NCBI GenBank assembly: GCA_943736015.1
Contig: OX031062.1
Location: forward strand, 53,060,962-53,124,961
Direction of reading: 5' to 3'
From: Tridacna crocea
Lineage: Eukaryota; Mollusca; Bivalvia; Cardiida; Cardiidae
Length of the DNA stretch: 64,000 nt
Position numbers and translations under genes: made by a program. Shown in pieces: positions 1 to 64,000 of this stretch. Within the stretch, counting starts at the first letter, position 1. The number at the start of each line of letters is the position of its first letter. The notes below the pieces were generated by a model. The model was given only the letters and a program-made list of their open reading frames with translations, had not been told where the DNA came from and ran no database searches.

Positions 1-60
1 TTTGCCGTCTGAAATTGCTTTCAATTTGCACCAGTCTAAAATATTGTCGTAATGGGTTAA
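1..60 (+). mobile_element. family A MITE, cut by window start
   Basis: Right end only (GTCTG..TTGCACCAGTCTAAAA..GGGTTAA). It shares TTAA 57-60 with the next copy. Confidence 0.85.
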
Positions 61-285
61 CCCTTTCCCAAATGACAAATTTTAGACTCCTCTAGACTAA
101 CAGCATCAGCAAAAGACAAATTCAGAACTGGTACAAATTAGTTTTAGGTCTCTGATAAGGTAGAAAACATTGTGGGAAAAGAAGAAAATGCTGGTTACCA
201 GCATTTTCTCCTTTTCCCACAAGGTTTTCAAAAGTATTCTTTCCCGGGGTTATGAAAACCAGGGATTGTTTGATAAAAAGGTTAA
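57..285 (-). mobile_element. family A MITE (piggyBac-like, TTAA)
   Basis: TTAA at both ends, TIR CCCTTTCCCAAA, hairpin with GGTTACC centre. A second broken hairpin half follows at 288-345. Confidence 0.85.
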
Positions 286-592
286 TAGGGTGAAAAATAT
301 TCTGGTTACCAGGATTTTTCCCTTTCTCACAATTTTTTCAAAAGCCTCCTCTTTTAAGGGTGGAAAAAAAATTAAAAAATGTATTTGCAAAGTGAAAAGT
401 TTAACATAGTTTACATAATTTATATACACATTTGTACAATATCTATAAATATGTATCTAATGAAAAATAAAACAAGACCACATCGTGTAGGTGCCCAATC
501 ACGTTCGGCTGCAAGTCCTTTATGATGAATGAAAATTTTAAGTCAGAAAAGAAGCATGACAAAAAGAAAGATAGTTATCTGCCCCCGTTGTC

Positions 593-847
593 TTAACTCC
601 CTATTATTAGTTAACAAAATGTCCAGTTACCAACTTCTTTTACCAATGATATTTTATTTGGACTGGACCAAATTCAAAGTACCTGCAGACAACAAATTAA
701 ATCTTGTCAATATGAGGATTTCTGACTTTGATAGGGTAGAAAATATTGTGGGAAAAGGAGAAAATGCTGGTTACCAGCATTTTCTCCTTTTCCCACAATT
801 TTTTCTAAAGGCTTCTTTCTCAGTCAAGATTGTGAGGTAAAGGGTAA
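593..847 (-). mobile_element. family A MITE, right TTAA lost
   Basis: Intact hairpin 745-800; an extra TTAAC lies inside near 611. Confidence 0.7.
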
Positions 848-959
848 AGTAAATATATTCAGTAATAATTGAGATATTGCGAAACATTAAAGCTTTTGCA
901 TGACTTTAAAGATGACGCAGATGACACTTGGACTATGATGCTAACTTGTTGATTCCCTC

Positions 960-1187
960 TAACTCTTTACCCTACAATCCCGACTTTTAACACCCTTGTG
1001 AAAGAAGCCTTTTGAATACATTGTGGGAAAAGGAGAAAATGCTGGTAACCAGCATTTTCTCCATTTCCCACAATGTTTTCTTCCCTTCCTAAAACAAATT
1101 TCAATTCTTAAGTCACATTCATTTTATTGTCTGCAAATGCTTTCAAGTTCGACCAGTCTAAAATTTTGTCGTTTGGTAAAGAGTTAA
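960..1187 (+). mobile_element. family A MITE
   Basis: Left TTAA is mutated to CTAA. The right TTAA (1184-1187) is shared with the next copy. Confidence 0.85.
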
Positions 1188-1398
1188 CTCTTTACCAAAC
1201 AGTCCCTGGTTTTTATGACCCAGAGGAAGAAGCCTTCTGAAAACATTGTGGGAAGAGGAGAAAACGCTGCTCCTTTTCCCACAATGTTTTCTACTCTTTT
1301 AAAGTCAAGTTTCATTTTTCCAGTTAAGTTTATTTTGTCATCTGCAAATGCTTTCATGCTAGAAAAGTCTAAAATTTTGAGGTTTGGTAAGGAGTTAA
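1184..1398 (+). mobile_element. family A MITE with shortened hairpin
   Basis: One arm of the loop is lost: AAAACGCTGCTCCTTTTCC replaces the usual centre. Confidence 0.85.
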
Positions 1399-1408
1399 AA
1401 CAGCCAAG

Positions 1409-1635
1409 TTAACTCGTTACCACACAATCGCGACTTTTGACGCCCCTGACAAAGAAAGCCTTTGAAAACATTGTGGGATAAGGAGAAAATGCTGGTAACC
1501 AGCATTTTCTCCTTTTCCCACAATGTTTTCCACCCTTTCCAAATCAATTTTAATTTTTGATTCACATTTATTTCATAGTCTGCAAATGCTTTCAGTTTGG
1601 ACAAGTCCATTATTTTTTGTGTGGTAAAGAGTTAA
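1409..1635 (+). mobile_element. family A MITE
   Basis: TTAA on both sides, full hairpin, ends CGTTACCACACAA and GTGTGGTAAAGAG. Confidence 0.88.
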
Positions 1636-1975
1636 AATGTCAACCTTTAGAGCCTAAAAATTCTTTTTTTGCTACTTATGCTGACAGTATAGATCAAGAT
1701 CAAACTTAACAGAAGATGCAGTCTCATTTTGGATCTTTACTGCTTAATATTTTAAAAGGTATTCCAACAAAAAAAAAAAGCTATATAAATTTAATTTGTA
1801 TTATACCATACTGCACTTTGGTCTTCAACTTGATAGCTTCCCAGAAGGACTCTCTATTTCGCATGTTACTGTATTCTACGTAGTTTCAAAGTAACATGTG
1901 ATAATGATTTTGTGATGTCAGAACCTGACTAAACTGAGAGGTTAACTGATCAAGAAAATGTCAAATAGACCTTTG

Positions 1976-2150
1976 AACCCATTACCACACAATCCCTACT
2001 TTTGACGCCCCTGAAAAAGAAGCCTTTAGAAAACATTGTGGGATAAGAAGAAAATGCTGGTAACCAGCATTTTCTCCTTTTCCCACAATGTTTTCTACCC
2101 TTCACAAAACAAATTTCAAATTTGCAGTCACTTCTAGGTTAGAAGAACTC
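1976..2150 (+). mobile_element. family A MITE, right end truncated
   Basis: Runs from CCCATTACCACACAATCCC to the sequence after the hairpin, then breaks off before the next copy. Confidence 0.75.
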
Positions 2151-2155
2151 TTTCA

Positions 2156-2371
2156 CTCTTTACCACACAATCCAAACTTTTAACTAAACAGAGAAATAAT
2201 TTTTCTGAAAACGATGTGGGAAAAGGAGAAAATACTGGTAACCAGCATTTTCTCCTTTTCCTACAATTTTTTCTACCATTCCTAAACAAAATTTCAAATT
2301 TTCAGTCAATTTTGTTGTCTGCAGATGCTTTCAATTTGGACCTGAAATATTCTTGTGTGGAACAGAGTTAA
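2156..2371 (+). mobile_element. family A MITE
   Basis: Left end CTCTTTACCACAC without clear TTAA; right TTAA 2368-2371. One arm has changed to AATACTGG. Confidence 0.75.
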
Positions 2372-2416
2372 ACTATGTACCATACCATGCTCTGTGAAAA
2401 GGCAGTTTTTTGCATC

Positions 2417-2645
2417 TTAACCCATTACCACACAATCCCTACTTTTGATGCCCCTGAGAAAGAAGGCTTTAGAAAACATCGTGAGAAAAGGAGAAAATGC
2501 TGGTAGCCAGCATTTTCTCCTTTTCTCACAATGTTTTCTACCCTTTACTAAACAAATTTCAAATTTTCAGTCACTTATATTTTGTTTTCTGCAAATGCTT
2601 TTGATTTGGACAAGCCTAAAATTTTGTCGTTTAGTAATGAGTTAA
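2417..2645 (+). mobile_element. family A MITE
   Basis: Both TTAAs kept. Lies 300 bp beyond the TBK1 stop codon. Loop GGTAGCC. Confidence 0.88.
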
Positions 2646-2946
2646 AAATGGATTGACCCATTTCAATCAGCACAGTCTTCATAGGCTGAAATCGGCAGAA
2701 ACCATTTTCAATACGATCAAGTCAAACTTTTTTGTCATCAGGTAGCTAGAGTAATTATCATGAGTTAATTATTACCAGGACAAAATACATCTCTAAAAGC
2801 TACACAAAGGGAGACAATTCCTGCATTCAATAGTACACTCAGTTACATCCCTTTACATTGTAATCAATACACTGAGGTATAGTAAGGATGACTTATATTT
2901 GTCAGTTGGAAAGAATGAATGGTAGAAATTCAAGTTGAAGCATGTG

Positions 2947-2998
2947 CTATTCTGCCGACAGAGTTGACATGTCACTATCCAAGGTCAGGATCTCCATG
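2947..2998 (-). CDS. TBK1: TBK1 exon 18 (C-terminus and stop)
   Basis: Residues 715-731 then TAG at 2949-2947. LTLDSDMSTLSAE occupies the place of the LTMDGG tail in vertebrate TBK1/IKKepsilon. Acceptor ttattttcag. No clear AATAAA is visible close downstream. Confidence 0.78.
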
Positions 2999-5900
2999 CT
3001 GAAAATAAAAGTAAAATAAGAGCATTTGCAATACAGGTAGCCATATTTTTTCAAGGCTTTACAAAACAGTTGCTTTTTTACAACAGAATATTGAGCATGA
3101 AAGCTATGAGAAAACAAGAGGGCTGTAGGCCCTAAAGAGCTCACCTGAGAAGAGTCATCTAGGGCTGATAAAGCTAAAAAGATCCTAATTTCAGTGATAT
3201 AAAATACATAAATGTAACTGACATACTTTTTGATCCGAAAACTTTCTGACCAAGTTTCAATAGTATCAGGCTGAAAATATGGCCTTTAGACTGCACTCAA
3301 GGATTTAAAAAAAATTGGCCCTGTAATTTAATTTTCAAGCTCACATTACCCAATCTCAAACTTATCCCAGACATCAAGGTTACCATGATAACCTCTCTGA
3401 CCAAGTTTTATGAGTTTCAGGCTGAAAATCTGGCCTCTAGAGTGCACACAATGTTTACTCAGATATGGTCCAGTGACCTACTTTTTTACCCCACATGACC
3501 TAATTTCAACTTTGTTCAATATATTGAGACAAAAATTCTAGCCAATTTTCATGAGTATCTGATTGAAATGTGTCTTCTAGAGAGCACACACACTTTTCCT
3601 GAGATTTAGCTCTCTGTCTTACTCTTTGAACTCCTTTGACCCAATTTCAAACATGGGTGAGATTTATCAAGGCATACATTCTAACCAAATGTCATGAGTA
3701 TCTGAATGAAAATGTGGCCACTAGATTGCACACAAGGTAAATAATGATGACCGAACCACATACGGCAAACACCAGAGGCTGGACAAAGTACGATCACAAA
3801 AGCTCTTTTTGAGCTTTTTGTTGTCAGCTGGGCTAAAACATGTTAGAAAAGAGAAATTACTGGAATTATTGTGTCTTTTCACAATGTTTTTTGACTGCCA
3901 TCAGGTAAGACACATTAATTTTGTCATCTGCAAAAGTTACTGATATTGACAAGTCTAAAATTTTGTTGTAAAGTATAACAACAAGTCAACAAGGCAACAT
4001 AAAAATAGAAATGAACCCTGCTCTAAACAACCTCAACTTTCCAATTTACAGCAGACAACCTCAACACTTCCTTGTTAACCAATTCCCACACAAGCCCTAC
4101 TTTTGACGACCCTGAGAAAGAAGCCTTTAGAAAACACTGTGGGAAAAGGAATAAATGCTGGTTAACCAGCATTTTCTCCTTTTCCAACAATGTTTTCTAC
4201 CCTTCACAAAACAAGTTTCAAGTTTTCAGTCACTTTTATTTTGTTGTCTGCAAATGCTTTCAATTTGGACAAGTTTAAAATATTGTTGTTTGGTAATGAG
4301 TTCATCCTTTACCAAACGAAAAGAAATTTAGACTGGTCCAAATTTAAAGCGCTTGTGGGCAACAAAATAATCTTAACTCAAAAACTGAAATTTGTTTCCA
4401 GCAGGATAGAGAACATTATGGAAAAAGGAGAAAATGCTGGTTACCAACATTTTCTCCTTTTCCCACAATGTTTTCAAAAGACATGTATCTCTGGGTCGTA
4501 AAAACCAGGGGTAAGTTGGTTAAGTTAGTTAAGACTTTACCAAACAACAAAATTTTAGACTGTTCTGATTTAAAAGCATTAACAGATGACAAAATTAGTC
4601 TGACTCAAAAATTGAAGATTGCTTTTGGAAGGGTAGAAAAGACTGTGGGAAAAGGAGAAAATGCTCATTACCAGCATTTTCTCTGTTTGAAACCGGTGAG
4701 AAAAGGAGAAAATACTGGTAACCACATTGGTTTCAAAAGGCTACTCTCACAGAGACGTGAAAATCTGGGACTGTTTGGTAAAGAGTTAAGAAATTCATAA
4801 GCTATCTTAATTCAGATCCATTTGTTTTCAATTTTGCAAGAGGATAGGAGTATTGTACCATCTGTGAAAAGGTAGAAACTTAAATTATGACCTTCAAGTA
4901 TGACATTTCCTTGAAATTCCCAAGATGAATATTTCAGGGATACATTCATTTCTTATTGAGTAGCAAGTTATCAAAATCTTTTATCATTTGACCATCAAGT
5001 GTGTACTTGGCCTTGGAACTACCTAACTATTATTCTGAAATCCATCCATATGCATAAATATTATGGTTCAGACAAGATCTATCTATAATAATTTTCACCT
5101 TGACCTTGGATGTATATGATCAAAAATTGATGCTCTAATTGGCACATCTACTTATACAGGAGAATAATTGTGCCAAATTACTCTCTTGTCCAGCCACAAT
5201 GTATACATTTTGATATGCGCTATCAATGCAAATTTTATCATTTGACCTTTCAGTGTTACCTTGACCTTGAACCTAACTGAAGAAATTATTTGAATGGCAT
5301 TTCTACTGGTAAAACAAAACACTGATGTAAAATTATTCTTAAATCCATGGATAAATGTAGAAGTTGCAGCCGGGACAAGCACTATGTAGGACATTTTTAT
5401 TATTTGACTTTTCAGTGTGACCTTGACCTTGAACCTATCTGAAGAAATGATTCAAATGGCAATTTTAATGGTAAAGAAGAGTTCTTGCTTAATATTAGTT
5501 TGAAATTCATCCATAAATGTAGGAGGTATCATTTTATCATTTGACCTTGACCTCTAGCACCTACCTTATTTGAAATGGCAGTTTTTCTCATCAAGAAGAA
5601 CAATTGTGCCAAATTATTTGGAAATCCATCCATAAATGTAAAAGTTCTGGTCTGGACAAACCAGATGGACAATCATAATTATGCACAAATGCACAAAAAG
5701 ATGGGGAGATGCACTTACACCAGAGCAACTTTGTGACAAATATGTCTTGCTTAGCACAAGTGAGCCAGACAAAAATCATAAGTGTGATTATTTACCCTTA
5801 GAAAAAAATACCAAAAAAAAAAAAATTGTCTCTGGTGATACTCATCAAACTGTCTAACTCAAATATAGTCAGCTAATCTATCAACTAATCTATTGGGCTA

Positions 5901-8900
5901 ACCAATATAAAGCCATGTAAAAAATGTTTTTTATTAGTTGTTGTGCAAAAATGGATGTGCCATATCTAACACAGATGAAACTACTACAGTAGAACTATGA
6001 AACAAAATTGTAATTCATCTTGCTTTTTATCTATGTTTAAATTTTTTAATTTCAAAGCTACCTTCATTGAGAATTTCTACAAAAAGTGCAAAATAAAATC
6101 TTGTCTCTTTCAAAGTTAAGTACCAATCACCTTTGATTATGGATCTGGTCAGTCTCCTCCATAAGGTGTTTCAGATTGTCCTGGTCTGTTGTCATCTTTT
6201 CTAATCTGGAACAAGCACAAACAGTGTTACAGCTCTGTAAAACCTTTTCAAAGCAATCCCACATTTTTTATAATCCTGTCTATGATGCCTTTTAGAAACA
6301 TTGTGGGAAAAGGAGAATGCTGGGAACCAATATTATCTTCTTTTCCCACATCATTTTCTACCTTTAGAAGAAAAACCCTATCATTTAATCCTTTACCAAA
6401 CAATCCCGACTTTAAACGACCCTAAGAAAGAAGCCTTCTGAAAACATTGTGGAAAAAGGAGAAAATGCTGGTCCAGCATTTTCTCCTTTTCTAAAAATGT
6501 TTTCTACCCTTTCCAAATCAATTTTCAATTTTCGATTCACATTTGTCGTCTGCAAGTGCTTTCGATTTGGACAAGCCTAAATATTTTCGTTTGGTTATGA
6601 GTTAAACCTCTGTAAAATTGTCAAGTTGAAGAGGTCTCATTTTGGTAATGTATAGGGTTCTGATAAAGATTAAATTACAGTATCTATCTACCTATCATCT
6701 GAATGTTTGCACTTTTTGAGATAGCAAGGGAAAAGTAGTAGTTACTTGTAACAAGTCATTTTTCCTCCGTAACTATATATCATTTCAGAAAAAAAATGTT
6801 TTTTCTTAACTCTTTACCACATAATCCCGACTTTTAACGACCCTGAGAAGGACAGCTTTTGAAAACATTGTGGGAAAAGGAGAAAATGCTGGTAACCAGC
6901 ATTTTCTCCTTTTCCCACAATGTTTTCTACCCAACTGGAAACAAATTTCAATTTTTGAGTAACATTTATTTTGTCGTCTGCAAATGCTTTCAATTTGAAC
7001 CAGTCTAAAATTTTGTCGTTTGGTAAAGGGTTAATAAGTGTCTCCCTATCCCCATTACTGGTCTTGATTTAGTTCACCCAGTAACCACCACTTGAGGGCA
7101 AAAGATATCTTCTTTCACAAAAACTTCAAATATCTATTCAAAAGGTAGAAATAAGTTTCTTTTACTATTGACCCATAACCAACCCATCCCCCATTTTAAC
7201 AACCCCCAAGAAAAAGGCTTTTAAAAAAATTGTGGATTAACTAACCAGATTTTTCTCCTTTTCTCCAAAATGTTTTCTACTTCTCAAAATTCCAAATTTC
7301 AATTTCTGGGTCACATTTATGCAAATGCTTTCATTTTGGAGAAGTCTAAATTTTCGTAATTAGGTAAAGAGGTAAACAGTAGATAAATCTCTTAACTCTT
7401 TACCAATAAGGCATTTCTGTGGTATCTCTAATTGACCCTAAGTAACAGCAAGGATGAAGCCGTTTCTTATGTGTATATGACACCTTTTGATAGTGTAGAA
7501 AACACTGTGGCAAAAGGTGAAATTGCTCGTCACGAGCAATTTCACCTTTTGTCACAATGTTTTCCAAAGGCTCCGACATGCAATGCATAGAAATGAGTAT
7601 CTATGGAGTAAAGGGTTAACTCTTTACCAAACAACAGAATATTAGACAGATCCATATTAAGAGCATTTGCAGATGACAAATTAAAAGTGTCTCGATTTAT
7701 GAAATTTGTCTCTATTAAAAGGTAGAAAACTTTGTGGAAAAAGGAGAAAATGCTGGTTACCAAAAGCTGTCCTTCCTAGAGTCGTGAAAAAGAGGGCTTT
7801 CTGGTAAAGAGTTAACAGAGACTACAGCAGTTTTTTTCAAATCCTCATGAACATTAATTTTGTGTCTCTAAAAATTACATGCATTTTTTTTATTTACTGA
7901 TCTATTCAGCTCACACACAAAAGATTATCAAAATACCAGAAAATACATACATTTTGAGTTAACCCAATACCAAACAATCCCGACTTTTAACGCCCCTGAG
8001 AAAGAAAGCCTTTTGAAAACACTGTGGGAAAAGGAGAAAATGCTGGTAACCAGCATTTTCTCCTTTTCCCACAGTGTTTTCTACCCTTCCCAGAACAAAT
8101 TTCAATTTCTTAGTCACCTTTATTTTGTCTTCTGCAAATGCTTTCAATTTGGACCAGTCTAAAATTTTCTCGTGTGGTAAAGAGTTAAACTTACTTCTTT
8201 AAAACTGAGCTTGTAATTTGTGACTGTTTTTCTCTGGAGGCTGATTCCTCAGGGTTCAAGGTCTTTGGAATGTCAACGTCACTGGATGTCATTTGCATGC
8301 TGCTCCTATTACTATCCAGTGAATAATTTTGGTCCGACTCAACCTGCAACAAATCCAATTAGTACACTGCAACGAAATTTCTCGTGATCTGATTGGATAA
8401 TATGCCCCAAACATATATATCGTGTACACTGACAAAACCAATGTTAAAGCAGTGTCCCTTTCAGGAGCCCCTTAAACATGACTAAAATATCAACACCTCA
8501 TCCTAAATGGCAGGGTTAATCCTTTACCCCATAAGGCATTTCTATGGTATCTCTAATTGACCCTAAATAACAGCAAGGATGAAGCCATTTCTTATGTGTA
8601 TATGATACCTTTTGATAGTATAGAAAACATTGTGACAAAAGGTGAAATTGCTCGTCATGAGCAATTTCACCTTTTGCCACAATGTTTTCCAAAGGCTTAT
8701 ATAAGCGATGCGTAGAAATGAGTATCTATGGAGTAAAGGGTTAATCAAGATAAACGTCAAGACTATGCGCCTAGCTGCTTTATTTTAGCATGTATGACCA
8801 AGGTTTCAGTGACATCAGTTCCCAGTGACATCAGTTTTCACTGATTTGGGGCACTCAGAAGTGAAATTCTACTTTGTCAGCATACTCAATTTTTTAAACC

Positions 8901-11900
8901 AAAAATCAGGTAAAATTTGCTTAGTAAATGTTAGAATGGTTGAACTTTGCAGTATAATAAATTTGTTGTACTGTCAGGTGGCACGGGACTTGGAAGCTTG
9001 TTCATGGCTGTGGTGAATCATGTAGCCACCTCGCCTTTGGCTCAGGGTGACTTGAGACATCACAGCCATGAACAAGTTTCCAAGTCCTGTGCCACCTGAC
9101 AGTACAACTAATATTGTTCTTAGTTCTTAGATGACAAATTTTCATGCTTTTCGAAAAGTTAGCAAACAACAAACTAAATGTTGCTCAAATGATGAAAGTT
9201 GTTGATGTTTAGGTAGAAATATATGAACTGGTACATATAACACACTTGCCTCCTCAATTTATACTTGTATAACACAATTTGCCTTATCCTTTACAAAACA
9301 ATCCAGGGTCCCTAGTTACCGACCAGATATTCTCTGTCTTTTTCTAAAGAATTTTCGAAATTTGAAAGTAAAGCAAGTTGTGATTGGCCATTTGGTTTAG
9401 CCAATCAGAATTTGCTTTACTTTCTAAATCTACAATAAGACAACTATATTCTTCAGAATGCTTGGTGAATATGGGCCAAGAATTTTATCGACCCTGATGT
9501 AACAAAATTTTTGTTAGAAAAGGAGAAACCCACATTACCAAAGTCCTCTAAATTAGAAATTGCATGGTAAGGAATTGAAGGCCCTATAGAATAAACCCTT
9601 GGAAAACATCCTGGGAAAATAAGAAAATGCTGATTATCAACATTTTCTCCTTTTTAAATGTCCAAAGGGTCGTATTATGTTTTGACCCCAGTCGCCTGTC
9701 TGTCCATCTATTTGCTAGCAAATTCTTGTGTGCCCAACTCCTCACACAGAATAATCTTGTTATTTGAGTCACATTAAAGTTGCCTGCAAATAATTTCAAC
9801 TATGGTTTGAACTAAAACTCTGTTGCCTCTGGTAACCTTTGTGGGGGCCACAAGTACAAGCTCTTTCTGCATTCTGAAAGCTACACTGATTGGCTACACT
9901 TACCCTAAAGTGTCTTGTGTATTTCTTTATTGCAGATTTCATACTGCGAATTTCATGTTGTAAGGCTTCAATTTTCTTCTGAAGTTCAGTATACATTCTA
10001 AAATTTACAAAAAAAATGTAACTGCAACTATGCACTAATAATACCATGTTTATACAAACCAGAGGAAGAAAAACTGTAAACTCTTTACCAATCAACAACA
10101 TTTTAGACTGGTCCAAATTGAAAGCATTTGCAGACAACAAAATTAATGAGTCTCAAAACTTGAAATTTGTTCTACGAAGGGTGGAAAACATTGTGGGAAA
10201 AGGGAAAATGCTGGTTACCAACATTTTCTCCTTTTCCCACAATGTTTCCACAAGGCTTCTTCCTCAGTGTCATGAAAACCAGGCATTGTTTGATAATGGT
10301 TTAAAGATATAATAGGAAAAGGTATCTGTTAACCCATTACCACACAATCCCTACTTTTGACGCCCCCCCGAGAAAGAAGCCATTGGAAAACACTGTGGGA
10401 AAAGGAGAAAATGCTGGTAACCAGCATTTTCTCCTTTTCCCACAGTGTTTTCTACCCTTCCCAGAACAAATTTCAATTTTTCAGTCACCTTTATTTTGTC
10501 GTCTGCAAATGCTTTCAATTTGGACCAGTCCAAATTTTTCTTGTGTGGTAATGGGTTAAAGATTTAACAGGAAAAAGGAGAAAATTCTGGTAACCAACAT
10601 TTCTACCAGTACCTACTACTGTTTTTAACTGTTTCAAGGATCGCTATTGAAGTCTGATCTTGAAAAAGAAAGAAATACTTGTTAAGTCAATAGCAAACGA
10701 CAACATTTTAGGCTTGTCCAAATCGAAAGCATTTCCAGATGACAAAAAAAAGTGACTGAAAGTTTGAAATTTGTAAAGGTAGAAAACATTTTCTCCTTTT
10801 CCCACAATGTTTTCTAAATGCTTCTTTCTCATGGTTGTTAAAAGTAGGGATTGTGTGGTAATGGGTTAATAACATTTTCTCCAATATTGTAGGATCTACT
10901 TGAAACTGTAATAAATGCTATCTCAGGTGACTATATATAGATCTGAAGCTCAATCTACTCACAAGTGCCAAGCCAGAAAATGATGATGTATCTCCTCCAT
11001 TTCTTTACAGCGGTCCTTCCATAGATTCTTAGATTTTGTGTACAGCCGGAGCACCTCCTGTCTGTGAAACAGAAAAAAGTTTATATGAGGAAAATCCTTT
11101 TGGTGGTGCTCAGCCTTGGTAGCGCAATCAGTGGTATGCAGAACCTGAAGCCAAGGGGTTGTTGGTTCATATCATAGCTCCCCAAAATTTCTGTCTGAGG
11201 ATTGGTGATAATCATTGTGACAGGGTTCACTCCTCTGTCACAAGTTATTATTTTTTCAACGAAGTTTACATGGAAAAAAGGCTTGAGAAGAATGTTTTGC
11301 TAAGTACTGGTAAAAAGGAACTTGGGACAACCATGGATAGGTGGACTGGATGTCATGTTGTTTTAACCAAAATATCACTGAAAATTGAATAAAAGACCAT
11401 ACTATTAATCTATCAATCTTAACCCTTTACAAAACGACAACATTTTTTAGACTGGTCCAAATTAAAAGCCCTTGAAGATGACAAAATGAAATTAACTCAA
11501 AAATTGAAATTTGTTTCTGGCAGGGTAGAAAACATTGTGGGGAAAGGAGAAAATGCTGGTGACCAGCATTTTCTCCTTTTCCCACAATGTTTTCAAAGAG
11601 CCTCAATCTCATGGTCGTAAAAACCAGGGATTGTTTGGTAAAGGGTTAAAGTGGTAAATAGATAATATGGCCCTTTTCAACTGAAAAAAACTGGCACAGT
11701 ATTTCTGGTATTTCCAGGTTGTATGGACCAAAAAAAGTTTTATTGTAGCAGACAGTGCATGTTCAAGATCAGACTGCAAGATCAGACTGCATGAAGACAC
11801 ATCTAATTTTTGTTGTGTTGTAAAGATTTAAATGACTCTTTTTATATCTAATTAATGTATTTACTTAACTCTTCTTCAAGTGACAAAATTTCTGACCCAT

Positions 11901-14900
11901 TGAAATTGTAAGCATTTGCAGATCACAGGTGGCTAAAACTGAGTTATTTGTCTTTGAAAGGGTAGAAACCATTGTTTGAAAAGGAGAAAATGCTGGTTTC
12001 CAATATTTCTCCTTTACTGACAATGGTTTGAAAAGTATTCTCTCTGAGGGTTACTAAGACTCAGGATTGTTTGGTAAAGGATAAGTTCAAAAAGTGTCTT
12101 GCAACTTGGGAAAAGGAGCATTCAGACATTTGCCTAAAGTGTAGTCTCGGATCAGCCTGGGCATGTTAATCCAAACCAACACTTTCTGTTTTAACCCTTT
12201 CCCAAACGACAAATTTTGGCCTCTTCCAAATTGAAAGAGTTTGCAGACGACAATTTCAAATTTTGAGAAAATGGCAGAAAGTTCTCAAAAAGGGTAGAAA
12301 ACACTCGTTACGAGCAATTTCTCCTTTTCCCACAGTGTTTTCAAAAGACTTGTACTGCAGGCACGTACAAACCAGGGCTTGTTTGGGAAAGGGTTAATGT
12401 AATTTTCTGTTTTATGCAAGTCTAATGAAGAAGAGAATCTAATGTAGACATTCAGCGCCGTCTCAGATTACCCTGCACAAACTGCGCATGCTGATCCTAG
12501 ACAACACTTTTCTTCATAGAAGTTTTTGCTTTGTAAATCTTTACTTTGTTGTTGGCAAATGCTTTTACTTTGGCTAAGACTAAAGTTATGTTGTTTGCTA
12601 CAGGATACATACAGGTATTCTGCGCGTAACTCTTAACTGAACAACAGAAATTCAAATTTGTCCAAGAAAGCATCTTCAGATGACAATTTTAAAGTGGTTC
12701 AAATGCTGAAAATTGTCTCTTACAGGGTAGGAAACATTGTGGAAAAAGGAGAAAATGCTGGTTACCAGCATTTTCTCCCTTTTCTCACAATGTTTTCAAA
12801 AGGCTTCTCCCTCAGGGCCGTTAAAACTAGGGTTTGTGTGGTAAACCATTAACTTACCTGTCAAATTTATGTAACCTCTCTTCGTGGTAAGGAATACTGC
12901 GGGAAGATTTCCTTCTCTGTTCAAACTTGGATTTCATCTCCTTGGCTTGCTCCAGCCATCTTGCTATTTTCTTTTGGCTGCCAAAAAGAATGATGCATCA
13001 TACAATAATGTTCTGACATGGTTTTCCAGGATGTACATGTGTAACAAAACTTGACAATTCATTATATCTAATATCAATGTAAAGTTTCTGACCAAATGTA
13101 ATGTAAAGTTTCTGACCAAATGTTCAAAGGTGGAATTGTCCTGACTTCTGTACAACCCCCCCCCCCCCTCAAAAAAAAAAAAGTTAAAAAACAAAAATAA
13201 ACATGTTCAAATTGAAAGCATCGGCAGACAACAAATTAGATGTGGCTAAAATTTTGAGATTTGTAACAGTAGAAAAAAATTTGGGAAAAGGACAAAACAT
13301 CGGTAATCAGCATTTTATTTTATTCTTAACATGTTTTCAAAAGCCCTCTCCATCAGGGATATTAAAATTTGAAATAGTCTAGTAAATGTTTAACCGTTAC
13401 CATTTAAATGACAAAGTAATTGTGGCTCCAATGTTAAAATTTGCCTGTAAACAGGAGGAAAACAATGTGGGAGAAAAAGGAGAAAATGCTGATTACCAGC
13501 ATTTTCTCCTTTTCCTACAATATTTTACACCTAGGGTCACTAAAAGTAAGGATGGTGTGGTAAAGGTTTAATTCAGGGAAAAAAAAGGTTTCAAAAGTTG
13601 ACCCCACCTGTTAACCCTTTACCACATGACAAAATTTTCGACTCGTTCAACTTGATTACATTTACAGACCATTTTAAAATGCCAGTAAAACAATTGAATT
13701 TGCCCCCAGAAAAATAAAGAAGACCTTTTCCCTCAATAAATTCAAAAGGCCTCTTTTTTCTCCAGTGTCATGAAAACTCGGAATTAGACCAGTCAAAATT
13801 GAAAGCATTTGCAGAGGACAACGTAACCCTTTACCAACCAATCATGACTTTTAACGACCCTGAGAAAGAAGCCTTTTGAAAACATTGTGGGAAATGGAGA
13901 AAATGCTGGTAACCAGCATTTTCTCCATTTTCCACACTGTTTTCTACCTTTCCAAAGTCAGAATTCAATTTCAATTTACACTTATATTGTTGTCTGCAGA
14001 TGCTTTCAATTTGGACTAGCCCAAAATTTTGTCGTTTGGTAAAGAATTAAAGGTGGCCTACATGATGAAATTTACCCCTGATAGGTTGGGAAACATTGTG
14101 GAAAAAGGATAAAATGCTGGTTACCAGCATTTTCTCCTTATCACACAATGTTTTCAAAAGGACTCTGTTTTTAAAAAAAGGGATTGTTTGGTTAAGGCTT
14201 AATAGACTCAAACCCAAAACCTTTGTTTAAAATTATTTACCATGTCTGTGAACATCCTTCCAAGAATAAGCTCCCACTGTCACCTGAGCGGGTGTCCTGT
14301 ATAAACTTCATGTATCCGCTACATGTATTAACCTTTTGTTTTAACTGAAAAAAGAAGATTAGCTCTGAAAATTAAAATTTTACCGAGCTATCCTGTTTCT
14401 CAACCATTATTTAGAAGAGATGATTCAAAACATTGTTGACCAAGAAGAAAAAATTCATAATCAAATACCCACTTCAAGTGTAAGTCTCCTCTTAAACCCT
14501 TCCCAAACAATCCCTGGTTTTTACGGGTCTGGAATAGTAGCCTTTTGAAAACATTGTGAGAAAAGGAGAAAATGCTGGTAACCAGCATTTTCTCCTTTTC
14601 CCACAATGTTTTCTACCCTATCATAGACAGAAAACATCTTTTCAGCAAGAGTTGAATTTTCATCTGCAAATGCTTTCAATTTGGTCTAGTCCAAAAGTTT
14701 GTCATTTGGGAAAGGGTTAACCCTTTCCCACACAATGTCGACTTTTGACGACTTTCAGAAACACGACTTTGGAAAATATTGTAGGAAAAGGCAAAAATGC
14801 TGATAACCAGCATTTTCTTTTTTTCCCCACAATGTTTTCTACTATATCCAAAACAAATTAAGATTCTTGAATTAAATTTATTTTGTTGTCTGTAAATGCT

Positions 14901-17900
14901 TTCAAAATGGACTGGTCTTACATTTTATTATTTGGTAAAGAGTTAACAGAAGATATAGTATCATTATGAATATGTTAATTAAAATCAAGCTTTAACCCTT
15001 TCCCAGACGGCAAATTTTGGACCAGACCAAATTCAAAGCATTTTGCCGATGACAAATTAACAGTTGCTTAAAAGATGATTTTTCTATATGATAGGGTAGA
15101 AAACATTGTGGGAAAAGGAGAAAATGCTGGGTACCAGCATTTTCTCCTTTTCCCACAATGTTTTCAAAAGGCTTCTATTCCTTTCCCATAAAAACCAGGA
15201 TTGTTTGGGAAAGGGTTAAACAAACAGAAAGCTTTTGAAAACATCATTCGAAAAGGAGAAAATGCCGGTGACAAGTAGTACCTCCTTCTCCCATTTCTAC
15301 CCTGAGATTTTATCATTCAAGCCATATTGTTTTTCCAGATCATAGCTGTGTGCTACTGAGAAACAGATTTAACCCATTACCAAAAGACAAAATTTTAGAC
15401 TGGTCCAAATTGAAAGGGTCTACAGACGACCAAATGAATGCGACTAAAGAACTAAAATTTGTTTTAGGAAGGGAAGAAAACATTGTGGGAAAACAAAAAA
15501 AATGCTGGGTAACAGCATTTTCTCCTTTTCCCACAATGGTTTCAAAAGGCTTCTTTCACGAGGGTGTTTAAAGTCGATATTGTGAGGTAAAGGGTTAAAT
15601 ATGAACAAGAAGTGAATTACTAGCCTAATAATAATAATAATTCATTATAAGCAAGTTTCCTTGAAACTATCTTTTGCCTTTTACATACCTACATACAAAA
15701 AATCAAATACAGTTAATATAAATTTCAATACACATATATAATTAACTTTTCTCTCAAACTAGTTCGATAAAAATTTCATCTCGATTGCATACTCATATCA
15801 GACACAAGTAACATCATGTAGTTTGAGCAAGTGGCCTTAATTTACAATAAAAAATTGATTGAAGGACTCACCCCCTCTATTGTAATTCCATCTGCTGGTG
15901 ACAAACACTGAAGTCCTCCATTTGCCATGATAGCCGCATGTATATGTCTCATGTCTTTAACTCTGTCTCTGTACAGGCTGACCTCAGTCTCTAAACGGTT
16001 GCACAGTAGCTCCTTCCATCTTCTACAAGTATAATCAAGTTATATTGTACAATGTCCTATCTGTGTGTTTGTTTGATTGATGCTCAATGCCTTTTCCAAC
16101 ATTATTTCACTTATATATTGTCATAGGCAAAGCACAAAGTCATGCATTTCTGAAAGTTCCTTAACCCTAAAAGTGTTGAATTAAACAAGACACATTTTTA
16201 AATAGGAAAAACATCTGAAATATTGCTGTACCAAGGTCTTTTTGGCAAGAATATGTAACAAAATAGTGGACAGTATAGATCTAAGATCAGACTGCACATT
16301 CTGTGCAGTCTGATCTTGATCTACATTGTCCACAAAAACAAGTTAAGACAGTTCCAGAGCTTTAAGGGTTAAATATTTACCAAACAAGTTTTTTTGGACT
16401 GGACAAAATTCAAAGCATTCTGCAGACAACAAATTAAATAATGTTAATACGATGATTTCTGATAAATCCCATCTGTGCCACTCATAATTGGTTGCCTGCA
16501 AATGCTTTCAATTTGGACCAGTGTCAAATCTATGATTTGGTACAGAGCTTATTGTATGCCAAGACACTCTTTAACAAACAACAAAATTCAAGATTTGTCC
16601 ATAATGAAAGAGTCTGCTGACATCAAACCAAAATCTAGTTCAAACCATGAAAATTGTCTTAGATGGGTAGAAAATATTATTGACAATATGATGCTGATCA
16701 CTAGCATTTTTTCATTTTTCAACAAAGTTTTCCCAGACTTTTTCTTTCTTATGGCCACTCAAGATTGTTGGGTAGAGACTTTATGAATCTACAGTAGACT
16801 ACTTTATTCAAGCTTACAATTCCGACAATTCTGACAACTGACCTAAGAAAAATCATGGAATAAGTAAATCAACTGAGAATGTGTTTGTGAAATGACTCAA
16901 AGTTTCAAACTCAACTCTTTACCAAATGACAGTTTTAGACTAGTCCATACTGGAGGCATTTGCAGAAAACAAAATTAATGTGACTCAAAAATTGTAATTT
17001 GTTTTGGAAAGCATAGAAAACATTATGAGAAAAGGAGAAAATGCTGGTTACCAGCATTTTCTCCTTTTCCCACAAGGTTTTCAGAAGGCCTCTTTCTAAG
17101 GGTCGTGAAACCAAGGATTGTTTGGTAAAGGGTTAACTCAGATGAGTTGAGTATGGACTTAAGTTTAATTCTTATAAAACCAGGCCAAGATAAATGATGT
17201 CTAAATGTATTCACTTGCAACACAGCTCCCAGTTATCTGTCCATATTTTGCAGAAATTTCAAAACTGGGATGGAAAAAGTTGTTACTTTTATTGTTGCCT
17301 TTTGCGTATTGCCTATTGCAATTTCTCTTCAATCTGGTACAAGAATATAACAAATAGACTGTTACTGTTACTTCTTAGGCTTAATTCTAAACCAATGATC
17401 AAAATTTTAGACAAAACCAAATTGAAAGAATCTGCAGATGACAAAATTAAATGTACATAAAGCAATGAGATTTGTTTATGCCAAAACAGAAAACATTGAA
17501 GAAAAAGGAGTAAATGCTGGTTACCCTCCTAACTCAGGGTCTTTAAATCTCACAACAGTGTGGTATAGGGTTAAATTGTCTAATGCTTACTGAAAAATAA
17601 CCTAAAAATATCACTTTGATCTTTCATATGTGTATGATTAACCCATTACCATACAATCCCTACTTTTGATGCCCCTGACAAAGAAGCCTTTTGAAAACAC
17701 TGTAGGAAAAGGAGAAAATGCTGGTAACCAGCATTTTCTCCTTTTCCCACAGTGTTTTCTACCCTTCCCTGAACAAATTTCAATTTTTCAGTCACCTTTA
17801 TTTTGTTGTCTGAAAATGCTTTCAATTTGAACCAGTCTAAGATTTTGTCGTGTGGTAAAGAGTTAACCCATTACCACACAATCCCTATTTTTGATGCCCC

Positions 17901-20900
17901 TGACAAAGAAGCCTTTTGAAAACACTGTAGGAAAAGGAGAAAATGCTGGTAACCAGCATTTTCTCCTTTTCCCACAGTGTTTTCTACCCTTCCCTGAACA
18001 AATTTCAATTTTTCAGTCACCTTTATTTTGTTGTCTGAAAATGCTTTCAATTTGAACCAGTCTAAGATTTTGTCGTGTGGTAAAGAGTTAACCCATTACC
18101 ACACAATCCCTATTTTTGATGCCCCTGACAAAGAAGCCTTTTGAAAACACTGTAGGAAAAGGAGAAAATGCTGGTAACCAGCATTTTCTCCTTTTCCCAC
18201 AGTGTTTTCTACCCTTCCCAGAACAAATTTCAATTTTTCAGTCACCTTTATTTTGTTGTCTGAAAATGCTTTCAATTTGAACCAGTCTAAGATTTTGTCG
18301 TGTGGTAAAGAGTTAACCCATTACCACACAATCCCTACTTTTGATGCCCCTGACAAAGAAGCCTTTTGAAAACACTGTAGGAAAAGGAGAAAATGCTGGT
18401 AACCAGCATTTTCTCCTTTTCCCACAGTGTTTTCTACCCTTCCCAGAACAAATTTCAATTTTTCAGTCACCTTCATTTTGTTGTCTGAAAATGCTTTCAA
18501 TTTGAACCAGTCTAAGATTTTGTCGTGTGGTAAAGAGTTAACCCATTACCACACAATCCCTACTTTTGATGCCCCTGACAAAGAAGCCTTTTGAAAACAC
18601 TGTAGGAAAAGGAGAAAATGCTGGTAACCAGCATTTTCTCCTTTTCCCACAGTGTTTTCTACCCTTCCCAGAACAAATTTCAATTTTTCAGTCACCTTTA
18701 TTTTGTTGTCTGAAAATGCTTTCAATTTGAACCAGTCTAAGATTTTGTCGTGTGGTAAAGAGTTAACTCTTCTCCAGTCCACAAAATATAAGACTTGTCT
18801 AAATCCAAAGCAACTGCAGATGACAAGTAAAGTATGGTTCAAATGATTGGGTTTGTCAAAGAAAGGGTATATTTTGAGAAATAGAGGGAATGTCATGTTT
18901 TCAAAAGCCTTCTTTCTCAGGGTTGTTAAAAACTTAGGACTGTTTGGTAAAGGGTTAAATATGTACATTTCTATGATATCTATATGATAACAAATTGGAA
19001 AACGAACTCTTTGATGGCAGGGAGTGCTTTCATTGATCAAAAGTTCAAGGGTTTCAAAGATTATTTTAACAACACTCTATAGTATCACCCAACTCATGTA
19101 ATTGAAAGTACTTCCAGCATTCAAAAAGGCTTGAAATTCTTACTCTGTTCTATTTATGGTTTTCTCAAACAGTTCCTGGGTAAGACATCCCTGTTGAATG
19201 AAGTACTGTGAGAGGGCTATCTCTTCACATATAGCTCTAGCCACACGGTAATCTTCATCTAGATTGAGAGCATTATTGGAAAACTTCAGCTCTGAATCTG
19301 AAAAACGTTACATATGATGTATACAGGTTGATTTTTTCAATTTCTTGGACTCTTTTCTAAACAAAAAGATTTTTAAATAGAGCCATACTCTGGAGAAAGG
19401 GGGCTTAATGCACCACTGCGATTCTTGTACCAAGCAAGCAATTACATATACATGTCTATGGATCCATAATATCAACCCTTTTTAACCCTTAAGCTGCTTA
19501 TCACCACTGGCTGACCAGCACAGATCATTTATTCAGTAGGACAAGGGTTAACGACCAACTTATTAATGACATAGACCGGTTATGGGTTAAACATATTTAT
19601 TTTACATCGATTGAGAAACAAGTTCTTACAACTTATACTAATCTCTCTCGATTCTGCTTCCTGGAAAGTACACCAGTACTCGCGCCGATTGTGTGGGCCA
19701 ATGAAAAATCACAAAGTTGACACCAGCTCCCGGGTATCAAACTCAGGACCTTTAGGTTATGAGACCGACGCTCTACCTCACGACCACGGACACCACACAT
19801 AGACCGGTCCTTGGACATACAGAAAATAACCAATTGCGAAAAGTTTCGGTGCACCTCAGCCTTCACAGACTGGGCAGGCTGACCTGGACTAATACTTTAG
19901 GGAGATGCATTAACCCATTACCACACAATCCCTACTTTTGACGCCCCTGAGAAAGAAGCCTTTTGAAAACACTGTGGGAAAAGGAGAAAATGCTGGTAAC
20001 CAGCATTTTCTCCTTTTCCCACAGTGTTTTCTACCTTATCAGAGACCTAAAGCTAATTTGTACCAGTTCTGAATTTGTCTTTTGCTGAGGCTCTTAGTTT
20101 GTAAGAGTCTAAAATTTGTTGTTTGGTAAAGGGTTAAAGGGAGAAACATGATGTTGACAATACACGTAGTTAATTTGTTGTCTGCACATGCTTTCAATTT
20201 AGTCCAGTTCATAATTAGATGTCCTTTGGTAAAGTGACTTATTTCAATACAATCCACGGGTAAACAAGATATAAAAGATTGCTCAAATGATGTGATTTGT
20301 GTTTCGAAGGGTTGAAAACATTGCGGGAAAAATATTGGTCAATGGCCTAAGTTGATTTCCCACTATATTTTGAGAAGCCTTTTTCCTTAACCCATTACCA
20401 CACAATCCCTACTTTTGACGCCCCTGAGAAAGAAGCCTTTTGAAAACACTGTGGGAAAAGGAGAAAATGCTGGTAACCAGCATTTTCTCCTTTTCCCACA
20501 GTGTTTTCTACCCTTCCCAGAACAAATTTCAATTTTTCAGTCACCTTTATTTTGTCGTCTGCAAATGCTTTCAATTTGGACCGGTCTAAAATTTTCTCGT
20601 GTGGTAAAGAGTTAAGCACCCTTTTGCCAGAACATGGCTCATTCATAATTCAGCTATGCTCTGAGAAAAATTGGCTTAATTCATCTGTCAAAAGTATCAA
20701 CTAAAGTCAGCCTGCACAGATCCCACAAGCTGGCCTTGGCGGAAACATTTTACTATCAATTAATTTTCTGCATGTCAAAGAATGACTCTACTTAATGACT
20801 CAGATGGTTCTTGCACAAAATTGTATCTAAAGAATTCATAGTAATATGATGACTTGGCATAATTTATCATAGAGATGCAATAACTCATTGCCAAACAACA

Positions 20901-23900
20901 ATATAATAGACTTGTCCAAATTGAAAGCATTTGCAGACGACAAAATAAAGATGATTGAAAAATTGGAATTTGATCTGGAAAGGGTTACCAGCATTTTCTC
21001 CTTTTCCTACAGTGTTTTCAAAAAGGCTTCTTTCTCAGGGATTGTGAGGTAATGGGTTAAGCCCTTCTGTGACAAAGTAGACTCATACACTCTTGTTGTC
21101 TAGTTAACCCATAATCCCTACTTTTGACGACCCTGAGAAAGAAGCCTTTAGAAAACATAGTGGGAAAAGGACAAAATGCTGGAATAACCAGCATTTTCTC
21201 CTTTTCCCAGAATGTTTTCTACCCTTCACAAAACAAATTTCAAATTTTCAGTCACTTTTATTTTGTTGTCTGCAAATGCTCTCAATTTGGACAAGCCTAA
21301 AATAGTGTCGTTTGGTAATAAGTTAATACTATTCTATATTCTTTCTACAACTTTTTAATAGTCTTTCTTGGGATTGTTTGGTACAGAGATATACCTTTAC
21401 TAAACAATCTCTGAGAAAGAATCCTTTGGAAAACCTGGTGAGAAAAGGAGAAAGTGCTGGTAACCAGCATTTTCTCCTTTTCCAACAATGCTTTCTACCC
21501 TGCTGGACACAAATTTCAATTTTTGAGTTACAGTTATTTTGTTGTCTACAATTAGTGTTTTCAATTTGGACCAGTCTAAAATTTTTGTGGTTTGGTACTG
21601 AGGTAAAAGTCACGTACAAGAAAGCTGTAAAGTTAAAGACCTTTACCTCCATGAGGCAGTTTATACCATGCCATGCTTTCGTCTGGTGTAACACAGGCAT
21701 CCAAACCTGTGGAGCGAATCATTACCAAAGGTGTTTCAATGCTCATTTTCGGGTATAAACTAACAGGGTCTGTTTCTTTGATTATGTCCCGTAAACTACA
21801 CTCCTCGTAATTGATCAGCTGTTGTTTCTTGGGAATGTTTGTTTCATCATATATACCATCTTGTACATCGGAATACCTGTTAATTGTAGACAAACTCAAT
21901 GTTTAACCCTTTCCCAAACAACAAATGTTAGACTCTTCCAAACTGAAAGAGTTTGCAGACAATAATTCTAAATTTGATGAAAATGCTAGAAAGTTCTCCT
22001 AAAGGGTAGAAAACACTGTGGGAAAAGGAGAAATTGCTCGTATCGAGCAATTTCTCTTTTTCTCACAGTGTTTTCAAAAGACTTATACTGTAGACACGTA
22101 AAAACCAGGGCTTGTTTGGGAAAGAGTTAACTTCAGATTTCTTTGTATTGGAGTTAAACGCCATTTAAACAGCATTGGTCATATCATGGCCATCAGTGAA
22201 TCTACACATACATTTCCTGGCTTCCTCACACCCGTCATGACACAACTTTCTTTTGAAGTCAGTGGCTACTTTTCTCACACACATCAAAGGTGGGGGAGAG
22301 AAAATTGTGATAAAGGAAGTTTGCCTCAACCTGGTACTGGACTTGCAACCATCAGGTCACAAGTCATATATATGTACACTAACCACAAAGCTACCCAGGT
22401 GAGCAATTTATCTTTATAAAATATTCAAGTAAGGCGACAGTTTTTCAAGTAATTGCAATATTTTCTTCCGTTACACGATTTTAAAAAGTTCCTTCATCAA
22501 ACAATGAAGACGTTTGGTAAAGGGTGACTAAACCAACAGCATAATAACATCACAGTGATTAAATGGTTTAACTCATTACCAAACGACAAAATTTTACGCT
22601 TGTCCAAATCAAAACCATTTCAGACGACATAATAAAAGTGACTGAATATTTGAAATTTGTTTTGTGAAAGGTAGAAAACATTGTGGGAAAAGGAGAAAAT
22701 GCTGGTTACCTCGGGGGTGTCAAAAGTAGGGATTATTTCAGTTATATCATGGCAACAGCTCACGTATTCATATATTCCCTGGACTTCATTAATACCATTC
22801 ATTAGCTCTAAAGTATCTTACCAAAGGAAACTACCATGAAATACTTAGCACCTCCATTAAGGCTCGAAACTGGCGCCTCCAAACTACCTGTTCTACTCCT
22901 TACCACTAAGCCAAGCAGGACCTTAACATCAAGTTGAACTTGGGTTAAATTTCCAAAGAAGCAGCTGCTGACATGTTGAGGGCAAACAAACAATCCTATA
23001 AAAAAAATCTTACAAACTTACACACAATCTGGCTTTAAGTACAATCGAAAATGCTTGGCAGACGTTGTTGAAAAGATGTAAATAACCCGTCTGCTGCAAA
23101 TGTCATCTGCTTCCCTGAAGAACTGGTCAAAGGTTATTGCTTTTTTTGGGTCACTTTCCATCAATCTGGCTAGAATGCTTGTCAGAGTGTCTTTCAACCA
23201 CCTAAAAGAAAAGGAATGAAAAAAAAGAAATGAGCTGTGCCCTGTGAAAAGAAATCTTAACTCTTTACCAAACGAAAAAATTTTAGACTAGTCGAAATTG
23301 AAAGCACTTGCAGGTGACAAAATTAACGTAAGTAAAAAAATTGAAATTTGTTTCCAGCAGGATAGAAAACATTGTGGGAAAAGGAGAAAATGCTGGTTAC
23401 CAGCATTTTCTCCTTTTCCCACAATGTTCTCAAAAAGCTTCTTTATCAGGGTCGTGATAACTGGGGATTGTTTGGGAAAGGTTAATGCATCTGCACATGT
23501 ATTTCACAAGTTGAATTTTTTTGCTTTAGGTTTATTGTATGCATCATGAAGGACCATTCTACCTGAAGATTCAACTGGTTATTAACTGAAATTGATTTTA
23601 TGGATGCATTATTATGTGGAGTGCAACACGCGAAAAGGGTCATTCGGACATCTGCGTAAAGTGTCGTCTCGGATCAGCCTGCGCAGTCCGCGCAGGCTAA
23701 TCCGAGACGGCACTTTCCGTTTTAATGCCATTTTCTGTTTTGCGCATGTCTACTGTAGCACAAAATCTAATGTAGTCGTAAAGTGCCGTCTCGGATTAGC
23801 CTGCGCGGACTGCGCAGGCTGATCCGAGACGACACTTTACGCAGATGTCCGAATGTCCCTTTTCGTGTGTTGCACACCATGTGATCTAGCTTGGCATATG

Positions 23901-26900
23901 AGCCATACTAAGTCAACAGAGGGCTTAATGCATCTGCGAAAAGTATCAACCCAGGTCAGTCTGCACAGTTTATGCCAGCTGATTTGAGCCGAAACTTTTC
24001 ACCATTGGTCAATTTTCTGTTTGTCAAAGGATCAATTTACCTCATGATTAAGTAGTTTATTTAAAAAATAGGCTCTTATCGATCCATAATAATGTGATGA
24101 CTTGGGCAAGTATCATGTAAAACGGAGATGCATTAAACCCCCTTTTGCCACAGCATATGCATTAAATTCCTTTTTCATAGAGTACTGGTGAAATGTGATA
24201 TTGTTAATCCATATGATTACCTGAGGTAGAAATGTAGAAAGCTCTTAAAAACTCTTTTAAAAATATGAAAATGATGTTTTTTTTTTCATTTTCTTCTCTT
24301 CTCACAATGTTTTTTTTTTCCAACCTCTCAAAGACAAATTCTTGAATTTGGGTCAAGTTTAATGCCATATGCAGGTGCTTTCAATATGGCAGATTCTAAA
24401 ATCATTATCATAGAGACCAGCATTGTCTTCATTTTCCAGTGTGATCTACCCTTTCACACTTTACCACACAATCCCAACTTTAAACTACCCTGAGAAAGAA
24501 GACTTTAGAAAACATTGTGGGAAACAGAGAAAATGCTGGTAACCAGCATTTTCTCCTTTTCCCACAAGGTTTTCTACTCTTCACAAAACAAATGCAAATT
24601 TTCAGTCACTTTTATTTTGTCATCTGTAAATGCTTTCGATTTGGACAAGCCTTAAAATTGTTGATTGGTGATGAGTTTAAGACAAATTCCATTATAAGAG
24701 TGGCATTTAAATTGATGTCTGTATAATACGGATGGTTCGAAAATGTTCTCTGGGGCTTACTTAAACTTTTACCAGGTGACAAACATTTAGAGTTATCCAA
24801 TTTGAAACAACAGTGAAAGTGTGGCTGAAATTTCAAGAATTGGTCGTGAAAGACTAGAAAACACTGTGGGAAAAGGAAGCAATGCTGATTACCAGCATTT
24901 TCTTTATTTCCCACAATGTTTTCACAAGGCTTATTCTTTTGGGTCGTTCAAACTCAGGATAATATGGTAAAGGTTTAACTCTTACCAAACAACAAAATTA
25001 TAGACATGTCAAAAATGAAAGAATTTGCAGACAACAAAATAAATGTGACTCAAAAATTGAAACTTGACTTTAGAAGAGTAGGAAACATTGTGGGAAAAGG
25101 TGAAAATGCTGGTAACCAGCATTTTCTCCTTTTCCCACAATGTTTTCAGAGTGCTTCTTCCTCTGGGTCTTAAGGTCTTAATAACCAGGGATTGTTTGGT
25201 AAAGAGTTGAGGTAAATCAAAGACTGACCTTGACAATCTACACGTAGCTGGCATTTCTTTGGTCCACTTCACCTCTCCGTCGCGAGAATGTTGCTCCCCG
25301 GCGATAACCCCAAACTCTTTACTCGCAATCATTTTAAACCTGTAATAGAATGTTACATCCACTTCCATGTGCTTTTAGGTGATTTCACTCTTTTTAGGTT
25401 ACTTTATCACCTTACCTTATATGTCTCCAATAACTGAGTCATGCTCTAAGAAAGGGGGTTTAACCCTTTACCACACAATGACGACTTTTGACGACCCCCC
25501 CCCCCCTCCGCCAGCAAGGAGCCTTTTGAAAATATTGTGGGAAAAGGAGAAAATGCTGGCAACCAGCATTTTCTCCTTTTCTCACAATGTTTTCCACATT
25601 ATGAAAGTCAAGTTTCAGTTTTTGAGTCTCATTTATTTTGTTGTCTGCAAATCCTTTTCTCACACTGTTCTACCCTTCCCAAATCAAATTTCAATATTTC
25701 AGCCAAATTTATTTTGTTGTCTGCAAATGCTTTCAATTCTGACCAGTCTATACATTTGTTGTTTGGTAAAGAGTTAATGCATCTGCGAAATATATCTATC
25801 CAGACCAACCTGTTGAAAAGTAAGCTATTTGTAACCTTTCTGCATGTTTAAAAAGCATTCAACCTAATGATTTAACTTTTTACCAAACAACAAAATTTTA
25901 GCCTTGTCCAAATTGAAAGCATTTGCAGACGACAAAATAAACATGAATGAAAAATTAAAATTTGGTTTGGGAATGGCAGAAAGACATTTTGGTTACCAGC
26001 ATTTTCTCCTTTTCCCATGATGTTTTCTAAAGGCTTCTTTCTCAGGGTCGTCAAAAGTAGGGATTGTGTGGTAATGGGTTAATAGGTTCAAGACAAAATA
26101 GAATTTATTGCTTTCTAATTACGACCTGTTTGGTAAATTGCATCATGGAGATTTGCGCAGAGTAATCATGATCTTCTTTAACTCTTTACCACACAAGCTT
26201 AACCCTTTGGCTGCTTATCGCGTCTCACTGACCTTTTGCAGACAGCGCAGATCAAGATTAGACTGCACAGAATGTGCAGTCTGATCTTGGATCTACACTG
26301 TCCAATGAGGAGTTATTATTCCCAAAATCATAACTTTGAAATGACAGTATTTGGGGTTTTACTATCGAAATGAAAATTTCATTTTAGTTATTTAGCAGGA
26401 TAAGAGTTAATAAAGACTTGTCCAAATCAAAAGCGATTGCAAAGGAAAGTTTAAATGTAGCTTACATGATTGAAGTTATCTATGATAGGGAAGAAAACAT
26501 TGTGGGAAAAGGAGAAAATGCTGGTCACCAGCATTTTCTCCTTTTCCCACAATGCTTTCAAAAGGCTTCTTCCTACGAGTAATTTAAACTCGGGATTGTT
26601 TGGTAAAAGGTTAAAGAAAAGTGCAAAGTTTGTATCAGTTCTGTAAGATCTTTGATCCCTTTACCACACGGCCAATTTTTAATGACCCTGATAGAAAGGC
26701 CCTCTGAAATCATTGTGGGAATAGGAGAAAATGCTGGAAACAGCCTTTTAACGACCCCAAGGAAGACGCCTTCTGATAACATAGTGGGAATAGGACAAAA
26801 TTCTGATAACTAGCATTTTCTCCTTTGCCCACCATGTTTTCTACCCTTCTACCACACAATGGCAAGTTTTAATCCATTCCCACAAAATAACAAAATTTTC

Positions 26901-29900
26901 AACAACCCTGAGAAAGAAAAACTTCTGTGAAGAAAATTCTGGTAACCAGTATTTTCTCCTTTTCCTAAATTGTTTTCAAAAGGCTCTTCCCCCAGTAATC
27001 CATTACAAAATTCTTTAAGAATCTTTTTACAAAATTACAAAGTCTAGTATTTTCCAAATGGAAAGCTTCCACAGTGGAAAAATCAAATCGTCGGTATACA
27101 TGTACTTCCAAAACTTCATAATTAAAGCATGTAACAAGCTGTAGTTACAAGGTTTTTGAAGTAAACCGACAAGATGTGATGCAAATGGTGAAATTTGTCC
27201 TTGAAAGGCAGAAAACATTGTTGGAAAAGGAAAGAGATAATTACAGTTTTTTTAAGCTACATATAATTAGTCATCTGCAAACACTTTCAATAACCCTTAC
27301 CACACAACAAAATTTTAGCCTAATCCAAATTGAAAGCATTTGCAGACAACAATTTCAACATGGCTCAAATAATGCAATCTTGCTTTGATAGCATAGAAAA
27401 CATTGTGGCAAAAGAAGAAAATGCTGGCCTCCAGCATTTTCTCCTATTCACACAATGTTTTTCAAAGCCTTCTTCTACAGTGTCGTGGAAACCTGGAATT
27501 GTTTGGTAAAGAGTTAAATATATGATCATTAATTTTGTCAGAGTATTCAAACTGCTCTCAAGACAGTATAGAATCAAAGGTTGATGCTTTGCTTACATCA
27601 AATGATGATCATTTCTGCCATAATATGGTTGAAAGGGCACTTTTCCAGTGGCTGCATGATAAAGTGTGGCCCCTAAGCTCCACAGGTCAGCCCCTGCATC
27701 AAATTCTCTTGACATCCCATGGTCTATGAAAGCTGCTTTGAAAATATCTGGATGCTGCAATATAAATAAAAACAATTAACAATCATTATCAACCCTTTAC
27801 CACACAACTAAATTTTGTACCAGTCCAAATTCAAAGCATTTGAAGACAACAAAATGTGAATAAAGAAATTGAAATTTGATTTTGGGAAGAGTAGAAAAAA
27901 TTGTGGGAAAAGGAGAAAATGCTGGGTACCACCATTTTCTCCTTTTCCCAAAAATGTTTTCAAAAGGGTTCTTTTGTCAGGGTCGTTAAAAGTCAGGATT
28001 GTGTGGTATAGGGTTAAAGAAAGCAAAGTTTTAGCTGTGCTCAAGTTGATAGCATTCACAGACTAGAAATAAGGTGAAACTCAAAGTATGGAGTCTATCA
28101 AAGGATAGAAAACCTTCTCTGAGAGAAGGAGAAAATCCTGGTTACCAACATTTTCTCCTTTTCACACACTGTTTTCCAAGGGAGTCTTCCCATTGTCACA
28201 GAAAGTCTAGATTGTGTGATAAGAGTAACTGCTTTACCAAACAATGAAATTTCAGATCTCTTAAAATTGAAAGCAATGGCTGACGATAAATTAGATGTGG
28301 CAAAAATGAGGGGATACAGTCTGTGAAAGGTAGAAAACATTGTGGGAAAAGGAGAAAATGCTGGTTACCAGCATTTTCTCCTTTTCAAACAATGTTTTCC
28401 AAAGCCATTTCTATTAGGATTATAAAATGTCAGGATTGTGTGGTTAACCCATTTACACACAATCCCTACTTTTGACACACCTGAGAAAGAAGCCTTTAGA
28501 AAACATTTTGGGAAAAGGAGAAAATGTTGGTAACCAGCATTTTCTCCTTTTCCCACAACATTTTCTACTCTTCATAAAATAAATTTCAAATTTTCAGTCC
28601 CTTTTATTTTGTCGTCTGCAAATGCTTTCAATTTGGACAAACCTAAAATTTTGTCATTTGGTAATGAGTTAAAGGTTAAACAGGGAAGAAATTGAAAGAG
28701 GACTCACCAGATACTCCTCTGTACCAACCAATGACTGGAAAGCCTCAGTTTCCATCATTGGTTTAGCTGTTCCAAAGTCTGATAGTTTATACACATGACT
28801 GAAATAGATGTAAAAGCATTTTACACTTAACTCTTTACCAAACGACAAAATTTTAGACTGGTCCAATTTGAAAGCATTTGCAGACGACAAAAAAAATGTG
28901 ACTAAATGATTGAAATTTACATTAGGAAGGGAAGAAAACATCGTGGGAAAAGGAGAAAATGCTGGTTTCCAGCATTTCCTCCTTTTCCAACAATGTTTTC
29001 AAAAGGCTTCTTTCACAGGGTTGATAAAGGTCGCCATTGTGTGGTAAAGGCTAAACTAAACTACAGAATTTTAGATTGCTCCAAATTGAAACCACTTGCA
29101 AAGAACAAATTGAAGATGGCCAAAATGACAAAATTCTAATTTGTTGATATTATGACAGAAAACATTGTGGGGAAAAAAATGCTGATTACCTGCATCTGTT
29201 CCTTTTCCAACGTTTTCAGGAACTTTCTTCCTCCTAAGTTGTCGAAAGTCAAGATTTTGTGGTAAACTGTTAACCCTTTACCACAGAATCCCATGATTTA
29301 AAGAACTTGATGTGAAGAGCTTTTGAAAACATTGTAGGAAAAGGAAAAGGTGCTGGTAACATGCATTCTCTCCTTTTCTAACAAAGCTTTACAAAGCCTT
29401 TCTTCTTATGACCTGAATTTGTCATTGTTATGGGAGATCACATATTCCTTAACGGACAGCTTCTCCCTGTATGAAGTCATAACCTAGCAACTGCATTAAC
29501 TCTTTACCTCACAATGATGACTTTTAACGCCCCTGAGGAAGAAGCCTTTTGAAAACATTGTGGAAAATGGGGAAAATGCTGGAAACCAGCATTTCCTTCT
29601 TTTCCCACAAAGTTTTCTACCCTATCAAAGCAAAATTGCACCATTTGAGCCACTTTGAAATTGTCGTCTGCAAATGCTTTCAATTTGGGTAAGTCTAAAA
29701 TTCTGCAATGTGGTAACAGCTTAAAAAGATTTCTCCATAGCTCAGTGGTCAGTACATTGGGTCTTTTGTGCCTAAATAAATTGTGGATTTCGCCACAAGG
29801 GTTCGAATTCTAGCATATACAGTTTGTATTTCAGCTATGTATTTGTTGCAAATTTTCATGTTTGTAAGATGCTGGGGCTCCATTTCATAAAGCTACACGC

Positions 29901-32900
29901 TGAATTTGGTAGCCCTGGGCCTTGTGGTTTCAGACAAGAAGATTTTCAAAAATGTTCAATTTTTTCAGTTTTGTTACCATGGCAACGACAGACACCAGCT
30001 GTAACCTTCTGGCCTTTGGCCAGTAGAGCTAAAAGTGGCAAAAATGTTATTATCCCATTATAACATAATAGCAAGTTTCACAACCCAAAGAAAAAAAGGC
30101 TTTGAAATAGTTACAAAAAGAGGAAATGCTGATGATCAGCATTTTCTCCTTTTCCCACGACGTTTTACATCTTTTTCAAAACAAACATTGTAATACCTGA
30201 GCAATCTTCAACTCATTACCACACAATCCCTACTTTTGATGACCCTGAACAAATTTCGAATTTTCAGTCACTATTGTCTTGTCGTCTGCAAATACTTCCG
30301 ATTTGGACAAGCCTAAAATTTTGTCGTTTGGTAATGAGTTAAATTGTTGTCTGCAATTGCGTCCAATATAGACCAGTAATAATGAGAATTTTGCAAAGAA
30401 TTAAATCCTAACAAAAAGACGCAATTTTGCCATTATGACTCACCTCCCATCGTCCTCAGTGGCCACTAAAATATTGCCCGGTTTTATATCTCTGTGTAAG
30501 AAACCATGTTTTCTCAAATGTTTCATCCCCTCAACTGATGAAATAGAAGTTTCAGTGTAAATACAAGATTCTAGCTGATACATATTACTTTAGTTTTGAA
30601 ATAACGACTAACATAAGAACAAAGATATCACTTTAATGCTTACAAACCCAATTCCTACTAGGAGAGAGAGATGGCTAATGAAAAGATCACGGGTACTAGA
30701 GAAAATGCTGGAAACCAGCATTTTTCTGGAAACCAGCATTTTCTCCTTTTTCCATAATGTTTTATACTCTATCAAAGACAGAAATCATAAGTTAATTTAC
30801 CACTTTTTGCTTGGTAAAGATTTAACTCTTTAAAATTTTAGACCAATCCAAATTGAAAGCAGTTTCAGACAACAATTTCATAGTGGCTCAAATGATGCAA
30901 TTTTTCTCTGATAGGGTAGAAAACTTTGTGGGAAAAGGAGAAAATACTGGTTACCAGCATTTTCTCCTTTTCCCACAATGTTTTAAAAAGCTTTCCTTCT
31001 CAGGGTTGGTTAAATGGTTTAGCTAATCAGATGCTGTGTTTCTTTCAAATTTAGAACAGTCTTAAAAATGCAGGTAAATACAGACCCGGATGAGAACAAT
31101 AACATGAAGTTTTTTTCAGCCAAAAAGGAGCATTATACCTATACATTTGATGTAGACATAGCCATCATGAAAAAGAAAACTGTAATTTCTCATTATGGGG
31201 AAAAAAATAAACAAATGTTCATGTTAAATGACATTTACCAATATGTTGAAAGAATCTTAAAAATTCATCTTCCACCAGACCAAATCTGTTTTCTGGTTCA
31301 CACAGCATGTTAAACAGACTTTTGTCACAATATTCCATCACTGCAACAATACCTTGAGTGTTAAGCTGAAAATATAGCAAACATTTACCAAAATATCTGT
31401 AGATACATAGAGGATATTTTGGGGGCTTTTTTTTTCAGTTAAAGATAGAAATTTATTTCAAATTTATTTCATTGAGTGAGTATCTTTGGTAATATTTTCA
31501 CTCATGGCTGTGCTACTCATGAAGATATTTGCAGGTGAGAGATTGTCTATTCAAAACTTGAGTTCATTAGAATGAGAAAATGGAGATAGTGCAAAGAGGA
31601 AGTACTTAATAGTTATTAAACAATCATATAATTTTACTGTTTACAATGGATTGAATTTTTTAATTTTTCCTATAGAAAACATGTGCAGATGAAAAATTAA
31701 ATGTATCTCAAAAATTGAACACTAATTTCAACCCTTTAACCCTCTATCAAATGACAAAATTTAAGACTAGCCCAAATTGAAAGCACTTGCAGATGACAAA
31801 ATGTACTAAACTAAAAAATTGAACCCTGTTTCCAGCAGGGTAGAAAACATTGTACCAGCATTTTCTTCTTTTCCCACAATGCTTTCAAAAGGCTTCTTTT
31901 TCAGGGTCATAAAAGCCAGGGATTGTTTGGGAAAGGGTTAATAGACAAATCACCTTATTTGAGTCATGCTGCATTGGAAAATGCTTTCCAACTTGATGAG
32001 TCTAAAATTTTTTATGAGGTGAAGTGTTAGTTGTGAGCACTTACATCCTCCTCCTCTCCAATGAAGTCTATTATGTTCTCATGTTTCTTGTCATGCTTCA
32101 ATGATCTTAGAGCCTCAATTTCTCTCTGTGGTATTCCTGTTTTTCTCAGTTTAGGTTCAAATATCTTCAAAGCTCGAACCTCTCCAGTTACCTGTAATAT
32201 TTTATGACAGTATGTGAAAACTTTAACCCTTTACCAAATGACAAAATCATGGAAAGGTTCAAATGAAAAGCATTTGCAGACGATAAAATAATTGTGACTG
32301 AAAAATTGAAATTTGGTTTGGGAAGGGTAGTAAACATTGTTCAAAAGGCTTCTTTCTAAGGCTTGTCAAAAGTCAGGATTGTGTGGTAAAGAGTTAATAG
32401 TCAAAACATGTATTGTTGTAACCCTTTACCAAAAAGTCCCCATAGCAGAAGACTCGGAAAAACATGGAAAAATGAGAATATACTTGTAACCAGCATCTCT
32501 GTTTTCCAAAATGTTTTCCAACAAATCTCAACTCTTGAGTCACATATTTTTTGGTCATCTGCAAATGCTGTCAATTCAGACTAGTCTGGATTTTTTGTCA
32601 TTTGGTAAAGGATTAAGGAGCCACTGGGAGCAGTCACTGAGAGGATGAGTTTCTCTTGAAAAATCTCTGTCACATTCTTGACATCTGTCACACACATTCC
32701 CTATGAAAATTCATTTTGAGTAGTATGCTGTATGGAATTCATTGGTCACTACAGTAACTGGAATCGAAGATCACAGGTAATATACATGCATATAGGTTTA
32801 TTTATATGATCCCGACTGTCGTATCTAGCTCTCTTGAATCATTAACTCCTTCACAGATAAAAACATAAATGTCTTCCAAAGTAATAATATTTGTAGATGA

Positions 32901-33637
32901 CAAATAGAAATGTATAAACCAGTATAGAAATGTAAGTTTTAAACAATTTTGTCAAACCCATTTTAGCTTCTGGCTGGGCTGAAAAATAGTGCTGGTCCGA
33001 GGTCCTGGACCTACTGAAATGAAGATCGGACCCACAGGGAAATTAAAACAACCTGTCAAAATGGAGGTCAGACATAGTCTGTCTTCCAAGTTTAAAGTCT
33101 GATGCCCAAAAATAAATTCAGATTTACTAACATTTAGAACAACTGTTTGTATTTTAATTTGGTTCTGCTTGTTATGAAAAATCTTCATTTTAAATTGAAC
33201 TACTTCAAAAAATTTCTGCTGGGCCCAAGGAGAACTGTCAGTCATTTTCATCGAAGTTGAAATTGTCGTCTGCAAAGTCTTTGAGTTTGGAAGAATCTAA
33301 AATTTGTCGTTTGGGAAAAGGTCAACTAGAATAATTCTCTCACAAAACATTATACACCAGGCTATTTGTTTTCCATTAACCTGGCCGAGTAGTCAAGGAT
33401 ATTATTTTCTATCTGAATTAAATGTTCTATGCATTATATAGCGCTGTAAGTATTGAGAATTTTCTTGTATAGAATTGGTTTTCCCAATTTTGGAAATTTC
33501 CCTCGCCGAGACAAATTTTACGATACCTTATGTATTCCTTTAAACACTTCTGATGTTGCTCCTTTTCCTACCGAAGAATCCGTAGCATAAACATAATTTT
33601 GTGTCGCTCTGAAATTTCTAGCGGTTGGACTTGACAT
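2947..33637 (-). CDS. TBK1: TBK1/IKKepsilon-family serine/threonine kinase, complete, 18 coding exons
   Basis: Coding joins on the minus strand: 33637-33527, 32191-32045, 31365-31239, 30534-30444, 28798-28708, 27754-27597, 25339-25229, 23201-23022, 21876-21647, 19297-19144, 16022-15872, 14296-14241, 12977-12858, 11061-10963, 9997-9904, 8343-8195, 6205-6131, 2998-2947. The total is 2196 nt, or 731 residues plus TAG; human TBK1 has 729. Every junction is GT-AG and in phase. Seen: glycine loop GKGATSEVFKG (24-34), lysine K46, helix-C E61, HRDIKPGN (142-149), DFG (166-168) and activation-loop S181 in FQSLVGTEEYL, which matches human S172. A ubiquitin-like domain (about 318-395), a coiled-coil scaffold (about 425-650) and a short C-terminal tail follow. 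Family role: cytosolic kinase that relays STING/MAVS/TLR signals to IRF and NF-kB, and acts in autophagy. The sequence does not separate TBK1 from IKKepsilon; invertebrates often have one ancestral gene. Confidence 0.93.
3115..3840. repeat. interspersed repeat with tandem units of about 120 bp
   Basis: At least three units with CTGACCAAGTTT..GAGT-TC-GGCTGAAAATGTGGCC..GCACACAAG. The outer ends (GAGCTCACCTGAG and CAGCTGGGCTAAAAC) are imperfect inverted copies. Confidence 0.7.
3838..3977 (-). mobile_element. family A MITE remnant
   Basis: Degraded hairpin half and TCTAAAATTTTGTTGTAAAG right end. Confidence 0.45.
4075..4302 (+). mobile_element. family A MITE
   Basis: Left TTAA 4075-4078; right TTAA mutated to TTCA. 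Loop GGTTAACC. Confidence 0.85.
4303..4527 (-). mobile_element. family A MITE, opposite orientation to neighbour
   Basis: CTTTACCAAACG left end and AAAAACCAGGG right end, placed tail to tail with the copy on its left. Confidence 0.75.
4527..4789 (-). mobile_element. family A MITE with duplicated hairpin arm
   Basis: After the hairpin a second AAAAGGAGAAAATACTGGTAACC arm is inserted. Right TTAA 4786-4789. Confidence 0.75.
4985..5660. repeat. degenerate tandem repeat, units of about 150 bp
   Basis: Four units share TTTGACCTT-CAGTGTTACCTTGACCTTGAAC and AAATCCATCCATAAATGTA. A related piece lies at 47690-47870. Confidence 0.65.
5790..6130. other. intron 17 sequence without recognised element
   Basis: AT-rich; nothing beyond a 14-base A tract near 5813 seen. 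Confidence 0.4.
6131..6205 (-). CDS. TBK1: TBK1 exon 17 (C-terminal adaptor-binding helix)
   Basis: Residues 690-714 plus two bases. LEKMTTDQDNLKHLMEETDQ resembles the C-terminal helix that binds adaptors (TANK, NAP1, OPTN in vertebrates). Acceptor tgttccag, donor GTGATT, the weakest donor in the gene. Confidence 0.82.
6255..6384 (+). mobile_element. family A MITE fragment
   Basis: Hairpin with worn arms (GCTGGGAACCAATATTATC); both ends missing. Confidence 0.6.
6385..6605 (+). mobile_element. family A MITE
   Basis: TTAA both sides; loop shortened to GCTGGTCCAGC. Confidence 0.87.
6806..7034 (+). mobile_element. family A MITE
   Basis: Complete, TTAA both sides, perfect hairpin 6861-6926. Confidence 0.9.
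7171..7372 (+). mobile_element. family A MITE, degraded
   Basis: Hairpin collapsed to GTGGATTAACTAACCAGATTT; ends recognisable. Confidence 0.55.
7392..7619. mobile_element. family A-related MITE, GCTCGT subfamily
   Basis: TTAA both sides. Hairpin arm AAATTGCTCGT replaces AAATGCTGGT and flanks differ (GTGGTATCTCTAATTGACCC). Nearly the same element recurs at 8516-8744. Confidence 0.85.
7616..7815 (-). mobile_element. family A MITE, right hairpin arm deleted
   Basis: Shares TTAA 7616-7619 with the copy before it. Sequence jumps from GCTGGTTACC to AAAAGCTGTCC. Confidence 0.8.
7959..8188 (+). mobile_element. family A MITE abutting exon 16 donor
   Basis: TTAA both sides; its right TTAA (8185-8188) starts at intron base +7 of TBK1 exon 16. 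Confidence 0.9.
8195..8343 (-). CDS. TBK1: TBK1 exon 16 (Ser-rich linker)
   Basis: Residues 641-689 plus two bases. A low-complexity Ser/Asp/Gln-rich stretch between coiled coil and C-terminal region. Acceptor tgttgcag, donor GTAAGT. The TTAA of a MITE begins at intron base +7. Confidence 0.82.
8516..8744. mobile_element. family A-related MITE, GCTCGT subfamily
   Basis: Twin of 7392-7619, about nine bases in ten the same; TTAA both sides. Confidence 0.85.
8965..9108. repeat. foldback: 47-bp inverted repeat with 49-bp loop
   Basis: GTTGTACTGTCAGGTGGCAC at the left returns inverted at 9088-9107; arms run to GGCTGTG/CACAGCC with two or three mismatches. Confidence 0.88.
9290..9840. mobile_element. 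cluster of worn family A pieces
   Basis: Partial hairpins near 9310-9350, 9500-9545 and 9600-9660 and a right end near 9750-9835, interrupted by unrelated sequence. Confidence 0.4.
9362..9425. repeat. small palindrome around CCAAT boxes
   Basis: GAAAGTAAAGCAA and TTGCTTTACTTTC flank an inner TGATTGGC / GCCAATCA pair. Confidence 0.8.
9904..9997 (-). CDS. TBK1: TBK1 exon 15 (coiled coil)
   Basis: Residues 609-640. LQKKIEALQHEIRSMKSAI has heptad-like hydrophobic spacing. Acceptor aattttag, donor GTAAGT, phase 0 exit. Confidence 0.88.
10078..10305 (-). mobile_element. family A MITE, TTAA ends worn
   Basis: CTCTTTACCAATCAACAAC left end; TTTGATAATGGTTTAA right end; hairpin nearly intact. Confidence 0.78.
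10329..10559 (+). mobile_element. family A MITE
   Basis: Complete, TTAA both sides; has a short C tract (GACGCCCCCCCGAG). Confidence 0.9.
10682..10869 (-). mobile_element. family A MITE, left hairpin arm deleted
   Basis: TTAA both sides; GGTAGAAAACA joins directly to TTTTCTCCTTTTCCC. Confidence 0.82.
10963..11061 (-). CDS. TBK1: TBK1 exon 14 (scaffold helix)
   Basis: Residues 576-608 plus two bases. It is helical and charged, ending HHHFLAWH. Acceptor tttcacag, donor GTGAGT. Confidence 0.88.
11104..11395 (+). mobile_element. tRNA-derived SINE, family 2
   Basis: A-box-like TGGTAGCGCAATCAGTGG and a worn B box, then the shared body TGAGGATTGGTGATAATCATTGTGAC and tail GGATAGGTGGACTGG, ending in AATAAAAG. 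Confidence 0.7.
11419..11649 (-). mobile_element. family A MITE
   Basis: Complete, TTAA both sides; loop GGTGACC. Confidence 0.9.
11865..12085 (-). mobile_element. family A MITE, right end worn
   Basis: Left TTAA 11865-11868; hairpin with mismatches (GGTTTCCAATATT). Confidence 0.7.
12110..12535. mobile_element. GC-rich foldback element split by a family A MITE
   Basis: Outer parts match the foldback at 23621-23875 (CATTCAGACATTTGCC.. and TTTTCTGTTTTATGCAAGTC). The MITE at 12191-12397 sits in its CTGTTTTAATG sequence. Confidence 0.75.
12191..12397 (-). mobile_element. family A MITE nested in another element
   Basis: Inserted at the TTAA of the host CTGTTTTAATGT, duplicating TTAA. TIR CCCTTTCCCAAAC. 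Left hairpin arm partly lost; ACTCGTTACGAGC centre. Confidence 0.92.
12633..12852 (-). mobile_element. family A MITE abutting exon 13 donor
   Basis: Right TTAA 12849-12852 is directly joined to the donor GTAAG of TBK1 exon 13. Confidence 0.88.
12858..12977 (-). CDS. TBK1: TBK1 exon 13 (scaffold helix)
   Basis: Residues 536-575 plus two bases. IPYHEERLHKFD matches the family's LAYNEEQIHKFD. The donor GTAAG runs straight into the TTAA of a MITE (12849-12852). Confidence 0.93.
13141..13180. repeat. C tract followed by A tract
   Basis: About 13 C then 13 A in intron 12; possible slippage site. Confidence 0.9.
13203..13393 (-). mobile_element. family A MITE, degraded
   Basis: Left end lost; worn hairpin CATCGGTAATCAGCATTTT. 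Confidence 0.6.
13390..13571 (-). mobile_element. family A MITE, short form
   Basis: TTAA both sides, shared with the degraded copy on the left. Arm GCTGATTACCAGC. Confidence 0.82.
13612..13822 (-). mobile_element. family A MITE remnant without hairpin centre
   Basis: CCCTTTACCACATGAC left end; no readable hairpin. Confidence 0.5.
13823..14050 (+). mobile_element. family A MITE
   Basis: Right TTAA 14047-14050 shared with the next copy; hairpin with GGTAACC centre. Confidence 0.82.
14047..14202 (-). mobile_element. family A MITE, left end deleted
   Basis: Starts at GATGAAATTTACCCCTGATAGG; hairpin intact. Confidence 0.72.
14241..14296 (-). CDS. TBK1: TBK1 exon 12 (56-bp linker exon)
   Basis: Residues 518-535 plus two bases. 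It is found by phase: exon 11 ends in phase 0, exon 13 needs two bases before it, and this segment between acceptor ttatacag and donor GTAAAT supplies both. It is Gly/Ser-rich, matching the variable linker in the scaffold domain. Confidence 0.72.
14492..14720 (+). mobile_element. family A MITE
   Basis: CCCTTCCCAAACAATCCCTGG left end; right TTAA shared. Confidence 0.9.
14717..14946 (+). mobile_element. family A MITE
   Basis: Same orientation as its left neighbour, joined through one TTAA. Confidence 0.88.
14992..15219 (-). mobile_element. family A MITE
   Basis: TIR CCCTTTCCCA at both ends; loop GGGTACC. Part of another hairpin follows at 15225-15305. Confidence 0.9.
15369..15598 (-). mobile_element. 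family A MITE
   Basis: TTAA both sides; centre GGGTAACAGC. Confidence 0.88.
15872..16022 (-). CDS. TBK1: TBK1 exon 11 (scaffold helix)
   Basis: Residues 467-517. The acceptor is a NAGNAG pair (TAGAAG at 16025-16020); I used the first AG, which adds R468. It ends in ITIEG before GTGAGT, phase 0. Confidence 0.86.
16161..16372. mobile_element. family B MITE (TTAA, AGACTGCA hairpin)
   Basis: TTAACCCTAAAAG and CTTTAAGGGTTAA ends. Hairpin GATCAGACTGCACA / TGTGCAGTCTGATC inside an outer GGACAGTATAGATC / GATCTACATTGTCC pair. Confidence 0.85.
16377..16550. mobile_element. family A MITE, hairpin lost
   Basis: Both flanking parts are present; the centre is replaced by CCCATCTGTGCCACTCATAATTGG. Confidence 0.55.
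16561..16785 (-). mobile_element. family A MITE, degraded
   Basis: CTCTTTAACAAACAACAAAATTC start; hairpin worn to GATGCTGATCACTAGCATTTT. Confidence 0.65.
16912..17136 (-). mobile_element. family A MITE
   Basis: Right TTAA 17133-17136; intact hairpin 17024-17090. Confidence 0.87.
17381..17574 (-). mobile_element. family A MITE, right hairpin arm deleted
   Basis: TTAA both sides; GCTGGTTACC runs into CTCCTAACTCAGGG. Confidence 0.78.
17638..18766 (+). repeat. tandem array of five family A MITEs, exact 225-bp period
   Basis: TTAA recurs at 17638, 17863, 18088, 18313, 18538 and 18763, each 225 bases apart. The five units are almost identical and share private variants (GTAGGAAAAGG, CTGAAAATGC, GAACCAGTCTAAGATT). 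A few single-base differences separate them (CCTGAACA in units 1-2, CCAGAACA in units 3-5). Confidence 0.97.
18763..18958 (-). mobile_element. family A MITE after the array, hairpin worn
   Basis: Shares the last TTAA of the array; only TTTTGAGAAATAGAGGGAATGTC remains of the hairpin. Confidence 0.75.
19144..19297 (-). CDS. TBK1: TBK1 exon 10 (start of scaffold/dimerisation domain)
   Basis: Residues 416-466 plus two bases. NLDEDYRVARAICEEIALSQ aligns with the first scaffold helix (family DASMAKAITGVV region). Acceptor gtttttcag, donor GTAAGA. Confidence 0.9.
19390..19488. mobile_element. family C MITE fragment
   Basis: CTCTGGAGAAAGGGGGCTTAATGCA start and GATCCATAAT body. Confidence 0.6.
19492..19551. 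mobile_element. family B MITE, 60-bp deletion form
   Basis: TTAACCCTTAAGCTGCTTATC and GGACAAGGGTTAA ends with the hairpin removed. Confidence 0.75.
19590..19799 (-). mobile_element. tRNA-derived SINE, family 1
   Basis: The minus strand begins TGTGTGGTGTCCGTGGTCG, has A-box AGGTAGAGCG and B-box-like AGTTTGATACC, and ends TCGATGTAAAATAAATATG. Matches 44101-44311. Confidence 0.82.
19855..19913 (-). mobile_element. family C MITE fragment
   Basis: The minus strand reads TTAATGCATCTCCCTAAAGT..CCAGGTCAGCCTGCC. A family A copy occupies its TTAA. Confidence 0.6.
19910..20137 (+). mobile_element. family A MITE, mosaic of two subfamilies
   Basis: The left half is the CCCATTACCACACAATCCC type. The right half (TTATCAGAGACCTAAAGC..) matches the copy at 57-285. 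Confidence 0.87.
20167..20390. mobile_element. two family A fragments
   Basis: A right end (GTTGTCTGCACATGC..GGTAAAGTG) and a worn hairpin (AACATTGCGGGAAAAATATTGG). Confidence 0.5.
20397..20615 (+). mobile_element. family A MITE
   Basis: Complete, TTAA both sides, perfect hairpin. A family C end (GCACCCTTTTGCCAGAACATGG) follows directly. Confidence 0.9.
20653..20884 (+). mobile_element. family C MITE
   Basis: TATGCTCTGAGAAA..GGCTTAATTCATCTG start, GTCAGCCTGCACAG body, TAGAGATGCAATAA end. Confidence 0.7.
20879..21060 (-). mobile_element. family A MITE, left hairpin arm deleted
   Basis: It begins at the worn TTAA of the family C copy; right TTAA 21057-21060. Confidence 0.75.
21104..21326 (+). 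mobile_element. family A MITE
   Basis: TTAA both sides; left end lacks ACCACAC; loop GGAATAACC. Confidence 0.87.
21392..21604 (+). mobile_element. family A MITE close to exon 9
   Basis: No TTAA left; arms CCTGGTGAGAAAAGG and CCTTTTCCAACAATG. Ends 43 bases from the exon 9 donor. Confidence 0.75.
21647..21876 (-). CDS. TBK1: TBK1 exon 9 (ubiquitin-like domain)
   Basis: Residues 339-415 plus one base. The ubiquitin-like part is divergent; the end (WYKLPHG) lines up with the KISLPKVHP junction of vertebrate TBK1. Acceptor aattaacag, donor GTAAAG. Confidence 0.88.
21903..22130 (-). mobile_element. family A MITE, GCTCGT variant
   Basis: TTAA both sides, TIR CCCTTTCCCAAAC / CTCTTTCCCAAAC, loop GCTCGTATCGAGC. 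Closest relative is the nested copy at 12191. Confidence 0.9.
22190..22398 (-). mobile_element. tRNA-derived SINE
   Basis: Minus strand GGGTAGCTTTGTGGTTAGTG (A box) and GGTTGCAAGTCC (B box). Confidence 0.55.
22568..22738 (-). mobile_element. family A MITE, right arm and TTAA lost
   Basis: Breaks after GCTGGTTACC, resuming at GGGGGTGTCAAAAGTAGGG. Confidence 0.75.
22846..22924 (-). mobile_element. tRNA-like SINE head
   Basis: Minus strand GCTTGGCTTAGTGGTAAGG (A box) and AGTTTCGAGCC (B box). Confidence 0.55.
23022..23201 (-). CDS. TBK1: TBK1 exon 8 (end of kinase domain, start of ubiquitin-like domain)
   Basis: Residues 279-338 plus two bases. ITFDQFFREADDI corresponds to the family's GFDQFFAETSDI-type end of the kinase domain; VIYIFS opens the ubiquitin-like domain. 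Acceptor cttttag, donor GTAAGT. Confidence 0.92.
23257..23485 (-). mobile_element. family A MITE
   Basis: TTAA both sides, full hairpin; followed by family C-like TGCATCTGCACATG. Confidence 0.9.
23621..23875. mobile_element. GC-rich foldback MITE, 255 bp
   Basis: Ends GTGCAACACGCGAAAAGGG and its inverse. Each arm holds a second hairpin CCTGCGCAGTCCGCGCAGG between GTCTCGGAT and ATCCGAGAC. It is much richer in GC than its surroundings. Confidence 0.92.
23903..24162 (+). mobile_element. family C MITE
   Basis: Inverted ends AGGGCTTAATGCATCTGCG and GAGATGCATTAAACCCCC; inner GATCCATAATAATGTGATGAC. Confidence 0.75.
24230..24450. mobile_element. worn family A pieces
   Basis: TTTTCTTCTCTTCTCACAATG and GCAGGTGCTTTCAATATGG words without ordered ends. 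Confidence 0.45.
24455..24680 (+). mobile_element. family A MITE, worn ends
   Basis: CTTTACCACACAATCCCAAC start, intact hairpin arms, GGTGATGAGTTTAA end. Confidence 0.75.
24761..24978 (-). mobile_element. family A MITE
   Basis: TTAA both sides; right one shared. Arm GAAGCAATGCTGATTACC. Confidence 0.82.
24975..25210 (-). mobile_element. family A MITE, right TTAA changed to TTGA
   Basis: Same direction as the copy on its left; ends 19 bases from the exon 7 donor. Confidence 0.87.
25229..25339 (-). CDS. TBK1: TBK1 exon 7 (kinase C-lobe)
   Basis: Residues 242-278 plus two bases. GVIAGEQ then KWTKEMPATCRLSR match the family's GAISG and W-MP-C-LSR positions. Acceptor tattacag, donor GTCAGT. A family A MITE ends about 20 bases downstream. 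Confidence 0.92.
25429..25868 (+). mobile_element. family C MITE split by a family A MITE
   Basis: CATGCTCTAAGAAAGGGGG lies left of the insertion and TGCATCTGCGAAATATATC right of it; together they rebuild the family C start. Confidence 0.82.
25460..25777 (+). mobile_element. family A MITE, 318-bp long form, nested
   Basis: Inserted at the TTAA of a family C copy. A second partial body (CTTTTCTCACACTGTTCTACC..) is duplicated inside. It has a C/G-type CCCCCCCCCCC run at 25496. Confidence 0.88.
25872..26082 (-). mobile_element. family A MITE, left hairpin arm deleted
   Basis: TTAA both sides; AGAAAGACATTTTGGTTACC at the join. Confidence 0.83.
26177..26613 (-). mobile_element. family A MITE split by a family B MITE
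   Basis: CTCTTTACCACACAAG is left of the insertion; GACTTGTCCAAATC and the hairpin are right of it. Loop GGTCACC. Confidence 0.75.
26199..26410. mobile_element. family B MITE, nested
   Basis: TTAACCCTTTGGCTGCTTATC and GCAGGATAAGAGTTAA ends; hairpin AGACTGCACAGAATGTGCAGTCT. Confidence 0.85.
26652..27010 (+). mobile_element. cluster of broken family A pieces
   Basis: Three left ends and three part-hairpins in the same direction, none complete. Confidence 0.5.
27291..27517 (-). mobile_element. family A MITE
   Basis: Right TTAA 27514-27517; loop GGCCTCC; 80 bases from TBK1 exon 6. Confidence 0.83.
27597..27754 (-). CDS. TBK1: TBK1 exon 6 (kinase C-lobe)
   Basis: Residues 190-241 plus two bases. 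HPDIF continues the activation segment, and GADLWSLGATLYHAATG is the helix-F region typical of TBK1/IKKepsilon. Acceptor atattgcag, donor GTAAGC. Confidence 0.94.
27790..28017 (-). mobile_element. family A MITE
   Basis: Left TTAA changed to TCAA; loop GGGTACCACC. Confidence 0.85.
28020..28220 (-). mobile_element. family A MITE, degraded
   Basis: Arm AGAAGGAGAAAATCCTGGTTACC with worn partners. Confidence 0.6.
28231..28447 (-). mobile_element. family A MITE
   Basis: Right TTAA shared with the next copy, which has opposite orientation. Confidence 0.8.
28444..28672 (+). mobile_element. family A MITE beside exon 5
   Basis: TTAA both sides; ends 35 bases from the exon 5 donor. Confidence 0.88.
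28708..28798 (-). CDS. TBK1: TBK1 exon 5 (DFG and activation loop)
   Basis: Residues 159-189. VYKLSDFGTAK holds the DFG motif; FQSLVGTEEYL holds S181, the expected trans-autophosphorylation site. Acceptor ctatttcag, donor GTGAGT. Confidence 0.94.
28827..29053 (-). mobile_element. family A MITE beside exon 5
   Basis: Starts 28 bases from the exon 5 acceptor; right TTAA worn to CTAA; loop GGTTTCC. Confidence 0.83.
29056..29273 (-). mobile_element. family A MITE, worn
   Basis: Right TTAA 29270-29273, shared; hairpin arms shortened. Confidence 0.68.
29270..29420 (+). mobile_element. family A MITE, right end missing
   Basis: CCCTTTACCACAGAATCCC start; worn hairpin. Confidence 0.65.
29496..29724 (+). 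mobile_element. family A MITE
   Basis: TTAA both sides; loop GGAAACC. Confidence 0.87.
29735..29815 (+). mobile_element. tRNA-like SINE head
   Basis: CATAGCTCAGTGGTCAGTAC (A box) and AGGGTTCGAATTC (B box), 45 bases apart. No acceptor-stem pairing seen, so probably not a working tRNA. Confidence 0.55.
30208..30342 (+). mobile_element. family A MITE lacking the whole hairpin
   Basis: GATGACCCTGA joins directly to ACAAATTTCGAATTTTCAG; both ends kept. Confidence 0.82.
30444..30534 (-). CDS. TBK1: TBK1 exon 4 (catalytic loop)
   Basis: Residues 129-158 plus two bases. It has HRDIKPGN with catalytic D144 and metal-binding N149. Acceptor tttcatcag, donor GTGAGT. Confidence 0.93.
30640..31020. mobile_element. 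two worn family A MITEs
   Basis: The first has a duplicated GCTGGAAACCAGCATTTTTC centre. The second, on the minus strand, has an intact hairpin 30918-30984. Confidence 0.65.
31239..31365 (-). CDS. TBK1: TBK1 exon 3 (hinge region)
   Basis: Residues 87-128 plus one base. Acceptor tattttcag, donor GTAAAT. VAVMEYC is the hinge; EPENRFGLVEDEFL matches the family's EPSNAYGLPESEFL-type stretch. Confidence 0.92.
31736..31941 (-). mobile_element. family A MITE, left hairpin arm deleted
   Basis: TTAA both sides; AAAACATTGTACCAGCATTTTC at the join. Confidence 0.82.
32045..32191 (-). CDS. TBK1: TBK1 exon 2 (catalytic lysine, helix C)
   Basis: Residues 38-86. Acceptor ttacag, donor GTAAGT. ALKIF carries catalytic K46, and REIEAL carries helix-C glutamate E61. 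It ends in IGEEED, matching the IEEE of vertebrate TBK1. Confidence 0.92.
32223..32397 (-). mobile_element. family A MITE lacking the whole hairpin
   Basis: TTAA both sides; AACATTGT joins to TCAAAAGGCTTC, so both arms are gone cleanly. Starts 32 bases from exon 2. Confidence 0.85.
32419..32616 (+). mobile_element. family A MITE, worn
   Basis: Right TTAA 32613-32616; hairpin barely paired. Confidence 0.7.
33250..33323 (+). mobile_element. family A right-end fragment
   Basis: GTCGTCTGCAAAG..ATCTAAAATTTGTCGTTTGGG. Confidence 0.6.
33527..33637 (-). CDS. TBK1: TBK1 exon 1 (start codon, glycine-rich loop)
   Basis: Residues 1-37. The ATG at 33637-33635 (context aaaATGTCA) is the only ATG in frame; an in-frame TAG lies at 33715-33713. 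It carries VGKGATSEVFKG and ends AAG before donor GTATCG, phase 0. Confidence 0.9.
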
Positions 33638-33937
33638 TTTCACAGCCCAAAATTTTGTCACGACCCTCGAGTCAAAGCGAAAGTACCTTTTCCCGATGAT
33701 TACGGAAGTCAACTAACCGGAAATGATAAATGAAAAGAATTTCGTCCCATATCCAAATCGTTCGCTGATAATTCGCAACTAAATTCTTCTTCTTTATTGT
33801 TGTTTTTACGGGTTGTTCTTTTGTTATTGTTACTGTGGTTCCTCTTCATCATCAACATCGCCTTCGTCGTCGTAGTCATCGTCTTCGTACTCATCAGCAA
33901 CATTGATAATTATCCTCCTCCTCATCATCATCAGTAC

Positions 33938-33968
<31 letters not shown>

Positions 33969-33975
33969 CTTCTTC
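33638..33975 (-). promoter_or_regulatory. TBK1 5' flank / possible 5' UTR
   Basis: Sequence just upstream of the start codon. It has an in-frame stop at 33715-33713, an acidic 33-codon minor reading frame (33931-33830) and a TTC microsatellite (33940-33975). No TATA box is evident and the transcription start cannot be placed. Confidence 0.35.
33940..33975. repeat. (TTC)n microsatellite
   Basis: About 11 perfect TTC units, 300 bp upstream of the TBK1 start codon. Confidence 0.95.
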
Positions 33976-33999
33976 AGCGGTGTAAATAACAGAGCTAAT

Positions 34000-34840
34000 T
34001 TTGAGTCATTGTTATGAATCGTTGAATTACCCAGATTACCAACTGACGGAACAAGCTTACCACCTTACCTATACAATTTGAACCATGCTCCGGGAGAAAG
34101 GGGCTAGATGCAAGAGGGGGCGGGGGGGGGGGGGTCAGTCTGGGCAGTCCGCTGAGGAACTATTTGTTAGAGATTTTCTTTAATTCAATGGATGAATCTA
34201 CCTTTTGATTCCGTCAGTAATTAGACAAAAATGAAAACGTGGACCTATAATCATTAATTTAATTATGATGACTTTTTTGGTATTTATATGTATCATGTAG
34301 ATTATCCGGAAACCCTTCTGTCAGAGCGCTGCTCATTTCATCCATCGGTTCAGAGAGCGTGTATGTCGGATCCCTGACCTATTTTACTTTTTTTGAGTAG
34401 GACAGGAAATGAATATTGAACCGAATTTTTCACTCTTTGCCTGCAATGGGCAATAAAATCGCAGTCAGAATCAAGAGGGTTAACAGTCGGAAATTTATAC
34501 ATAAACGATAAAGTGACCAGTCCTGTCACCTTGATTGATCTGGTACTATAGTTAAAAGCGGCTTAAACTGGCAATGGTTGCCGATCGACGATTTTTTTCA
34601 TTCAAACGATTCAAGAAGAAGATTCTTAACAAATATTTTATCTACGATAACAATGGCTGATTTGGACAGTCGACTAGATACTTTTAGACATTTACCGGAG
34701 GCTTTTGCACTTCCACTGAAAGATTAAAGGACTTTCAACTCTTGAATATCGGAGAAAACGACCTTATACACGATTCAAGTCTTCAAGATTCTCCATAACA
34801 GTGACAGCGCTTCCAATAAAGATCTTCTACAATGATCAAC
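34000..34840. other. intergenic, no gene seen
   Basis: It holds a worn family C start near 34083, a G tract at 34117-34134 and unassigned sequence. Confidence 0.4.
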
Positions 34841-35560
34841 ATATAGCAGAATAATAGAAGCAGTCTAAAATTATTTAAAAACTTTACAGTGATTTTCAAA
34901 AAAAAAAAAAATTCTATTACTTAAAGGTGGGTATTTAGAATTTTTTTATCCCACCAAATTAAAAAATATATATATCACTGAAATTCATATGAAAAAATAA
35001 TACAAATCATCAATAATTAAGATTCATAAAGTTACAAAAGAAATTTTTTTTGATGGCGTTCCCTTAAAAGGCTACGTAGCCTCTTAAGGTATTTTTAGAT
35101 TTCGCGCCAAAAATCAATAAAGCATTTTGGGAATGCCAAGTGACTGGCACGTGACTCGTAACGCTTAAATTCCATTACATAACAAACATGTAATAATTAT
35201 TTTCCATAATGTCTTCTTCGGACCCTATGTTTGAAACTTAATCTGTGTATACCTGTATGTAGATGAGTGAATTGATTATCTAAAAATAGAACGTGTCTCC
35301 CGTCCGTGTCGACCTGGGCTGTAGTAAATCTCTAATTTCTCGTGCTGTCGGACGGTGTTCGACTACTGGCGTTTTATGAATGAAAATTAAAAGGCTTTGG
35401 GAGTATAAGGATGATTTTTTTTGCACTTTTGTACAATTTTCGTCCAAAAATCTGAAGGGCCACCTTTAAGATATTTCTCTAATAGTACTATGAAATATCG
35501 TGGGCCGAATCCTCCCAATTTCAGGGCCGAATCTTCTCAACTTTATGTATGGTGAGAGTA
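34841..35560 (+). repeat. direct repeat copy 1 (GGGCCGAATC type)
   Basis: 34870-34920 and 35470-35560 together match 37120-37260 and are separated by the 549-bp insertion. Confidence 0.75.
34921..35469. mobile_element. family D TTAA element, 549 bp
   Basis: Ends TTAAAGGTGGG and CCACCTTTAA. The paralogue at 37172 reads ATTACTTTAGATATTT without it, an empty site. The ends do not start CCC, so it differs from families A and B. Confidence 0.85.
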
Positions 35561-35579
35561 ACGAACGACAAGTCTTCTC

Positions 35580-35880
35580 GGAGATTGCTATCTAATATGG
35601 GCATTCTAGGTACATCAGCGGACTAATTTTTCAAAACGACAACCGTTTCTTTGAATTTGAAAATAAAATAAACGTTTACTCAGTAAAACGCTACCTGGTG
35701 CGATTCATTCAGTTATGATCAGCTAGCAACTAACCTATGCACCGATCATTTCTTGAAACAGTCCCAACAGGCTTGGGTTTAGCTTTGGTATAAGCCCTTC
35801 TTTTCCCAAGTATCAGGGAATGGGTGATGCGTCATAGAAGACATGTGGAATCTTCGAAGAATATGACAAGCGCAGACAAC
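35580..35880 (+). repeat. interspersed repeat, copy 1
   Basis: Shares AAAATAAACGTTTACTCA, AAAACGCTACCT and GATGCGTCATA..GAATCTTCGAAGAATAT with 45190-45512. Confidence 0.75.
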
Positions 35881-36033
35881 ATCGTACATGGTGTTTGAAA
35901 ATGCCAAAACAAGGTCTTCTGCAACCCTGTTTTCTTAAATCTGCACCCATTGTCGGTGAAATCAGGCATATGTGGATGGTACGGACATGGCAGTTTGCCA
36001 AGGACTGCATAAAAGCTTTCAAAGAGTGACTTA

Positions 36034-36106
36034 AAATCCACTTGTCGTCTGCAAGTGATTTCGATCTGGACAATGCTTAAATTTTGTCGTCTTATAAAGG
36101 GTTAAG
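36034..36106 (+). mobile_element. family A right-end fragment
   Basis: CTTGTCGTCTGCAAGTG..TATAAAGGGTTAA. Confidence 0.6.
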
Positions 36107-36443
36107 GAAAGTGCAGATTTGTGTAAGGTTCGCCGTGAAATAACTGAAATTGTGATGAAAAAGAAGTCAAGTCAAGAACTGCTGTATCAGATGTTTGTGG
36201 GGTTCTGACCATTGCAACTTTTAAATAAAAAATTGGGCGGAGCACTGATAAAAACAACACTAGAAAGGCATGGTTAGGTGCACTGGTCGCAGCAAAATAA
36301 ATAAATAAATAGATAAATAAAATGGTTACAGATAGCAGAACAATGATAGACACTGCAGTTAATTAAACTGTCTAGGATGCATTGATTGTTGCTTTGGTCA
36401 CCACAAACCAAATGAAATAATGTTGAAAAGGTAGAAAAAAGGT

Positions 36444-36475
<32 letters not shown>

Positions 36476-36980
36476 CCAAAAACAGAACATTGAAAAACAA
36501 ATAAGTTTTGTCCAGGTAATGGGATATAACAACAAAACATTGGTCATTTCGACCCCTGCTTTCAAATTCGACATTGCCGATTACTTTTGCACATTATTTG
36601 AATCAAAACGTAAATTTTAAACACACGATTTAAAAAAAAAAAGAATTATTGAGATAAGAAAAAGTAAATATTTAGAGTAGTTTTACGTTAGAATCTTGTC
36701 TATAAATAACTCTCGGGAAAAAAATCGGGTGTCGAAAATATTTTTCACTGGGGGTTGAAACCACCAAAAAGTGTCGAAATGAGCGGATGTTGTCATGCTT
36801 TTAATCATATCTTTACATGTCACCAATACCTGTCTGTGTCTATGTATCAAAGAAAATCACAGTTATTGGCAACTTTGTCGATCCTAATAATACTTTAGTT
36901 GTACACACATATGAATAGTTTGAAAGAAGAGAAAAAAAAAAGAAAAAAAAGTGCTCACGAATTATCAAAAGTAGTTGTTG
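36107..36980. other. intergenic, no gene seen
   Basis: It contains AAATA-rich sequence at 36295 and an (AATC)n microsatellite at 36444-36475. Confidence 0.45.
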
Positions 36981-37295
36981 AATGTTACCAAAACCTCTAG
37001 TTCATTTAGCAGACGAACTAAATCTTCTCAAATATAGGATAAAAGTAACTAATCTTTATCCTACCATAAATAGCGACACAAGAATTAATGTACTAATTTT
37101 TATCAACATGATCTGCAAAACTTCTATGAAACATAAAGTTTACAGTGATTTAAAAAAAAAAAACAATTCTATTACTTTAGATATTTCTTTAATAGTAGTA
37201 TGGAATATCGTGGGCCGCATTCAACCTATTTCAGGGCCGAATCTTCTCAACTTTAGAACCAAATCTTGGGTCCGAATCTTCTGAAATGAATGACA
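36981..37295 (+). repeat. direct repeat copy 2 (GGGCCGAATC type)
   Basis: It holds the empty site for the 549-bp element and three GGGCCGAATC/GGTCCGAATC words, then runs into the minisatellite. Confidence 0.7.
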
Positions 37296-37422
37296 GACAA
37301 CTCGCCCCAAAGACAACTCGCCCCACCAAAAACTCGCCCCAAGACAACTCGCCCCAAATTTAGAAGACAACTCGCCCCAAATTAAGGGACAACTCGCCCC
37401 ACATCGAAGACAAGTCGCCTCA
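37296..37422 (+). repeat. minisatellite GACAACTCGCCCC, left array
   Basis: Seven units of 13-14 bases with variable short spacers. Confidence 0.93.
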
Positions 37423-37827
37423 AGTTTATAAAAACTTGGACTAGCTCACAGATTTCGAAGAATTGAGCCCAATTTAAACAAAATGATTGATTGATTGATT
37501 AATTGACAGGCGGACGGATTAACACATTAATTGATTGATAGATTGAATGATTGATTGATTGATTGATTGTGCCTCAAAAACTGAAACTTAATTTGGAAAG
37601 GTTGGAAAACCTATTGGGAAAAGGAGAACAGCGTGATCTTCTTCAATGCTGTTATTAAATTTCAACGTCTTAGAAATTCTATACACCGGTCCGAAATTTG
37701 TGTAAATTTATCAAAACCATTATTAGTTCCTTCTAACTGATGTACGATTTAAGAAAAAAAAGTCTCTACAACTTATTACTGATAGTAAGGCACTCCCTTT
37801 TTATCCTCTCCCTGTCTCCCTCTGTCC

Positions 37828-37861
<34 letters not shown>

Positions 37862-38400
37862 TCATGAACTCGAACAATGTTTGGCTTTTTTTTTTTTGCC
37901 CCGTTAATTTTTTTTACCATTTACATTTACATCTTGATTTTTGTAAAAGGAATAGAGTGAATGAACGTATTATAATTGCATTGTCAATATTTCCAAGAAT
38001 ATTCTCAGAAACCTCTCTTTCAGTGTTCTTAAAAATTGGGATTGTATGGTAAAGGGTTAAATCACCGGTTTCGGCCTGTATCATGTTGCATTTTTGGTCG
38101 GCGATTTCCCAATTTTAACAGAACAGAACATATCTTTTTTAACAATAATACTTTTCATGTTTACATGTTTATGCTTTTCCTTCTTTAATCGGTCAGTTAA
38201 GAAGTGATAAATTGACGCGTATTACGGTCTGCAATGTGTCTGCCGAAGGGTGTTACGTCACGCTTGGTATGAAAACATGATAATGAATTTGACACCTGAT
38301 TTAACGACAATAATCTTCATTAAAGGATTAACGTAAGAAGCGTGGGTGCATCGAAGTAATTTCTTAATTGTGTCACACTTTGGTAGAAGCAACCTTTTGG
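37423..38400. other. sequence between the inverted minisatellites
   Basis: TTGA repeats (37487-37570), part of a family A hairpin (37575-37640), a (CT)n run (37831-37858) and a family A right end (37995-38060). No gene seen. Confidence 0.5.
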
Positions 38401-38559
38401 AATTATGTAATTAACCCTTTACTAAATAACAAAACTTTAGATTTGACCAAATTGAAGCACTTGCAGACGACACATTCCACGTTATTAAAAAAAATGAAAT
38501 TTTGCCGTTTCAATTTTTTTTTTTTATTATTGAAAACTGGTCCTTATTGGACTATGTAG

Positions 38560-38645
38560 ATCAAAGATCAGACTGCGCTTTCTATGCAGTCTGATTTTGT
38601 TATACATTGTCTGTAAACGGTCAGTGGGTCGGGCTTAGTGCTCAG
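38560..38645. mobile_element. family B MITE fragment
   Basis: GATCAGACTGCGC / GCAGTCTGAT hairpin with GGTCAGTGGGTCGGGC after it. A family A fragment lies before it (38411-38530). Confidence 0.6.
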
Positions 38646-38874
38646 CGTTAGTTTGGTAAACTCACACATTACCACACATTACCCCGATCCAAATAAAGCA
38701 GACTTTTTTTCCGGGTCTTATGTGCATGTAGAAAAGAATGCTTGATTAATATGATGTTGCTCGATTGTACCAGGAATGATATGTTGTTCAATTATGACAT
38801 TGCTTGAAAAACATCATTCATAAATATTGACTCATAGCCTCTTGAATTGAATTGAATTGAGAGAGGAATGATTC

Positions 38875-38998
38875 ATGTCACAATGACTATCACCAATCCT
38901 CGGAAAGAAATTGACCGAGCCAAGGATCGAACCAGAAACCCGTTGTCCTCAGGTCCTTTACACTACCGGCTGAGCTACCGGTGCACTGCACAGTACTG
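38875..38998 (-). mobile_element. tRNA-derived SINE, family 2
   Basis: The minus strand has GGTAGCTCAGCCGGTAG (A box), TGGTTCGATCC (B box), then CGAGGATTGGTGATAGTC. Confidence 0.8.
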
Positions 38999-39089
38999 TA
39001 CTTGGATAGCAATGTGCCACGAAAAAAGGAACCAGGGAAAAACTTAAGTGAACGGCTTCGGGCTTGATGCCCCGACTGTGACTAGATTG

Positions 39090-39316
39090 TTGAACTCTTT
39101 ACCAAGCAAACCCTGTTTCTACGACCCCGAGGAAGAAACCTCCTGAAAGCACTATAGGAAAAGGAGAAAATGCTGGATATCAGCATTTTCTCCTATTCGT
39201 ACAATGTTTTCAACTCTTCCAAAGTCAAGTTTCCGCTTAAATTGAGTCACGTTTGTCATCTGCAAATGCTTTCAATTTGGACCAGACTAAGATTTTGTCG
39301 TTTGGTAAATAGTTAA
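39090..39316 (+). mobile_element. family A MITE
   Basis: Right TTAA 39313-39316; loop GGATATC. An isolated full-length copy in a region otherwise poor in the family. Confidence 0.82.
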
Positions 39317-39496
39317 ATAATTTGTACATTTATCAATTCAAATTCGTAAAAAAAAAAGTTTTTTACGTCTGTGTATATATAAACAGTTTATTACAAATAT
39401 ATATATTTGTTAAAAAAATAATAGTCATAATTAAGTTTTACACCCTTATCCTTTATTTTAAATGTACATACCGGAAATAGTAAGAGAAATCTATGT

Positions 39497-39638
39497 GGGG
39501 CGAGTTGTCTTGGATGCTGGGCGAGTTGTCCCCTAATTTTAGGGCGACTTGTCTTTTGAAGGTGGGGCGAGTTGTCCTGGGGCGAGATTTTTGTGGGGCG
39601 AGTTCTCTTGGGGCGAGTTGTCTTTGGGGCGAGTTGTC
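39497..39638 (-). repeat. minisatellite GACAACTCGCCCC, right array, inverted
   Basis: Same unit as 37296-37422 in reverse, about eight units. Unit order and spacers partly mirror the left array. Confidence 0.93.
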
Positions 39639-39969
39639 CTGCACTCTCTGACATCCGACTTTAACCACGCCTTCTTTCTCGCGTATTCACCAATATAATA
39701 TGTTTTTTACCAATCATCTGCAAAAACTGGACATTATCTAAGATTTATTAATTAAAAAAAGTTATAAATTATTAAAAGTTATATGGGCAAAGTAGAAAAG
39801 CATAATCGAATGGGAGATAAACAGTTTAAATTTATATGGACACTGCTCTTTTGGTTGGACATAGTCGATCACTAATAGTTTGCAAAAAGTGGGTACGTTA
39901 ATGGAATGAGAAGAATTCGATGTAAATAAAGGCAAATTAAGTGTGATAGTGCGACTGTAGTGCAGCAAA

Positions 39970-40018
39970 ATGCCAACATGGAGGCCGGGCTGTCTTCGTG
40001 GATCAGTCTATGAGCCAG
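39970..40018 (+). CDS. candidate first coding exon of a small unidentified gene
   Basis: The ATG at 39970 (context gcaaaATGC) opens 16 codons ending in VYEP plus one base, then donor GTAATG. Its phase fits the segment at 44679, giving VYEPEVIQYRP across the join. I do not recognise the product. Codon use looks ordinary and no MITE lies in it. The large palindrome would sit in the following intron. Confidence 0.33.
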
Positions 40019-40125
40019 GTAATGAAAATCAATCTTTTGAGAAATTTTTGTGTCGAAAAATGTTTCGCGCTATTCGATGTTGTGGGTGGGGTATGTTTTT
40101 TTTTTGTTTGTAAAAAACAAATTGT

Positions 40126-40142
40126 GGGGGGGGGGGGGGGGG
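40126..40142. repeat. G tract
   Basis: 17 consecutive G. Confidence 0.95.
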
Positions 40143-40333
40143 TGTTGAGGGAAGTGGAATGAAGACATGACTTAAGCTGAACTTTTGCTCTTTCATCAGA
40201 GGATTGTGTTATGTATCTAAAATGAAAGAAGATGAATATTATCAACCAATCAGAATTATTTTTTTAGAATTCAGCAGAACATATCAACATAGAAAATCAT
40301 ATGTGGAATAATGAGTTCTTTACTCACCTTTAG

Positions 40334-41860
40334 CACACTGATCAACGTGAGCCGCGGACACCATGTGTTCTCGGTACACCAGATCAAATTTTTCCATGGA
40401 AGAACCGAAGGTGGTGTAAGTATTTTCATTTTTATGGACCTGATTCACCTAGATAGAAATGTTGATTTACAGCAATGTCAAGACGAATGATTGATCTGTT
40501 TACACACATACTAGGGAATAATAATACCATCATATAAGCGAGCTGTGGCTTTATGAGCAACTGGGGTCTTATTGTTTTGAAGTTTGTTGCCGATTTTCGG
40601 ACAAAATCCCCTAACCATTGTTCATTTTACAGTTTGTATGATAAGATAAATGTATTCCCTAAAGGAACACAAAATTTCACTTAGAAATGTCCATCCAAAG
40701 CGAAGATATACGTTTTTGAATGGACCTAGGTCGAGGAAAATATGCTAACAAGACACCATTTTCATTTTCAGAGTATGTACATGGACACCAGATCAGAAAC
40801 AGATTGTGGTAACTGGACACCAACCTTTAAATCATCAATATTTCTGCCTGAAACTGGATGCATGGGCTGTATACGAAGATTATTTTTGTAAACATTATGT
40901 CACTACGGTCCATTACCTGATAAAGAGCATGTTCAACGCAATTTCATTACTTGTAGCACTTGCTTTTTTTTTTTTAAACATTTGCAATGTTACGGCAATT
41001 TACGAAGTAGACCTACGATGCTTGATCACAATTGACCGGTCATTGCCTCCAATGTTGGTGCAAGACATGTTCTTTTTTTACAGCGTTTCAGTTTTATGAA
41101 TGGCGTATTACGAACCCATTACCACGCAATCACGAGCTTTAATGTCCCTGGGAAAGATGGCTTCGAAAAACATTATCTATAAAGAAAAACCCCTATTAAC
41201 TAATACAGAGTGTACATTATTTACCACATTTGGCCCGATTCTTAGTTTAAATAATTTTCAAATCCGCTTGGCCAACTGCCAGCGGGCTATTAGAATGGCG
41301 TTCTGCCCTTCGTACATTTGCATGCGTGCGTTTGTCCGTCTGCGCGTTTATTTCTAAAATTTTTATTTAATTGACTTCTCCTCAGAAACCACCAAGTGGA
41401 AATCAACAAAATTCAACATGGATGATTCCATAAATTTCTTCGAGATGCTTCGATCCTTTAAAAAAGATGGCTTATGTGGAAGGAGCTTATTTTCCGTGTA
41501 CGGCGCGTTGTGAAAATTGTAAAATTTGTCCTCTCAAAAGAACTCTATCACGAGATTGGCATTGGGTAGCTTTCTATCACATTCCTTCAATAAATTTTGA
41601 TCTGCTGAAAAACATGGCTTTTGTTGGTGGGGCTTATTTTCTCTATGTGTCATAAAGCGGAAGTACTTGCAGCTCTTTAAATAAATTCATTGATAATGCA
41701 TGTAAGTAGATCTACATGTATTTCATAACGCAGATGATCACTGATAATGTTTCATTGTATCCAATATGCTTGGTGATCATGATATATGAGATATTAATTT
41801 TTATTGTTACAAACTTACATAGTTCTTCGGGAAATGCAGCATTAGTGTTCAGAAATAGTT
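40334..41860 (+). repeat. large palindrome, left arm
   Basis: Begins CACACTGATCAACGTGAGCC and pairs with 42319-43508. It carries about 332 extra bases (41436-41767) that the other arm lacks. A family A fragment lies at 41111-41200. Confidence 0.92.
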
Positions 41861-42318
41861 ACTGTTCAACCTATATTAATCAATTACCAAAGAGACGGTC
41901 AAAAGAGCTTGCCAAAGGTAGGTGCTTGTTTGATACTGATGAATGTCTGTGCATTGCTATCTGTACATGTATGCTTGTTTATTTAGGTTGCTTGCTTAAT
42001 ACAGGTGGCCAACATGCCAGGTTTTACCGTATTTCGTATTGCTGAAATTTATTGGAGAGGTCATCAGACCCTCCAACAGTGGTGAGTTCAAATTGCAGAC
42101 TGCCACAGAATTTGCTGTCTATCTCTTCGAGCGTAATTGTTCTGATACACAGTCTGTTTCGTCATGGTTTTGTAAATAAAGCGAAATAAAAAAAACCGAA
42201 ACAGGAAATAGGGGTGGTTTATTTTTTATAAATGACGAATTTTAGAAAAGATTTAATTTAGTAATTTGCCATGGCTGCAATTAACCTCTCTAATAATTTC
42301 CTAACACACTACGTACAA
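41861..42318. other. palindrome spacer, no gene seen
   Basis: 458 unpaired bases between the arms; AT-rich, no recognisable element. Confidence 0.7.
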
Positions 42319-43508
42319 AACTATTTCTGAGCACTAATGCTGCATTTCCAAGAACTATGTAAGTTTGTAACAATAAAGATTAATATCTCATTATATCATG
42401 ATCACCCAGCATTTATGGAATCATCCACGTTGAATTTTGTTGATTTCCACTTGGTGGTTTCTGAGGAGAAGTCATCTAAATAAAAATTTTAGAAATAAAC
42501 GCGTAGACGAACAAACGCACGCATGCAAATGTACGAAGGGCAGAACGCCATTCTAATAGCCCGCTGGCAGTTGGCCAAGCGGATTTGAAAATTATTTAAA
42601 CTAAGAATCGGGCCAAATGTGGTAAAAATTGTACACTCTGTATAAGTTAATAGGGGTTTTTTCTTTATAGATAATGTTTTTCGAAGCCATCTTTCCCAGG
42701 GACATTAAAGCTCGTGATTGTGTGGTAATGGGTTAATACGCCATTCATAAAACTGAAACGCTGTAAAAAAAAAGAACATGTCTTGCACCAACATTGGAGG
42801 CAATGACCGGTCAATAGTGATCAAGCATCGTAGGTCTACTTCGTAAATTGCCGTAACATTGCAATTATTTCAAAAAAGCAAGTGCTACAAGTAATGAAAT
42901 TGCGTTGAACATGCTCTTTATCAGGTAATGGACCGTAGTGACATAATGTTTACAAAAATAGTCTTCGTATACAGCCCATGCATCCAGTTTCAGGCAGAAA
43001 TATTGATGATTTAAAGGTTGGTGTCCAGTTACCACAATCTGTTTCTGATCTGGTGTCCATGTACATACTCTGAAAATGAAAATGGTGTCTTGTTAGCATA
43101 TTTTCCTCGACCCAGGTTCATTCAGAAACGTATATCTTCGCTCTGGATGGACATTTCTAAGTGAAATGTTGTGTTCCTTTAGGGAATACATTGATCTTAT
43201 CATACAAACTTGTAAAATGAACAATGGTTAGGGGATTTTGTCCGAAAATCGGCAACAAACTTCAAAACAATAAGACCCCAGTTGCTCATTAAGCCACAGC
43301 TCGCTTATATGATGGTATTATTATTCCCTAGTATGTGTGTAAACAGATCAATCATTCGTCTTGACATTGCTGTAAATCAACATTTCTATCTAGGTGAATC
43401 AGGTCCATAAAAATGAAAATACTTACACCACCTTCGGTTCTTCCATGGAAAAATTTGATCTGGTGTACCGAGAACACATGGTGTCCGCGGCTCACGTTGA
43501 TCAGTGTG
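42319..43508 (-). repeat. large palindrome, right arm
   Basis: Inverse of the left arm with scattered substitutions (for example GGACCTAGGTCGAGG against GAACCTGGGTCGAGG). It contains the mirrored family A fragment at 42661-42737. Confidence 0.92.
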
Positions 43509-44000
43509 TTTAGTAGCCCATGTTAAATTTTGTAAAGACAGGCACATACACATTTATATTTTAAGCGGAGTGTAAAGGGTGCTGATTTTTCATTTTCGTC
43601 CCATGGAAGCAATGATGATTTTTATGTTTTGTCCTAAATCAATTCTGCAGCTTAAAAAACTATATTTATGGCGTTAATGTGAACTGTGATTGATTTTATA
43701 GATCTATTCATATTCTTTTTTTAATTATGTAAAAAAACAATGCAAAAAAAAAGGAGAAAGTGCTTGGCTTAAATTATGAAAGTGATCTCTGAAAAGATTA
43801 GAACATTGCGGGAAAAGGCTGACTGCATTTAGTCTTTTCCAACAATATTTTCAACCCTTTCATAGACTTATTCTGTCATTTGGGCCACATTTAATAATAT
43901 GTATTCTTCAAATGCTTTGCAGACAGCAAAACCAGAATTTTCTGCCATTCTCACAATATTTGTCAAAGCCTTCTCTTCAGGGATGTTATAACTTTTAATG
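43509..44000. other. no gene seen
   Basis: AT-rich, with worn family A words from 43795. Confidence 0.45.
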
Positions 44001-44100
44001 GCAAAGGGTACAAGGGAATTAAAGGAGGAGGGAGACAGTTGTGTATTGGTACATGCAGTATCTTTGGCTCTTCTATCAAAGAGCCCAGGTTTTAATCCAA

Positions 44101-44311
44101 TGTGTGGTGTCCGTGGTCATGAGGTAGAGCGTGGGCCTCATAACCAAAAGGTCCTGAATTCTATTCCGGTGAGTGGGTGTCAACTTTGGGATTTTTCATT
44201 GGACCACAGATTTGGTGCGAGTACTGGCAGAGTTTCCAGAAAGCAGAATCAAGAGAGATGGTATAAGTTGTCAGAACTTGTTTCTCAATTGATGTAAAAT
44301 AAATATGTTTA
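44101..44311 (+). mobile_element. tRNA-derived SINE, family 1
   Basis: TGTGTGGTGTCCGTGGTCAT, GAGGTAGAGCGTGGG (A box), tail TTGATGTAAAATAAATATG. Second copy of 19590-19799. Confidence 0.82.
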
Positions 44312-44377
44312 AATTAAACAAATCCCATGAAGAGCTGGATCAATCTTAGGCCTGCTCACATATGGTGTAAGCACTGA

Positions 44378-44570
44378 TAAAATTTAGACTGGTCCAAAAT
44401 GAGAGCCTTTGCAGATGACAAATGTGGCTAAGAATTAAAATTTGTTTTAGCAAAGGGGTAAAACATTGTGGGAAAAGGAGAAAACCAGCATTTTCTCTAT
44501 TTCCTCAATGTTTTCAAAAGGCTTCTTTCACAGGGGCGTTAAAAGTTGGGATTGTGTTGTAAAGGGTTCT
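44378..44570 (-). mobile_element. family A MITE, shortened hairpin
   Basis: AAAAGGAGAAAACCAGCATTTTC; both TTAA lost. Confidence 0.72.
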
Positions 44571-44678
44571 AGGGAGCAAATGTTGAGAGTAAGTTATTTA
44601 TTTAGTGAGAACTTCATCAAAAATCGATGTAAGATAAAAAGGTTGAAACATAACTTTTTTTTCCTTTTGTATTTTTAG

Positions 44679-44732
44679 AGGTTATTCAGTACCGTCCAGC
44701 CACAGTTGGATATCCCAGTCCATCAGATGGAG
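44679..44732 (+). CDS. candidate second exon of the small unidentified gene
   Basis: 54 bp between a pyrimidine-rich acceptor (ttttgtatttttag) and donor GTAACA. With the phase left by 39970-40018 it reads EVIQYRPATVGYPSPSDG and leaves one base over. It lies in a gap between repeats. Function unknown. Confidence 0.35.
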
Positions 44733-44864
44733 GTAACAATTTTTTTTACTTTTTTCATTGAATCCCTGACTAAGCCAAACACTTTTTTAACCCTTCTACA
44801 ACTTTGTTATGTGGGAAAGACTCATCTCTTCTACCTTGTGACAAAATTTTAAGCTTTACCAAGT

Positions 44865-45088
44865 TTAACCCAATTACCTTAAAATCCCTACTCTTCATGA
44901 CCCTGAGAAAGAAGTTTTTAGAAAACATTGTGGGAAAGGAGAAAATGCTGGTAACCAGCATTTTCTCCTTTTCCCACAATGTTTTCCACTCTTCACAAAA
45001 CAAATTTCAAATTTTCAGTTTTATTTTGTTGTCTGCAATTGCTTTCAATTTGGACAAGCCTAAAATACTGTCTTTTGGTAATGAGTGA
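44865..45088 (+). mobile_element. family A MITE
   Basis: Left TTAA 44865-44868, right end GGTAATGAGTGAA; intact hairpin. Confidence 0.82.
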
Positions 45089-45189
45089 AAGCTTTTGCAG
45101 AAACAACATTCAGCCCACCTCAAAAGAGGAGATCTTTCATTGAAACGATGGAAAATCAAAAGGTTACCCATTATCTCCTGCCAGATAGC

Positions 45190-45512
45190 CGTCTATAAAT
45201 ACTCATCTATCTAATTTGGGCATCCTGGGTACAGAACCGAACCACCTTCCTATGCGACAACTGTTACTTTGATTTCAAACTAAAATAAACGTTTACTCAA
45301 GAAAACGCTACCTCGTGCAATTCACTCAGCTATGACCAGGAGTTTAGAGAAATCTGGAGCTAAAGTAGGTCTCATTTCTCCTCAAACATATTGATAAAAG
45401 CTATTTTCTGCGTTACTACTTTATAGAGCCTAATACTGCATTTTCCCGATATCGGGGATAGTGATGCGTCATATGAGACAGGTCGAATCTTCGAAGAATA
45501 TCACATGCGCGG
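45190..45512 (+). repeat. interspersed repeat, copy 2
   Basis: Counterpart of 35580-35880, with an extra CATTTCTCCTCAAACATATTG stretch. Confidence 0.75.
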
Positions 45513-45520
45513 ACACAAAA

Positions 45521-45612
45521 GGTTACCAGCATTTTTTTCTTTTTCCACAATGTTTTCAAAAGCCTATTTCTTCAAGGTTGTTAAAACATGGGACTTTGTG
45601 GTAAAGAGTTAA
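45521..45612 (-). mobile_element. family A half copy
   Basis: Hairpin right arm to GGTAAAGAGTTAA. Confidence 0.65.
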
Positions 45613-45913
45613 GGACAATTTGTACATCATTAAATTTTATACTTTTATTTGATGACTGTAATTTCCATAAGTTTAGTCAATTCTAAACTTTTGGCTTGAA
45701 GACATTTTAACTCGGTACCTTCAGAATAAACTTTCAGATGATTAGAAAATAAACATGCATAATGGTTTTAAATGGGTAAACAGTCTATTAACAACCCTGG
45801 GAAAGAAGCCTTTTAAAAACATTGAGGAAAAAGAATAAAATGCTGGTAACCAATATCTCCTTTTTCCACAATTTTTCACTCTATCAAAGAAAGATTTCGC
45901 CATTTAGTCACAT

Positions 45914-46138
45914 TTAACCCTTTACCAAACAACAAAATTCTAGACTGGTCCAAATGGAACATGCAGACAACAAAAGAAAGATAACTCGGAAATTGTAATT
46001 TGTTTCGAGTAGGGTAGAAAACACTGTGGGAAAAGGAGAAAATGCTGGTTACCAGCATTTTCTCCTTTTCCCACAATGTTTTCAAAAGGCTTCTATCTCT
46101 GGGTCGTAAAAACCAAGGATATTTTGGGAAAGGGTTAA
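45914..46138 (-). mobile_element. family A MITE
   Basis: TTAA both sides; perfect hairpin. A fragment in the other orientation lies at 45790-45900. Confidence 0.9.
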
Positions 46139-46219
46139 ATTATTGCCTGCTTATGCTTTCAGTTTGTCGTCTGGTAAATGTTAATTACACCCTATAAAGG
46201 TTAAAATTTAACCACAAAT

Positions 46220-46308
46220 TTAACTCTTTACCACACAATGCCAACTTTTAACGACCCTTAGAATTAAAACCTTTGAAACATTGTGGGAAAAGGAGAAAAT
46301 GCTGGCAA
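46220..46308 (+). mobile_element. family A left half
   Basis: TTAACTCTTTACCACACAATGCC to GCTGGCAA, then breaks into a GGGAATCCCTCTCAAGGGATTCCC palindrome. Confidence 0.75.
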
Positions 46309-46900
46309 ACATAATTAGGCCAGGGAATCCCTCTCAAGGGATTCCCTTGCCTATAGGGATCGTAAGCTGCCTATTCAGACAAAAATGTTGGACGGTGTGT
46401 CCACTCTATATCGCTGAGTCCGCCAAAACAACTAGTTTCCCAAGTATATACAGAGATTGCTTATCACACGGTGTGAATGCTTTCCTTTCCTCAAAGCTTT
46501 CATCTGCAAGGGTATTACAATCCTTTAATAACTGATGAGTGTGTGTTTTTTATCCCGTTTTTGTCATTAACACTGACCTGATAAAGGCGTAACCTAATGA
46601 ACTTGGCTTTATCCGGCAGCTTTGTATTCTTACGCGCTATATACGGTTAATATCTATAACGCTCTCTCTTGCACTCCGGATCATTCACATTCAGGTATGG
46701 TGAGATTAACGAACGACGACTCTGCTCGGAGTTTGTCTATAACGTTGTATTGACATGTGAACATATGTGTCACAAAACACGTCTCCGCTAAAATGCGATT
46801 GTAAATAAAGCAACCTACATATAGAATATTGGCCCGTGTTATGTTTATCACTTTTTCTTATGTATATCGACTAAATCTAGGGTACTTCAGCGGAATGCTG
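46309..46900. other. no gene seen
   Basis: Unassigned. GAGATTAACGAACGACGACTC matches GAGAGTAACGAACGACAAGTC near 35548, so it belongs to an old repeat. Confidence 0.4.
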
Positions 46901-46904
46901 GAGA

Positions 46905-47035
46905 AATCGGCCCCTGGAGAAATCGGCCCCAAACTGCTTGGCCCGTGTTATGTTTATCACTCCGGAGAAATCGTCCCCTGGAGACGATTTCTTTGGTGAA
47001 GTTGTCCCCAAATAAAATTTTAGAAAAATCGACCC
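46905..47035 (+). repeat. irregular GGAGAAATCGGCCCC minisatellite
   Basis: Units at about 46912, 46926 and 46970 and a variant at 47027, with inverted GACGATTTC pieces between. Confidence 0.75.
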
Positions 47036-47059
47036 CAACATCAAATTTCATTCATATCG

Positions 47060-47287
47060 TTAACCCATTACCACACAATCCCTACTTTTGACGCCCCTGA
47101 GAAAGAAGCCTTTTGAAAACACTGTAGGAAAAGGAGAAAATGCTGGTAACCAGCATTTTCTCCTTTTCCCACAGTGTTTTCTACCCTCCCCAGAACAAAT
47201 TTCAATTTTTCAGTCACCTTTATTTTGTCGTCTGCAAATGCTTTCATTTTGAACCAGTCTAAAATTTATTGTGTGTTAAAGAGTTAA
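47060..47287 (+). mobile_element. family A MITE
   Basis: TTAA both sides; carries GTAGGAAAAGG like the tandem array units. Confidence 0.9.
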
Positions 47288-47884
47288 TCAAGTTGTCTGT
47301 AAAAATATTTTTGAAATTTCGTTGTCTTTAGTATGTACATTATGTGTATTATTTACCTTTATCCAAGAGTTATTTGGTAGTTTTGTCATTGTTTATACTG
47401 CCTATTTCACACTGATAGGATCTATTTCACACCTTTTACACCTGTCACAAATAGATTGCACCTGTGTGATTCTTAAAAATGTCTTTGATTGACTTTGATT
47501 TGAAACCAAATAAATGCTTATAATTTTTTTCTGTAGTCTTTCGCTTATCATTTAATGTATTTCTTTTTTCATCTCTCTCTCTACTAGTGTCATATGACAT
47601 TCCTGTGACCAATACCATTTAGCAGGGGCATCAGTGTCTCTGATATACATATTTCTAGTGTTCACTAGGGCTTGTGTGCATCCAAATATTTCCGGTCCTT
47701 AACTTCTACAATTGTGGATGGATTTCAAAATAATTTGGCACAGTTGACCTCCATCACGGTTAGATGTGCCATTTGAAACATCTTTTCAAGTAGGTTCAAG
47801 ATTAAGGTCACATTGAAGGCCAATTTTTCGCCCGAACCATAACTCCTACATTTTTGGATAGATTCCGATATACAGAACAGAACA

Positions 47885-48350
47885 GACAATTTATTCAGGT
47901 ATTTAGGCCTCCGGCCCATAATACTACAAAGTACTAAGTTAACATCATAATGTACAGAGTGAAAATATATACACACATATATGTTAAATTTAACAAACGA
48001 CAAAATGTAGACTTGCCCAAATTAAAAGCACTTGCAGACGACAATTTAGTTGTTTATAATTGCAATGATTGAACTTTACTTGTCTTAATAAAACGATAGA
48101 AAACAGTGTGTGAAAAGAAAAAACAAAACAAAAAAACCGATGGTTACCCATGTTTTCTCCCCTCCCTCAATACCATCATAAGGCATTTTTCAAAGGATAG
48201 TCAAAAAACAAGACAGATAGGAAATTTGAATACTTAGGCCTCCGGCCCATAATGCACCACAAAACAACAATATTATCATAGTATACACAATGAAAACATA
48301 TAGACATACATCAATTAATTCTAGGAAAATAAATAATTCTAGGATATAAA
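47885..48350 (+). repeat. two direct copies of a TTAGGCCTCCGGCCCATAA repeat
   Basis: Copies near 47905 and 48232, followed in each by similar ATGTACA..GTGAAAA-ATATA sequence. A worn family A copy lies between (47990-48190). Confidence 0.65.
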
Positions 48351-48359
48351 TTAGCATAA

Positions 48360-49300
48360 TGCATTGTTCTCCATCATGAGCAGAAGTTCCCTTTGAAACA
48401 TTTATTCAGGTCTAGGGTCTAGGTCAAGCTTGAGAGTCAAGTGTTCGTGGGCTTGACACAAGTTGTCCTTGGACAACGATTATGAATTAGGATTAACGTC
48501 TTTTTATATTATGTAGATATAAGTATCGAAGCTCAAGTCAATGTGACTTGGCCGTAAAATAGACAAGTAGGCTAAGATAGGTAAACCGAGCCTAATCGTT
48601 TTCACAAAACAATCCAACCTTTTCACAGTATTTTATTGAGAAAATATTTTGGCTAAAAGAGAATTTGCTTGTAACAAGCAATTCATCCAAATTTCCCCAA
48701 AATCTTACTTTTCAATATACACAAAGAACTACTTTGGATTTTCATCTACAACTTCCTTCAAATATGACCAGTTCAAAATTTCGTCGTCTTGTGGAAGGTA
48801 GAGACAACATGACCAACTGCCATATCACTCAAATCTGTGTTATTCATTACATTTTGCCTTGATATCTATCTTACATGTATTTTCATTGAAATCAATAAAA
48901 ATAAATATGTTCTTGCGTCATAAATGTAAAAAAATAAAGTCATTCAGGACTGCAAGACATCACATGTCCCAAAATATTTAGATAACAAAAGTTGGTATTG
49001 CGCCGATTGAATGCGGTTCAATTTTGACTTGGGATTGTTTACAAGAATGACAAATTACTAAGTATTCTAAGCCATTATCAAGCACCCCATAACTGTGAGC
49101 ACATGCCTAGCTCTGGCTTAATTAGTTTCTGGCTAGTGCTTTCTAGTATCAGTTCAAAATTTCCTGATAAAACCAAGAATTTCAGGGGCTTAGTGGAATC
49201 CGCTTGTTTCCCTGTCCGTCTACCTGTTTGTATTAATTAAAATTGACCTTATGTGTTGTTTCGTATCCTCAATTTCCTGGCCTTCAGTACTATCGGTACT
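48360..49300. other. no gene seen
   Basis: One worn family A-like stretch at 48600-48800 (GAGAATTTGCTTGTAACAAGC); the rest unassigned. Confidence 0.4.
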
Positions 49301-49304
49301 TTGA

Positions 49305-49439
49305 TTTCCTCCTCTTCCCACAATGTTTTCAACCCTTCCAAAGTCAAAATTAAAATTTGATTCACATATTTAATTTTTGGTCTGCAAATGCTTTCAATTT
49401 TGGACTAGCCTAAAATTCTGTCATATGGTAAAGAGTTAA
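49305..49439 (+). mobile_element. family A right half
   Basis: From CCTCCTCTTCCCACAATG to GGTAAAGAGTTAA. Confidence 0.7.
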
Positions 49440-49565
49440 TGTGGCTAAGGCTTAGGTTATAGAACTTCCCATTGAAACTCAAAAGATAAGAATCATTGTA
49501 GAAAATGGAGAAAAAGGCTGGTCAGTGTTTTCAAAAAAACATCACCAGGGCTATGAATTATTTAA

Positions 49566-49790
49566 GTCTTTAGCACACAATCCTGACTTTTGACAACCCT
49601 GAGAAGAAAGCCTTTGGAAAACATTTTGGGAAAAGGAGAAAATGCTGATAACCAGCATTTTCTCCTCTTCCCACAATGTTTTCTACCCTTCCCAAAAGGA
49701 ATTCAGTTTTTCAGTCCCATTCATTTTGTCCTCCACAAATGCTTTCAATTTGCACCAGGCTATAATTTTGTTGTTTGGTAAAACTCAAGG
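49566..49790 (+). mobile_element. family A MITE, TTAA lost
   Basis: GCACACAATCCTGAC start; loop GATAACC. Confidence 0.78.
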
Positions 49791-49824
49791 ACTCCCGTGA
49801 AAAAAAGAGTATGTGTACTTCTAG

Positions 49825-49890
49825 AGGGGCTTGATACCAGGGCCTCCTGGCCAAAAATCCTACTGTTTACTTTTGAGCCATGGAGGATTC
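49825..49890 (-). mobile_element. tRNA-like SINE fragment
   Basis: Minus strand CATGGCTCAAAAGTAAAC and GGTATCAAGCCCC. Confidence 0.4.
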
Positions 49891-50194
49891 TAGTCACCAG
49901 TGTTCCTCCTTTGCGACAGTATTTTCAAGAGCTTTTCACCTCAGGGTTGTTATAACATGGGAACTGATTAGTATGGTAGGTAACTCGAGAGAAATACTGT
50001 ATTTACATAATAACGTTGAAAAATGCTTGCTCTAGGGAAATCTCATACAAACATGCTCGGAATGCAGACATAATGTATAAATGGGATCCAGTGACCCTTT
50101 TCGTGAAAATCTAAGGCAAATTCTCATGGAAAAAAATGGCTTTCCAGTCATCAATTAGTTTTCTATACTTTCAAAGACAAGCAAAGAAGCTATC

Positions 50195-50300
50195 AGTAAA
50201 GAACAGAGATAGAAGATTAGACTGCAATATTATGTACCATCTGATCTTGATCAACACTGTCTGCATAAGCAGTTAAAATGCTTTTCAGTGCTTAATGGGT
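50195..50300. mobile_element. family B MITE fragment
   Basis: AGATTAGACTGCAAT..CATCTGATCTTGATC and GCTTAATGGG end. Confidence 0.55.
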
Positions 50301-50465
50301 AAATACATGGAGTGAACAGTTCCAGTTAGTACTAGATGCAGGTAACTGGTTTTGCAATTTCAATGGTGTTTTTTTGTCATAATATAAAGCGAAGAATGGG
50401 ACAGGATAGGCCAAACAAGATCCAGTTCTATAATAGTTGGAATTGTGTAGCAAAGGGTTATAACA

Positions 50466-50700
50466 TTAGGCTAATTTTTTACCAGACGCCAAAATTTTGG
50501 ACTTGTCCAAATTGTAAGCATCTGCAGACAACAGAATAAATGTGACTCAAAAATTGAAATTTGATTTTGGAAAACTAGAGAGAATTGTGGGAAAAGGAGA
50601 AAATGCTGGTTACCAGCGTTTTCTCCGTCTCCTGCAAATGTTTTTAAAAGCTTTCTTTTTCAGGGTCGTTAAAAGTGGGGATTGTCTGGTAAATAGTGAA
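50466..50700 (-). mobile_element. family A MITE, worn ends
   Basis: TTTTTACCAGACGCC start; hairpin with one arm changed (CGTTTTCTCCGTCTCC). Confidence 0.72.
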
Positions 50701-50829
50701 GACAAAGGATTCCTAATTATTTTGTTAAATTCCAACGATATGCAAAGTAAGATCCAAATGCATTTAACTGTTTACCACACTTACCAGTTACCACACAACA
50801 AAACTTTTTACTTGTACAAATAAAAATGC

Positions 50830-51680
50830 CAGTATTTGCAGATCACAATTAAAATCAAAGCGTTGGGAATGCTGAAGTGGTATTTGTGAAGGAAGCTGTT
50901 GTGTGGTATTAATAATAACTTTAAAGAAAAAGAGTAATATATTCATATATATTGGCTTGAAAGTCATGCAACTAAGCAAATGAATACCTTCTTGGATGAA
51001 AGGAGATTACTCATGACAAAGTTAGGATTATTTGTGTATTTCTGGTCTCCCTTTGATCATTCGGAGGGGTCAGGAGTAACGTCCCTTGACAGTGCAAAGC
51101 AAGATGGATACAGAGCGAAATTATGTGAATATATTGAATGAAATTAAGCTTGTAACTATGAAATATCTTTGGCCTTAAACATTTACATGTAATTCACAAC
51201 ATTACAATCAATTATTTTGTTCTATAAATATTTATGCCCAATCAAATGGAGTGGCCGGCAATCATAGGATGAACAAGCCATTGGACGAACTGGTTTTGGA
51301 ACAAAAAAGCCCAGGACCATGCGATTGGTAGACAAATTTTGTATAATTTTGCTAATAAAAGGCTGTGAGCAAGTAAAGCTTTTTTCAATAAAAACTTAGT
51401 ACATTGTATTTCCACGATCAATGGCCTCACCAAGTGTATTTAAACATGCCATTTCCAATTTCATATCAGAGTGCCACCAAAAAACTAATTTGCCTGAGAA
51501 AAATTGAGTTTAATTGGGTTTATTTTCTTTGGCTTTGCACAAAATATGATATATGGTCTTCAAAATTCAATATTGTATATGTTGTAAAAAAATCAATCAG
51601 TTTTCAGTAATACTTTCAAAGACAAGCAATAGACTCAAAGACAAATACCATAAGGTCAAATCATGTATGGATGATGGGTT
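50830..51680. other. no gene seen
   Basis: AT-rich, no repeat recognised except short A tracts. Confidence 0.4.
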
Positions 51681-51686
51681 TGTCTT

Positions 51687-51914
51687 TTAACCCATTACCA
51701 CACAAGAAAAATTTAGACTGGTCCAAATTAAAAGCATTTGCAGACGACAAAATAAAGGTGACTGAAAAATTGAAATTTGTTTTGGAAAGGGTAGAAAACA
51801 CTGTGGGAAAAGGAGAAAATGCTGGTTACCAGCATTTTCTCCTTTTCCCACAGTGTTTTCAAAAGGCTTCTTTTTCAGGGGCGTCAAAAGTAGGGATTGT
51901 GTGGTAATGGGTTG
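51687..51914 (-). mobile_element. family A MITE
   Basis: Left TTAA; right changed to TTGA; perfect hairpin. The best-kept minus-oriented copy. Confidence 0.9.
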
Positions 51915-52024
51915 AAGGACGAAAAACAGTGAGGAAATGGGGAAAGGAAAATATGCTGGCTACTACCGGAAGTCTCTTCCCCCTTTTCTCAGCGTGTCTT
52001 CTCAAAAGCTATTCTCCGTAGGGA

Positions 52025-52170
52025 GCTTCCTGAGCTGGACAGTGCAGTTGTAAGTAACTTAGTGTACAGGACATGAGACCAAGGTGTTGCTGGCTTGAAT
52101 CCCGGTTGCAGCCAATATCTTTCTGAGGATTGATGATAGTTCTTGTGAAAGTTCCATTCTGTTCTCACCT
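52025..52170 (+). mobile_element. tRNA-derived SINE, family 2, partial
   Basis: GGCTTGAATCCCGG (B box) then TCTGAGGATTGATGATAGTTC. Confidence 0.65.
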
Positions 52171-52342
52171 TTAACTCTTTACCAAATGACACAAATTTTA
52201 GACTGGTCCAAACTGAAAGACTTGCAGACGACAAAATAAACATAACTCAAAAATTAACAGCGTTTTCTCCTTTTCCCACAATGTTTTTAAAAGGCATCTT
52301 TTTCAGGGTCATAAAAACCAGAGATTGTTTGGTAAAGGTCTA
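52171..52342 (-). mobile_element. family A MITE, left hairpin arm deleted
   Basis: CAAAAATTAACAGCGTTTTC at the join. Confidence 0.75.
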
Positions 52343-52523
52343 ATCATTGTTTTCATGACAGTTAAGTAAAAATGGAGTCAGTTACTAGGAAGAAAATTTT
52401 GTGAAGTACTAAAAAGAGAAATATAAGGAAATGATGGGTAGGTGCACTGGCTGCCGCACTATAACTGAAATAATGTGGAAAATGGCATTTAACACCATAC
52501 ATACATATATTTCCTTATGGTAC

Positions 52524-52754
52524 TTAACCCTTTCCCACATAAACCCAAGTTTTTAATGACTCTGTGGAAGAAGCCTTTTGAAAACACTTTGGGAAATGGA
52601 GAAAATGCTGGTTACCAGCATTTTCTCCTCTTCTCCCCAATGTTTTCTACCCTACTGGAAAGAAATTTCAATTTTTGAGGTATGTTTAATTTATCGTCTG
52701 CAAGTGCAATCAATTTGGACCAGTCTTTCATTTTGTCATTTGATAAAGGGTAAA
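52524..52754 (+). mobile_element. family A MITE
   Basis: Left TTAA 52524-52527, right end GATAAAGGGTAAAG; full hairpin. Confidence 0.82.
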
Positions 52755-52936
52755 GATTCAGGATTGATCACCGATAAAGGGTGAAGCCCTCTTTCTGCTT
52801 TTATACAGTGTGAAGCTTAAACACTGTCAGCATCTGGGTAATGATGAAATGATAATTTTTATGCTTGACATAGCTTTATGAATTTGTTGCATAAAATATT
52901 ATACATCAATGAACTTTTGACTCCTAGTTTACTCTG

Positions 52937-53153
52937 TTAACCCTTTATAACACAATCCCAACTTTTAAAGACCTTGAGAAAGAAGCGTTATGAAAACATT
53001 GTGGGAAAAGGAGAAAATGCTGATAACCAGCATTTTCTCCTTTTCCCACCATGTTTTCTTCCCGTCCCAATAGAAATTTCAAATTTTCAGTCACTTTTAT
53101 TGTGTCGTTTGCAAATGCTTTCAATTTGGACCAGTCTAAAATTTTGTCGTAAT
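52937..53153 (+). mobile_element. family A MITE, right end cut
   Basis: Stops at TTTTGTCGTA where a family C copy begins. Confidence 0.82.
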
Positions 53154-53156
53154 CAG

Positions 53157-53412
53157 CCATTCTCTGTGAAAAGGAGATTTATTGTAATTGCGAAAAGTAT
53201 TGATCATGTCAACCATCACAAACTGTACAGGCCGACAGTCATAATTATGTCAATATATTGTATTAGTTAATTTTCTGCATATCAACTGATCAGTCTACCT
53301 CATGATTAACTGGGGTTCCTAGACAAAATAGATAACATGGATCCATAATTATGTGATATTGGGCATAGTGCTATGTATTACAGAGATGCACGAAACCCTC
53401 TTTTGCCAGACT
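53157..53412 (+). mobile_element. family C MITE, worn
   Basis: TTGCGAAAAGTATTGATC, GATCCATAATTATGTGAT and CAGAGATGCACGAAACCCTC. Confidence 0.65.
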
Positions 53413-53512
53413 GTGACTCAAATAGATTGGACATTTTTAGATTTGTAAAAGGGACCCAAATATTGCTGTCTATCCAGTTACCAGATGACCGAATTTTAGG
53501 TTCATCTTCATT

Positions 53513-53743
53513 TTAACTCATTACCACTCGAGAAAATTTTAGACTGGCCCAAATTGAAAGCATTTGTAGACGAAAAAATAAAAGTGACTGAAAATTTGAA
53601 GTTTTTTTTTTGTGAAGGGTAGAAAACATTGTGGGAAAAGGAGAAAATGCTGGTTACCAGCATTTTCTCCTTTTCCTACAATGTTTTCCAAAGGCTTCTT
53701 TCTCAGGGGCGTCAAAAGTAGGGATTGTGTGGTAATGGGTTAA
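53513..53743 (-). mobile_element. family A MITE
   Basis: TTAA both sides; intact hairpin. Confidence 0.9.
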
Positions 53744-53744
53744 G

Positions 53745-53997
53745 TGTTTGCAGACATCAAATTGAATGTAGCTAAAATAATCTTACATGTCTTTTATCTC
53801 TTCTGTCTTTACCTTTATTTGCCTGTAATGATATTTTTAATGTGCTCTAAATGATGAAAGATGTCTTTAAACAGGTAGAAAACATTGTTTAACATGGAGA
53901 AAATACTGGTGATCAGCATTTTCTCCTTTTCCCACAATGTTTCAAAAAGACTTCTTTTGAGATCATTAACACTTTGGATTGTTTGGTAAAGGGTTAA
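53745..53997 (-). mobile_element. family A MITE, interrupted
   Basis: AGTGTTTGCAGACATC left part, unrelated AT-rich piece, then hairpin and GGTAAAGGGTTAA. Confidence 0.65.
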
Positions 53998-53999
53998 AC

Positions 54000-54470
54000 T
54001 TTCAACTTGTAGTTGTCCAACTATAAAGGCTCATCAGTCTGGCACATGTTGTGCTAAGGTAAGTTAAAGAGACCATTGGTTAAAAGTCAAGGTCACAGCA
54101 AGGTCAAATATGTTCTTAGGTGGTAGTGTTTGTGTTTGGCCTGTTAGTCTCTTCATTCACAAGTGAATTTCAGTAAAACGCTGCTGAATTGTAAACCACA
54201 TAATTATAGACGATATGTCAGGCACAAGAACCTTAACTTTGGCTTAAAAGTCAAGGTCAAGTGAAGGTCAGAAATGTTAGTCTATAGCCAATGTTGATGT
54301 GCAAAACTCACAGGAAAAGGCTACTATTTCCCAGGGCATCAGTGACATGTCTTCTTTTCCTACCATTGAACATTTCTTTTTCTACAACTGTTTGCCACAT
54401 AATGAATTTGTAACTTAAAATCTATGGACAGAGCAGTTCTAAAAATTGCCTAGACAATAATAGGCAAAAC
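54000..54470. other. no gene seen
   Basis: Two AAAAGTCAAGGTCA words (near 54085 and 54247) suggest an old repeat like that at 4985-5660. Confidence 0.4.
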
Positions 54471-54474
54471 ACAT

Positions 54475-54701
54475 TTAACCCTATACCACACAACCCCGAC
54501 TTTTAATGACCCGCGGAAAGAAGCCTTTTGAAAACATTGTGGGAAAAGGAGAAAATGCTGGTAACCAGCATTTTCTCCTTTTCCCACAATGTTTTTTACC
54601 CTGCTGGAAACAAATTTCAATTTTTGACTTCCATATAATTTGTCGTCTGCAAGTGCTTTCAATTTGGACCAGTCTAATTTTGTCGTTTGGTAAAGAGTTA
54701 A
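54475..54701 (+). mobile_element. family A MITE
   Basis: TTAA both sides; perfect hairpin 54530-54594. Confidence 0.9.
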
Positions 54702-54897
54702 ATGGGGGTTATAGGATTAGATTAGATGACTATAGATTTAGATATACTGGTAGATAGAAGACAGATAAGTGTCTGATTATAATCTTCCCATTGTTTTATA
54801 TAAAGTGTCAGCATTTTTGGGGGGTACAGTCACAATGCCTTATTCTGAGGCATTATTCCTGCTGACCCAAATTCAACCTCTCTTTTTCTTTGGTTTG

Positions 54898-55070
54898 TTA
54901 ACCATTTACTGCAAAACTCTGCGTTTATAAGTCGCTAAAAGAAAAGGCTTTTGAAAACATAGAGTAAAGAGGAGAAAATTCTGATACATGTACTGTTACC
55001 AGAATTTTCTCCTTTTCCAGGGATGTTTTCCAAGGCCTTTATTTGTTAAATTTTGGAATTGTAGGGTAAA
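54898..55070. mobile_element. family A MITE, degraded
   Basis: AGGAGAAAATTCTG..CCAGAATTTTCTCCT hairpin with a 15-base loop. Confidence 0.6.
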
Positions 55071-55263
55071 GTGTTGTTGTAAATAATAAAAGAACAGATG
55101 GAAAAGACATGTACAGTGTTTTTGACATTTTGATTTTCAGCACAGCTGGATACAGAAAGGTTGAAATGACAGATACTTAAATTTATGGTGTGGGTGGTTG
55201 GTTACTCAAGTTCTAGAATGAGTTTCAGGTTACAGTCAAACCTTGACAAGGATACAGTAAAAT

Positions 55264-55492
55264 TTAACCCATTACCAAACAATCCCTGGTTTTTACGACC
55301 CTGAGATGGAAGCCTTTTGAAAACATTGTAGGAAATGGAGAAAATGCTGGTAACCAGCATTTTCTCCTTTTCCCACAATGTTTTCTACCCTGCTTGTAAC
55401 AAATTTCAATTTTTGAGTTATATATATTTTGTTGTCTAAAAGTGCTTTCAATTTGGACCAGTCTAAAATTTTGTTGTTTGGTAAAAAGTTAA
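55264..55492 (+). mobile_element. family A MITE
   Basis: TTAA both sides, right one shared. Confidence 0.9.
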
Positions 55493-55710
55493 GTCTTTGC
55501 CACACCAAGTTTTCATGACCCTGATGGAAAGGATTTAGAAAAACATTGTGGGAAAAGGACAAAATGCTGGTTATCAGCATTTTTTCCTATTCCAGCAATG
55601 TTTTCTGCTGCTTCTCATACAAATCCAGTAGTTTTTGACATATTATATTGTCAGCTACAAAATTGTTTCAGCATGGAACAGTCTGATATTGTGTCTTATT
55701 GTAGAGTTAA
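55489..55710 (+). mobile_element. family A MITE, worn body
   Basis: Shares both end TTAAs with neighbours; loop GGTTATC. Confidence 0.8.
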
Positions 55711-55915
55711 CTCTCTGTTAGCAGACACAATTGTAGAGTGATTCATATTGAAAGCCAAAGAGTAACCAGCTGGTAACCAGCATTTTCTCCTTTTCCCACA
55801 GTGTTTTCTACCCTTCTCAGAACAAATTTCAATTTTTAAGTCACCTTTGTTGTTGTCTGCAAATGCTTTCAATTTAAACCTATCTAAAATTTTGTCGTGT
55901 GGTAAAGAGTTAGGA
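55707..55915 (+). mobile_element. family A MITE, left part replaced
   Basis: Only GAGTAACCAGCTGGTAACC precedes the right arm; third in a TTAA-linked run. Confidence 0.7.
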
Positions 55916-56430
55916 GTTGTTACGGTCTTTCTTATTCTTTACTTTATTTGATACGTACTTTTTAATCGTGGTGATAATCATCTGTAACTAATTCAAGAAA
56001 ACGATTTGAATTTATAATTACCATCGGAGATGGTTGCAAATTTGGTCTAAATTGAAAAAGCAACTTAGCCGAGCGTTATATAATTGTCATAGCCTGTCGT
56101 CTGATGTGGGCGAGCGCCTCAAAGTTTCTATACTTTTTCAATGGTACAGCAAACAAGGAGGGATAGAAAAAAGAAGTTTCCCATTTCAATTTTTTTATTC
56201 CTCATAAAGTAATTGAAATTTAAAAATTTTGAAGTTATGGGCTTATTATGTTATTTAAGAAGGTCAGTTTGATATTATGATAGCAGAATGGATAAAGCTT
56301 ATAAAGGGAGGTAATTATACAAAATCATTTTCCATTTCCTCACATTATGAGGAGTCCGGGTTTTGTACTGGTGAGTAATCGAGCCTTGATCAATTCGACT
56401 GAAATGGTTCGCAAACGATGGGATAAACAC
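55916..56430. other. no gene seen
   Basis: Unassigned AT-rich sequence; AAAGGGAGGTAAT near 56306 recurs near 63926. Confidence 0.4.
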
Positions 56431-56432
56431 CA

Positions 56433-56571
56433 GAAAACGCTAGAAAACATTGTGGGCTAATAAAAAAAATGCTTGTTACCAACATTTCATCCTTTTCCCA
56501 CAATGTTTTGAAATGTCTTGTTTCTCTTAATCATTAAAGATCGCGATTGTGTGGAAGTGGGATAATTTGGA
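56433..56571 (-). mobile_element. family A MITE, left end missing
   Basis: Hairpin CTTGTTACCAACATTTC worn. Confidence 0.6.
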
Positions 56572-56573
56572 TT

Positions 56574-56862
56574 GATTGTATGCTATTACAGTCATATTGT
56601 GCAGGCCGGTGCACCTATCCAAGATTTCCTGGAGTTTCCTTTTACCCGTGATATGCACAGTATTCTTTCCAAGGCACTGACCGCTTTCCAAAATAAGCAA
56701 ACAATACAAACAATGTCCAGCAGTGAGAGAGGAATGAATCCCGTCGCATTGACTAGCATTAATTTTTGGGAAGAAATTGGCTAAGCCGGAAGTCGCACCA
56801 GTAACCCCCTGTTCTGCTGTTCTGCACACTTACGTACTGGGTCACTGGAGCTTGACTGGGAT
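56574..56862 (-). mobile_element. tRNA-derived SINE, family 2
   Basis: The minus strand has CGACGGGATTCATTCCTCTC and GGTAAAAGGAAACTCC..GGATAGGTGCACCGG, the same tail as 11104-11395. Confidence 0.75.
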
Positions 56863-56876
56863 AATATTTAACAGAA

Positions 56877-57092
56877 ACCTTTACCACACAATAATGACAT
56901 CTAACACCCCTGAGGGAGATAGCTTTTGAAAACATTGTGGGAAAAGAAGAAAATGCTGGTAATCAGCATTTTCTCCTTTTCCCACCATGCTGGAAACAAA
57001 ATTCAATATTTGAGTTACTGTGCGTTTATTTTGTCGTCTGGAAGTGCTTTCAATTTGGACCTGTCTACAATTTTGTCGTTTGGTAAAGTTAA
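56877..57092 (+). mobile_element. family A MITE, right hairpin arm shortened
   Basis: CCTTTTCCCACCATGCTGG at the join; right TTAA 57089-57092, 47 bases before the candidate exon at 57140. Confidence 0.82.
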
Positions 57093-57139
57093 TGTTAAAC
57101 ACGATAATTGTCTTTTTTTTTAACTTTGTCTTTCTGTAG

Positions 57140-57207
57140 CTGAAAAGACCACCCTTTTGTATAAACTCGTGACATTTTTGTTAGTTCTCTTCCGAGCTCG
57201 TCTATAG
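57140..57207 (+). CDS. candidate last exon of the small unidentified gene
   Basis: It follows a strong T-rich acceptor (ctttgtctttctgtag). With phase 1 from 44732 it reads AEKTTLLYKLVTFLLVLFRARL in two parts and stops at TAG 57205-57207. The whole protein would be 56 residues with one hydrophobic segment (LVTFLLVLF), possibly a small membrane protein. Unseen exons between 44.7 and 57.1 kb are possible. Confidence 0.22.
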
Positions 57208-57291
57208 TGATTCAAAGGCGGAGTGGTCACAGATCAGGCAGTTTTCTGAGCAGTTTGATTTTGAGACGTGCAGGCTTGGCACTTTTTGTAT
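57208..57291. other. target region of the retrotransposon, left side
   Basis: GAGACGTGCAGGCTTGGCACTTTTTGTATTG-like sequence. A similar unit recurs at about 63540-63590, so the element landed in a short tandem duplication. Confidence 0.5.
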
Positions 57292-57843
57292 TGTTACGAG
57301 TCAGGCGTAACTAGAAAGAAGAAGCCAGCAACAAACGATAACAATTAACAGAATTTATTAACAAAAATATCAAATAAACAGTTACAATAGTACAAAACAA
57401 TACCTTAGACGTTAAATTCAGAAGACAAACTATTCCAGTCTTAATTCCAATCTGATCCTGATCCAAACTAAATGTAATCCAAGCACATGAAATAATCCTC
57501 ACTTTAGTCTAGTCTGATCCGAATCCAAACTGAATGTAATCCAAGCACTAATTATGACACAAACACAAAATAATCCCCACTGTAGTCTGGCAATCATGTA
57601 TTAACTAGTGAACACTGAGATGTAAAAAGCTTTTCCTTTTATAATAACAGGGAAACTTCCAGAAAATTCATGTTAAAATCAGTTGCATAATTCTTAGTAA
57701 TCGGATTGTATAAAGGCCTGGAAACTTCCAGCACAATATTCTACAAGAGAGAGTTCAGTTCTAAAAATAGCAACAGGGGAAAACCATTCAAAAATAGATA
57801 CACACATGAACAAAGCTAGGAATAACTGGGTATGTACATAACA
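57292..57843 (-). repeat. 3' LTR of the retrotransposon
   Basis: Same length and, by eye, same sequence as the 5' LTR. TATAAAAG at 57643-57636, AATAAA at 57359-57354. Confidence 0.95.
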
Positions 57844-57855
57844 CTTCCCCCCTTG
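57844..57855 (-). other. polypurine tract
   Basis: The minus strand reads AAGGGGGGAAG immediately before the 3' LTR, where plus-strand DNA synthesis starts. Confidence 0.88.
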
Positions 57856-58067
57856 AAAAGAAAAAGAAAGGTTTATGAAATAAATCTTTCTTTTTTGCAA
57901 TATTATTTATATACATGTATGTGACACTTTATCTGAAGTATACATAGGAAATGACAAACTCAAATATTAATTATTTCAGACTAATGAAAATAATCAAGGT
58001 AATGAAATTACAATTTAAAAGAAAAAACAGTTTAAACTTGATTTACGGAGAAACGACTATTGAAATT

Positions 58068-61000
58068 TCAAACTCTTGAAAGAGCATCTGGTATAATGTT
58101 ATCTTTCCCTTTTATGTGTCTTATGTCAAGATTAAACTCTTGAAGCAATAAACTCCACCTCAGTAATCTTTGATTCTTATTCTTAAGTTTGTGTAGAAAA
58201 CTTAAAGGGTTATGATCACTGAAAACAACAATTGGTGAAGTTGAAGAGGTTAAATAAACTTCAAACTGCTGGATTGCCAGAATTAAGGCAAGACACTCTT
58301 TTTCTATGGTAGAGTAATTTTTCTGATGTTTGTTAAATTTCTTAGAAAAGTAACAAACTGGGTGATCAATACCATTATTATCTTCTTGTAAAAGAACAGC
58401 ACCAATACCAACATCACTTGCATCAACAGCTAATTTGAAACATTTGTCAAAATCAGGTGCCAAGAGAACTGGTGCGCTCTTTAGTATGGCTTTTAGACGA
58501 TCAAATGCATCTTGACATTTGTCATTCCATTTGAACTTTGCACTTTTCTTAAGTAAATTTGTTAAAGGTTCAGCAATACCCGAGAAATTTTTACAGAATT
58601 TCCTATAGTAGCCAGCCATACCAAGAAATCGCATCAGCTGTCTTTTACATTTAGGCACAGGAAACTCAGAGATAGCATTGACTTTAGCTTCTAAAGGTTT
58701 AACTTGACCCTGTCCCACAAGATGTCCTAGAAATGTTACAGTAGCATGACAAAATTCAGTTTTTGCAAGATTCACAGTCAGTTTCGCTTTACTGAGTCTG
58801 TCGAAGAATTTCCTGATTCTTTGAAGGTGGTCACTCCAACTGTCTGAGTAGATGATGACGTCGTCAATATATGCATCACAGCCATCTAATCCACATATAA
58901 CATTGTTTACAAGTCGCTGAAACGTTGCAGGAGAATTTTTCATCCCAAACGGCATAACTTTGTACTGGTACAGACTGTTTGGAGTAGCAAAGGCTGATAC
59001 TTCTTTTGCTCTATCAGTCAGTGGAACTTGCCAGAATCCTTTTAGCAGGTCAAATTTGGTGACATATTTAGAATTTCCAACTTTGTCAATACAGTCATCA
59101 ATTCTTGGTATTGGAAAAGAGTCTGTTTTTGTCACAGAGTTCACTTTACGATAGTCAGTACACATTCTATAAGTTCCATTTGATTTGGGTACTAATATAC
59201 ATGGTGAACTGTAATTACTCTGGCTAGGTTCAATAAAGTCATTTTCCAGTAAGTATTTTACTTCATCTTGGAGGTATTTCTGTTTCAAAGGATTCATTCT
59301 ATATGGATGTTGCTTTATTGGTTTAGAATCTTCCACAATGACATCATGATAGGTTTTATCTGTTCTTGTGGGGATATCAGGAAATAAATGTTCATATTCA
59401 TGTATCAACTGTTTCAGCTCTTCCTGCTGTGATGGTTCCAAGTGCGAAAGTTTGTTGTTAAGGTTTCTCAAAATATCCGAATTCTCAAGTTTAGATGGAC
59501 CAGGATCAGATTTATCATTAAAGTCAGAATTTACTTCAATTTCAAATACACTTGATTCTTGTGGGACAGTGTTTACAACTGTAATTGGTTTTGAAATAGA
59601 GCTATCTCTATCAAAGTATTCCTTTAACATATTTATATGACACATTTGTTTGTTTTTACGCCTTCCTGGAGTATTAATTATATAGTTTAAATCACTTGTT
59701 TTCTTGTCAATAGTGTAGGGTCCAAAATATCTTGCCTGTAGAGGTCTGCCAGGTATTGGCAAAAGAGCAAGTACTTTGTCACCTGGTTTAAATTTTCTAT
59801 CAGTAACATGGTTGTCATATCTTGCTTTCATTTTGCCCTGAGACGTTTTAAGATTAGACCTAGCAACCTCACATGCCCTAGACAGTCTATTTCTGAAGTC
59901 AGAAACATATTGTAGTAAATTCAAAGGTGTTTCATCATTTGAGAGAAATTTCTCTTTCAAAAGTTTTAAAGGTCCACGAACAGAATGGCCAAAAACTAAT
60001 TCAAAAGGACTGAAACCAAGAGATTCTTGTACAGATTCTCTGACTGCAAATAGTAACATATGGATACCCTCATCCCAATCTTTTTCAGTGTCAAAGCAAT
60101 ATGATCTTATCATATTTTTTAATGTCTGGTGAAATCTTTCTAAAGCACCTTGGCTTTCAGGGTGATAAGCGGATGACCTGTATTGCTTGATTCCTAATTC
60201 GTGCATAACCTGTTGGAATATACCAGACATAAAATTTGACCCTTGATCAGACTGAACTGATTTTGGAAGACCAACAAATGTGAAAAATTTTATTAGAGCT
60301 TTGACTATTGACTTTGTTTTGATGTTCCTTAAAGGAATAGCTTCAGGAAAACGTGTAGAAGTACACATAATTGTTAAGAGATACTCATTTCCCGACTTGG
60401 TTCGCGGTAAAGGACCGACACAATCTATAAGTATCCTACTGAAAGGTTCATCAAAAGCAGGAATAGGTTGTAATTGAGCTTTGGGAATGGTTTGGTTGGG
60501 TTTACCTACCATTTGACATGTATGGCAAGTTTTACAATATTTAGAGACATCTGATTTGAGGCCAGGCCAATAAAAATGAGTAATAATTTTGTGATAGGTC
60601 TTGTTTATACCTAGATGACCTGACATAGGACTTTCATGGGCTATACTTAGTATTTCATGACGATATGACTTTGGAACCACAATTTGGTGGTAAACAGCCC
60701 ATTCATCATCAGCTGGGACATCAAATGGTCGCCATTTTCTCATAAGAATCCCATTCTTTATATAGTAACACATTGGGACCTCTGAAATTTCATCTTCAGG
60801 TAAAGCCCTAAAAATTAATTTTGAAATCTCAGGATCAGCTTGCTGTTCCTGGATAAGCTGTGACTTTGACAGCGTGTCATGACCTTGGTCAATAGACCGT
60901 GGTGGTGTATGACAAGACATTGACGAGTCTGTCTGAGTATCAGACAAACTGGGATCAAGAGACTTTTTAATCTCATTATTAAAATATTGACCGATAAAAG

Positions 61001-62777
61001 TATCTGTCAAGTCAATGTCAGAGTTTGAGTTTTTCAAAATGGCCTTTTTAGCCATAGCTCGGGTAACTGCACAAGAAGGATACAAGTCAGGAATTTCCTG
61101 CTCGATAGGGTCATCTGTTTGACCTATATTTGGTGTGTCAGTTACAAGTGGATTAACCACAACCTTATCTCCAGCTAAGTCATTGCCTAGCAGTAAATGG
61201 ACACCTTTAAATGGTAAGGAAGGTTTAATACCAATAACCACAAGCCCAGTAACCAAATCTGACGACAAATTAACGTAATGGAGAGGGATATTAACAGTTC
61301 CACACTCTACACCCTGAATAAGGACACTAGTACCGGAAGAAGTCTTCTCAGAAAAAGGCAGTATATCTGCTAAAATAAGAGATTGAGAAGCTCCTGTGTC
61401 TCTTAAAATTTTAATTGGGGTAGGTGGGCAATTATCACCTGAAAGTGATACAAAACCATTCAACATAAATGGTTCAAAAATCTCCATAGTAGAATCAGAC
61501 TTGGGTTTTGTGACTATGTCAATTGTATTGGTTTTAATAGAAGACTGTGGCCTTGGTCTAAGAGTGGTGAGCCCTGTTGGCTTGGCTTCATCACTTTCTA
61601 ACTTCCTTTTTAATTTCAAACATTCAGAAACAAGGTGACCAGGTTTCTTACAATAGTTACAAGTGGGTCGAGATAAGGGATATTGACTTTTGGTTTCACT
61701 AGTAGAATTGGGTTTGGGTGTATTGGATTGACTGGGCACGCCAGATGAATTACCAGACATAGATTTATTTTGGGGATGTGAGGAAGTAGGTTTTGCTTTA
61801 GCAATAAAAGAAACTTTATGTGTAAGATAGTAATTATCAGCCAGACGAGCTGCTTCTTCTAAAGTTTCAACTTGTTTTTCGTCTAAGAATGTCTTAACAT
61901 CAAATTGAATACAACGTTTGAATTCTTCAACTAACATAAGTTGTCTGAGTTTATCAAAATTTTGGTCTATTTTCTTAGAACAGCACCATCTATCAAATAA
62001 CTGTTCTTTGTTTCTAGCAAATTCAACATGAGTCTGGTTAGAATCTTTTTTACAATTTCTAAATTTTTGTCTATATGCTTCTGGGACCAGCTCATAACCT
62101 TTGAGAATAAGTTCTTTAACAGTCTCATAATGATGACATTGTTCAACGCCTAGTTGTGTATAAATTTCACGAGCTTTGCCTATCAAAACACTTTGCAGAA
62201 GCAAAGTCCAGTGCTCTCTTGGCCAATTTAAGTTTTCTGCAACTTTTTCAAAGTGTAGGAAGTATTTATCAACTTCTTTTTCTTGAAATGGAGGAACAAG
62301 CCTAATATGTTTTGTAACATCGAAATTGTATTCAATCTTTTGCTTGGGCTGATTTGCTCTTTCTTGCATTTCTATTTCCCTCATTCTTAATTGAAATTCT
62401 CTCTCCTCTCTCTCTTCCCTTTCCCTTTCTTCTCTCTCCCTTTCTCTTTCTCTTTCCTTCTCTCTCTCTACCATTTCTTCTCTCTGTCTTTCCCTTTCTC
62501 TTTCTATTTCTAACTGTCTGATCTGAAGTTTTAATTCAAGTTCTTTCGAACTTGAAACTGACTGAACGTCAACTATCAGGGAAAGAGCATTTTCATTGAA
62601 AATCTCCTCATCAACAAAATATTGTACCAAAATGTTCTTAATTTCATGTTTACGCATTGAAGATTTTATTTCAGACAATTTATAGTGCTTCGCAAGATTA
62701 AGCAAATCAGTCTTTTTACCCAAATTCAATAACTCCACAGACGGTTCAGCCGTAAATTTATCTAAGTCAAAAGACAT
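58068..62777 (-). CDS. gag-pol polyprotein of Gmr1-like retrotransposon, 1569 aa
   Basis: One frame without stop or shift. Gag: a Glu/Arg-rich coiled coil (about 78-146); a SCAN-like capsid part (about 195-320) with PEAYRQKFR and ETLEEAARLADNY; and a CCHC knuckle C373, C376, H381, C386. Protease: DTGA at 460-463. Integrase: H714, H721, C751, C754 zinc motif; D785, D844 and E880 with 35 residues between the last two; GPY at 1019-1021. Reverse transcriptase: YIDD at 1303-1306. RNase H: D1452 and D1521, ending at 1569. It copies element RNA and inserts the DNA. Gag and pol are fused, so no frameshift sets their ratio. All visible catalytic residues are intact. The ATG at 62777-62775 starts MSFDLDKF and is the first in the leader frame. 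Confidence 0.96.
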   Translation of the reverse strand: MSFDLDKFTAEPSVELLNLGKKTDLLNLAKHYKLSEIKSSMRKHEIKNILVQYFVDEEIFNENALSLIVDVQSVSSSKELELKLQIRQLEIERERERQREEMVEREKEREREREREEREREEREEREFQLRMREIEMQERANQPKQKIEYNFDVTKHIRLVPPFQEKEVDKYFLHFEKVAENLNWPREHWTLLLQSVLIGKAREIYTQLGVEQCHHYETVKELILKGYELVPEAYRQKFRNCKKDSNQTHVEFARNKEQLFDRWCCSKKIDQNFDKLRQLMLVEEFKRCIQFDVKTFLDEKQVETLEEAARLADNYYLTHKVSFIAKAKPTSSHPQNKSMSGNSSGVPSQSNTPKPNSTSETKSQYPLSRPTCNYCKKPGHLVSECLKLKRKLESDEAKPTGLTTLRPRPQSSIKTNTIDIVTKPKSDSTMEIFEPFMLNGFVSLSGDNCPPTPIKILRDTGASQSLILADILPFSEKTSSGTSVLIQGVECGTVNIPLHYVNLSSDLVTGLVVIGIKPSLPFKGVHLLLGNDLAGDKVVVNPLVTDTPNIGQTDDPIEQEIPDLYPSCAVTRAMAKKAILKNSNSDIDLTDTFIGQYFNNEIKKSLDPSLSDTQTDSSMSCHTPPRSIDQGHDTLSKSQLIQEQQADPEISKLIFRALPEDEISEVPMCYYIKNGILMRKWRPFDVPADDEWAVYHQIVVPKSYRHEILSIAHESPMSGHLGINKTYHKIITHFYWPGLKSDVSKYCKTCHTCQMVGKPNQTIPKAQLQPIPAFDEPFSRILIDCVGPLPRTKSGNEYLLTIMCTSTRFPEAIPLRNIKTKSIVKALIKFFTFVGLPKSVQSDQGSNFMSGIFQQVMHELGIKQYRSSAYHPESQGALERFHQTLKNMIRSYCFDTEKDWDEGIHMLLFAVRESVQESLGFSPFELVFGHSVRGPLKLLKEKFLSNDETPLNLLQYVSDFRNRLSRACEVARSNLKTSQGKMKARYDNHVTDRKFKPGDKVLALLPIPGRPLQARYFGPYTIDKKTSDLNYIINTPGRRKNKQMCHINMLKEYFDRDSSISKPITVVNTVPQESSVFEIEVNSDFNDKSDPGPSKLENSDILRNLNNKLSHLEPSQQEELKQLIHEYEHLFPDIPTRTDKTYHDVIVEDSKPIKQHPYRMNPLKQKYLQDEVKYLLENDFIEPSQSNYSSPCILVPKSNGTYRMCTDYRKVNSVTKTDSFPIPRIDDCIDKVGNSKYVTKFDLLKGFWQVPLTDRAKEVSAFATPNSLYQYKVMPFGMKNSPATFQRLVNNVICGLDGCDAYIDDVIIYSDSWSDHLQRIRKFFDRLSKAKLTVNLAKTEFCHATVTFLGHLVGQGQVKPLEAKVNAISEFPVPKCKRQLMRFLGMAGYYRKFCKNFSGIAEPLTNLLKKSAKFKWNDKCQDAFDRLKAILKSAPVLLAPDFDKCFKLAVDASDVGIGAVLLQEDNNGIDHPVCYFSKKFNKHQKNYSTIEKECLALILAIQQFEVYLTSSTSPIVVFSDHNPLSFLHKLKNKNQRLLRWSLLLQEFNLDIRHIKGKDNIIPDALSRV

Positions 62778-62949
62778 GTTTGTTTGTTGCTGGATTCAAG
62801 TACAAAATTGTATTATAATTACTGATTAGTAAACGAATGCGTTAGTCTAGTTTCCAATCGATGGATAGTCCAAAATGGAAAACAAATACGTTAGTCTATT
62901 TTCCAATCCCGTTAGTCTATTTTCCAATCCCGGACGAGCCCCCAATTTC
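62778..62949 (-). other. retrotransposon leader with 21-bp tandem repeats
   Basis: Between primer site and gag start. GTTAGTCTATTTTCCAATC (plus strand) occurs at 62890 and 62911, and a variant near 62843. The copy next to the LTR overlaps the primer site by a few bases. Confidence 0.7.
62927..62944 (-). other. primer-binding site, tRNA-Pro
   Basis: The minus strand reads TGGGGGCTCGTCCGGGAT, five bases inside the 5' LTR. It is complementary to the 3' end of tRNA-Pro, the same 18 bases used by murine gammaretroviruses. Confidence 0.93.
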
Positions 62950-63501
62950 TGTTACGAGTCAGGCGTAACTAGAAAGAAGAAGCCAGCAACAAACGATAAC
63001 AATTAACAGAATTTATTAACAAAAATATCAAATAAACAGTTACAATAGTACAAAACAATACCTTAGACGTTAAATTCAGAAGACAAACTATTCCAGTCTT
63101 AATTCCAATCTGATCCTGATCCAAACTAAATGTAATCCAAGCACATGAAATAATCCTCACTTTAGTCTAGTCTGATCCGAATCCAAACTGAATGTAATCC
63201 AAGCACTAATTATGACACAAACACAAAATAATCCCCACTGTAGTCTGGCAATCATGTATTAACTAGTGAACACTGAGATGTAAAAAGCTTTTCCTTTTAT
63301 AATAACAGGGAAACTTCCAGAAAATTCATGTTAAAATCAGTTGCATAATTCTTAGTAATCGGATTGTATAAAGGCCTGGAAACTTCCAGCACAATATTCT
63401 ACAAGAGAGAGTTCAGTTCTAAAAATAGCAACAGGGGAAAACCATTCAAAAATAGATACACACATGAACAAAGCTAGGAATAACTGGGTATGTACATAAC
63501 A
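62950..63501 (-). repeat. 5' LTR of the retrotransposon
   Basis: Read on the minus strand it starts TGTTATGTACATACCC and ends GCCTGACTCGTAACA. TATAAAAG at 63301-63294 is the likely core promoter; AATAAA at 63017-63012 is the likely poly(A) signal. Confidence 0.95.
63294..63301 (-). promoter_or_regulatory. TATA box in 5' LTR
   Basis: TATAAAAG about 200 bases from the LTR start in element orientation, a normal U3 position. Confidence 0.6.
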
Positions 63502-64000
63502 GTATTGTAAATCGTGCACTATGTTGTGCGGTTTGGTATTGAGACAAGCAGGCTAGGCGCTTTTTTGTATTGTAAAGTGTCTTTGATGCGTGTGTCTGTG
63601 GTGTGTGCTGCATCTGTCGTTACTTTGGTAGTTATGTTACCATCATCGATGGCTACAGAATTTATTCTGAGTAACTATAACTCAGGTGAGCGATTACATA
63701 TTGTGATCGTGCTGTGTCCGTAAGATGAGGCGATTTTAGTGCAGTATATTTTATTTTCTAATACTACGAAGAATTACGTGTGGGAATTTGATCTGTAATA
63801 AATTTTTTCAGACATTTTAGTATTAAAAGTATGTTCACTGTAAATTTGTTGTTTCTGAATCGAAAAAATGTATGTATCTGTTCATTTTTCAACTATAGTG
63901 ATCTAAATGTTACAAAATGCATAAAGGGAGGTAATCAGACAAGAAACTTGCAGGCATCTTTAGTTGGCAAAATAAATTGCTTTTCCACATTTGTTTGCTG
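63502..64000. other. right flank of the retrotransposon, no gene seen
   Basis: It contains the second copy of the target-site unit (GAGACAAGCAGGCTAGGCGC), an AATAAA at about 63798 that could serve the plus-strand candidate gene, and AAAGGGAGGTAAT near 63926, a phrase also found near 56306. Confidence 0.4.

Follow-up and report, generated by a model that had tools for sequence, protein, structure and literature searches.

Structure of the element

The window, the whole stretch of 64,000 nucleotides that was analysed, contains an LTR retrotransposon of 6,210 bp on the minus strand at 57292-63501; these coordinates, already given in an earlier note made from the sequence alone, are exact, with LTR identity ending abruptly at both sides. 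The strand was absent from that note. The 3' LTR (57292-57843, minus strand), which has TGTTA...TAACA ends, and the 5' LTR (62950-63501, minus strand) are each 552 bp long and had been described as looking identical; aligned base by base, they agree at 552/552 positions. The tetranucleotide GTAT flanks the element on the left (57288-57291) and on the right (63502-63505), bearing out the 4-bp target duplication that had been proposed.

The 5' LTR includes the motifs TATAAAA (63295-63301) and AATAAA (63012-63017), both on the minus strand. A 19-nt primer binding site (62926-62944, minus strand) complements the 3' end of a host tRNA-Pro, CCA included, and matches the tRNA-Pro genes of the same assembly at 19/19 positions in all four genes compared. 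In the leader, a 20-nt unit occurs three times (62910-62929, 62889-62908 and 62840-62859, together spanning 62840-62929 on the minus strand), and these repeats differ among the genome copies of the element. A polypurine tract, AAGGGGGGAAG (57844-57854, minus strand), adjoins the 3' LTR. The element thus has the features by which an LTR retrotransposon is recognized: two TG...CA LTRs, a target duplication, a primer binding site, a polypurine tract and gag-pol.

The Gag-Pol frame and its domain order

A single gag-pol open frame (58068-62777, minus strand) runs from 62777 down to 58068 and encodes 1,569 aa with no internal stop, in keeping with the unbroken frame noted before; at the local base composition, the probability of a stop-free run this long arising by chance is about 8e-52. 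Pfam matches to four overlapping pieces of the translation, together with a protease recognized from its motif only, give the order Gag-PR-INT-RT-RH, the same that the earlier note had read from the letters, and the catalytic residues named there (D785, D844 and E880 of the integrase, YIDD at 1303-1306 of the reverse transcriptase) are correct. From the N-terminus, the domains, all on the minus strand, are a SCAN domain of Gag (aa 232-320; 61818-62084; PF02023, E 2.2e-11), a CCHC zinc knuckle seen as a motif under Pfam's cut-off (aa 373-386; 61620-61661), an aspartic protease region with DTGA at aa 460-463, its borders approximate and set by eye (61098-61415), an integrase with H2C2, a DD35E core formed by the three acidic residues and a p58 C-terminal domain (aa ~693-1055; 59613-60701), a reverse transcriptase core identified by Pfam and by its YIDD motif (aa 1196-1352; 58722-59192), and a Pfam-supported RNase H (aa 1442-1548; 58134-58454).

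The best match among solved structures is Ty3 for both the reverse transcriptase (E 6.5e-83) and the integrase (E 2.8e-35), and the Ty3-type RT-RNase H and integrase sequences place the element in Ty3/gypsy (Metaviridae). Yeast Ty3 (4ol8, 7q5b) has homologous RT-RH and INT modules but arranges them the other way round, with RT (chain positions 624-1008) ahead of INT (1079-1461). Judged by sequence comparison, the clam element combines modules of Ty3/gypsy type with a Copia-like domain order. That order is the only feature that speaks for a Ty1/copia element, in which integrase first is the normal arrangement. This identity has practically no chance of being correct and was rejected, because the RT and INT are of the wrong sequence type: the former is PF00078 with RT_RNaseH, the latter carries H2C2 and the p58 domain, and the closest solved relative of both is Ty3. 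Copia elements make 5-bp duplications, whereas the target duplications are 4 bp in 14/14 copies of this element examined, the window copy included.

SCAN-type Gag and the protease flap

A SCAN domain is present in 13/13 Gag segments compared, from the window and 12 relatives, in an alignment that omits a near-copy of the window (P0011). The 13-row profile matches the ZNF24 SCAN structure with an E of 1.9e-4; a single-sequence search of one Gag piece against solved structures gave no match. A SCAN-type Gag has been reported for Gmr elements (PMC4131045, PMC4592553, PMC3424704), and this capsid segment, a reported Gmr1-like trait, is present here. Bivalve elements, namely those of Pecten and Pinctada and the one described here, carry the part of Gag that underlies the SCAN domain of vertebrates.

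The protease flap of the clam element reads LIQG. A TIHG motif has been mentioned, as data not shown, for Gmr-1 (PMC2577118) and occurs in 0/51 proteases in which the flap was located, the window's among them; TIHG is a minor trait and is not treated as defining the Gmr1-like clade.

Relatives and clade placement

A query consisting of the 910-aa INT-RT piece yielded 2,592 matches, and in all of the best 120, which were listed, INT precedes RT. This order is partly pre-selected because the query itself was INT-RT, and a scan with RT only serves as the check: it returned 13 loci, one INT-first at 65% identity and 12 RT-first at 32-41%. Integrase upstream of reverse transcriptase, the arrangement that characterizes Gmr1-like elements, thus contrasts with 12/13 of the RT-only loci.

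Trees of the kind that the earlier note had proposed were computed for RT and INT. In both, the 24 INT-first rows, which include 22 relatives hand-picked from the 120 listed plus L001, form one group in a comparison without named Gmr1 elements, on one side of a branch with support of 100/100 for RT and 99/96 for INT, which supports a shared ancestry of the clam element and other gypsy elements that have the integrase first. RT-first elements are few in this comparison, Ty3 being joined by 11 contigs for RT and by 10 for INT, and the tree program flagged long branches among them. Rows that were too short were dropped, L013 from both trees and L006 from that of INT. When viral_contigs was scanned with the RT alignment, 56 pattern matches and 0 relatives emerged.

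The Gmr1-like clade of Ty3/gypsy goes back to Goodwin and Poulter (2002; via PMC6238403, PMC8220671, PMC3587641). It shares with the clam element the integrase ahead of the reverse transcriptase, Ty3/gypsy-type sequences and the SCAN-type Gag cited above; the clam element differs in its bivalve host and in its protease flap, which has LIQG where TIHG has been mentioned for Gmr-1. Gmr1-Gmr4 of Tetraodontiformes are reported to be 6,058-6,465 bp long, with LTRs of 337-518 bp and a single Gag-Pol of 1,506-1,634 aa (PMC11117352). The clam element, compared with these by description, is alike in length and in its single frame, which fall within the approximate Gmr range (~6.1-6.5 kb, ~1,500-1,630 aa; PMC11117352), and differs in a slightly longer LTR and in having a bivalve rather than a vertebrate host. 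Gmr1-like elements are also in print from protostomes, e.g., LGF3 of the annelid Lamellibrachia (PMC8220671) and several from crustaceans (PMC3587641), assigned to the clade by their authors. The earlier note had named deuterostomes as the animals in which the group was first recognized; with crustacean and annelid elements already published, a protostome member is less surprising than this implied.

It could be argued that the element belongs to an independent integrase-first Ty3/gypsy lineage, unrelated to Gmr1, that underwent its own rearrangement to the Copia-like order. The trees hold no named Gmr1 sequence, none being among the matches listed for either the INT-RT or the RT-only search, and the TIHG trait is absent. 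Against such a lineage, matches from Amphiura, Glandiceps, Apostichopus and Holothuria, members of the deuterostomes for which Gmr1 was defined, lie inside the INT-first group at 64-68% identity across the 910-aa piece; the SCAN-type Gag has been published for Gmr elements; and the fish elements come close to it in overall size, in the length of their LTRs and in having one Gag-Pol frame. A separate origin is accordingly improbable, and the assignment to the Gmr1-like clade made in the earlier note is supported, with the label resting on domain order, SCAN-type Gag, architecture and the single INT-first group, and with the likeness to named Gmr1 elements drawn by description.

Copies in the genome and recency

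The assembly (1.05 Gb) was taken earlier to be that of a likely mollusc; its COX1 is 97% identical to that of Tridacna derasa, so the host is a giant clam or near kin. A genome search, suggested in the earlier note, revealed many near-identical copies. Thirteen further LTR pairs, chosen as nearest to the window LTR, all have 4-bp duplications and show 0-2 differences, seven of them none. RT matches, chosen as nearest to the window RT, are free of stops in 105 of the 106 scored, and for 76 of the 106 the surrounding open frame reaches 1,550 aa or more; sampling by nearest match favours young, intact copies in both sets. Among 13 RT stretches from the dated copies, one has a stop and one has two gap bases. 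Over 11 copies, omitting L071 (the two gap bases) and L066 (535 of 1,167 bases aligned), differences from the window comprise 123 synonymous and 54 nonsynonymous changes, an excess of synonymous change with a per-site ratio of 0.117.

One identical LTR pair, taken alone, cannot discriminate a recent insertion from an old one in which gene conversion or a collapsed assembly accounts for the identity, and such conversion within a pair could maintain identity in general. An old insertion with converted LTRs is nevertheless very improbable and was rejected: the 13 further pairs stand at separate sites with their own 4-bp duplications, and the RT of the 12 copies compared differs at 11-26 of 1,167 bases between copies, which are therefore not homogenized to one sequence. 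The young LTR pairs and stop-free RT matches uphold the recent mobility proposed before and suggest a very recent amplification of the family, with functional templates as its source.

The best explanation, to which we assign a probability of about 0.92, is that a Gmr1-like LTR retrotransposon of Ty3/gypsy type was recently inserted in the genome of a giant clam (Tridacna or very near kin) and that its family probably amplified very recently. The LTR promoter would produce an RNA packaged by the SCAN-type Gag; the single Gag-Pol polyprotein would be cleaved by its own protease; host tRNA-Pro would prime reverse transcription from the 19-nt site and the polypurine tract would prime the second strand; and the integrase, encoded ahead of the reverse transcriptase, would insert the DNA with a 4-bp duplication. 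Anatomy, primer match, duplications and young copies are direct observations, from which we infer transcription, particle formation and present-day movement.

Significance

The element is ordinary in kind. A 2018 survey of nine mollusc genomes and database sequences mentions Gmr1 in its background and, in the passages available, reports six known Gypsy clades, Gmr1 not among them. The literature searched (titles, abstracts and passages, covering part of the papers that mention Gmr1) yielded no description of a molluscan Gmr1 element, and "gmr" is absent from the main text of the Mercenaria genome paper (PMC8905726). A Gmr1-like family is now documented in a mollusc with dated copies, and its dozens of near-identical open copies make a good natural system in which to ask if the integrase-first order alters the life cycle.

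Horizontal transfer between marine phyla has been argued for Steamer-like elements, according to the title of a cited reference. A wider view, in which Gmr1-like elements act as a major force in the genomes of bivalves, still amplifying and overlooked by mollusc surveys, and in which the 64-68% protein identity of the clam element to those of echinoderms and a hemichordate results from horizontal transfers that crossed repeatedly from one marine phylum to another, is conceivable but rather unlikely.

Elsewhere in the window, 10 of the 319 frames of at least 55 aa were scanned and gave no Pfam match. The window also has an abundant dispersed repeat, for which 2,433 matches were found.

A complete Gmr1-like element in a giant clam

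The Gmr1-like LTR retrotransposon of the window is complete at 57292-63501, where an earlier note had placed an apparently intact element, and reads on the minus strand. Its LTRs, bounded by TGTTA...TAACA and described in that note as looking identical, agree at 552 of 552 positions in a base-by-base comparison, with the match stopping immediately beyond both, and the claimed 4-bp target duplication is seen as GTAT on either side. A single gag-pol frame of 1,569 aa is open from 62777 to 58068 (minus strand); the remaining two same-strand frames across this interval contain 96 and 196 stops. Pfam, run on four overlapping pieces of the protein, matches SCAN, a CCHC knuckle (under Pfam's cut-off), H2C2, rve, the p58 integrase C-terminus, RVT_1 and RNase H in this order. 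With the protease located by its DTGA motif, this is the predicted succession of gag, protease, integrase (INT), reverse transcriptase (RT) and RNase H, and the catalytic residues named beforehand, INT D785/D844/E880 and RT YIDD, are all in place.

The host, previously judged a likely mollusc, was searched as an assembly of 1,048,827,098 bases in 31 contigs. Its COX1 is 97% identical to that of Tridacna derasa, which makes the host a giant clam of Tridacna or a very close relative; the next match, from Lymnocardiinae (cockles), reaches 82%, and the other 118 among the best 120 of 7,999 scored are at 67% or below. COX1 lies at 26,516-27,850 of its contig (C31, L061), so the presumed mitochondrial contig exceeds 27 kb.

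The primer site starts five bases 3' of the 5' LTR. A tRNA-Pro query finds 12 matches in the host assembly, and ARAGORN calls tRNA-Pro at all four loci given to it; the 3' ends of these four genes, in the host's own sequence, match the primer site across 19 bases once CCA is added. The polypurine tract AAGGGGGGAAG abuts the 3' LTR, and TATAAAA and AATAAA are present in the LTR; by sequence match, all four are predicted replication signals. Of the 13 other copies dated by their LTRs (L048-L060), 11 carry the 18-mer primer site unchanged and two with a single mismatch; the ATG can be located in every one. The leader that separates the primer site from the ATG, 172 nt in the window element and 151-222 nt in these copies, is a small repeat array (62840-62929 in the window) of 20/21-nt and about 50-nt units that varies from copy to copy, possibly by slippage or recombination during reverse transcription. 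A duplication like the 21-base one of the window leader is seen in a single further copy, L054.

Assignment to the Gmr1 clade

Traits ascribed to Gmr1 elements in print are integrase-first order (PMC6238403, PMC8220671, PMC3587641) and a SCAN-related Gag (PMC4592553, PMC3424704, PMC4131045). Tetraodontiformes Gmr elements are 6,058-6,465 bp long, have 337-518-bp LTRs and encode one Gag-Pol of 1,506-1,634 aa (PMC11117352); the window element is 6,210 bp long, with 552-bp LTRs and a 1,569-aa frame. SCAN is matched in all 13 Gag segments submitted, one from the window and the others from 12 of the 54 relatives covering the region, and the SCAN profile reaches the ZNF24 SCAN structure (E 1.9e-4); a single-sequence search of the window Gag against solved structures gave no match. 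By contrast, the protease motif TIHG, ascribed to Gmr-1 as data not shown in PMC2577118, is LIQG in the window element and occurs in none of 51 proteases having a recognisable flap (among the longer proteins, the motif caught 52, one wrongly). This absence counts against the Gmr1 label, but as a minor trait. The label proposed earlier holds on INT-first order, SCAN Gag, size and single frame, all in agreement with published Gmr, and the window element is an unremarkable representative of the Gmr1-like clade, itself known but unusual, the named Gmr1 elements being compared by published description only. We found no description of Gmr1-like elements for this host group among the papers searched.

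Ty3 is the top solved structure for both the RT-RNase H and the integrase of the window element, yet in Ty3 RT precedes INT. Used as query, 910 aa of pol found 2,592 proteins at E <= 1e-10, and INT comes before RT in all of the best 120. Because this query itself spans INT and RT, an RT-only alignment scan of genome_contigs was added: it gave 93 pattern matches, 13 encoding a relative, of which one is INT-first (65% identity) and 12 are RT-first (32-41%). The contigs are bacterial and archaeal by their database entries but presumably represent eukaryotic contaminants.

In trees of RT (36 rows, without L013) and INT (35 rows, without L006 and L013), a check named in the earlier note and run here with 22 relatives hand-picked from the 120 proteins listed, the INT-first rows group together. 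A 100/100 branch separates the 24 INT-first rows of the RT tree from the others, and a 99/96 branch does so in the INT tree; long branches within the RT-first set were flagged by the program. Named proteins from Amphiura, Glandiceps, Apostichopus, Holothuria, Pinctada and Pecten are among the INT-first rows; the trees contain no named Gmr1 sequence.

The INT-first contig of the RT scan, NJBF01000089.1 (L001:1-5157), is catalogued under a Candidatus Heimdallarchaeota MAG and carries a Gmr1-like gag-pol with an ATG frame of 1,667 aa, apparently animal DNA that contaminates an Asgard archaeal genome. The same appears to hold for the proteins named after Ca. Thiodiazotropha and Campylobacter sp. 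CS_ED1.

Recent amplification

The genome search for other copies bears out the recent mobility suggested earlier. The window LTR gave 1,712 first-look candidates; the best 40 were scored, and all cover the full 552 bases at 97-100% identity. They comprise the window pair, 13 further complete pairs and 12 LTRs with no partner within the 40. Each of the 13 pairs sits at its own site within a perfect 4-bp duplication, and the two LTRs differ at no position in seven pairs, at one in four and at two in two, together 8 differences in 7,264 sites (mean about 0.001). If the neutral rate is taken as 1-4e-9 per site per year, a value that is not clam-specific, this corresponds to roughly 0.1-0.5 million years, a figure skewed young because the nearest copies were chosen.

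The window RT gave 3,557 first-look candidates, and the best 106 scored, a set tilted towards intact copies because it is best-scoring, are all full-length and 99-100% identical, with 105 free of stops; the surrounding open frames reach at least 1,550 aa in 76, 1,100-1,549 aa in 15 and less in 15. Among the LTR-dated copies, 11 RT stretches are comparable, two being left out (one with two gap bases, one aligned over 535 bases only), and a stop interrupts one of the 11. Against the window they show 123 synonymous and 54 nonsynonymous differences (per-site ratio 0.117); the variable changes among the 12 copies are 47 and 25 (0.141). Since these copies were chosen by LTR and not by protein, the synonymous excess is no product of choice, and it indicates descent from templates on which selection for RT function acted. 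The evidence for very recent amplification is unusually clean, and present-day activity of the family appears likely.

Other repeats of the window

An inverted repeat with 1.1-kb arms (40334-41435 and 42411-43508), 97% identical and about 1 kb apart, is a possible fold-back element. At 17638-18767, a 225-bp unit stands five times in tandem, 99% alike; it is made of a palindrome-rich repeat that recurs across the window and whose translated tag hits the protein collection 2,433 times.
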